NCBI GenBank assembly: GCA_002688775.1
Contig: NZDH01000003.1
Location: 29,820-66,583 of the forward strand
Source: Candidatus Woesearchaeota archaeon
Lineage (GTDB): Archaea; Nanobdellota; Nanobdellia; Woesearchaeales; GW2011-AR4
Reading direction: 5' to 3'
Length of the DNA: 36,764 nt
In this document: in pieces, positions 1 through 36,764 of the stretch
Position numbering within the stretch: the first letter of the stretch is position 1
Layout of the letters: every line of letters starts with the position of its first letter
Notes under the pieces: model-generated
Databases searched by the model: none
What the model was told of the DNA's origin: nothing
The model's input: only the letters and a program-made list of their open reading frames with translations
Translations under genes and position numbers: made by a program

Positions 1-3
1 AGT

Positions 4-44
4 GCAGAGGAAAAATCCATACGCAGTGTGGATTTTTCCTTTGC
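4..44. repeat. Long inverted repeat / hairpin
   Basis: Arms 8-19 and 29-40 are perfect 12-bp complements around a 9-nt loop. The stem extends to 4-19/29-44 with one G-U pair in the plus-strand sense. No poly-T tract follows directly, so a simple terminator is not the only reading. It could end a transcript entering from outside the window or be part of a structured RNA read leftwards. Confidence 0.75.
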
Positions 45-49
45 GAATA

Positions 50-70
50 GGGTTTTGACCAACAAAACCC
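50..70. repeat. Second hairpin, 8-bp stem
   Basis: GGGTTTTG (50-57) pairs with CAAAACCC (63-70) around a 5-nt loop, six bases from the larger hairpin. The two stem-loops in tandem suggest one structured transcript. Confidence 0.65.
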
Positions 71-103
71 GTGTTTGAACCCAATGTTGTTTTTGGATTT
101 TCT

Positions 104-112
104 ATATAAAAG
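104..112 (-). promoter_or_regulatory. Candidate leftward TATA box
   Basis: Read on the minus strand this is TTTTATATA, close to the archaeal TATA consensus. Transcription would begin near position 82-87 and run through both hairpins toward position 1. No open reading frame follows in that direction within the window. Confidence 0.4.
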
Positions 113-176
113 ACACACTTGTTAATTCTAATACATTTTCAAAAAATTTAAGTACTTAATTGTAAATTATCAAACA

Positions 177-818
177 ATGATCCAAAAATCTGGTTTATTG
201 GAGTTTTGGAAGGAAAATTTTAGCTTTAGGGATATTGAATTAAGGGCATTCAGGGAAGTGAAAAGAGAAGATTTCATTCCTGAAAAGCTGAAAAATGCTG
301 CATACGAAGATATGCCTCTGCCTTTGATGAGGGGAAAAACAATTTCCCAGCCTACAACTGTCATGATGATGACCAATCTGCTCGAACTTGAGAAAGGGGA
401 AAAAGTTTTTGAGATTGGAACAGGCTCAGGCTACCAGGCAGCTATTGCTGCAAGCATAGTTGGTCCAAAAGGAAAGGTCATTACAACTGAAGTCGTGCCT
501 GAACTTATCCATTTTGCAAAACAAAACCTAAAAAAAGCAAAAATAAACAATGTTGCTGTATATGAGGAAGATGGCTCCAAAGGTTATAAAAAAGAAGCTC
601 CTTATGACAAGATAATAATCACAGCAGCCTGCAAAGAATTCCCAAAAGAATTATTGGATCAGCTAAAGCCCAATGGAATGATTGTCGGGCCTGTCGGCAA
701 CCAAAATGAGCAGGAAATGGTCCGCGGCATCAAAGACAAGAATGGGCATTTAGAACTCGAATTCTTCGGACAGTTCTTGTTTACGCCAATGTACGGCAAA
801 TATGGGTTTGAGATTTGA
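177..818 (+). CDS. pcm: Protein-L-isoaspartate O-methyltransferase
   Basis: This 213-residue protein is the usual length for PCMT, which uses S-adenosylmethionine to methylate isoaspartyl residues in damaged proteins and so starts their repair. Visible family features are the ISQPTTV segment (about 56-62), the SAM-binding glycine loop VFEIGTGSGYQ (about 77-87), the acidic EDGSKGY segment (about 131-137) and the strand YDKIIITAA. The protein is cytoplasmic. The ATG at 177 lies about 25 bases after an AT-rich TATA-like stretch near 146-158, consistent with a leaderless mRNA. It stands alone, followed by the small DUF4258/DUF2283 pair. The family assignment is secure. Confidence 0.95.
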   Translation: MIQKSGLLEFWKENFSFRDIELRAFREVKREDFIPEKLKNAAYEDMPLPLMRGKTISQPTTVMMMTNLLELEKGEKVFEIGTGSGYQAAIAASIVGPKGKVITTEVVPELIHFAKQNLKKAKINNVAVYEEDGSKGYKKEAPYDKIIITAACKEFPKELLDQLKPNGMIVGPVGNQNEQEMVRGIKDKNGHLELEFFGQFLFTPMYGKYGFEI

Positions 819-900
819 ATAATATTACTAAATTTTATCACTTTTTTTGATAGTAGTGCCTACCGATAAAAATATAAATCTGATAATAAACCTAAACGAG

Positions 901-1110
901 ATGAAAACAGTATACTCGGATCATGCTTTAAAGAGAATGAAGCAAAGAGGCATAACTGAATTAGAGATTCAACACGTTCTTAGCCACCCTTCTTATGTAA
1001 AGAAATCTTTTGAGGGACGAAAAGAAGCAGTTGGAAATATACAAAACCGCACTATTAAAGTTGTGTTCTTTGAAACAGAAAATTATATAAAGGTAGTTAC
1101 TCTAATTTGA
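901..1110 (+). CDS. DUF4258 family small protein, putative toxin-like partner
   Basis: A reading frame is open from a TTG at 847, but the conserved domain starts at the ATG at 901 (MKTVYSDHALKRM), which I prefer; that gives 69 residues. The sequence fits DUF4258: an N-terminal HALKRMKQRGI helix, a middle segment with EVQ-like spacing to a proline (VLSHPSYV), then two strands, IKVVFFETENYIKVVTLI. DUF4258 proteins resemble small RelE/BrnT-like folds and often sit beside DUF2283 proteins. The next gene, four bases after the stop, is DUF2283, so the two are probably co-transcribed. A toxin role is inferred from this pairing, not demonstrated. Confidence 0.8.
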   Translation: MKTVYSDHALKRMKQRGITELEIQHVLSHPSYVKKSFEGRKEAVGNIQNRTIKVVFFETENYIKVVTLI

Positions 1111-1114
1111 TAAG

Positions 1115-1321
1115 ATGAAATTCGAATATGATAAAGATGTGGATGCAGCATATATTTACTTACAGCACCCTATAAAGGAAGGCGGAGCAAAGAAAACAAT
1201 TCAATTGAATGAAAACATCATTCTTGATTTCGATGAAAATAACAAACTACTCGGAGTTGAAATATTGGGCGCTAGTAAAGTTCTAAATAAGAAAGTTCTT
1301 CTTGAAGCTCAAGCATCTTGA
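1115..1321 (+). CDS. DUF2283 family small protein
   Basis: This 68-residue protein matches DUF2283: MKFEYDKDVDAAYIYL at the start, a central ILDFDENNKLLGVEIL strand pair and a short C-terminal tail. DUF2283 proteins have no established biochemical activity. They are frequently encoded directly after DUF4258 genes, as here, which has led to the suggestion of a toxin-antitoxin pair with this member as antitoxin. It begins four bases after the DUF4258 stop and has no promoter of its own that I can see. Family call firm; function unknown. Confidence 0.85.
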   Translation: MKFEYDKDVDAAYIYLQHPIKEGGAKKTIQLNENIILDFDENNKLLGVEILGASKVLNKKVLLEAQAS

Positions 1322-1336
1322 GGTTTGATTCAGTTA

Positions 1337-1348
1337 ACTTTAAATACC
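1337..1348 (+). promoter_or_regulatory. TATA box for the cysteine-rich secreted protein gene
   Basis: CTTTAAATAC lies about 30 bases before the GTG start at 1374. Start-site spacing of about 25 bases would make the mRNA essentially leaderless. Confidence 0.5.
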
Positions 1349-1373
1349 TTAACAACAAGAAACATAAAAAAAG

Positions 1374-4300
1374 GTGATTAAGGTAAAAAAATCATTATCA
1401 TTACTAATTGTAGCTTTTCTATTTCTCAGTTTTCTTGCTTTTGCTCAATTTGCGACTACTCCAACCCCCATAAATGATGCAAGACCTGAATTTAGAGATT
1501 CAAGAGGGGATTTTGATGATGGATTTAGAGATAAAGGATTTGACCAGCCTGATTTCGGCAGGGAAGAAAGAATTATAGAAGACCTGATGAATCGTTACCT
1601 AAGAGGCGAGCTGAGTGAAGATGATTTGCGAAAAAAAGCAAAAGAAATTTTTGGAGACAGGTATGATGAACTGGAATTTAAAAGGGGGATGGAAGAATTC
1701 AAGGACCGATCAAGAAGAAAAGATACATTTTCCTATGAACATGAAGGATTCAGGCCTGAATATGATATTGGGCCGTCTTATGAAGGCTATTCTGATGAAG
1801 AAAGAATATTTGGGATGGTCTTTGAGATTATTGGGGATGACATAGATCCAAGAGACATAAAGCAGCACTGCAATGATCCAAACAAGATTGCCGACATTGT
1901 AATTGAAAAATTCAGGGAAAAAGCCGGAGAAGTGCAAAATTTCTGCAGCAAGCTTGATAAAGACGAGTCAGACTGCACTGAAAGATCAAAACAAGACTGC
2001 TCAAGAATAGGTACTCCTTTTGTAAGGGAAGACGCCGGTGAATTGGAAAAGATACAGTCAATTGCTTCATCGTGTCCTCCGAATAAAGCTGCAATAGTGG
2101 AAGCATGCAAGTCAAGAAATAAGTTCATCCTTGATGACCAGCTGCAGTATATAGATGAATCATGCAGAAAAAGATTTGATTTTGAAGGTGACAGATTATT
2201 AAGGGAATGCGAAAGATTCAAACAAAACCAGGATTGCAATAAAGAAGATTTTCTGAGAAGATGTTTGGGTGGAACCCAAAGGGACGATTTTATCCCAGTT
2301 GACAATTCAGGCAGAGGAAGTGTCGGTTTTCTATATGCAGAATGGGAATGCTATGATGGCTATACTGAATCTCATGGCGGACAATGCATATCCCAAGGCG
2401 AATGGAGCAACGATGCAAGAAAAACTTGTGAAAATCACTGCAACCCTGACACAGGCAAATGCGGAGTAAACAGTTTCAGCGTAAGGGACGAATGCCGAAG
2501 AGGCTCAGATACAGTTTGTCCTCCGATCGCATTGCCATTGTGCGTTGAAGGATATAAACTTGTAAAGCATTTTGATCAAAATGGCTGCGAATCTTATGAT
2601 TGCGTCTTTGAAGAAACTGCATGCCCTCAGGATGCAAGGGAATGCCCTGACGGAAGTTTTGTTTCAAGAGTTGGCCCTAATTGTGAATTTGAAGCTTGTA
2701 AAAAAGAAGGAAACTGTGCTTATTATGACAGGAATGGGGTTAAGGAAGAGCACTGCGCTAATTGCGGGAATGGAGTTTGTGAATCTTATGAAGGATGCAC
2801 TTCATCTAGTTGCAGCGAAGGTGTTTGTACTAGTGATTGTGGAGGATTGTATTGTCCACAGGATTGTGAACCAGTTGGATGCACAGAAGATGCAAAAATC
2901 TGCCCTGACGGAACTGCTGTCGGAAGAATACCTCCTGACTGCAATTTTGAACCATGCCCTTCAAATTTTGAATGCACCACAAAATCAGATTGCGGAATCG
3001 GAACCTGCCATGATGGATCTACTTTTGACCAGTATAACTGCCTAAACAACCAATGTGTTCCAATTAATTATATACAGGATCCTTGTTATGTTCCCTGCCC
3101 TGAACCTGTAAGGCCTCAATGTCCTCCTGATTCATTTATAGAAGAAAGATTTGATGAAAAAGGCTGCGTATTTTATGAATGCAAACAGCCAGAATGCCCA
3201 CAAGTTCAGGAACCAACATGCAATCCAGATTCTACTTTAGAAACTTATTATGACAGTGCAGGGTGTATAACAGACTATCAATGCATAAAGAACGAAATAG
3301 CATGTCCTGAAATTGCCAAACCAAGCTGTGGAGAAAATGAAAGCATTACATCAAGATATGATGACTCAGGATGTGTTGTTGCTTTTGAATGTATCACTAT
3401 AACAAGTACAAGCCAGATTACAGGCAATGTTATAGCTGCCACTTATGAAGATGTCTTAGGTAATTGTGAACATTCCTGGCTAGAACAGGAAAGGAGCTGT
3501 TCAAACACGCCTTCTTCATGCGACAGGAATTCTTTTATTGAAAAATGCAAAGAACAGGAAAGGCTGCATTACTCCGACAGCGACTTCAGGAACAGGGATA
3601 ATTGCGAACTGGAATCAGAAGCTGAGCTAAGGCATGTTGAGCAGAGATGTTCAAGGATGGAAGAAGACAAACAGCGCTGCTTTGAAGACAGCAAAAGAAG
3701 ATGTGAAGAAAAAACAGGATTGGCGCAAAAGTGTACTGGAACCTTGACTGAGGAGAATTTAAGGAAGTTCATAGTCAGGGAAGCCGAGATAAGATGCAAA
3801 TTCGGCGACATAATAGAAGATGAGGATGATGTAAGGGGGGCTGATAAAGTCGAGATTGTTTTGGCAGTCCTGAACACAGCAACCCAGGATGATATAACTA
3901 AACTGGAATTATTCATCGATGACTTGCATGAAGAATTAAGATTACAGGATACCACTGTTTACAAAGGAATAATATCCCCTAGCAGTTTTGGTGACATAAA
4001 ATTGCTTCCATTCGTTGCTAACGCCAAGATAAGCACTTTCGCAAGTTCTGACAGGTCAAGAGAAGTAAAAACAGAAATTGTTGCAGGGCATAAAGTTAGA
4101 GAAGCTGCAGGCAAATTAGCTTCATTAAGAGATTCTGATGTTCCAAATGAATATCTTTACATCATAGAAGACAAGGCAGGCGATGTCCTTGATGTTTCAG
4201 ATGAATTAGAAGCCATTGAAAAGAAAGAAGATGACAAAGGCATCGGATACAAATTAAGATTATTGTTAGGGCTTGCAAAAGCTGCTGAACGAGAGGAGAT

Positions 4301-4502
4301 TAACCAGCTTACATCAAGCAAGGAAAAACTAAGTGATTCAATCTCAACATTGACTAATCTGATTGACGAAGTCCCAAGCGACGTTGCAAAAGCAATTCTC
4401 CGAGAACAAGTTGATAATCTAAAGAGCCAGCTTGATGAAATAGAAGTTCTGATCGAAGTCAAGCAAAAGAAAGCAAAAGGTTTGTTTGGGATTTTTGGGT
4501 AA
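1374..4502 (+). CDS. Large cysteine-rich secreted protein with antistasin-like repeats
   Basis: This 1042-residue protein starts at GTG and begins with a lysine-flanked hydrophobic signal peptide (about 1-24). An acidic/arginine-rich segment (about 40-200) follows, then a long cysteine-rich region (about 190-720). That region includes at least two CPDG-[ST]-x-V-x-R-x-x-P-x-C-x-F-E-x-C units, several antistasin-like units ending in GC-x-x-[FY]-x-C, and one CGNGVCE...YCPQDC motif. The C-terminal third is cysteine-poor and helical, with coiled-coil-like segments. Similar cysteine-rich modules are common in secreted proteins of DPANN archaea. No catalytic motif is visible, so surface binding or structure is the likely role. 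No C-terminal membrane anchor is evident. Confidence 0.8.
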   Translation: MIKVKKSLSLLIVAFLFLSFLAFAQFATTPTPINDARPEFRDSRGDFDDGFRDKGFDQPDFGREERIIEDLMNRYLRGELSEDDLRKKAKEIFGDRYDELEFKRGMEEFKDRSRRKDTFSYEHEGFRPEYDIGPSYEGYSDEERIFGMVFEIIGDDIDPRDIKQHCNDPNKIADIVIEKFREKAGEVQNFCSKLDKDESDCTERSKQDCSRIGTPFVREDAGELEKIQSIASSCPPNKAAIVEACKSRNKFILDDQLQYIDESCRKRFDFEGDRLLRECERFKQNQDCNKEDFLRRCLGGTQRDDFIPVDNSGRGSVGFLYAEWECYDGYTESHGGQCISQGEWSNDARKTCENHCNPDTGKCGVNSFSVRDECRRGSDTVCPPIALPLCVEGYKLVKHFDQNGCESYDCVFEETACPQDARECPDGSFVSRVGPNCEFEACKKEGNCAYYDRNGVKEEHCANCGNGVCESYEGCTSSSCSEGVCTSDCGGLYCPQDCEPVGCTEDAKICPDGTAVGRIPPDCNFEPCPSNFECTTKSDCGIGTCHDGSTFDQYNCLNNQCVPINYIQDPCYVPCPEPVRPQCPPDSFIEERFDEKGCVFYECKQPECPQVQEPTCNPDSTLETYYDSAGCITDYQCIKNEIACPEIAKPSCGENESITSRYDDSGCVVAFECITITSTSQITGNVIAATYEDVLGNCEHSWLEQERSCSNTPSSCDRNSFIEKCKEQERLHYSDSDFRNRDNCELESEAELRHVEQRCSRMEEDKQRCFEDSKRRCEEKTGLAQKCTGTLTEENLRKFIVREAEIRCKFGDIIEDEDDVRGADKVEIVLAVLNTATQDDITKLELFIDDLHEELRLQDTTVYKGIISPSSFGDIKLLPFVANAKISTFASSDRSREVKTEIVAGHKVREAAGKLASLRDSDVPNEYLYIIEDKAGDVLDVSDELEAIEKKEDDKGIGYKLRLLLGLAKAAEREEINQLTSSKEKLSDSISTLTNLIDEVPSDVAKAILREQVDNLKSQLDEIEVLIEVKQKKAKGLFGIFG

Positions 4503-4542
4503 GTGAGAGTTCTGGATGGTTTTTGGATGTACTTTTACAAAA

Positions 4543-4836
4543 TTAAAATTTATTAAGTTTAAGATAGACTAGTATCCTATCAATAATTGTATATGAAGTA
4601 ACTATTAAAATCAAATAATAAAACCATTTTGTTGTTTGTGTTAAAACTTCCATATTTAATATCCAATAAACTAGAAAAGCAAGAATAAACAAAGCATTGA
4701 AAAGATCTTTATGTTTAAGATATAACTTATCTATGTCTGGGAATATTTCAATTTTTTTAATATACTCAATTTTTAGTAACCTAAGAATCCAATTACCCAA
4801 CCTAGATAAGCTATCCCCCACCGTTTCAGAATACAT
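4543..4836 (-). CDS. Small membrane protein, unknown function
   Basis: The frame opens at a TTG at 4857, but the ATG at 4836 (MYSETVGDSL) avoids overlap with the gene upstream and is preferred, giving 97 residues. Two hydrophobic segments near the C-terminal half (NALFILAFLVYWIL and WFYYLILIVTSYTII) predict two membrane spans. It follows the small membrane gene at 4839-5054 with almost no gap, so both are probably one transcript. I recognise no family. Confidence 0.55.
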   Translation of the reverse strand: MYSETVGDSLSRLGNWILRLLKIEYIKKIEIFPDIDKLYLKHKDLFNALFILAFLVYWILNMEVLTQTTKWFYYLILIVTSYTIIDRILVYLKLNKF

Positions 4837-4838
4837 AA

Positions 4839-5054
4839 TCACAAATTTATAGAACAAATATGCAAAATAGCAATGAAAAACAGATAGATAACAGCTTGGA
4901 TAAAAATTATGGTTAAAATTGATGTAGATGGGTTGGTTAAGATTTCGTTATTCTCCTGATATAAAACATACACAAAAACAGACATAAATGCACTTAAAAC
5001 TGCAGAAACAACAATCAATATTAATTCTTTGGAACTCAGATTATCTTTAGCCAT
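4839..5054 (-). CDS. Small membrane protein, unknown function
   Basis: This 71-residue protein has two predicted membrane spans (LILIVVSAVLSAFMSVFVYVL and ILTIIFIQAVIYLFFIAIL) joined by a short polar loop. An AT-rich TATA-like stretch near 5070-5082 sits about 25 bases before the ATG, consistent with leaderless transcription. It is followed directly by another small membrane gene on the same strand. No family or function is recognised. Confidence 0.55.
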   Translation of the reverse strand: MAKDNLSSKELILIVVSAVLSAFMSVFVYVLYQENNEILTNPSTSILTIIFIQAVIYLFFIAILHICSINL

Positions 5055-5367
5055 AATATTATCTTTGATTCTTAATATAAAAACATTTTGTAAAAGTAAG
5101 GCTCAAACATTTTTGGCACAGAAAAAGTGGTAGCCCCTTCTGGCATTTAACACCACTTCCACCAACCCCCAAACTTTTTTCCCATATTATAAATAACCAC
5201 TACCCACTGGACATGGACGCGTGAACTATTTAAAGCTGGAATTCTATCATTGTTGATAAAAATAAAGAAAAAATGGCCGAGAAAGGCCATAAGACGCTGG
5301 ACTAAAAATCAGTTAACGTTGACCCATGGTAAATTATACAAAGGACATATTTATAGTTTTCGGTAAA
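5055..5367. other. Intergenic region with hairpin and decayed tRNA
   Basis: No protein gene is visible in these 313 bases. A 7-bp inverted repeat (5125-5131 with 5152-5158) could form a 20-nt-loop hairpin. A TATA-like CTATTTAAAGC lies at about 5226-5236, and the tRNA-Leu relic is at 5273-5325. The functional tRNA promoter, ATATTTATAG at about 5346-5355, lies at the end. Confidence 0.5.
5273..5325 (+). pseudogene. Decayed tRNA-Leu copy
   Basis: This stretch aligns with the D arm, anticodon arm and first half of the variable arm of the tRNA-Leu that starts 95 bases downstream. Shared blocks include GACGCTGGACT versus GGCGCTGGACT, and GTTGACCC. The anticodon stem has lost a base, the anticodon loop is degraded, and both the 5' acceptor strand and the whole T arm are absent. 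It cannot fold as a tRNA, so it is read as the relic of a tandem duplication. Confidence 0.7.
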
Positions 5368-5484
5368 GCCGGGGTGGCTGAGTCTGGCCTAAGGCGCTGG
5401 ACTTAAGATCCAGTTAGCGTTGACCCTAACGCTACGAGGGTTCAAATGCTAATGGAGGAGTAGCTGTAATTCCCTCCCCCGGCG
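5368..5484 (+). tRNA. tRNA-Leu (UAA) with a 24-nt insertion in the T arm
   Basis: The acceptor stem GCCGGGG pairs with CCCCGGC (5477-5483). The anticodon stem-loop CTGGA-CTTAAGA-TCCAG gives anticodon UAA. The long variable arm has a 7-bp stem (TAGCGTT/AACGCTA), diagnostic of a class II tRNA. The T stem GAGGG and loop TTCAAAT (5436-5447) are intact, but the other half of the stem, CCCTC (5472-5476), follows only after 24 extra bases (5448-5471). Removing them restores a perfect tRNA. This suggests a short non-canonical archaeal intron near position 59/60; a disrupted gene is the alternative. The discriminator appears to be G, and CCA is not encoded. Confidence 0.85.
5448..5471 (+). other. Putative tRNA intron (T-arm insertion)
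   Basis: The 24-nt insertion contains a 4-bp complement (GCTA 5448-5451, TAGC 5461-5464) that could form a small hairpin next to the splice points. I could not draw a full bulge-helix-bulge motif. Boundaries are ambiguous by one base because T flanks both ends. Confidence 0.55.
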
Positions 5485-5507
5485 CCGAAAATAAACTAGA
5501 ATTTAAC

Positions 5508-6944
5508 TTATCTACTATAACCCCTTCTTCTGTGATGATAACCGCCACCACGATGAGACCTTCCGCCTGAATGTGATGGTCTTTCTCCTGAACGGTGTGA
5601 TCTTTCACCGGAATGAGATCGTTCTCCTGAATGAGACCTCTCACCTGAATATGATGATCTTTCACCTGAATGATGGGATCTTCCTGAGCCATGAGAACTT
5701 CTTCCTCTATATCCTCCTCCATGGGATCTTCCGCCTGAGTGGCCTCTGTATCCACCTCTATGTCCGCCTCTATTTGAATATCCTCCTCTGCGATCGCCAC
5801 GGCCTTGTCCGGAATCTCTGGATCCGGCAAAGAAAGCAACTCTCTCAAATTGAGGAACCTGAACCTGCTCTATGACTATTGACCTGTCACTCATCACATT
5901 TCTGAAGTTTTCATGGTCTGCTTCTGCAATGAGTGAGATGACTGTGCCTTCCTGTCCGGCTCTTGCTGTCCTTCCGATCCTGTGGATATATTCTTTTGAA
6001 GTTTTTGGAGAATCATAATTGATGACATGGCTTACATTCTTTATGTCCAATCCCCTTGCTGCAACATCGCTTGCGACCAAAATATCAATCTTCTTATTAT
6101 GAAATAGGTCAATTGCCCGCTTTCTCCTGTTTTGCGTCAATCCGCCATGCAAACCTTCTGAGTTTACGCCTTGTTTGTAAAGATTTTTGCTCAATACATC
6201 AACTCTTCTCCTTGTTGCGCAAAATATCAAGGTCAACCCAGGCGATTCATGCTTCAGAAGATGCATCAATAGTGAAAATTTATTTTTTGATTCAATATCA
6301 TAGAATTGCTGTTTCATCTTGCTTTCTTCAACATAAGACTGGACCTTGACTTTGACAGGATGTTTCATGTGATGCCTTACAATATCCTGCACCTGTGTTG
6401 ATATTGTAGCGCTGAACAGCAATGTCTGCCTGTCTTTAGGTATCTGGGAGATTATTTTCTCAACATCTTCTATGAATCCCATCTCAAACATTTTATCAGC
6501 TTCATCAAGAATTAAGGTCCTGACTTGATTCAGTTGAATCGTCCGCCTCTGGACATGATCGAGCATTCTTCCGGGTGTTGCAACAACAATGTTGGCGCTC
6601 ATCAGGGAATGAATTTGCGGATTGATAGAAACCCCGCCATAAACCTGGATAATCTTCACACGCATGTGCTTGGCAAATTTTCTCATTTCTGTTGCGACTT
6701 GTTCGCACAATTCGCGGGTAGGAACTAATATTACAGCCTGCAATCTATAAGCAGGATTTATCTTTTCCAGTGTTGGAAATCCAAACGCCGCAGTCTTTCC
6801 TGATCCTGTCTGAGACTGCCCAATAACATCCTGCCCTTTCTGGATTAAAGGGATTGCTTTTCTCTGGATGTCTGTCAACTCAGAAAATCCTAATTCCTGA
6901 AATGCTCTAGCCAGTTCTGGCTTTAAGTTTATGTCTAAGTTCAT
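5508..6944 (-). CDS. DEAD-box RNA helicase with RGG/GERSHS-repeat tail
   Basis: The frame opens at a TTG at 6956; the ATG at 6944 (MNLDINLKPEL) is preferred, giving 478 residues. All helicase motifs are present: Q motif (GFSELTDIQ), SQTGSGKT (44-51), PTREL, TPGR, DEAD (147-150), SAT (178-180), ARGLDI and HRIGRTARAG (321-330). After about residue 375 comes a roughly 100-residue tail rich in Gly, Arg, Ser and His, with RGG-like units and near-tandem SGERSH repeats, probably an RNA-binding disordered extension. The protein unwinds RNA duplexes with ATP, likely in ribosome assembly or cold adaptation like CsdA/DeaD proteins. It ends 24 bases from the convergent tRNA-Leu. Confidence 0.95.
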   Translation of the reverse strand: MNLDINLKPELARAFQELGFSELTDIQRKAIPLIQKGQDVIGQSQTGSGKTAAFGFPTLEKINPAYRLQAVILVPTRELCEQVATEMRKFAKHMRVKIIQVYGGVSINPQIHSLMSANIVVATPGRMLDHVQRRTIQLNQVRTLILDEADKMFEMGFIEDVEKIISQIPKDRQTLLFSATISTQVQDIVRHHMKHPVKVKVQSYVEESKMKQQFYDIESKNKFSLLMHLLKHESPGLTLIFCATRRRVDVLSKNLYKQGVNSEGLHGGLTQNRRKRAIDLFHNKKIDILVASDVAARGLDIKNVSHVINYDSPKTSKEYIHRIGRTARAGQEGTVISLIAEADHENFRNVMSDRSIVIEQVQVPQFERVAFFAGSRDSGQGRGDRRGGYSNRGGHRGGYRGHSGGRSHGGGYRGRSSHGSGRSHHSGERSSYSGERSHSGERSHSGERSHRSGERPSHSGGRSHRGGGYHHRRRGYSR

Positions 6945-7028
6945 TTTTACGTTCAATTAATCTCAGAAATATAGCATTTATTTGAAGACTGAACCACTAA
7001 TCATCAATATGTATATTCCTGCTCTTCT

Positions 7029-7051
7029 AAAGCTGATATAATCCCAGCTTT
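7029..7051 (-). promoter_or_regulatory. Hairpin in the putative helicase mRNA leader
   Basis: AAAGCTG (7029-7035) and CAGCTTT (7045-7051) are perfect complements around a 9-nt loop. A TATA-like TTTAAAAA on the minus strand (7088-7095) would start an mRNA near 7064, leaving about 120 nt of leader before the helicase ATG. That is unusual in this mostly leaderless window. Confidence 0.4.
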
Positions 7052-7137
7052 TTGTTGTTATTACTATATCTCCATTATAGGGCCCGCTTTTTAAAGGTTT
7101 CTATTGTATTTAGAATTTATAAACTTCTTAAAATTGG

Positions 7138-7377
7138 CTAGCCTTGAGAAAGTGGTTGCAATACATACCCCATTCCATGTCTAGCAACATAACCTGAGCA
7201 CTGCATAGCCAATAAAACAGATACAACATTACATGTAGCTTCAAGATCCCTAACAATTACAGCAGCTTCTTCTTTAACTGTAGTAAGCCCTAATTCTTGA
7301 CCTGGAGAGTATCTCTCTAATAAAGTAGAATGTAACAATTCTGCTATAGCCAATGTGTCAGGATCAGTTTGTTTCAT
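7138..7377 (-). CDS. Hypothetical 79-residue protein
   Basis: This short protein (MKQTDPDTLAIAELLH...) is predicted soluble with helical segments and a glycine-rich end (GYVARHGMGYVLQ). It lies on the same strand as trhO, whose stop is 32 bases upstream. A TATA-like TTTATAAAATAA (about 7393-7404) sits about 25 bases before its ATG, so it probably has its own promoter. No family is recognised. The conventional composition and promoter position argue that it is real. Confidence 0.5.
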   Translation of the reverse strand: MKQTDPDTLAIAELLHSTLLERYSPGQELGLTTVKEEAAVIVRDLEATCNVVSVLLAMQCSGYVARHGMGYVLQPLSQG

Positions 7378-7408
7378 TAATTTCAGAAAACAAGTTTATT
7401 TTATAAAT

Positions 7409-8305
7409 TTAACTATCTTGAATCAAAACACACACTTTCCTTCTCTTAGGAGCAACACGACATCCTTCACAACAGCTTGTATTGTGTTTTTCTTTGCATC
7501 CGTCACAGGAAATAAACAATTTATCGCAGTCAAGGTTATGGCAGTTCATTATTTCATCTGATTTGACTCCGCACCAAACACAGTTGTCGATCGGCTCATG
7601 GTTTTTATTCATCGGTACAGCCAGCCTGTCATCAAAAACAAAGCACTTTCCTTCCCAATAAGTGTCAGGAAATTCATTGCAGAAACTTAAGATACCTCCT
7701 TTAAGCTGTGATACGTTGCTGAAACCATGCTCTTTCAGGAAAGCAGACGCTTTTTCGCATCGAACGCCGCCAGTGCAATAAGTAACTATTTTTTTATCTT
7801 TAATATCTTCGATTTCATTTAATTTTTCCGGCAATTCCCTAAAAGTGCACATACTTACAGTTCTTGCATTCCTGAACTTGCCAATTTTTGCTTCATAATC
7901 ATTTCTCATATCAACCAAAACAATGTCTTCTTTTTTGTCAAGTGATTCTTTCAGTTCTTTTGGCGTCATATAGCTGGCAGTATTCTTAAGATCGACATCA
8001 AAACCAAAATTAACAATCTCTTTCCTTAACCTGACAAACATTTTTCTGTAAGCAGGTTTATCTACGAGCTGTTCTTTAAAATCAATATCAGAAAACAAAG
8101 GATTGCTTCTCAAATTTTTCTTATATTCTTCAACAATATCTTTTGGGCCGCAAACACAGCCATTAATACCCTCTTCACCCACCATTATCCTGCCTTTTAA
8201 TCCTAATTCTTTGCAGAATTCAAGATGCTGCTGCTGGAATTCCAGAGAATCATTTATTTTAACGTATTTGTAAAAAGAAACTACAAGTTTTTGAGTATCT
8301 TTCAT
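7409..8305 (-). CDS. trhO: tRNA uridine(34) hydroxylase, rhodanese-related
   Basis: This 298-residue protein is full length for the TrhO/YceA (UPF0176) family, which hydroxylates wobble uridine of certain tRNAs. The N-terminal acylphosphatase-like part carries the KGRIMVGEEGINGCV signature (about 37-51). A rhodanese domain (about 110-210) holds the catalytic cysteine in CTGGVRCE (Cys177). A cysteine-rich C-terminal tail (CVWCG, CDGC, CCEGC) may bind zinc, as in some family members. Its ATG overlaps the stop of the metallopeptidase gene as ATGA, indicating co-transcription. TrhO is mainly known from bacteria, so acquisition by transfer is plausible. Confidence 0.93.
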   Translation of the reverse strand: MKDTQKLVVSFYKYVKINDSLEFQQQHLEFCKELGLKGRIMVGEEGINGCVCGPKDIVEEYKKNLRSNPLFSDIDFKEQLVDKPAYRKMFVRLRKEIVNFGFDVDLKNTASYMTPKELKESLDKKEDIVLVDMRNDYEAKIGKFRNARTVSMCTFRELPEKLNEIEDIKDKKIVTYCTGGVRCEKASAFLKEHGFSNVSQLKGGILSFCNEFPDTYWEGKCFVFDDRLAVPMNKNHEPIDNCVWCGVKSDEIMNCHNLDCDKLFISCDGCKEKHNTSCCEGCRVAPKRRKVCVLIQDS

Positions 8306-9498
8306 ATTCTTGCTCTTATGATCTTTCTCAATTTTACCAATTCAGGAAAGTCATAGAAGAATTTGGCCTTCTGGTCTGAAATCTTGTTCCCATTTGGCTT
8401 TTCCTGAAGAACAAATGCAGTCCAGGATTCTGCTATGTCTTCTCCGGGGTTTGTTGCAGCATAGTCAGTCACAAACCTTGATTCATATTTGATGTAAAAA
8501 TTATCCAAAGCTTCGTAATATTCATCATCATCTTCAATTTCCTGAAAACCCAGGAATTCATCATAGGTGCCTTTCCAGAATTTGCTGAAGAATAGGTTCA
8601 TATAGGAACTTTTTTTGGTGCAGCCTTCCCGGGTAAAGAAGTTAGGATTGCAGTTTTTCTCAAGCCTGATAAAATCATCATCTGAAAGGTCTGCATTCAG
8701 TATCAGATCAACCTGTTTTTCATTCAATGTCAGCAGATGCCCGAATTCATGTATCAAAGTGTATGTCAATTCTTTCTTGTCAAGCTCATTGCCGCTCACA
8801 AAAGCATCCTGGATGTCAATCATCAAATCCCAATTTTTCAGGTTTTTTTCATTCTGGTTTACTGCAGCAAAAGTCTCTTCTTTTCCGTCAGTCCCGACAT
8901 GATATTCGACCAAGAATGGCGTATTGGACAATGGAATGAGGGATTTATACCTATCCCAGATTATTTGGTGCTTGTCAGAATCATCCTGCAATGTCTTCAA
9001 TGAATTGTCATCCAATGCCGGCTTTTCATATAATTGGATAGCCTCGCCGTTGATATTGTATTTAGCCAGGATTGTAATATCTTCAGGTACTATATCCTTG
9101 AAATCCTCTTCGCCCTCAAAAAAATCCTCGCCTATGTCCTCTGCATTTTGGCTGATCTCTTCCTCTATCCTGAGGCATTCCTCTTCAGTATCACAATCTA
9201 TGTAACATAATTTCTCAACCGGATCGTATTTTTCACCTTCAAAACAGTCTTCCGGCTCCATGAAGAAGTATTCATCATCATAAAATTCTTCTTCATCATA
9301 GAATTCATCATCAAATTCTTGTTCAACATCTCCTACCTTATCAACTTCTTCTACCTTATCAACAACTTCTTCATTATATTGTTCTTCAGCGTAAAAATCC
9401 AGGTTCTCATCTGTGTAATAAACAGGATCAATTGTACATCCAATCATGAAAATAGCTGCAAAAATCAGGATAACAAACAGAGTATTGCTTGATTTCAT
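8302..9498 (-). CDS. Predicted lipoprotein zinc metallopeptidase
   Basis: This 398-residue protein has a lipoprotein-type signal: a hydrophobic stretch ending in FMIGC with Cys21 as the anchoring residue. A strongly acidic low-complexity linker (about 30-135) follows, then a catalytic domain with HEFGH at 250-254 and a downstream glutamate in GEDIAESW (about 352-358) likely to be the third zinc ligand. This resembles bacterial surface lipoproteins annotated as putative zinc-binding metallopeptidases. It would act outside the cell on unknown proteins. It overlaps trhO by four bases downstream. The protease call rests on the HExxH...E pattern; the substrate is unknown. Confidence 0.75.
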   Translation of the reverse strand: MKSSNTLFVILIFAAIFMIGCTIDPVYYTDENLDFYAEEQYNEEVVDKVEEVDKVGDVEQEFDDEFYDEEEFYDDEYFFMEPEDCFEGEKYDPVEKLCYIDCDTEEECLRIEEEISQNAEDIGEDFFEGEEDFKDIVPEDITILAKYNINGEAIQLYEKPALDDNSLKTLQDDSDKHQIIWDRYKSLIPLSNTPFLVEYHVGTDGKEETFAAVNQNEKNLKNWDLMIDIQDAFVSGNELDKKELTYTLIHEFGHLLTLNEKQVDLILNADLSDDDFIRLEKNCNPNFFTREGCTKKSSYMNLFFSKFWKGTYDEFLGFQEIEDDDEYYEALDNFYIKYESRFVTDYAATNPGEDIAESWTAFVLQEKPNGNKISDQKAKFFYDFPELVKLRKIIRARI

Positions 9499-9575
9499 TT
9501 GTTGTAAACTATCCTTTATCGATTAATAAATTTATTGATTTCAATCATAACATTTAAATAAAATGCCCAAATCCT

Positions 9576-9629
9576 ATGAAAAAAATGTTAAAACGAGTTC
9601 GGCTTGTTTTTACGGAATGGGGTTGTTAA
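9576..9629 (+). CDS. Candidate 17-codon leader ORF upstream of the FKBP gene
   Basis: The ATG at 9576 lies about 20 bases after the TATA-like CATTTAAATAAAA (9550-9562), where leaderless translation would begin. It encodes MKKMLKRVRLVFTEWGC and stops one base before the FKBP ATG at 9631. The stop-start juxtaposition suggests translational coupling. It may be a chance frame. Confidence 0.35.
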   Translation: MKKMLKRVRLVFTEWGC

Positions 9630-9630
9630 T

Positions 9631-10059
9631 ATGCAAGTCAAAAAAGGAAACAAGATAAAAGTTGATTATACCGGAACATTGGAAGATGGCACGGTATTTG
9701 ACACATCTAAAGACAAGCTGCCTTTGGAATTTGAAGTAGGCTCTGGCCAGGTCATCAAGGGTTTTGATGAGGCTGTCACAGGCATGGAAAAAGGGCAGGA
9801 AAAAGAAATAAATCTGAAGCCATCAGAAGCTTACGGTGACATAAATGCATCATTGGTAAATAAAATTCCAAGGGACAAATTGCCGCCTGAACCAGAGCCA
9901 AAAGAAGGGATGGCATTGCTTTTGAAATCACCGGAAGGAAAGCAGTTTCCGGCAAAGATAACTCAAGTATCAGATAAAGAGATAACTATTGACATGAATC
10001 ATCCTTTGGCTGGAAAAACTTTGAAGTTCAAGATAAAAGTTGTTGAGATTGCTGCTTAA
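9631..10059 (+). CDS. FKBP-type peptidyl-prolyl cis-trans isomerase (SlyD-like)
   Basis: The frame is open from a TTG at 9604, but the conserved domain starts at the ATG at 9631 (MQVKKGNKIKVDYTG), giving 142 residues. The FKBP signature is clear: VDYTGTLEDGTVFDTS, then GSGQVIKGFDEAVTGMEKGQEKEINLKPSEAYG. It is followed by an insert-in-flap chaperone domain (about 70-125) and a closing strand, TLKFKIKVVEI. These proteins isomerise prolyl bonds and assist folding. The gene is convergent with the holin-like gene and their stop codons share bases (10056-10059). A candidate 17-codon leader frame lies directly upstream. Confidence 0.93.
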   Translation: MQVKKGNKIKVDYTGTLEDGTVFDTSKDKLPLEFEVGSGQVIKGFDEAVTGMEKGQEKEINLKPSEAYGDINASLVNKIPRDKLPPEPEPKEGMALLLKSPEGKQFPAKITQVSDKEITIDMNHPLAGKTLKFKIKVVEIAA

Positions 10060-10304
10060 AGACTTTCTAACCAGTTGTACAGCCAGGCAAATATGAAAAA
10101 CGCTACAAAGCATTCTACAAACCCGTATGCAAAACCTATAAGGCTGCCTAAAAAACTAACAGTATATCCAGGATAGACACTGCCTATCAGATTAAGATAT
10201 CCCATGGCATAGCCGTTAAACATTGAAATCCAGGTTATGACTAAAAAGAACAACCCGCAAATAATTCCGCCGGCCAAACCAAATCTTGTTGCATTAAATG
10301 TCAT
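10056..10304 (-). CDS. Small holin-like membrane protein
   Basis: This 82-residue protein has two or three hydrophobic spans (GLAGGIICGLFFLVITWISMF, GYTVSFLGSLIGFAYGFVECFVAFFIFAWLYNWL). The pattern resembles small archaeal and bacterial proteins often labelled bacteriophage holin because of distant similarity, though a lytic role is unproven and no phage genes lie nearby. A good ribosome site, GAGGTGA, sits 4 bases before the ATG. It follows the small lipoprotein gene by 12 bases, so the two form an operon. Confidence 0.65.
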   Translation of the reverse strand: MTFNATRFGLAGGIICGLFFLVITWISMFNGYAMGYLNLIGSVYPGYTVSFLGSLIGFAYGFVECFVAFFIFAWLYNWLESL

Positions 10305-10316
10305 TTTTCACCTCGT

Positions 10317-10661
10317 TTAACAATTACTTTCACATTCAAAAGCTTTGTTAGCATCATCTTCATATTGTGCTACACAATTATCAACACAAGATTTGCATTC
10401 TTCGAATTGTTCGTTGCTTACAAATTGACAGCTTCCATCGATTGTTTCACAGTTGGCAAACTGCCTGCATTTATCCCCAAGCTTGTAGATTTCCGTGCAG
10501 AAATCCGGAACATTTGAGCCGCATTTGATATCAAGCCCATGGCAGTTTTCAATTCCGCATTTTGGTTCTGGTGCAGGAGTGTCATCTATAACTTGTGTAT
10601 CGCAGCTGCTGATAATCAAGACACTCAAGAAAAATAATAAATAAATTATTTTTTTATTCAT
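10317..10661 (-). CDS. Small cysteine-rich predicted lipoprotein
   Basis: This 114-residue protein has a signal peptide ending in LIISSC, with Cys20 as predicted lipid-anchored residue. The mature part is rich in cysteines (about 11 more), suggesting disulfides outside the cell. No family or function is recognised. It is the first gene of a two-gene operon with the holin-like membrane protein. Lgt, encoded at 25931-26722, could modify it. Confidence 0.65.
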   Translation of the reverse strand: MNKKIIYLLFFLSVLIISSCDTQVIDDTPAPEPKCGIENCHGLDIKCGSNVPDFCTEIYKLGDKCRQFANCETIDGSCQFVSNEQFEECKSCVDNCVAQYEDDANKAFECESNC

Positions 10662-10705
10662 GTGTCAAAAACCACCTTTAATCTTTTTGGTTCTAGCTCT
10701 TAACG

Positions 10706-10726
10706 AAAACCACATGAAGTGGTTTT
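10706..10726. repeat. Hairpin AAAACCAC/GTGGTTTT
   Basis: Perfect 8-bp arms (10706-10713, 10719-10726) around a 5-nt loop, in the divergent region between the small lipoprotein gene and the FMN reductase gene. A palindrome, GAGCATGCTC, follows at 10728-10737. Confidence 0.6.
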
Positions 10727-10735
10727 TGAGCATGC

Positions 10736-10808
10736 TCGGAAATATATCATATGGCCAACCATAATTGGACTACGTCCATCAGTCACAGATTGATGATATA
10801 TTTTCCGA
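10736..10808. repeat. Imperfect inverted repeat enclosing smaller hairpins
   Basis: The left arm (10736-10750) and right arm (10793-10808) are complementary over 15-16 bases apart from one bulged base. The enclosed 42 bases hold three smaller complements: CCAA/TTGG, GGAC/GTCC and ATCA/TGAT-like arms. The shape predicted is a closing stem with a multi-branched interior, either RNA or a protein-binding site. Confidence 0.6.
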
Positions 10809-10854
10809 CATATTAAACAAAAGTTTTATATCTATATAAATTTTGCCCACCATC

Positions 10855-11481
10855 ATGAAACTTAACATTGCAGTCATATACGGTTCTGTGCGTACTGGCA
10901 GACAGGGAATAAAAGCAGCAAAATTCGTAGCTAAAAAACTTGAAGAAAGAGGCCATAAAGTAGCTTTAGTCGATCCATTGCAGTATAAGCTTCCTTTTCT
11001 TGACAAGATGTACAAGGAGTTTGAAAAAGGAAAAGCTCCTGAAATGATGGAAAAGCTTGCTCAAATCCTGGAAAACGCAGATGGTTTCATTGTTGTCAGT
11101 GCTGAATACAACCACAGCCTGCCTGCTGTACTTAAGAATCTGCTTGATCATTATCAATCTGAATATTTCTTCAAGCCAAGCGGCATTGTGACTTATTCCG
11201 CAGGCCCTTTTGGAGGCGTAAGAGTTGCAGTGCATCTAAGGGCCATAATGGGTGAACTAGGTTCTGTCAGCATCCCTTCTATGTTCCCTATCTCAAAAGT
11301 GCACGACTCTTTTGATGATGATGGAAACCCAAAAGATGAAGCATATAACAGAAGAATTGTCAAATTTCTTGATGAATTTGAATGGTATGGCTGCGCTTTA
11401 AAAATTGCTCGTGACAAAGAAAAGGTTTCTGAAGATAATGTGCCCCTTACGCAATCAATGTGCAGGAAAAGGCCGTATTGA
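10855..11481 (+). CDS. NADPH-dependent FMN reductase family flavoprotein
   Basis: An in-frame TTG at 10843 exists, but the ATG at 10855 (MKLNIAVIYGSVRTGRQG) fits the family and follows a TATA stretch (about 10825-10838), giving 208 residues. The flavodoxin-like fold shows the FMN phosphate loop GSVRTGRQG (about 10-18), the VSAEYNHSLPAVLKNLLD segment (about 82-100) and YSAGPFGGVRVAVHLR (about 116-132). These enzymes reduce flavin or quinones and azo compounds using NADPH. No adjacent gene indicates its partner. The gene converges with the hydrolase/ppcA block downstream. Confidence 0.9.
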   Translation: MKLNIAVIYGSVRTGRQGIKAAKFVAKKLEERGHKVALVDPLQYKLPFLDKMYKEFEKGKAPEMMEKLAQILENADGFIVVSAEYNHSLPAVLKNLLDHYQSEYFFKPSGIVTYSAGPFGGVRVAVHLRAIMGELGSVSIPSMFPISKVHDSFDDDGNPKDEAYNRRIVKFLDEFEWYGCALKIARDKEKVSEDNVPLTQSMCRKRPY

Positions 11482-11518
11482 CAAAATTATTATTTCTTCT
11501 TTCAGAATTATTTTTAAT

Positions 11519-11572
11519 CTACCTAACAGATCCAGCTCTTGTTATGTTTTCAGAAATTAATTTATAGTCTTT
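11519..11572 (-). pseudogene. 3'-terminal remnant of a second ppcA
   Basis: The minus strand reads KDYKLISENITRAGSVR followed by a stop. The intact ppcA at 13477-14952 ends with KDHRLLSENITRAGFIRGFLG. Thirteen of 17 residues agree and most codons differ at silent positions, so this is a diverged homologous fragment rather than a recent copy. The hydrolase frame runs about 11 bases into it in another frame. Confidence 0.75.
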
Positions 11573-12110
11573 CCCGACCCATTGCCCGTACCAGAAAATC
11601 GATTATTTTTTCTCCATACCAAAATGTAGATAGTGCCTGGGATACATGCGTCATATGAATTTGTTCAGAATGGGCATGGTAGAATGTATTTTGCACCAAT
11701 CTTGCTGTCTCCAAACCCCTTTCTGTTAGGGTCATCTTATCATATTTGGCAACTTGAGTATAGAAGTAAACTTTGTTTCTCATCTGAGCAGGCATTCTTT
11801 TGTAGTACTGCCTTGGATAGACACATTCCCAATATCCAGTTAATTCTTCAGGAGTCACTCCGGAATTTTCATACATCTTTTTGATATTCTGGGTTGCCAC
11901 TCCTGACATTGATTTTACCGGATCGTCGCTTGGGACAACAAAGACGCCGGTGGATAATCTTGAATCCATGCACAGCAGTATAGGGGGGAAAACACTGGAG
12001 ATACTCGCCCCCAATATTCCAAAACTAGAATAGCCTCTTTGTTGCAGCCAGTTAGTTGCAACGATTGAGTCATTTACAGTCTGGATTATCTGTTCAACTG
12101 AGCCGTATAC
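11562..12110 (-). pseudogene. C-terminal part of frameshifted alpha/beta hydrolase
   Basis: This frame continues the protein begun at 12086-13387 after a one-base shift near 12110. It reads VYGSVEQIIQTVNDSIVATNWLQQRGYSSFGILGAS on the minus strand and runs to a stop at 11562. An ATG-initiated subset begins within it. It carries the nucleophile-elbow-like G-A-S-I-S, a later aspartate (YDKMT) and histidines near the end, as expected for an alpha/beta hydrolase. The last residues run into the ppcA remnant. Without the shift the two halves would make one protein of about 610 residues. Confidence 0.65.
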
Positions 12111-13387
12111 GCTAGCCGAAAAATTGGATCCTGCCCGTCAATTGAGTCATTTTTTCTTAAGTCATGCCCAGGCAGCATCATTATCAGGCTGGAGATTCCC
12201 CTCTCTTTCAGCTTTCTGGCGAAATTATGAAAGTGTCCAGGTTCCGTGCTTCTGAAAGGAAAGTATAAAACAACTTTTTTGCTGTTTGGAGCCTCAATAA
12301 AGCTCGCATATACTTTGCCGTCAGTCCTTACTCTTGTATCCCGATGAAAAAACCTGTCCATGTATACTGAATCAAAAGACAGCACGTTGCCGGAAAATTT
12401 AAATGCCGGATTTTTCGAGGGAATGAAATATGCTCCCGGGTTTGACAGTATTGTTGATGAAATTTCACTGAGAATTCTTTTTTCTCTATCTGTGATTGGA
12501 GTGCCGTCAGGCGCTGGCTCAGCTTCAATCCCGGAAATGGCCGTGCTCCTGTGCATGTTATTATTAAGTTTGCTGATCTGGACATCAAAATTTAATTGTT
12601 CTCCCAGGGAAGCGCAGAAACAGAATACGCAAATAAGATTATGCAGCAAATAGATGTGCTGTGTAGTGACCAATCTAAGGGCTGTTGCTATATATGGATC
12701 TTTGACAGAATGCGCTATTTGGAGGTCTTCTTCCAGGTCCGACCTTATAGCATGAAAGACGCCATAGCAGTATGCCTTCTCCTGTCCATACAATTTCATA
12801 TACTTGCCATAATTTCCTTTTTGCAGGGCATTTGCTTCACCTCTTAAAATTGAAATCAGGCTTTTTTTGAATAATCCGGGTCTCAATGCCTTCTGGAGAT
12901 ATTCGAAAGTATGGATCAGCCTTAAGAATCTGTGAATTCCGGAATATGGAATGTCAGTCAAAGGGATTGCACGAACATCATCTCCAGCATTCCCGACAAC
13001 CAGCTTGCTTCGAAGAATTGATATGTCTTTAGAATGTTCTGCCAACTGGCTTAACGGAACTTGACCTCTGTTTAAAAGGTCAAAATATAATCGGGTCTGA
13101 GGCTTGTTTGTCCTTACAAAAACCGCAAAAACGTGCTGGATTAATCTTTCCTTGATTTGCAGCAGATGATCCAAATCTATACTAATTTGTCTTACTAATT
13201 CGAGCTCGCTTTTTCTGGATAAAGTTCCCAGATCATGCCAATCAATCTGCCCCAATACCAATCTTTTTAGGTATTCATATTTGAGTATATCAAAACTATT
13301 GTTGGCCGCATCTACTTTGGCATTTTGTATCCTCAATAAGGCCATTGCATAATAATTGAAATTTTTGAGTACCCTGCCTAAGTTCAT
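12086..13387 (-). CDS. N-terminal part of frameshifted alpha/beta hydrolase (DUF2048/ABHD18-like)
   Basis: The 433-residue frame starts at ATG 13387 and has a helical region of unknown family (about 1-300). An alpha/beta hydrolase core follows (KKVVLYFPFRSTEPGHFHNFARKLKERGISSLIMMLPGHDLRK, about 370-415) and stops abruptly at YTAQLNR. The remaining core, including the nucleophile elbow, continues in another frame downstream. The enzyme is therefore broken by a single-base shift near 12110, unless this is a sequencing error or recoding. The substrate is unknown. It lies between intact ppcA and a ppcA 3' remnant, inside a block that looks inserted. Confidence 0.7.
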   Translation of the reverse strand: MNLGRVLKNFNYYAMALLRIQNAKVDAANNSFDILKYEYLKRLVLGQIDWHDLGTLSRKSELELVRQISIDLDHLLQIKERLIQHVFAVFVRTNKPQTRLYFDLLNRGQVPLSQLAEHSKDISILRSKLVVGNAGDDVRAIPLTDIPYSGIHRFLRLIHTFEYLQKALRPGLFKKSLISILRGEANALQKGNYGKYMKLYGQEKAYCYGVFHAIRSDLEEDLQIAHSVKDPYIATALRLVTTQHIYLLHNLICVFCFCASLGEQLNFDVQISKLNNNMHRSTAISGIEAEPAPDGTPITDREKRILSEISSTILSNPGAYFIPSKNPAFKFSGNVLSFDSVYMDRFFHRDTRVRTDGKVYASFIEAPNSKKVVLYFPFRSTEPGHFHNFARKLKERGISSLIMMLPGHDLRKNDSIDGQDPIFRLAYTAQLNR

Positions 13388-13476
13388 GATATATTTTTTA
13401 AATTAGTAGTATAAATTTCTTTTGATTTCATTAAATGACTTCAAATTTGCTAAGAATTATAGCGAAAAATGGATTC

Positions 13477-14952
13477 CTACCCCAAAAATCCCCTAATAAA
13501 TCCTGCTCGTGTTATATTCTCGGAAAGCAACCTATGATCTTTCCTCTTCAGGTCTTCAAGGATTATGGAAGTTACTTTCTTGTGTTTTTTGTCAACATCA
13601 TATTTGACAATTCCGCTGATTTTATCAATCTTATCAACAATTTCTTTGGGAAAAACACTCAAATTGTCTTTATTCAGGTATTTTAGTGAATCTCGTAAAT
13701 CATTGTCAAAGTTTGCGTAAATGTCCTTGATATAATCAATGTCTTTTTCATCCAAAGCATTCAACCCGATGATTTCAGGAGGCAGACCATAAGAATAAAG
13801 TGAAGCGCAAAAGGTTATTGCCCTTGGAAGTTTCAGATCACCAACACTTCTTGAATAGCCGAACAAGCCGATATGCAATTTTCTTTTTCTTCTTGGAGGA
13901 ATGTAAGGGGACATGTTATTTATTGACTCACCAAGAAGCTTGACTTGCTTTCTGTACTCGCTCATCAGTTTTTCAATGATTGAAACGCATCTTTTCTCAT
14001 CAACACTGACTGGATTTGATGGCCTTGTCTCATTCAAAAACTTAACAGCATCAGTTACATCATCCATGCCATAGTCATACTTGAATGCTGACTGCAAAGT
14101 GTAAGTGTAAATGCTTGGATAGCCCTGCACACAATTCTTTATGTTTGTTGGCTTGAAATTTCCCCTGAAAGGAGCGCTTCCGCATCCAAGAATAGGAAGA
14201 ATATCGATAGAAAGTTTTTCCTGAATATCTCTTAGCTTCTGAAGAGATACCTTGAGCATTAAAACTGTTGCAAGATTTCCGTAATTTAATGCGGGATCGC
14301 TTCTCGCCAGCCAAACTCTCTGATATTCCTCAGTCTTCTCTTCTTTCAAAAAAGGCTCAACAATATTTTCAGGATTAAGGATTGATTCCTTGTCCTCAAT
14401 CAAAGGGATTATCCTCAATGACTCAGGCTTGAACTTGCCGATCCATTGCGCAATGGTCATGTCATTTCCCAGCTTATTATGCTGCTTACCCACAACATAC
14501 TGCTTGTAATATTTTGATATTCGGACTAGCTCCCTGTAATCAGTTGTCATCGGCAGGGCAATCTCGAAAATAGGTGCTATATCATCATCGTAAAACGCTT
14601 TTGCAGCATCAAAATTTCTTGGTATGCTTTCCAAAGTCTCAAGCAATATTTTCGCTTCATTTTTCTCAACAGAAGGGTTTGGAACTCTTAAAGTAAGAAA
14701 AACATCCTTTCCAAGCTTGTTTTTCCTGAAATAATGTTCATACTTGCTTAATAATTTTTTAACAACAAAATTATCAACTTCTTTCCCTTCACAATCCCAT
14801 AACTGTTCCTGGGAATGCATATGTGAAAAAGTATAGAAGACTTCCTTTATCTCGTCTTCACCGCCAAGCTCTGAATTGCCGGAAAAAAACGGATGATTGA
14901 CATTGTCAGGATGCTGAGTCGACATTGTCCTGGACACGTTATGCTTTGCCAT
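13477..14952 (-). CDS. ppcA: Phosphoenolpyruvate carboxylase, archaeal type
   Basis: This 491-residue protein is the right length for archaeal PEPC, much shorter than the bacterial enzyme. It carboxylates phosphoenolpyruvate with bicarbonate to oxaloacetate, feeding biosynthesis. The N-terminal MSTQHPDN signature (residues 10-17) and RVPNPSVEKNEAK, GCGSAPFRGNF and C-terminal SENITRAGFIRGFLG segments are characteristic. A TATA box, CTATTTAAA on the minus strand (14975-14983), lies 27 bases before the ATG, so the mRNA is probably leaderless. It is flanked on both sides by fragments of a second, diverged ppcA: the start of the gene at 15521-15546 and its end at 11519-11572. Confidence 0.95.
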   Translation of the reverse strand: MAKHNVSRTMSTQHPDNVNHPFFSGNSELGGEDEIKEVFYTFSHMHSQEQLWDCEGKEVDNFVVKKLLSKYEHYFRKNKLGKDVFLTLRVPNPSVEKNEAKILLETLESIPRNFDAAKAFYDDDIAPIFEIALPMTTDYRELVRISKYYKQYVVGKQHNKLGNDMTIAQWIGKFKPESLRIIPLIEDKESILNPENIVEPFLKEEKTEEYQRVWLARSDPALNYGNLATVLMLKVSLQKLRDIQEKLSIDILPILGCGSAPFRGNFKPTNIKNCVQGYPSIYTYTLQSAFKYDYGMDDVTDAVKFLNETRPSNPVSVDEKRCVSIIEKLMSEYRKQVKLLGESINNMSPYIPPRRKRKLHIGLFGYSRSVGDLKLPRAITFCASLYSYGLPPEIIGLNALDEKDIDYIKDIYANFDNDLRDSLKYLNKDNLSVFPKEIVDKIDKISGIVKYDVDKKHKKVTSIILEDLKRKDHRLLSENITRAGFIRGFLG

Positions 14953-14994
14953 AGATTAAAGGATTAAGTTTTGGTTTAAATAGGTTGCTTTTAT
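14927..14994. repeat. Direct repeat copy A: ppcA start and promoter
   Basis: These 68 bases (ppcA codons 1-9 plus about 42 bases of promoter) recur at 15521-15588 with about seven substitutions and no gaps. The promoter half is identical over about 30 bases. Confidence 0.9.
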
Positions 14995-15042
14995 GTTGGA
15001 TAGTGAAAAATTACACATCTCTCAAATTGTCAGCCCGAAACG

Positions 15043-15050
15043 TTTATATA
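15043..15050 (+). promoter_or_regulatory. TATA box of the toxin-antitoxin operon
   Basis: TTTATATA lies about 35 bases before the antitoxin ATG. A short leader with a GGAGA ribosome site (about 15076-15080) follows. Confidence 0.5.
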
Positions 15051-15081
15051 GGTTAGAATCACTAAACTGATAGATGGAGAT

Positions 15082-15270
15082 ATGGTTGAAACAATAGCTG
15101 TAAATAAAAAAGCAATAAGCGACCTTGTAAGAATTAAGGAAGAATTTGATGCTATAGTTGAATCTATTGAACTTATGAACAATCCTGAAATTCAGGAATC
15201 AATAAGAAAAAGCAAAGAAGACATCGAAGCTGGAAGAGTGCACAAGCTAAAAGATGTTCTCAAAAAATGA
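15082..15270 (+). CDS. Putative antitoxin of a RelBE/ParDE-type pair
   Basis: This 62-residue protein (MVETIAVNKKAISDLVRIKEEFDAIVESIELM...) is charged and helical. Its tail, ESIRKSKEDIEAGRVHKLKDVLKK, contains the [DE]-x-x-AG-x-x-x-x-x-[DE] segment usual in antitoxins paired with RelE. It has a GGAGA ribosome site and a TATA box upstream. Its stop overlaps the toxin start by four bases (ATGA). Antitoxins of this kind bind the toxin and repress their own operon. The operon reads opposite to ppcA and lies between two copies of the ppcA start. Confidence 0.85.
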   Translation: MVETIAVNKKAISDLVRIKEEFDAIVESIELMNNPEIQESIRKSKEDIEAGRVHKLKDVLKK

Positions 15271-15521
15271 ATTATGAAGTTGTATTAACAGACTCTTTCT
15301 TAAAGGATTTGAAGAAATTAAAGAACAAAGCGCTTGAAGATCAAGTTTTGAGCAAATTGCATGAACTTGAAGAGAAACCTGAAAGAAACAAGAGATTACA
15401 TTACGATTTAAAGGATTATTATAGAATAAGAGTTGGAAAACTTCGGATTCTTTATACAATTCAAGGCAGTAAAGTTTATGTTGAAGTTCTAGTCACAGGA
15501 CACAAATATGAAGAAGTATAG
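15267..15521 (+). CDS. RelE/ParE-family toxin
   Basis: The 84-residue protein has the RelE fold pattern: MNYEVVLTDSFLKDLKKLKNK, a helical hairpin, then RLHYDLKDYYRIRVGKLRILYTIQGSKVYVEVLVTGHKYEEV. The RIRVGKLRILYTI strands and a histidine near the C-terminus are typical of RelE-type mRNA interferases, which cut mRNA on the ribosome. Whether it is RelE-like or a ParE-like gyrase poison cannot be settled by eye. Start and stop are well defined, and the start overlaps the antitoxin. The first base of the duplicated ppcA fragment coincides with the last base of its stop codon. Confidence 0.9.
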   Translation: MNYEVVLTDSFLKDLKKLKNKALEDQVLSKLHELEEKPERNKRLHYDLKDYYRIRVGKLRILYTIQGSKVYVEVLVTGHKYEEV

Positions 15522-15588
15522 TCCTTGACACATTATGCTTCGCCATAGGCTGAAGAATTAAGTTTTGGTTTAAATAGGTTGCTTTTAT
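15521..15588. repeat. Direct repeat copy B: second ppcA start and promoter
   Basis: Matches 14927-14994. On the minus strand, bases 15546 to 15521 read MAKHNVSR plus part of the next codon, with only silent changes within those codons relative to ppcA, preceded by the same TATA box (15569-15577). After that the homology ends and the frame runs antisense into the toxin gene, stopping after about 17 codons. It is a 5' remnant of a second ppcA. Confidence 0.85.
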
Positions 15589-15632
15589 CTATTTTAACAA
15601 CCTTTAAATAATCCCTCTTTTACTCCAAAAGC

Positions 15633-17816
15633 ATGGTTGAGATTAGCTCTGCTGTAAAAAAGATCAAAAAGTTTGGGACTTTCTCTGGTGTTTTCCTGCC
15701 GTCTTCTTTAGCTATCCTGGGAGCAGTCATGTATTACATTGCTCCTCAGGTGATTGGCGGTGTAGGGCTTCTCAAGACATTGCTGATAATACTTATCGCT
15801 CATTCTGTCACAATTGCAACTGCATTCTCGATTTCTTCGATAGCGACAAACATCAATGTCAAAGCTGGTGGTCTGTACTACTTAATTTCCAGAAGCTTAG
15901 GATCGGAATTTGGAGGGGCATTAGGAATCCAGCTTTACCTGGCGCAGACAATTGCAGCAAGCTTTTATGCGATTGCATTTGCAAGGGGTATCAACAGCAT
16001 TCTTGTTTCATTAAACCTTATTGTGCCGGAACAACTGATAGCATTGATTGCTTTAGGTATTTTTGGATTGATAGTTTATATCGGTGCACGTTTTGTCATA
16101 AAAATCCAATATGCAATACTTGCTGCACTTTTATTGAGTTTAGTGTCAATCTTTCTAGGCCCAAACACTCAAACTCTGACTTTATCATTTTTTGGACCAG
16201 GCACTTTGCCATTCTGGATAGCATTTGCAATGTTTTTTCCGGCAGTTACAGGTATAGACGCTGGAGTTGGCATGAGCGGCGAGCTTAAGAATCCAAGAAA
16301 AAGTTTAGTCATCGGAACTTTTTCTGCAATTATAGTCACTATGGTTGTCTATGTCGCACTAGCTGTTAAATTATCCTTAGCAGCTCCTGCTGGCGAACTT
16401 GCCTCAAACCCATTTGTCATTCAGTCAATTGCAATTTTTTCTCCTTTAGTTTTGTTAGGAATAATCATGGCAACATCATCATCAGCTTTAAGCAGCCTTT
16501 TGACAGGCCCGCGCTCTTTAAGGGCCATGGTGAAGGATAAAGTATTGCCTAATTCATTTCATTTTCTGGGCGGCTCAATAGGGGAAAGCTCAGAGCCCAG
16601 AATAGCGATTTTATTCAGTCTTGCTATCGGATTGGGAGTTATCCTAATAGGTTCTCTTGAACTAGTTTCACAGATAGTGGCAATGTTTTTCCTGAGCGTG
16701 TATGGGTGGATTAATGGAGCTGCATTTTTTGAGAAAATCTCCCAAAATCCAAGCTATAGGCCGTTATTCTACACACCCCCGATTATTTCATTCTACGGCA
16801 TGTTTGCATCATACGCAATCATGTACTTGTTTGACCCTAGAATTATGATCTTAGGCATAGGTTTTCAATTAATAATCTTCTTTTACCTCTATAAATCAAA
16901 AAAATCGATGAAAGTTGAAGGTGTTTGGGAAGGTGTATTTTTCCAGTTGCTAAGGCTTCTTCTCAAGCGAATGGCCAAAACTGAAAAAGGCAAGAAGAAT
17001 TGGCGTCCTACAATACTTGCTTTCTGTGCAAACGACTTGAACAAGGATGCCCTTGCAAACATTCTTCATTGGATAGGCTCACAAAGAAGCGTAACAAAAA
17101 TGTATTTCTTGAAAGAGGGAAATCTAAAAAATAATGCAAAAGAGCGAAAAAGAATCGAGGATTCCATAGGTAAATATGTTGAAGAAAAGAAACTGGAAAT
17201 ATTTCCAAGAATCATACTGAATGATGATTTTGAAGGGGCTGTCAGCAGCCTTATACAAGGAGAGACTCTGGGCAATATGCCGCTTAACACAGTACTAGTT
17301 GACTTTGACAAGAATATAGAGATAGACAAGCTTGTAGCAGATACTGAAAAGCTCAAGAAAAATGTGATTATTCTGCGAAACCAGACTGGATTTACTAGTT
17401 TGAAATATGTGGATGTTTGGTGGAACTCCGGCAGGAATGGAAACTTCATGATTTTACTGGCTTATTTGATTACGCATTCAAAGCAATGGCTTGAACAAGG
17501 TGCCATAATCCGTATTTTCAAGTTAGTCGAAGATTCAAATCAGGTTGAAAAGGAAAAGCAGCTCTTGGAAAGCATGATAGCTGAATCCAGGATTGAAAAT
17601 ACTGAACTGCACGTTTTCCACGGAAATGAAAGAAACCTAAAAGAGCACATATTCAGGAGCTCAGAGCACTCTGATCTTGTCATTTTAGGGCTGCCAAATT
17701 TTAATAAAAAGGGCTATGACAAAAAAATCATCAAAAACATTGACGATTTCACAAAAAAACTCAAAGTCAGCTTAATAGTCCATGCAAATGTAGAAATTGA
17801 CTTTAGGGTGAACTAA
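15633..17816 (+). CDS. SLC12-like cation-chloride cotransporter family permease
   Basis: This 727-residue protein has about 12 predicted membrane spans (roughly 18-430) and a soluble C-terminal region of nearly 300 residues. The helix-breaking segment FFPAVTGIDAGVGMSGELKNPRKSLVIGT matches the signature of the SLC12 branch of the APC superfamily, and the tail segment WRPTILAFCAND resembles the SLC12 cytoplasmic domain. Animal relatives move Na, K and Cl together; archaeal and bacterial members are poorly characterised and may carry amino acids or polyamines. A TATA-like CTTTAAATAA lies at about 15602-15611. Its stop abuts that of convergent livF with no gap. Confidence 0.8.
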   Translation: MVEISSAVKKIKKFGTFSGVFLPSSLAILGAVMYYIAPQVIGGVGLLKTLLIILIAHSVTIATAFSISSIATNINVKAGGLYYLISRSLGSEFGGALGIQLYLAQTIAASFYAIAFARGINSILVSLNLIVPEQLIALIALGIFGLIVYIGARFVIKIQYAILAALLLSLVSIFLGPNTQTLTLSFFGPGTLPFWIAFAMFFPAVTGIDAGVGMSGELKNPRKSLVIGTFSAIIVTMVVYVALAVKLSLAAPAGELASNPFVIQSIAIFSPLVLLGIIMATSSSALSSLLTGPRSLRAMVKDKVLPNSFHFLGGSIGESSEPRIAILFSLAIGLGVILIGSLELVSQIVAMFFLSVYGWINGAAFFEKISQNPSYRPLFYTPPIISFYGMFASYAIMYLFDPRIMILGIGFQLIIFFYLYKSKKSMKVEGVWEGVFFQLLRLLLKRMAKTEKGKKNWRPTILAFCANDLNKDALANILHWIGSQRSVTKMYFLKEGNLKNNAKERKRIEDSIGKYVEEKKLEIFPRIILNDDFEGAVSSLIQGETLGNMPLNTVLVDFDKNIEIDKLVADTEKLKKNVIILRNQTGFTSLKYVDVWWNSGRNGNFMILLAYLITHSKQWLEQGAIIRIFKLVEDSNQVEKEKQLLESMIAESRIENTELHVFHGNERNLKEHIFRSSEHSDLVILGLPNFNKKGYDKKIIKNIDDFTKKLKVSLIVHANVEIDFRVN

Positions 17817-18521
17817 TCAACGTCCACCAAGATAGATTTGCTGTATTCTCTTGTCCTTTAATAATTTCTTACCGCCGGTAAGTGCTATTTTGCCATCCTC
17901 TAGGACAATTATTTTATCAGCAATCTTTGTCGCCTGCTTTGCATTCTGCTCAACAATGATGATAGTGACGCCTTCATCATTGATTTCCTGTATTTTTTTG
18001 AACAGCCCTTTCATTATTTTTGGACTTAATCCAAGCGAGGGCTCATCCAAAAGTAATAATTGAGGATCCTGCATCAATGCCCTGCCGATTGCAACCATCT
18101 GCTGCTGTCCTCCTGACAGGTTAAACGCATAATCATCAAGCTTCTTTCTTAAATCAGGAAAATGCTCTAAAACTTCTTTCATCCTTTCCTCGATCATTTT
18201 TTTATCGCTTGTCAGGAAAGCCCCCATCTCAAGATTTTCCCTCACAGTCAAGGAATTGAATACCTGCCTTCCCTGCGGAACAAAACTGACACCTAATTGG
18301 ATCAATTCGTGAGTCGGAATCTTTGTAATATTCTTGTTCCTCAACATTATTTTCCCCTTGTAGATATTGACTAGGTTGAATATGCTCTTCAGCAATGTGG
18401 ATTTTCCTGCGCCATTAGGACCGATGATGACAACAATATCATTCGGCTTTATATTTAAGTTAATGCCAAACAAAATCTGCATTTTGTCGTATCCGCTCTG
18501 AAGATTTTTTATTGACAGCAT
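17817..18521 (-). CDS. livF: Branched-chain amino acid ABC transporter, ATPase LivF
   Basis: The 234-residue ATPase has Walker A GPNGAGKST (34-42), the LivF hallmark FVPQGRQVFNSLTVRENLEMG, signature LSGGQQQ (135-141) and Walker B LLLLDEPSLGL (155-165), then VEQNAKQA in the switch region. LivF pairs with LivG to power uptake through LivH/LivM of leucine, isoleucine, valine or related amino acids. It is the last gene of the liv cluster and is separated from livG by 131 AT-rich bases, unlike the tightly packed livHMG genes, so it may have its own promoter. Confidence 0.93.
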   Translation of the reverse strand: MLSIKNLQSGYDKMQILFGINLNIKPNDIVVIIGPNGAGKSTLLKSIFNLVNIYKGKIMLRNKNITKIPTHELIQLGVSFVPQGRQVFNSLTVRENLEMGAFLTSDKKMIEERMKEVLEHFPDLRKKLDDYAFNLSGGQQQMVAIGRALMQDPQLLLLDEPSLGLSPKIMKGLFKKIQEINDEGVTIIIVEQNAKQATKIADKIIVLEDGKIALTGGKKLLKDKRIQQIYLGGR

Positions 18522-18604
18522 TTTTAATTTTTGTAGTTTTTTTATTTATTTTTTAATTTGATTTATTAGACTTTTTAATTTTATTTTATTATTGAATTTT
18601 TCGT

Positions 18605-18621
18605 TATTGTACTGGGCTCCC
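18605..18621 (-). repeat. GGGAGCCCAGTACAATA motif, copy 1
   Basis: A GC-containing 17-base island in an AT-rich gap between livG and livF. It recurs at 28948-28964 with one change. Function unknown. Confidence 0.5.
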
Positions 18622-18652
18622 AATGATAATAAAATTTTAAATTTGAAAAAAC

Positions 18653-19339
18653 CTATTTGCCTAGATAAGCCTCCAAAACTTTCTTATCCTTAACTATCGC
18701 TTTCGGTTTTCCCACCCTCAAAACTTTTCCTTCGTCCATTACAATTACAAAATCGCTGATGTCCATCACGAATTCCATGTCATGCTCAATGAGCAGCACA
18801 GTCTTTCCCTGTTTTTTTAGTTTTTTCAGTATAGATTTAAATTCCTGTCTTATTTTTGGATTCACGCCAGCTGTTGGCTCATCGAGCATCAAGAGTGAAT
18901 GCGGCATCAGCAAAGCTCTTGCCAATTCTAAAAGCCTTTGCTGCCCATAGGAAAGCTCGCTTGCAATTGTATCAAGCGGTTTTTCCAGATAAACACTATC
19001 CAGGACTTGCTTCATCTCTTCTTCATCTGTTTTTTTCGCAATAAGAAGATTATCCTTTATTGACATGTTCTTAAAAACTTTAGTAAGCTGAAAAGTCCTG
19101 CTTATTCCTGATTGTGCAATCTTGTAAGCAGGCAGATTTGTTATATTCTTGCGAATCAATCTAATTGTTCCTTTGTCAATCTTTGTCAGCCCGCTTATTA
19201 TATTGAATGCTGTTGTCTTTCCAGCCCCATTTGGCCCAATCAAAGAAGTTATTGTATTTTCTTCTACTTCAAACGTGCATCCATTGACTGCCTTGACCCC
19301 TCCAAAACTTTTTGATACGTTTTTCAGAGATAACATCAT
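18653..19339 (-). CDS. livG: Branched-chain amino acid ABC transporter, ATPase LivG
   Basis: This 228-residue ATPase contains Walker A GPNGAGKTT (35-43), ISRTFQLTKVFKNMSIKDNLL typical of LivG, signature LSYGQQRLLELARAL (129-143), Walker B LLMLDEPTAGV (149-159) and the switch histidine in LLIEHDMEFVM. It forms the ATPase pair with LivF. The start overlaps the end of livM by four bases (ATGA), and a second ATG follows immediately at 19336. Co-transcription with livH and livM is nearly certain. Confidence 0.93.
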   Translation of the reverse strand: MMLSLKNVSKSFGGVKAVNGCTFEVEENTITSLIGPNGAGKTTAFNIISGLTKIDKGTIRLIRKNITNLPAYKIAQSGISRTFQLTKVFKNMSIKDNLLIAKKTDEEEMKQVLDSVYLEKPLDTIASELSYGQQRLLELARALLMPHSLLMLDEPTAGVNPKIRQEFKSILKKLKKQGKTVLLIEHDMEFVMDISDFVIVMDEGKVLRVGKPKAIVKDKKVLEAYLGK

Positions 19340-20187
19340 ACATCAACCCTTCCGAATATCCCTCTCGGCCTGTAGATTAATATCAATATCAGGATAACTA
19401 AGAATAACATATTCCTCATTGGACCGATCAATTCAGGCGTTACAACCACAAATCTCAATAAAGTTATTAAAACTGATAAAATAAAACCAGCAACAATTGT
19501 TCCTTTTATAGAAGCTAGACCGCCTGAAATTAATATTGCAAGTATAAAAACAAATAATTCCAAATCAAATAGTGTAGGATCGATAAAGTTCAGGTGATGC
19601 GCAAACAGACTCCCTGCAATCCCTGCAAAAAATGTCGATATCGCAACAGAAAGTATCTTGTAAAAATAGGTGTTTTTGCCAAGAATTGCAGTAGCTGTCT
19701 CATCATCCCTTATTGCCTGGAAAATCTTTCCTGTTTCTGAATTTGTAAGGAAATAAATAATTATGATAGCTATAGTCACTACACCTATCGTAAATAAAGT
19801 GTAATAAAAATTATTCCTGAATATGTCTGGAATTCCAGGCAGGCCCAAAGCGCCCCGTGTCAAGGAAATCCAGTTTCTTGATACTGCTATTGCGATGAAG
19901 ACCAGCCCTAAAGTCACCATTGCAAAATAATCCCCTTTCAGTCTTACAGTTATTGAAGCAATTATCGCGCCTAAAATAGATGCTACAACTCCGGCCACAA
20001 TGATGGCAAAATACCACGGCACGCCATTTATCGTCAGTATTGCTGAAGTATAAGCCCCTACTCCAAAAAATACCATATGACCCAGATTAACCAATCCGGT
20101 GAATCCTATTGTAAGATTTAGCGAGACAGCTACCAGGAAATAGATAAACAAAAAGGTTACAAATGAAAATAGGAATTCATGTATCAT
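19336..20187 (-). CDS. livM: Branched-chain amino acid ABC transporter permease LivM
   Basis: The 283-residue permease has about eight hydrophobic spans and the LivM motifs LVNLGHMVFFGVGAYTSAIL (about 33-52) and a coupling-helix region, FQAIRDDETATAILGKNTYFYKILSVAIS (about 165-193). The end, YRPRGIFGR, is typical of this permease pair. It forms the membrane channel with LivH. Its start overlaps livH by 11 bases and its end overlaps livG by four, so the three genes are one unit. Confidence 0.93.
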   Translation of the reverse strand: MIHEFLFSFVTFLFIYFLVAVSLNLTIGFTGLVNLGHMVFFGVGAYTSAILTINGVPWYFAIIVAGVVASILGAIIASITVRLKGDYFAMVTLGLVFIAIAVSRNWISLTRGALGLPGIPDIFRNNFYYTLFTIGVVTIAIIIIYFLTNSETGKIFQAIRDDETATAILGKNTYFYKILSVAISTFFAGIAGSLFAHHLNFIDPTLFDLELFVFILAILISGGLASIKGTIVAGFILSVLITLLRFVVVTPELIGPMRNMLFLVILILILIYRPRGIFGRVDV

Positions 20188-21067
20188 CTCTTTTCTTCAC
20201 CCCGAATATTCCTTGCGGCCTGAACAATAAAAACAACAACAAGATTGTGAATGAAATAACATCCTTATAGCCGCTTGGCAGGAACCAGATCCCCAGATTC
20301 TCGACTAATCCGATAAATAATCCGCCGACAATGGCGCCAGGAACAGATGTTATTCCGCCGACAACAGCACTGATAAATCCTTTAATTATGATTATGATCC
20401 CCATTCTCGGGTACAGATTCTGCTCCAGCCCTATCAGAATTCCCGCAACACCGCCTAAAAAAGCTGCAATTAAGAATGTATAGAAGTAAATTTTTTCCGG
20501 GTTTATACCGACAATCTGGGAAACTTCCTTGTTGTCAGCCAGTGCTCTCATGGATTTTCCAAGTCTTGTCTTTTTTAGTATAAACCACAATAATAAGAAT
20601 AAAACAATTGCCGTTATTATTATTGAAATCTGGATAAATGTTATTGTCAGGAATCCAAAAGTATAAGTGATATTGGACTTGCTTAAGTTTAAAACTTTTG
20701 TACTTGATCCGAATAATGCCTGCATCAATGATGCAGACAGCATAAGAAGTGCCACCGAAGCAATAAGCAAGACAATTCCTGTTGCGCTTCTCTTTCTCAA
20801 TGGCCTATAAACAAGCCAGTTCATCAGCCAGACTGTAAGCAGAGCTGAAATTATGGCCAATACAGCGCTCAAGATATAATGCACCCCCAGGATATTTAGG
20901 AATAAGAAAAAAATGTAGGCCGATACAGTTAATATAGCGCCTTGCGCAAAATGAAGAAACTTGATGACATAATACACCAAAGAAAAACCAGATGCTGCTA
21001 ATGCATATATTGAGCCGGCAATCAGTCCATTAATTATCAGTTGTGGAAGTATTTCGAATGAAACCAT
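20177..21067 (-). CDS. livH: Branched-chain amino acid ABC transporter permease LivH
   Basis: The 296-residue permease starts with LIINGLIAGSIYALAASGFSLVYYVIKFLHFAQGAIL, the classical LivH N-terminus, and has about eight spans. The coupling region reads GKSMRALADNKEVSQIVGINPEKIYFYTF (about 170-198), and the protein ends in FRPQGIFG. A TATA-like ATTTAAATAA lies about 25 bases before the ATG, so this is the first gene of a livHMG transcript. A HAD phosphatase gene separates it from the binding-protein gene. Confidence 0.93.
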   Translation of the reverse strand: MVSFEILPQLIINGLIAGSIYALAASGFSLVYYVIKFLHFAQGAILTVSAYIFFLFLNILGVHYILSAVLAIISALLTVWLMNWLVYRPLRKRSATGIVLLIASVALLMLSASLMQALFGSSTKVLNLSKSNITYTFGFLTITFIQISIIITAIVLFLLLWFILKKTRLGKSMRALADNKEVSQIVGINPEKIYFYTFLIAAFLGGVAGILIGLEQNLYPRMGIIIIIKGFISAVVGGITSVPGAIVGGLFIGLVENLGIWFLPSGYKDVISFTILLLFLLFRPQGIFGVKKRDDT

Positions 21068-21159
21068 TTCACTCTGTCTAGTATTAAGTTATTTAAATTT
21101 TTGGATTGTTAGATTCAATCGTCAGGAGAATTAATAATTAAGGGGCTGGCTTGATTCTA

Positions 21160-21822
21160 TTAGTTATTAAAGATGAAATCCATTATTTTTTCTTTTTCTT
21201 TTAATGATTCGACAAACAAATCTGGTTTTTTTGCTAGTAATTCTTCCTTTGTAGAAGTACCAGATGGGACGGCTATAACTTTCATTCCAGCTCTCTGAGC
21301 TGACTCTACACCATAAGTAGAATCTTCAACAACCACGCAATTATTAGGATTAATTCCCAATTTCTTTGCTGTAGCTAAAAAAACATCTGGATTAGGTTTT
21401 GGCTTTGAAACTTCGTTAGCTGCAACAGTAACGGAAAAATAATGATTTAGATTAAAATGGTTAAATAGACTGTCCACAACTTTTCTAACGCTCATTGATG
21501 ATACTGCTACTGCTATTTTTCCATTTAGTTCTTCAAGAAGTTCCACAGATCCATCAAATATTCTGATTATTTCAAAAGATTTACTTTGGATTTCATCCTT
21601 TTGATTTGATAGTTTATCAAACAATTTATCATCATAATTAATATTCTCAGAATCAAGCGCATCTTTAAGGATAGTTCTTGTGCCCGTTCCAATTCGGCTA
21701 GCTATGAAGTTATCTTCAACATTGCATCCTACACTACTTAATGCCTTTTTAGATGCTTGGACAATAGCTTGTCTAGTATCAGCCAAAGTACCATCCCAAT
21801 CAAAAATAACCGCTTTAATCAT
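21160..21822 (-). CDS. HAD-superfamily phosphatase (beta-phosphoglucomutase-like)
   Basis: This 220-residue protein has HAD motif I FDWDGTLADT (7-16) with nucleophile Asp8 and acid Asp10, a helical cap, motif II VAVSS, motif III lysine in SKPKPNPDVF and motif IV VVVEDSTYGVESAQRAG. It is a soluble subclass IA phosphatase or mutase acting on a small phosphorylated compound that cannot be identified from sequence. It has its own TATA box (TTATATAGC on the minus strand near 21848-21856) and sits between livK and livH, so it is probably an independent gene rather than part of the transporter. Confidence 0.85.
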   Translation of the reverse strand: MIKAVIFDWDGTLADTRQAIVQASKKALSSVGCNVEDNFIASRIGTGTRTILKDALDSENINYDDKLFDKLSNQKDEIQSKSFEIIRIFDGSVELLEELNGKIAVAVSSMSVRKVVDSLFNHFNLNHYFSVTVAANEVSKPKPNPDVFLATAKKLGINPNNCVVVEDSTYGVESAQRAGMKVIAVPSGTSTKEELLAKKPDLFVESLKEKEKIMDFIFNN

Positions 21823-21932
21823 AGATAAAAATGAAAATATAATGCTATATAATTATTTCCAATATTATAGTTTGCAGCCTCTATTTTTTTATTTTACACT
21901 CCAGACAAAAATCCTAAAAATAAGAAAAAAAT

Positions 21933-23087
21933 TTACTTTAAGGTTTCTATTTTGCCGTCCTTTGCCTGTCTCACTGCAAAGTCAAGCAATACATCTCCCC
22001 TTTCATCAAATGTGATCTTGCCCAATGCACCTTCAAAGTCTTCAACACCGTATAAGTAATCCCTTATCTTTTCACCGTCATAGCCTACTGCTTCTATTGC
22101 TTCTGCTATCAGATACACAATATCATAAGATCCTGACATGTAAGCAGGGAATGGTGCGTCTTGGTTAGCTTGTTCTTTATACTTCGCAAGAAGTGCTGAA
22201 GCTTTCGGAGCATCTTCATCAAACCTTTGTTCTACCCCGATGATGCCTTCCAGTTCTTCATTCTCTGCAATCAGATTTCTTCCGATAAGAACTTCTGCAG
22301 TTATTAGCTGCTGTGTCAGTCCAGCTTCTTTGATCTGTCTTACCAATAAAACACCTTTTTGCTCAGATTGAGGGACTATATAGATTACATCTGGCTTAGC
22401 TGCTTTTACTTTAGTGACTTGTGTTCTAAAATCAGTGTCTTCTGGATTGAATGTCTCATCAGAAACTATCTCGCCGCCTAATTCTGCGAAATTATCATTA
22501 AAGACTTCTCTTAAACCTTGAGCATAATCTGTTGCTTCTGTTATAACAGCAGCTTTCTCAGCTGCTAACTCACTTATGGCATATTCAGCAGCAACAACGC
22601 CGGCAAAAGCATCGCTTGGCGCTGTTCTGAATACAAAATCTCCGGCATCTGTTACATCCGGGGATGTTGCGCTTGGTGAAATTAAAATAACCCTGCCTGC
22701 TTCTGTAATAGGAGCTGCTCCTAAAGTCTCTCCTGAGCAAACTCCACCTATTATGACCTGGACCTTGTCAACATCAACAAGTTTTTGAGCACCGGCATTT
22801 CCATCTTTAGGATTGCATTTTCCATCTTCGTAAATTATCTGCAATTTCCTGCCATTTACACCGCCCTTTGCATTTATCTCATCTACCGCTATCTTTGTAG
22901 TTCTTTGTATAGGTAAACCATAAGAAGCAGCATCTCCACTTAAAGGATAAATTACTCCAATTTTATAAGAACCCTGCAATTCAACCTCTTCTTCAGCTTC
23001 TTCTTCCCCTATAGGCTGCTGCACTATTTGGCATGCGCCTAGAATCAAGACAATGAAAATCATAAAACCCAGTAATGTTCTTTTCAT
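21933..23087 (-). CDS. livK: Branched-chain amino acid ABC transporter, substrate-binding lipoprotein LivK-like
   Basis: The frame is open from a TTG at 23102, but the ATG at 23087 is preferred because a GGGGGG ribosome site lies about 8 bases upstream and a TATA box, TTTTAAATA, at about 23134-23142. The resulting 384-residue protein has a lipobox, LILGAC (Cys19), an acidic linker, then the type I periplasmic-binding fold: YKIGVIYPLSGDAASYG, GGVNGRKLQIIYEDGKCNP, and VIIGGVCSGETLGAAP for ligand contact. It captures the amino acid for LivHMGF at the cell surface. The cysteines in the ligand-binding region are unusual for the family. Confidence 0.92.
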   Translation of the reverse strand: MKRTLLGFMIFIVLILGACQIVQQPIGEEEAEEEVELQGSYKIGVIYPLSGDAASYGLPIQRTTKIAVDEINAKGGVNGRKLQIIYEDGKCNPKDGNAGAQKLVDVDKVQVIIGGVCSGETLGAAPITEAGRVILISPSATSPDVTDAGDFVFRTAPSDAFAGVVAAEYAISELAAEKAAVITEATDYAQGLREVFNDNFAELGGEIVSDETFNPEDTDFRTQVTKVKAAKPDVIYIVPQSEQKGVLLVRQIKEAGLTQQLITAEVLIGRNLIAENEELEGIIGVEQRFDEDAPKASALLAKYKEQANQDAPFPAYMSGSYDIVYLIAEAIEAVGYDGEKIRDYLYGVEDFEGALGKITFDERGDVLLDFAVRQAKDGKIETLK

Positions 23088-23216
23088 ATTGAATCCCCCC
23101 AAAACATACTTTTTAATTATTAAATAGAACTCATATTTAAAAGTTTCGGCAGTTTTTTTTGATTTTTATGTTAATTTATGGTTACATAATTTGATAAAAA
23201 CCATCTTCCCAATGCC

Positions 23217-25838
23217 TTACCTGATCACAGGCTTATAAAACCTCATTAGGAGTGTATTGCCAACAACCGATACAGAAGAAAATGCCATTGCAATTCCAGC
23301 AATTATTGGATTTAAAAGCCAGCCGGTGAATGGGTATAAGATTCCTGCAGCTATTGGAATTCCCAAAGTATTGTAAGCAAATGCCCAAAAAAGATTTTGT
23401 TTTATTTTTCTTAATGTATACCTGCTCAAATCAATTGCTGTGACTACATCCCGTAAATCATTCTTTATCAAAACTATATCGCCGGTTTCTATGGCGACAT
23501 CAGTTCCGGAGCCTATTGCGATCCCCAAGTCAGCTTGCGCGAGGGCAGGAGCATCATTTATCCCGTCCCCGACCATTGCAACCTTTTTCTTCTCTTTTTG
23601 TAATTTTTTTATTTCATTTGCTTTGTCTTGCGGCAGGACCTCTGCCAATACATGGCCTATTCCAAGCTGTTTAGCAATTGCTTTGCCGGTTCTTTCATTA
23701 TCGCCGGTGATCATCACAATCTCCTTATTCATTTTATGCAATTCTTCTATTGCCTGTTTTGAATTGTCCTTTAATGTGTCTGCAACTGCAATTAAACCGA
23801 TCAATTTTTTATTTAAAGCAATCAACATTACGGTCTTTCCTTCCTCTTCTAATTTTTTGACTTTATCTTCCAAGGAAGAAATATCAATTCTGCTTTGCTC
23901 CATCAATTTCCTATTGCCAAGGTATATTCTGTTATTTTTATAAAATGCCTCAACACCTTTTCCCGTTATAGAATTGAATTTTTTTGGCTCATCAACCTTT
24001 AACTTTTCATTTTTCGCCTTGTTTACAATCGCCTCTGCCAGCGGATGCTCGGATCTTTTCTCTGCAATGGCTGCGAACTTCAGCACTTCTTCCTCGCTAT
24101 TTTTTCCAGCTGCAACAATATCTGTAACTTCCGGCTTTCCTTTGGTTAAAGTTCCGGTCTTGTCAAAAACAATTGTCTGGACGCTTTGAGCTGACTGAAG
24201 GCTTTCAGCGCTTTTGAATAAAATTCCATTTTTAGCTCCTAGCCCAGTTCCAACCATGATGGCTGTCGGAGTTGCCAATCCCAAAGCGCAGGGGCAGGCA
24301 ATAATCAAAACGGCAATAAAAACAGTCAGGGCAAAAACAAATCCCAAACCTGCAAAATACCAGACAAGGAAGGATATTATGGCTATCACAACAACAATCG
24401 GAACAAAATATGAAGAAATCACGTCAGCTAGTTTTTGGATTGGAGCTTTGCTGCCCTGGGCTTCTTCAACCATCTTGACTATATGCGCCAGAACAGTGTC
24501 TTTTCCTACTTTTGTTGCCCTAAATTTGAAGCTGCCGGTCTTATTAATAGTTGCACCGATTAGTTTGTCACCCTTCGATTTCTCAACAGGGATGCTTTCC
24601 CCTGTAATCATGATTTCATCAACAGAGCTGCTGCCGTCAACAAGAACACCGTCAACTGGTATCTTTTCACCTGGTTTCACGATAATAATATCCCCAACAA
24701 CAACATCATCAACAGGTATTTTCTGCTCTTTTCCTTTCCTGATCACAGTCGCGGTCTTTGCCTGCAGGCCCATAAGCTTTCTTATCGCTTCTGAAGTCTT
24801 GCCCTTGGCTATCGCCTCAAACAGTTTTCCCAGCAAAATAAACATTATAAGCAGACCCGCTATTTCATAGTACAGATCATCCGCGCCATAATTTTTGTTT
24901 CCGGACCATATCAAAATTGAAACGACAAGGCTGTAGGCATAAGCTGCGCCTGTTCCGCCGGCCACCAGCGTGTCCATGTTGGCTGTCCTGCTTTTTATCA
25001 AAGCCCTGAATCCTTTCAAATAAAAGTCATAGCCGACAAGGATTATCGGGGTGGTGAGCACGAATTGTATCAATGCAAAGTTCCTCTCGACAAATTCAGG
25101 TATTGTCAATCCAAGGTGGGGGGCCATCACAAAATACAGCAACGGCATGCCTAAAACAAAAGATATCCAAAATTTTAATTTTAAAGTATTGATTTCTTTT
25201 TCCCTTGCTTCCTTTTCCCTGTCAACATTCTCTTCAAATTCTTCAGGCTCATATCCGGCATCAACTATTGTTTTTTTTATTTTGTCAACAGTAATTTTGG
25301 AAGGATCATATTCAACAATGGCCCTTTCAATTGCAAAGCTGGCATCAACATTCTTTATTCCATCTAATTTTCTTAAGCTACTTTCAACAATGCCGGCGCA
25401 ATGCTGCGAAGACATCCCCCTCACTCTTAATGTGACATTTCCTGCCTTCGAATCCTTTTTAATAACATTATAACCGACATCTTTCACAGCCTTTTCAAGG
25501 TCATTATCGCTGACTTTGCCAGGGTCAAACTCCACACTGGCTTTCTCAGAAGCAAAGTTGACATTCGCGCTTTTGACCCCTGAAACTTTTTTCAGTGATT
25601 TTTCAATGGTAACAGCGCATGAAGCGCAGTGCATACCTTTTATAGGAAGAATTATCTTTGTTGATTTTTCATTTGTTTTTTTATTTTTATTTTCTATTGA
25701 TTCGTTTTTTATTGATTTTTTATTAAATTGATTGTAACAATTCTTGCTGCAGAAATGATATTTTTTCCCGTCCCTGACTAGCATAAACTTGGCTTTCTTC
25801 CCATCTACTTCCATTCCGCAGATTGGGTCTTTAGCCAT
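23217..25838 (-). CDS. copA: Copper-exporting P-type ATPase with YHS and two metal-binding domains
   Basis: This 873-residue protein starts with a YHS/TRASH-type domain ([10 protein letters not shown] to about 40). HMA domain 1 follows with GMHCASC (68-74), and HMA domain 2 with the altered site GMSSQHC (141-147), which lacks the first cysteine. The pump core has TGES (412-415), the transmembrane CPC (515-517), phosphorylation site DKTGT (559-563), HP (599-600), TGDN (711-714), GDGIND (757-762) and the YN and MAFSS residues of the copper (P1B-1) group. It exports Cu+ at the cost of ATP. No copper regulator gene lies next to it. Confidence 0.95.
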
Positions 25839-25930
25839 TTTTTATTTTATATTGATTATTTTTATTATCTCTGCCATAATTTAATTTTCATTACCACTTA
25901 AATATTCTTTCCTTATTATCAGGAATTTGT

Positions 25931-26722
25931 TTAATTTTTTTCCCTATACAGTCTAAAAAGCATGTAACCTCCAATCAAAAACAAAGGAATGCTCAACAGC
26001 TGCCCCATTGTGAAATAATTGAAGATGAATCCAATCTGTGGATCAGGTTGCCTGAATAATTCAACGATTGTCCTGAACAACCCATACATTGTGACAAAGC
26101 TCCAAAACAAAAACCCTCTGGGCAGTTTCTTGTCTTTGATGACCCACAGCACAGCAAATATTGCTAGATTCTTGAACGATGCATATATCTGGGAAGGGTG
26201 CCTGCAGCCGTCAGGAATATCACCTATATATTGATTAGTGGAATAGTCAATGCACCAGCCGACATTCGTTATTCTGCCAAACAACTCCCCATTCATAAGA
26301 TTGCCAAGCCTTCCCAACGCTAAACCAAGTACAACCGGAATCACTGCAAGGTCTGCCAAATCGTAAAAATGAATTTTCTTTTTTTTGCTGAACAGATACG
26401 AAGCAACTATTGCGCCTATCAGACCTCCGTGAAAACTCAGGCCGCCGTTCCATACAGCAAATACATCAAGAGGATTCTGGAGATAGAACAATGGATTGTA
26501 AACAAAGACATAAACAAGCCTTGAACCCAACACAACTCCTATAATCGAATAAAGCATCAAGTCTGCAACATCGTCTTTTGTAATGTCAATTTCTTTTCTT
26601 TTTGCAAGATAATAAATCAGAAAATAGGCTATTACAAAACCCAATGCATAAAACAGGCCATAATATCGAATCTGAAAAGGCCCGAGCTCAAGCAATACCG
26701 GATTTATATTGTGCAAAAACAT
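25931..26722 (-). CDS. lgt: Prolipoprotein diacylglyceryl transferase
   Basis: The 263-residue membrane enzyme has about seven spans and the conserved Lgt residues: LSFHGGLIGA (His98), GRLGNLMNGELFGR (137-150) and ELFRQPDPQIG (Arg224), followed by FTMGQLLSIPL. It moves a diacylglyceryl group from phosphatidylglycerol to the lipobox cysteine of secreted proteins. Bacterial-type Lgt is uncommon in archaea, so transfer from bacteria and activity on archaeal ether lipids are plausible inferences. Three lipobox proteins in this window could be its substrates. It starts one base after the stop of the upstream membrane protein gene, so both share a transcript. Confidence 0.95.
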   Translation of the reverse strand: MFLHNINPVLLELGPFQIRYYGLFYALGFVIAYFLIYYLAKRKEIDITKDDVADLMLYSIIGVVLGSRLVYVFVYNPLFYLQNPLDVFAVWNGGLSFHGGLIGAIVASYLFSKKKKIHFYDLADLAVIPVVLGLALGRLGNLMNGELFGRITNVGWCIDYSTNQYIGDIPDGCRHPSQIYASFKNLAIFAVLWVIKDKKLPRGFLFWSFVTMYGLFRTIVELFRQPDPQIGFIFNYFTMGQLLSIPLFLIGGYMLFRLYREKN

Positions 26723-26723
26723 T

Positions 26724-27512
26724 TTATTTCCTCATCATCGAATAAAACGATATCCTGTTTATTAAAATTACCAGATAAAACACTACATCCAGTATGATGA
26801 TAGATGACCGTTTAAAATATTGGTATGTTGCCAGATATAAAGTATAGTTTTTGGATGTAAACAATCTTATCAGATACCCGCTGCCTAAAAATAAGAGCCA
26901 CAAAAGCAATGCAAGCAAAATCATTGCCAAGATTGTTTCCCTGTAAGTCCTTACCTTTGTAAAGGCAAATCCAAAGCTCTTTTTAATGGTGTCTTTTATC
27001 GAGTTTCCTTCATAGAACAAAGAATGCGCTATGTTGACAACAATGTACAAGAACAGCAAAAACGGCACAGCCAAAAATATAAACACAAATGGGGCATAAG
27101 ATTCCTTTACATTAATTAGTATGGAATTCAATACGAGCATTATCGCAAAAAATATTCCTGTAATTATTATGTTCAGCAGGTAAAACTGGCCAAGTTTTTT
27201 AAGTGAAAATTCTGTCTTTCCAAATAAAGATTTTACAAAATCCAGAATGCTGTACTTAAAGAATGAATATATGAACAAAACTATGAGATAATAAATTAAT
27301 GAAAAACCTATAAAAATAAAAATAGTAGAAAATGTCTGGGGCAGATAAAGCCCTCCAGCAAATAATTTAAAAAATCGTTGCGATACGAAAAACGAAATAA
27401 TAAACATTACATCAAACAGTACAATCAATCCAGTCTTATTCAGGTTGGATTTTGCAAGCCTGAAACTTTTGACAAAATATGAATTCTTGACAGTATTTAT
27501 TAATTTCATCAA
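26724..27512 (-). CDS. Polytopic membrane protein, unknown function
   Basis: This 262-residue protein has about six hydrophobic spans spread across its length and a lysine-rich first 30 residues. A central pair (FYLLNIIITGIFFAIMLVLNSI; FVFIFLAVPFLLFLYIVVNI) is followed by an amphipathic segment, EGNSIKDTIKKSFGFAF, reminiscent of DUF4013-type archaeal membrane proteins, but I cannot confirm the family. It is co-transcribed with lgt (one-base gap). Any link to lipoprotein processing is guilt by association only. Confidence 0.65.
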   Translation of the reverse strand: MMKLINTVKNSYFVKSFRLAKSNLNKTGLIVLFDVMFIISFFVSQRFFKLFAGGLYLPQTFSTIFIFIGFSLIYYLIVLFIYSFFKYSILDFVKSLFGKTEFSLKKLGQFYLLNIIITGIFFAIMLVLNSILINVKESYAPFVFIFLAVPFLLFLYIVVNIAHSLFYEGNSIKDTIKKSFGFAFTKVRTYRETILAMILLALLLWLLFLGSGYLIRLFTSKNYTLYLATYQYFKRSSIIILDVVFYLVILINRISFYSMMRK

Positions 27513-27588
27513 TAAAAATCATTCTAATTCAATATATAAATGTTTCATTTTAGGGTCAAGGTATTGTTAATGGATGCTAAGTGATTTT

Positions 27589-27888
27589 TTAAGCCTTCTT
27601 AACAAATTTCAAATATGCGCCTAAGATAATTGCGTTGATACCGAAAACTAGCAAACCCAAAATAAAATATAATCCCCCAAAGATGTTCATATTTGGAATA
27701 TCAGTAATTGCATATGCCCTCAAAGTACTGATAAAAATAATTATCAAAGTTATTAAAATAGGTGTTGAGAATGCCCAAGAATTTTTAATTTTTTTATTAT
27801 TGATTATTTTTATACCCAAAACTACTGAAATGGCTAATATGATTATCTGGGAGATGAAAATGAGATAATCCAAAAATAGTCCATCCAT
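27589..27888 (-). CDS. Small membrane protein, unknown function
   Basis: The 99-residue protein has three predicted membrane spans (YLIFISQIIILAISVVLGI; FSTPILITLIIIFISTL; GLYFILGLLVFGINAIILGAYL). No family is recognised. It stands alone, 77 bases from the nitrilase-family gene upstream and 76 bases from the membrane protein downstream, all on the same strand. Confidence 0.55.
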   Translation of the reverse strand: MDGLFLDYLIFISQIIILAISVVLGIKIINNKKIKNSWAFSTPILITLIIIFISTLRAYAITDIPNMNIFGGLYFILGLLVFGINAIILGAYLKFVKKA

Positions 27889-27965
27889 ATTCAGTTTAAT
27901 GTTAGTTTGTCTATTTATAAGTTTCTAAAGGCCTAAAAATTATTGAATATACCATTTTAAGCTGA

Positions 27966-28802
27966 TTATTTATAATACCTCTTCGCATCCTGCTCAACTT
28001 TATACACTTTCTTTGCATCTCTGATAATGCTGAGATCAAGCTCTTTGACCAGCATCCCTTCCTTATTGTGATCAAGAATGTCTGTTGTCCCGTAAAACGG
28101 CATTGCAATCTGGGTCTTACCTAGCAATACGTCTTTTCCGTGGCTTGATTTTGAAGTTCCGGCTGCGTTTGCATAAACGAAAAATACTTCGCTTTCAATC
28201 GCCCTTGCAGGGACAAATGTAACAACTTCAACAGGTTTTTTATTTTTGAAATACTTCTTATTATATATAGGGCTATAAACTTCTGAGTAAGAGCACCAGA
28301 ATGAAGGGCAGAATACGATTTCAGCTCCTTTCAGCAATAATCTTCTTGTTACTTCTGGAAAAAGCAGGTCTTTGCAGATTTCAATTCCGATATTGCCTAT
28401 CTTTGTCTTAAACACAGATACTTTAGTGTCAGCCTTGACATAAAGCGCTTCTGAATTGCTCTGGAGATGATTTTTCTTGTAATTCCCGAGAATTTTACCC
28501 TTGTCGTCGAACAGATAGCTCACATTGTAGAAATTCCCGTTGATTTTCTCCTTTATGCTGCCCATGACAGCAAACATGCCGTAATTTTTTGTTAATTTTG
28601 AAAATATTTTTTTTGATAATATTGGAATTTTAGGATTGTACTCTTGTTTATTCAATGGACCAGTAAGAAAAATCTCAGGAAAACAGATGATATTGCAGTT
28701 TAATCTGCTCGCTTTCCTGAAAAACTGCTCAGCTTTAGCTAGATTCCTCTCGAAGCTAGGATGAACTAAAGATTGCACAGCGCAGACTTTAGTTTTTGGC
28801 AT
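27966..28802 (-). CDS. Carbon-nitrogen hydrolase (nitrilase superfamily)
   Basis: The 278-residue protein has the Glu-Lys-Cys catalytic triad of the superfamily: FPEIF (Glu43), GNYKKNHL (Lys109 or Lys110) and IEICKDLLFPE (Cys143). It hydrolyses a non-peptide C-N bond, such as an amide or carbamoyl group. The branch (amidase, carbamoylputrescine-type or NAD synthetase-type) cannot be assigned by eye. Between the start and the motif at 28948-28964 lies a 145-base region with very low GC near the gene. No neighbouring pathway gene indicates the substrate. Confidence 0.88.
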   Translation of the reverse strand: MPKTKVCAVQSLVHPSFERNLAKAEQFFRKASRLNCNIICFPEIFLTGPLNKQEYNPKIPILSKKIFSKLTKNYGMFAVMGSIKEKINGNFYNVSYLFDDKGKILGNYKKNHLQSNSEALYVKADTKVSVFKTKIGNIGIEICKDLLFPEVTRRLLLKGAEIVFCPSFWCSYSEVYSPIYNKKYFKNKKPVEVVTFVPARAIESEVFFVYANAAGTSKSSHGKDVLLGKTQIAMPFYGTTDILDHNKEGMLVKELDLSIIRDAKKVYKVEQDAKRYYK

Positions 28803-28947
28803 TTTGATTTTTATTTTATTGAATTTTTAATTTATTTTTTCTATTTTTAATTTTTTAATTGGTTTTTATTATTGGGGATTAGCCACAGATACAATAACTA
28901 TAGCTTCACAAAAACTATCACAATTATTTGTGCTTTCGTTTCTTATG

Positions 28948-28964
28948 TATTGTACTGGGCCCCC
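28948..28964 (-). repeat. GGGGGCCCAGTACAATA motif, copy 2
   Basis: 16 of 17 bases match 18605-18621. It lies about 145 bases before the nitrilase start and in the same orientation relative to the downstream gene as copy 1. Confidence 0.5.
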
Positions 28965-29049
28965 TTAATAAAACTATTTTAAAAAAACAACCAAAAACAA
29001 ACCTTTGTCTTTATTTAAACCTTTCTCAACCAAAAACCTTATATACCAC

Positions 29050-29070
29050 TTATATTATAATCTAATATAA
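29050..29070. promoter_or_regulatory. Inverted repeat, candidate operator of the RHH gene
   Basis: TTATATTA (29050-29057) and TAATATAA (29063-29070) are perfect 8-bp complements with a 5-base spacer, just before the RHH start codon at 29099. AT-rich sequence makes chance palindromes more likely. Confidence 0.45.
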
Positions 29071-29074
29071 TCCA

Positions 29075-29092
29075 TATAAAATATATTTTATA
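29075..29092. promoter_or_regulatory. Perfect 18-bp palindrome, candidate operator
   Basis: TATAAAATATATTTTATA is fully self-complementary and ends six bases before the RHH ATG. With the inverted repeat at 29050-29070 it would place a repressor dimer over the promoter and start codon. Confidence 0.5.
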
Positions 29093-29098
29093 ATATAA

Positions 29099-29233
29099 AT
29101 GAAAAGACCAATTAGCGCGACAATTGATACAGAATTGATCAATTGGATTGAAAAAGAGCTGCACAACAAAGAAAGATACAGGAATAAGTCTCACTTGATC
29201 GAGGTTGCGCTATACATACTAAAAAAGAGGTGA
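29099..29233 (+). CDS. Short ribbon-helix-helix DNA-binding protein
   Basis: This 44-residue protein (MKRPISATIDTEL...IEVALYILKKR) is the length of a minimal RHH domain. It has an N-terminal strand, PISATIDTEL, helix INWIEKELHNK, loop RYRNKSH, then helix LIEVALYILKKR. Such dimers bind palindromic operators, usually repressing their own promoter. The gene is preceded by two palindromes and ends three bases before the secretion ATPase, whose ribosome site (GAGGTGA) overlaps the RHH stop. The two genes are therefore one operon, and the RHH protein probably controls it. Confidence 0.8.
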   Translation: MKRPISATIDTELINWIEKELHNKERYRNKSHLIEVALYILKKR

Positions 29234-29236
29234 AGA

Positions 29237-31540
29237 ATGGCTTTATTCGGAGAAACCAAAAAACCCTTCAGCTATGATATCTTAAGGGAAGGTGAAGAAG
29301 TTATTTTGATGATTGACCTAGAGCAATATCCGCATATTCCTTCTTTAGAAGATGATCCTGTCTGCATGTCAAGGACTGTTGATATTCTCTCAGAAGCAGG
29401 GACTGTGACGAAGATTGTCTACAGTCAAAAAAGAAACTACGAATATGATTACAACCAGACTTTGATGGTCCAGGAAATAGCAAAATTACACACCCAGCTT
29501 ACAAAAAGAAGGGACATCTTTAGTTTTGGTAATTTGCTTGCAGATCCAAACTGCACAAAATGGGCTGCCAATTGGTATTCGAACATGCAAAACATCTCAG
29601 CTGATATGCTGAAAAGAGACCCAATCGGGGCTTATGTCGAGTTAAAAAGGACAATAAGGGATGAAAGGATAAGCATAGACAAGTCAACTGATCCAAACTA
29701 TTCAAAATGCGCCCAAAAATATATTGCAGTTTTGCATTATTTAATGCGCCTGATGGAAAAGACAAAGATAATATCAGCTGCAGCGCAATATATCGCCGGC
29801 TACAAGCTTGATGACCGCTCCATTTACAGGAAAATCTTCTCTCCTGACATAAGGCCGGACTTCATGTTCACAAAACTCATGGCCACTTATCCTATTGATG
29901 GGAATGAAATTGACAGTTATAACATAGACAAGAACACAGAAGTTACAATTTTTGAATTGCCGAACAATGTGCAATATTATTATCATTTGATTCCTCCTGA
30001 ATTCAAGCTGAGCGAGGAAAAATACGAGATTCTTGACACTGCAAGAAAAATAATGTCAGAGCACAAGCCAACAAGGCAGGAATTCATTGATCCTGAAAGG
30101 ATGAGGCAGGTTTTCTACAACATTGGCTCTGACCTAATCGAAGAGCTTGTGCAATACAGGAATCTGAGATTAACATCATCAGAGATTGACGAATTGACGA
30201 AGATCTTAGTAAGATACACAGTTGGATTTGGATTGATAGAAGTATTGCTGCAAGATGAAAAAGTACAGGACATAACAATAAACTCACCCATGGGAGAAGT
30301 CCCGATGTTCATTGTGCACCAGGATTACGCTGACTGCAGAACAAACATAGTGCCAACATCACCGGAAGCTGAATCATGGGCATCAAAGTTAAGATTAATT
30401 TCAGGCAGACCTTTGGATGAAGCAAACCCTATCCTTGACACAGAGCTTACCATTCCAGGAGCAAATGCAAGAATTGCAGTTGTCTCAGCCCCGTTAAACC
30501 CAACCGGATTGGCATTTGCATTCAGAAGACATAGGGACAAGCCATGGACTTTGCCTTTGTTCATACAAAACAAGATGCTTAATCCGTTGGCAGCTGGAAT
30601 TTTGAGTTTCTTGATTGACGGCTCAAGATCACTGTTAATAGCTGGAACAAGAAGCGCCGGCAAGACAAGTTTGTTAGGCGCAGTCTTGGTTGAATTAATG
30701 AGAAAATATCGTGTCTTGACTATTGAAGACACTTTAGAGCTGCCGACAAACTCACTAAGAAAATTAGGATACAACATCCAGTCAATGAAAGTAGCAGCTG
30801 CATTGACAAAAGGTAGTTCGGAAGTTCCGGCTGACGAAGGCATAAGGACAACATTAAGGATGGGTGATTCTGCTTTGATCATAGGGGAGATAAGGAGCAA
30901 AGAAGCTCTTGCCCTGTATGAAGCAATGCGTGTTGGCGCCTTAGCAAATGTAGTTGCAGGCACAATCCATGGTGATTCGCCATATGGGGTATTTGACCGA
31001 GTTGTCAATGACTTGCAAGTTCCGAAAACCAGCTTCAAGGCAACAGATGTCATAATTGTAACAAACCCAGTCAGAAGCGCAGATGGACTGCATCGCTGGA
31101 GAAGACTGACACAAATAACAGAAGTAAGAAAGCATTGGATTGATGATCCATTAGTTGAGAATGGTTTTGTTGATTTGATGAAATACAATTCAAAAAAAGA
31201 CAAGTTAGAAGTCGGAGAAAGCCTTATCAACGGCGACTCTGAAATTCTGAAGGCAATCGCCGGCAGCGTAAAGGAATGGGCTGGCAATTGGGATGCTGTC
31301 TGGGACAACATAACCCTAAGGGCAAAAACAAAAGAAGCGCTTGTTAATTTCGCGTCTAAGAACAAGATGCCAGAGCTCCTGGAAGCAGATTTTGTAATTC
31401 ACTGCAACGACCAGTTCCACAAGATATCTGAAAATATAAAGGAAGAAGTTGGCTCGCTTGACTCAAAAAGAATTTTCTTTGAATGGAACGAATGGCTCAA
31501 AAGGCATGTGAAGAAGCTAGGTTTTCATAAAAGGCTTTGA
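29237..31540 (+). CDS. Type II/IV secretion ATPase (FlaI/GspE2 family)
   Basis: The 767-residue protein has a long N-terminal region (about 1-290) and a C-terminal secretion ATPase core. The core shows GTRSAGKTSL as Walker A (470-479), the RVLTIEDTLELP Asp box, ALIIGEIRSKEALALYEAMR as Walker B (547-566), and the GTIHGDSPYGVFDRVV His box. This family powers assembly of archaella, pili and related filaments. It is translated from a strong ribosome site just after the RHH gene. The expected TadC/FlaJ membrane partner and pilins are not present in the window, and surface-protein genes follow instead. Confidence 0.9.
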   Translation: MALFGETKKPFSYDILREGEEVILMIDLEQYPHIPSLEDDPVCMSRTVDILSEAGTVTKIVYSQKRNYEYDYNQTLMVQEIAKLHTQLTKRRDIFSFGNLLADPNCTKWAANWYSNMQNISADMLKRDPIGAYVELKRTIRDERISIDKSTDPNYSKCAQKYIAVLHYLMRLMEKTKIISAAAQYIAGYKLDDRSIYRKIFSPDIRPDFMFTKLMATYPIDGNEIDSYNIDKNTEVTIFELPNNVQYYYHLIPPEFKLSEEKYEILDTARKIMSEHKPTRQEFIDPERMRQVFYNIGSDLIEELVQYRNLRLTSSEIDELTKILVRYTVGFGLIEVLLQDEKVQDITINSPMGEVPMFIVHQDYADCRTNIVPTSPEAESWASKLRLISGRPLDEANPILDTELTIPGANARIAVVSAPLNPTGLAFAFRRHRDKPWTLPLFIQNKMLNPLAAGILSFLIDGSRSLLIAGTRSAGKTSLLGAVLVELMRKYRVLTIEDTLELPTNSLRKLGYNIQSMKVAAALTKGSSEVPADEGIRTTLRMGDSALIIGEIRSKEALALYEAMRVGALANVVAGTIHGDSPYGVFDRVVNDLQVPKTSFKATDVIIVTNPVRSADGLHRWRRLTQITEVRKHWIDDPLVENGFVDLMKYNSKKDKLEVGESLINGDSEILKAIAGSVKEWAGNWDAVWDNITLRAKTKEALVNFASKNKMPELLEADFVIHCNDQFHKISENIKEEVGSLDSKRIFFEWNEWLKRHVKKLGFHKRL

Positions 31541-31581
31541 GTTTTACTTTTTTCTAGTTTAATCCTCAAAAAACCGCAAAC

Positions 31582-31590
31582 TTTAAATAT
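31582..31590 (+). promoter_or_regulatory. TATA box of the tandem-RHH operon
   Basis: TTTAAATAT lies about 40 bases before the ATG at 31629. The two GGTATACC sites fall just downstream, over the expected transcription start. Confidence 0.55.
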
Positions 31591-31598
31591 AAGTCTAT

Positions 31599-31626
31599 GG
31601 TATACCTTAGTATATCAAGGTATACC
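31599..31626. promoter_or_regulatory. Tandem GGTATACC operator
   Basis: Two perfect GGTATACC palindromes occur at 31599-31606 and 31619-31626, exactly 20 bases apart (about two helical turns), between the TATA box and the ATG at 31629. They probably bind the two-domain RHH-like protein encoded directly downstream. Confidence 0.65.
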
Positions 31627-31628
31627 TA

Positions 31629-31970
31629 ATGAAAAGAGAGATTACAACAATAAAACTTAGCAAAAGTACTGTTGGAATTCTTAATAAGTCAAAGATCCAT
31701 CCCAGGCAGCCCTATGAAGAAGTAATTCTAAGGTTAATTCCAAAAAAGCAGATGTCCGGAAACGGATTTAATCTGCCCTTGACAAAAAAAGACATCACGA
31801 CAATCAAGATCAGCAAAAATACTGTGCAGTTATTGAATAATCTAAAGATTCACCCTCGTCAATCTTACGAAGAAGTTGTTCTAAGGCTTTTATTGAAAAA
31901 CGAAAAAACAGGAAAAAGAGCTAGATTTGGAATTAATATAGAAAATGAATTCAAATTTAAGTATAGGTAA
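31629..31970 (+). CDS. Tandem-duplicated RHH-like DNA-binding protein
   Basis: The 113-residue protein contains two copies of one small domain. Residues about 1-40 (REITTIKLSKSTVGILNKSKIHPRQPYEEVILRLI) and about 53-90 (KDITTIKISKNTVQLLNNLKIHPRQSYEEVVLRLL) are alike at most positions, with a strand-helix-helix pattern as in RHH-type archaeal regulators. One chain could therefore act as a ready-made dimer. Its promoter carries two GGTATACC palindromes 20 bases apart, matching the two-domain design, so autoregulation is likely. It overlaps the start of the large surface-protein gene by 26 bases, so it is presumably that gene's regulator. Confidence 0.85.
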   Translation: MKREITTIKLSKSTVGILNKSKIHPRQPYEEVILRLIPKKQMSGNGFNLPLTKKDITTIKISKNTVQLLNNLKIHPRQSYEEVVLRLLLKNEKTGKRARFGINIENEFKFKYR

Positions 31971-33963
31971 ATCTGGAAGAGGAAAAAAAGTGGTATTCAG
32001 ATTATTGATTCTAATAATTGTATCACTTTTATTGGTTATTCAAGTAAATTCATTTACAACTAACAATAGTAAAAAAACGTTTGATTTCGATATCACTTCT
32101 GGAAAAAACACCAATATTTCAAGCTCTAACTTTAAGACCTATTCGGTACTGGGAGATATAACCGGAACTGTAACCTCTACAAACTATAAAACCGATTTAG
32201 GATTATTAAGAACTCTGCCTTATCTAGACGAGGAATCCTGCCAGACTAATTTAGAATGTGTAGGTGGATTTTGCTGCAGCAATGTCTGCAAAAGCTCAGC
32301 ATGTCCTACTGATGATGATTCCGGCAGTGGAAGTAGTTCAAGTTCTGGCGGGGGCGGCGGTGGAGGTGGTGGTTTCTTTGTCAAGAAAGTAGAAAGTTTC
32401 ACAGTAGACAAAGATGTTATCAAGGCAACAATTAAACAAAATGAAACATATGACACAATCATCTCCATTGAGAATGACGGCAGTGTATCATTGTCTTTTG
32501 ATGTGAATGTTTCTGATTTGGAAGGAATATTGTCGTTAAGCGAAACACAATTTACAATCTTGCGCAACGGTGTTAAGAACATAAGCGTTCAGATATCTGC
32601 ATCAGATAAAAGGCCAGATATATACACAGGCAACATTACGATAAAAGCCAGCAGCATAATAAAATCAATACCTGTTGTCGTGCAGATTCAAGCTGAGAAA
32701 GCATTGTTTGACTTGCAGATCAACATAACTTCTCAGTCAAAAAGGATATTCAAGAAAGATAATCTGGTTGCAAACCTGACTCTGATAAACTTAGGAGACC
32801 TCAAACCAATTGATGTCCTGCTATTGTATACTATACAGGATCTTGAAGGAAAAGAACTTGTATCAATCAATGAGACAGTCACTGTCGATGACAAGATTTC
32901 GCTAGTCAGGCAATTTAATCTGCCTCCAAATATTTCATTTGACACATACCTATTGCACACCCAGGTCATTTATGGCCTGGAAACTGCTTTTGCAGGAGAC
33001 ATATTCTTCGTCATAAAAGAACCTACATGCTTTGATAGCATAAAAAATCAGGATGAGGAAAAAACTGATTGTGGAGGTATATGTGAGCCATGCAAAAATG
33101 CATATGAAAAAACTTTTAGTCTTTTATCATTATTAATAAGCAAGTTCAAGGCATTGTTGATTGCAGTATTGATTCTCTTGATCATATTAGCCCTGCTGCT
33201 TTTCATAAAGAAAAACAAGGCAAGATTCCAAAGAAAACTCAAAGTAAGAGAAAAACAAGTAATACAGGAAAAAGTAGTAATAAAAGAAAAGATAGATGTG
33301 CAGAAAAAACAGGAAATACCAAAGATAGCAGAAACACCAAAGACGCAAACCAAGAAGAAACCAGAAATATCCACTGTTGAGCCAAGCAAAGAGATCAATA
33401 AACTGTTCACATTAGTTAATTCAGCATTGATAAGGGGCCATAAGGTCGAATACATAAGGAATGTATTATTGTCAAATGGGTTCCCAGAAAATATTTCAGA
33501 CAAGATAATCAAGCAGGCGATTTACAGGTCAAAGGTAATTGATGATTACATAGAAAAAGCATTAGATCAAGGGCACGAGATAGTGCAGATTGAAAAATCA
33601 TTATTAAAATCCGGCTGGTCCGAAAACGAGATTGACAGGCATTTGTCAAAATCAGTCAATGAAAGGTTTAACGAACCTATCAAAGGAAAAGATAATCTGT
33701 TTAGATTGATAAATTCAGCATTGATTAAAGGCCACAAAGCCGAATACATAAGGGATATTCTATTGTCCAACGGCTTGCCGAAAGATTTTGTGGACAAGAT
33801 AATAAGAAAAGCAATGCATAGACACAGGACGATAAGTGATTATATAGAAAAGTCATTGAATAAAGGACATAATCCAACTCAAATCAAGAAATTATTGCTA
33901 AAGTCTAGATGGCCTGAAAAGGAAATTGACCAGCATTTGTCAAAAGCAGTTGAAGGGTATTAG
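31945..33963 (+). CDS. Membrane-anchored surface protein with duplicated cytoplasmic domain
   Basis: The 672-residue protein has a signal segment (about 15-36), an extracellular part (about 37-395) and a transmembrane helix (about 402-421). The extracellular part has a short cysteine motif (CQTNLECVGGFCC), a nine-glycine linker (135-143), beta-sandwich-like domains with many N-x-S/T sites, and a CFDSIKNQDEEKTDCGGICEPC motif. Inside are a Lys/Glu-rich coiled region and two copies of a roughly 88-residue helical domain (484-573 and 582-670) sharing NSALI[RK]GHK[VA]EYIR. The gene overlaps the tandem-RHH gene. A sensor or surface-assembly role is possible, but no catalytic motif is seen. Confidence 0.8.
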   Translation: MNSNLSIGKSGRGKKVVFRLLILIIVSLLLVIQVNSFTTNNSKKTFDFDITSGKNTNISSSNFKTYSVLGDITGTVTSTNYKTDLGLLRTLPYLDEESCQTNLECVGGFCCSNVCKSSACPTDDDSGSGSSSSSGGGGGGGGGFFVKKVESFTVDKDVIKATIKQNETYDTIISIENDGSVSLSFDVNVSDLEGILSLSETQFTILRNGVKNISVQISASDKRPDIYTGNITIKASSIIKSIPVVVQIQAEKALFDLQINITSQSKRIFKKDNLVANLTLINLGDLKPIDVLLLYTIQDLEGKELVSINETVTVDDKISLVRQFNLPPNISFDTYLLHTQVIYGLETAFAGDIFFVIKEPTCFDSIKNQDEEKTDCGGICEPCKNAYEKTFSLLSLLISKFKALLIAVLILLIILALLLFIKKNKARFQRKLKVREKQVIQEKVVIKEKIDVQKKQEIPKIAETPKTQTKKKPEISTVEPSKEINKLFTLVNSALIRGHKVEYIRNVLLSNGFPENISDKIIKQAIYRSKVIDDYIEKALDQGHEIVQIEKSLLKSGWSENEIDRHLSKSVNERFNEPIKGKDNLFRLINSALIKGHKAEYIRDILLSNGLPKDFVDKIIRKAMHRHRTISDYIEKSLNKGHNPTQIKKLLLKSRWPEKEIDQHLSKAVEGY

Positions 33964-34062
33964 GTTTAACAGAGTTCTTCACCAAAAGCTTTATATATAA
34001 GTAAAATAGTTTATAGAATTAATATAAGTAATTTAGGTTATATTAGCTAAATATTTTAAAAA

Positions 34063-34260
34063 TTGCTTACTAAAAAAGAAAGGCAGATTCTGGAACTTCG
34101 CAAAAGAGGGCTTAAGCAAACACAGATAGCCTCAAAACTAAAGATTTCTCAGCCAGCAGTTTCAGCATTTGAAAGCAACGCCAAAAGAAAAATACGCGCT
34201 GCCAGGAAAATTATAGATTTTGTCAAAGAAATAGGTGGAATCAAAGACTATGAAGAATGA
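34063..34260 (+). CDS. Tfx-like helix-turn-helix regulator
   Basis: The 65-residue protein starts at TTG (34063), the only start that keeps the domain complete: MLTKKERQILELRKRGLKQTQIASKLKISQPAVSAFESNAKRKIRAARK. This is the Tfx-type HTH first described for a methanogen molybdenum-related regulator, here alone without a ligand domain. TATA candidates lie at about 33990-34003 and 34050-34057. Its end overlaps the next gene by 11 bases, making it the third small DNA-binding protein directly in front of a large secretion or surface gene. Confidence 0.8.
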   Translation: MLTKKERQILELRKRGLKQTQIASKLKISQPAVSAFESNAKRKIRAARKIIDFVKEIGGIKDYEE

Positions 34261-36352
34261 TTTAACTAAATCAACAAAAAGAAAGATATTTTCCTACTTT
34301 TCATTAGCTGCATTAATTTTGTCAATCTTCATATTATTAATCCCATTTATATTGGCAGCTCCAAACTCTATAAACGTACAGGGAAAATTAACAAATCCTT
34401 CAGGAACAATACAAACAGGAACTTTCAATTTCTCATTCAGGTTTTATGATAATTATACTGCTGGAACCAAGCTGCTTGAGAAGAATGTGACTTCAACAAC
34501 AGATGCAAGAGGTGTTTATGACATTATAATTCCAGATGTCAATCTCACTTTTAAGGATCAGCTTTACCTTGGTGTTGAAGTCAATACAGATGGTGAAATG
34601 TCACCTAGAGTTAACTTAACTAGCGTTCCTTATACTTTTAGGGCCAATACAAGTGAAGCTCTAACTCCAAACTCAAGCCATTTTGTGACTAACTTGAGTG
34701 TTAATGGCAATGTCACGATTGGTGATGGAACAACAACTTTGCAAATAACAACACAATTGTTTAATTTATCTGCTATTGGTGATTTGAATCTTAATGGAAC
34801 TGTAACTGCTTTTGCTTTTGTTGGCGATGGAAGCAGTTTGACTAATTTGCCAGCTGGAATTTCAAGTGTATGGAATTCTTCTGCAACGAATATTTATTTG
34901 AATGATAGCACTGGTAAGGTAGGGATTGGGACGGCTGCACCAGATGAAAAATTAGTGATTATGGGTAATCTAAGCGTTAACAATTCTGCTGCTGCTCTAA
35001 ATGCTACATTGTTTGTTGATTCGACTAATAGTAGAATCGGCATCGGGACGACGAGTCCGAGCAGTCTATTGCATATAGATGGAGGAGATATAAACTTTAG
35101 TAAAAGCGGAATCACTTATTTAACCACGCAAGCAACAACCTACCCAATGATGTTTTTAAAGGGTTACGACGGTGATTCTAGGGGGACTGGAAGAGTTGGT
35201 TTTTATGGGATGAGCGCCCTCATCTCAGAAAATGTCTACTTTGACAACACAAATTGGGTTCCAGATAATACTGATAATGGTCGGGCGATGTTACTTCTTC
35301 AAGATGGAATATTCTACTTCCAAACACAAGCCGCTGGAGAAGCGACAGGCATGAACAATGTAATGCGCATAACGAACGGCGGCAACGTCGGGATTGGAGA
35401 CACAGACCCAGATTTCGCTTTAGAGGTTGTAAGCAACTTTAGTGTTTCAAGCGCAGCAGGAAATGATGGAGACAAGTTTATTGTAGATGCTTCAGGCAAC
35501 GTCGGGATTGGATTAACAACACCAACAGCCAATCTAAATATTCATGATGAAGCTGCAACAAGCTTATCATTATTTAATATTTCAACAGGCGCAGGAACAA
35601 AATTTCATGTTGATAATACAGGAAATACTGAAATAAACGGATCAGTTATACTAGCCAATACAAAAGGGTTTAAAATCCGTAACAATGATGGAGATTCTGA
35701 TAACACATACATTCAGCGACCGCAGGATGATATTCTCTATATTGCTGCAGTGAACGGCACAGTTTTCAGGACAAGTTCTTCTGAAAATGAAAGGATGAGA
35801 ATCACCGCAGATACAGGCCACGTCGGCATCGGGACAACCACACCAGCCGAGGTATTAAGCGTAAGCGGCAATGTGAGCATAACAGGCACTAATTGCAGGG
35901 ATTCAGGAGGTCCTGCAACCTGCAACAATTTCGTCGACTTTGCAGAGTTGTTTCCTGCTTCTGAAGAAGTTGAATCCGGCGATATTGTCATCATTGATTT
36001 TGAGAATGAAGGCAAAGTCAAAAAATCAACAAGAGCCTATGACACTGCAGTTGCAGGAATTGTAAGCACACAGCCTGCAATTGTAATTGAAGGCAGCAGA
36101 ATAGTTGCAATGGGCAATACTTTCTTCCAGGAAAGCACTACGAAGCCAGCAATAGCACTAGCCGGACGAGTTCCTGTCAAAGTCACCAATGAGAATGGGA
36201 TGATAAAGGCTGGTGATTTGATAACAACATCAAGCAAAAAAGGGTATGGGATGAAATGTGAAAAAGCAATCAATTGTATCGGAGCTGTTGTCGGAGTTGC
36301 AATGCAAAACCAAAAACAAAGTAACGATTTGATTTTGGCAATGGTGAAATAA
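34250..36352 (+). CDS. Tail-fibre-like surface adhesin with GxVGIGTxxP repeats
   Basis: An in-frame GTG at 34235 exists; the ATG at 34250 is preferred, giving 700 residues. After a signal peptide (about 10-36) comes a module, NSINVQGKLTNPSGTIQTG to TSVPYTFRANT (about 38-135), found in bacterial and CPR surface proteins. Five tail-fibre-like G-x-[VI]-GIG-x-x-x-P repeats follow, with beta-rich spacers and many N-x-S/T sites. The C-terminal domain, DFAELFPASEEVESGDIVII to AMVK (about 560-700), also matches bacterial fibre proteins, beside the endosialidase-chaperone group. No autocleavage motif is identified. A second copy of the N-terminal module begins 45 bases downstream. Confidence 0.82.
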   Translation: MKNDLTKSTKRKIFSYFSLAALILSIFILLIPFILAAPNSINVQGKLTNPSGTIQTGTFNFSFRFYDNYTAGTKLLEKNVTSTTDARGVYDIIIPDVNLTFKDQLYLGVEVNTDGEMSPRVNLTSVPYTFRANTSEALTPNSSHFVTNLSVNGNVTIGDGTTTLQITTQLFNLSAIGDLNLNGTVTAFAFVGDGSSLTNLPAGISSVWNSSATNIYLNDSTGKVGIGTAAPDEKLVIMGNLSVNNSAAALNATLFVDSTNSRIGIGTTSPSSLLHIDGGDINFSKSGITYLTTQATTYPMMFLKGYDGDSRGTGRVGFYGMSALISENVYFDNTNWVPDNTDNGRAMLLLQDGIFYFQTQAAGEATGMNNVMRITNGGNVGIGDTDPDFALEVVSNFSVSSAAGNDGDKFIVDASGNVGIGLTTPTANLNIHDEAATSLSLFNISTGAGTKFHVDNTGNTEINGSVILANTKGFKIRNNDGDSDNTYIQRPQDDILYIAAVNGTVFRTSSSENERMRITADTGHVGIGTTTPAEVLSVSGNVSITGTNCRDSGGPATCNNFVDFAELFPASEEVESGDIVIIDFENEGKVKKSTRAYDTAVAGIVSTQPAIVIEGSRIVAMGNTFFQESTTKPAIALAGRVPVKVTNENGMIKAGDLITTSSKKGYGMKCEKAINCIGAVVGVAMQNQKQSNDLILAMVK
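34355..34653 (+). repeat. Fibre N-terminal module, copy 1
   Basis: Aligns without gaps to 36466-36764 (offset 2111). Differences are about a dozen bases, nearly all silent. Confidence 0.9.
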
Positions 36353-36396
36353 GTGGCAAATATCAAAACAAGCAATGAAGTGAACATACAAATCAA

Positions 36397-36764
36397 ATGA
36401 CAAAAAATAATTTTATGTATTTCGTTGTAATAATTATTTTCATTTTATCAATTTCATTAGTCATTGCAGCGCCGAACTCCATCAACGTACAGGGAAAACT
36501 AACAAATCCTTCAGGAACAATACAGGCAGGAACTTTCAATTTCTCATTCAGATTTTATGATAATTACACTGCTGGAACCAAGCTGCTTGAGAAGAATGTG
36601 ACTTCAACAACAGATGCAAGGGGAGTTTATGACATTATAATTCCAGATGTCAATCTCACTTTCAAAGATCAGCTTTACCTTGGTGTTGAAGTCAATACAG
36701 ATGGGGAGATGTCACCTAGAGTTAACTTAACTAGCGTTCCTTATACTTTTAGGGCCAATACAAG
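36397..36764 (+). CDS. Second tail-fibre-like surface protein, truncated by window end
   Basis: The ATG at 36397 opens MTKNNFMYFVVIIIFILSISLVIAAPNSINVQGK, a fresh signal peptide of unrelated sequence, followed by the same module as in the gene upstream. Over 99 codons after the signal peptide the two proteins differ by only one residue (T versus A), and most base differences are silent. The frame is open to the window edge (122 codons plus two bases). It is presumably another fibre with a different distal part. No small DNA-binding gene separates it from the upstream copy. Confidence 0.85.
   Translation, partial: MTKNNFMYFVVIIIFILSISLVIAAPNSINVQGKLTNPSGTIQAGTFNFSFRFYDNYTAGTKLLEKNVTSTTDARGVYDIIIPDVNLTFKDQLYLGVEVNTDGEMSPRVNLTSVPYTFRANT
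36466..36764 (+). repeat. Fibre N-terminal module, copy 2
   Basis: Gap-free match to 34355-34653, continuing to the window edge, so its true end is unknown. Confidence 0.9.

Follow-up and report, generated by a model that had tools for sequence, protein, structure and literature searches.

The window (the whole 36,764-nt stretch of DNA analysed here) spans positions 29,820–66,583 of contig NZDH01000003.1 in a metagenome assembly (MAG) of a Candidatus Woesearchaeota archaeon (GCA_002688775.1), a genome of 1.04 Mb that is 73% complete, and runs to the end of its contig (C2). DPANN archaea are for the most part uncultured and are believed to rely on contact with other cells; to our knowledge, hardly anything is described about the control of their attachment machinery. 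Towards its 3′ end the window holds three consecutive couplets on the forward strand, each comprising a gene for a small DNA-binding protein and a large gene coupled to it. This layout was proposed in a preliminary description of the sequence, whose coordinates and spacings we confirm: all six ORFs named there are present. Transmembrane (TM) segments are predicted throughout from hydropathy only.

The first couplet opens with RHH1, a putative ribbon-helix-helix (RHH) protein of 44 aa (29099–29233) carrying the conserved sequence KPISATI...YRNKSHLIE, followed after 3 bases by a 767-aa type IV pilus/archaellum-type assembly ATPase (29237–31540), which is T2SSE/FlaI-like and matches PF00437 at 52.8 bits (cutoff 24.9). 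Homologs of the ATPase occur in 145 of 147 related genomes, the named ones being mostly from Woesearchaeota. RHH1 lies within about 480 bp 5′ of the ATPase at 42 of 80 GTDB loci (43 of 81 with the window counted), a count that, like all counts of relatives given here, includes related species and does not represent independent events. It is present at all 20 loci with an ATPase identity of at least 69% and absent at about 37 of the 80, each below 69%. RHH1 itself is strongly conserved. Pfam RHH_1 matches 11 of 20 RHH1 members weakly (best E 0.0012) and does not match the window protein, and a PDB sequence search with the RHH1 profile returned spurious matches only, with no relative by sequence. 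At loci L106, L112, and L115 an MGR-type RHH (MGR[IV]N...) stands upstream of the ATPase in place of RHH1, in tandem in L106 and L112; this looks like replacement by a functional equivalent. Several ATPase homologs (G014:C22, G033:C20, G042:C1, G086:C21, G136:C12, G072:C29, and G096:C16) are open frames of 1263–1333 aa with an insertion near residue 500, a probable intein.

The second couplet begins with a 113-aa protein of two tandem DUF7557 domains, which are VapB/RHH antitoxin-like (31629–31970; PF24434 in two stretches, 42 bits, cutoff 25, with VAPB_antitox matching more weakly). Its gene overlaps by 26 bases that of a 672-aa membrane-anchored surface protein (31945–33963), predicted to comprise a signal/TM segment, a Cys-rich and Ig-like outside region, a TM segment, and cytoplasmic repeats. 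Since DUF7557 appears RHH/antitoxin-like, the three unrelated folds of the preliminary description would reduce to two fold classes, with two of the small proteins RHH-like. The structure model of the DUF7557 protein contains two helix-helix units at low confidence (mean pLDDT 60) and found no significant match among PDB structures; a PDB sequence search with the DUF7557 profile likewise gave spurious matches only. No toxin family matched the surface protein in family searches. Homologs of its N-terminal part sit behind DUF7557 in G011 and G004, and homologs with no DUF7557 upstream were found in G015:C58 and G026:C6. The G004 partner (L237, 4951–6558) has the N-terminal surface region in common and a very different, fibre-tail-like C-terminal part, which suggests that the surface genes may be modular.

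Scored against the DUF7557 domain profile, relatives split into a high-scoring and a low-scoring group. The high-scoring group (clade A; HPRQ[PSA]YEEVI) comprises 14 genomes. In 12 of them the DUF7557 gene overlaps, by 4–56 bp, a large gene that in most cases encodes a signal or TM segment; in the other two (G035 and G015) a single ORF fuses DUF7557 to a TM segment and an outside domain. The fused protein is 43% identical to the split partner of G052 over 61 residues of the TM/outside region, and fused and split surface partners are therefore homologous. Low-scoring members are paired with PemK-like toxins. At L282 (G268:C27), a 196-aa DUF7557 protein has four tandem domains, its gene overlapping that of a TM protein by 8 bp.

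The third couplet pairs a 65-aa Tfx-like mini helix-turn-helix (HTH) protein with a TTG start (34063–34260) and an exported fibre protein with VGIGTTTP repeats (34250–36352). The overlap is 11 bases when the fibre gene is read from ATG 34250, and 26 bases from GTG 34235, from which the frame is open. The HTH protein aligns to positions 7–62 of the 137-position TIGR00721 profile (E 9.4e-12; 45 bits, below the curated cutoff of 60.25), and also matches GerE and the structures PDB 8hnp (E 2e-6) and 1nr3. The fibre protein, with homologs in 27 of 147 genomes, is matched weakly by NF053851 (mosaic adhesive trimer; 21–23 bits, short of the cutoff of 60). A second fibre copy (36397–36764), present as its start only and cut by the contig end, has 92.7% DNA identity to 34325–34653. 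Among 34 distinct copies of the mini-HTH gene, 29 run into or directly adjoin (−26 to +3) an ORF predicted to carry a TM or signal segment; VGIGT repeats are visible in ten HTH-coupled ORFs, and several coupled proteins feature a cytoplasmic stretch of 40–95 residues N-terminal to the TM segment. The other five HTH genes are uncoupled or broken, one of them (L257) lying 5′ of a MoxR-like ATPase. Adjacency of regulator and surface gene, as proposed earlier, is thus retained in relatives, where these 29 HTH genes and every clade-A DUF7557 gene precede, or are fused to, a large and mostly exported or membrane gene.

The sequence beyond the fibre gene is provided by a second contig of the same assembly, C18, which overlaps C2, matching it over 33 kb and then continuing past the fibre gene. 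The common 33,120 bp contain six mismatches, four of them at 34738–34768, and the contigs diverge within the fibre gene itself (window 34738–34799; about 13120 in C18 (L007)). The two fibre proteins (705 vs. 812 aa) are identical over their first 188 aa, and the DNA beyond is unrelated; the pattern suggests that recombination has exchanged fibre tips, or that these are strain variants. In other genomes, too, contigs stop inside or just past the start of the fibre gene (G026:C12, G004:C17, G011:C9, and G006:C26; L207, L208, L224, and L233), as if fibre genes were repeated or strain-variable.

The next gene after the fibre gene on C18 encodes a polytopic membrane protein of 728 aa. The protein matched nothing in Pfam and nothing meaningful in NCBIfam, and profile comparison found no internal repeat. 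Its structural model (mean pLDDT 80) is similar to the cytoplasmic domains of OutF and EpsF, platform proteins of type II secretion (TM-score 0.70–0.71 by target, probability 0.99, Foldseek E ~1), and this comparison, together with its position, suggests that the protein resembles a T2SSF-type platform. With it, the locus holds the T2SSE ATPase and T2SSF-type platform expected of an archaeal type IV pilus/archaellum assembly system. The preliminary description had counted three surface genes, which holds for the second and third couplets; the ATPase of the first is a pilus/archaellum-type motor and not a surface protein. Further along C18, inspection by eye (L007/L008) identified a LAGLIDADG-like ORF directly 3′ of the platform gene (C18:37466–38209) and an RtcB-like gene apparently with an intein (C18:39969–42947).

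In most related GTDB loci the platform gene adjoins the ATPase. In 12 close loci the gap between them is 1–317 bp, with no such inserted genes, and on C18 the ATPase gene retains its 3′ end and the platform gene its AAAAAAAGAGG leader. These data indicate that the ancestral unit was RHH-ATPase-platform, into which the second and third couplets were inserted. The single designed array that the preliminary description implied, taken as one ancestral string of three units, is rejected, since relatives lack it. In G011 the order DUF7557-surface-(564-aa protein)-HTH-fibre recurs on a contig in which no ATPase was found, so both couplets can move independently of the ATPase. At L091, L123, L083, and L047, either the ATPase and platform are separated by other ORFs or the ATPase has no platform next to it, indicating that this gap takes insertions in several species.

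Each small gene is preceded by a predicted operator of its own. In unit 1, a TATA-like box on the forward strand (29037–29046; CCTTATATAC, with TTTAAATA at the same position in relatives) is followed by a predicted operator at 29050–29097, which comprises TTATATTATAATCTAATATAAT and then ATATAAAATATATTTTATAATATA (29074–29097), a conserved AT palindrome between the box and the ATG. In unit 2, the box (31582–31591, forward strand; TTTAAATATA, same position in relatives) precedes a predicted operator at 31599–31626 reading GGTATACC-TT-AGTATATC-AA-GGTATACC, i.e. 8-bp palindromes at 10-bp steps. In unit 3, the box (33990–33999, forward strand; TTTATATATA, in relatives GAAAGATTTAAATATAAG) adjoins two predicted dyads, TATAAGTAAAATAGTTTATA (33997–34016) and TATAAGTAATTTAGGTTATA (34023–34042), which together span 33997–34042. 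The motifs were first spotted in the same sequences in which they were later counted, a selection bias lessened, though not removed, by shuffling, by 427 control promoters, and by a held-out test. The unit 1 24-mer (up to three mismatches) is found in 20 of 42 RHH1 promoters (shuffles 0.06; control promoters 3/427), and the unit 3 dyad TATAAGT-N6-ACTTATA (up to two mismatches) in 21 of 33 HTH promoters (shuffles 0.33; control promoters 4/427). At distant loci (ATPase identity below 76%) the 24-mer is still present in 10 of 32 promoters, compared with 0.04 in shuffles; it was not found in the RHH1 promoters of L069, L074, L078, L079, L096, L108, and L113. For the held-out test, the HTH dyad TATAAGT-N6-ACTTATA was picked automatically from its own family only and then scored in other families, where 12 of 23 promoters contain it (shuffles 0.15, max 2). 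GTATAC units precede the start codon in all 14 clade-A promoters (24 units vs. 0.8 in shuffles), the fused genes included, with spacing peaks at exactly 10, 20, and 30 bp; a 10-bp step, one helical turn per unit, would fit small dimers lying side by side. A scan for sigma-70 promoters and terminators gave counts near the shuffled level and was uninformative.

These operators are specific to their families. The RHH1 operator occurs at a single locus in its own genome, and a role for RHH1 as a global regulator is rejected on that ground. A three-unit GTATAC array was found in 14 of 353 genomes scanned, and the inspected matches outside surface units all lie 5′ of DUF7557-type antitoxin genes, several visibly accompanied by a ParE/RelE-type toxin (one pair confirmed by Pfam). 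The array is thus an operator of the antitoxin family that the surface couplets have retained.

We put the probability at roughly three in four that each unit is a self-contained autoregulated couplet, repressing both itself and its partner gene. What supports this is the gene pairing, the overlaps, the conserved and specific operators, and the insertion. The first cistron would encode a small dimeric DNA-binding protein that binds the inverted-repeat or palindrome-array operator lying downstream of the TATA-like box and ahead of the start codon of its own gene, a position at which binding should block initiation. The bound regulator would repress, rather than activate, transcription of its own gene and of the presumably co-transcribed pilus-motor, surface-anchor, or fibre gene, such that output is held low and homeostatic and each unit may be released separately. 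Unit 1 would represent an RHH-ATPase-platform operon long established in Woesearchaeota, unit 2 a toxin-antitoxin repressor and operator now coupled to a surface gene instead of a toxin gene, and unit 3 a widespread mini-HTH-fibre couplet, with units 2 and 3 placed, in this genome, within the ATPase-platform gap. Self-regulation of each unit, as the preliminary description had suggested, is well supported in silico by conserved operators proper to each family, of which the RHH1 operator is unique in the genome and the GTATAC array family-specific; each surface structure is probably restrained by a brake of its own, built into its unit. The independent switching also suggested there has the separate operators as its sole basis: because the three differ, unit-by-unit switching would be possible, without implying bistability.

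A tentative extension, to which we give a minority weight, is that the recruited antitoxin-type repressor and operator govern the surface genes with the surface protein replacing the toxin as the modulator of repression; in some species one membrane-spanning polypeptide combines repressor and surface protein. On a rival account of similarly low probability, the feedback passes through the membrane: the surface protein would bind, or be fused to, the regulator and by its own state move it from or hold it on the operator, as a toxin does with its antitoxin. In its favour, the G035 and G015 ORFs each join DUF7557 to a TM segment and an outside domain, the TM/outside region being related to that of a split partner, and retain GTATAC operators; in addition, several HTH-coupled proteins begin with 40–95 cytoplasmic residues ahead of the TM segment. 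However, such fusions are confined to two genomes, and both surface proteins of the window start with a signal-like segment, leaving nearly no N-terminal cytoplasmic part. The two natural fusions make surface-protein feedback worth testing; were it true, the state of the cell surface, e.g. contact with a host cell, could act directly on transcription of its own surface gene.

It is improbable, in our estimate, that the small proteins instead act as activators, or control several targets, within a wider pilus regulon, with adjacency being a matter of ordinary operon structure. More than one promoter can be a target of Tfx itself and of certain other archaeal regulators, which counts in favour of such a regulon. 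PapB, moreover, acts as both activator and repressor (PMC12388093). Yet the RHH1 operator occurs once in the genome, the GTATAC array was found only 5′ of its own family, and all three operators occupy the site at which binding should hinder initiation. More doubtful still is a view of the small proteins as selfish or relict antitoxin-type genes, carried along beside surface genes in fast-changing islands with no role in control. DUF7557 relatives are indeed antitoxins with PemK or ParE toxins, surface islands are variable, and units 2 and 3 are an insertion; against this, start/stop overlaps with exported genes recur across many genera, fusions exist, operators are retained without any toxin, and RHH1 is strongly conserved. 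Chance adjacency in a small gene-dense genome is rejected: small-to-large same-strand neighbours do overlap or abut in 55 of 127 cases (43%) in the comparison ATPase loci, but just 12 of those 55 precede a large gene with an N-terminal TM segment (a feature of 225 of 750 large genes, 30%, in comparison loci), and all three pairings, sought in relatives as proposed, recur in other Woesearchaeota, with conservation across genera and matched operators that exclude chance.

If autoregulation holds, the couplets would supply named regulators, operators, and targets that are testable in vitro from synthetic DNA without culture. DUF7557 would, moreover, represent an antitoxin module that lost its toxin and turned into a controller of surface genes, with split and fused forms both visible.

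The preliminary description knew of no system with such a layout, yet parallels exist: small autoregulators are known from bacterial adhesin operons. PapB is a small DNA-binding regulator whose gene lies upstream of adhesin structural genes and which autoregulates its own promoter, with phase variation involving PapI, Lrp, and Dam methylation (PMC12388093). The couplets share gene position and the proposed self-control with PapB/FocB of enterobacterial fimbriae, without sequence relation: no PapB-type profile is among the matches listed for the three small proteins. Our literature search found no archaeal or antitoxin-derived precedent, an absence that is not proof. Archaeal type IV pilus/archaellum loci do encode transcription regulators, some with TM segments, e.g. 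the membrane-bound ArnR; the census of these regulators does not mention RHH proteins, and its text names no DPANN couplets (PMC4858521). ArnR-type regulators are separate proteins, unlike the fusions to a large surface protein in G035 and G015.

Closer likenesses lie in two other families. EnfR, of the Tfx family, represses as a dimer, and its binding site is a pseudo-palindrome located at about the start of the operon it controls, near the start codon (PMC10570040). The unit 3 protein shares a homologous N-terminal HTH with Tfx/EnfR (PDB 8hnp, 1nr3) and a palindromic site near the start codon, but at 65 aa it lacks the long C-terminal dimerization part of the 122–152-aa Tfx/EnfR structures, and its putative target is a fibre gene rather than metabolic genes. 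The closest counterpart of unit 2 is the type II toxin-antitoxin operon, formed by DUF7557/VapB-type antitoxins with ParE/RelE or PemK/MazF toxins. There, too, a DUF7557-type first gene overlaps or abuts the second, and ParE/RelE-type operons carry the same GTATAC-array operator 5′ of the start codon. The first gene of unit 2 belongs to a known antitoxin family (PF24434, above cutoff), and its promoter is predicted in silico to hold a palindromic operator array of the autoregulatory toxin-antitoxin type. In unit 2, however, a surface protein gene takes the place of the toxin gene, and surface units often have two DUF7557 domains (four in G268) or one that is fused to the surface protein. Unit 2 is therefore not a toxin-antitoxin system, its partner being no toxin, although its autorepressor would work like one.
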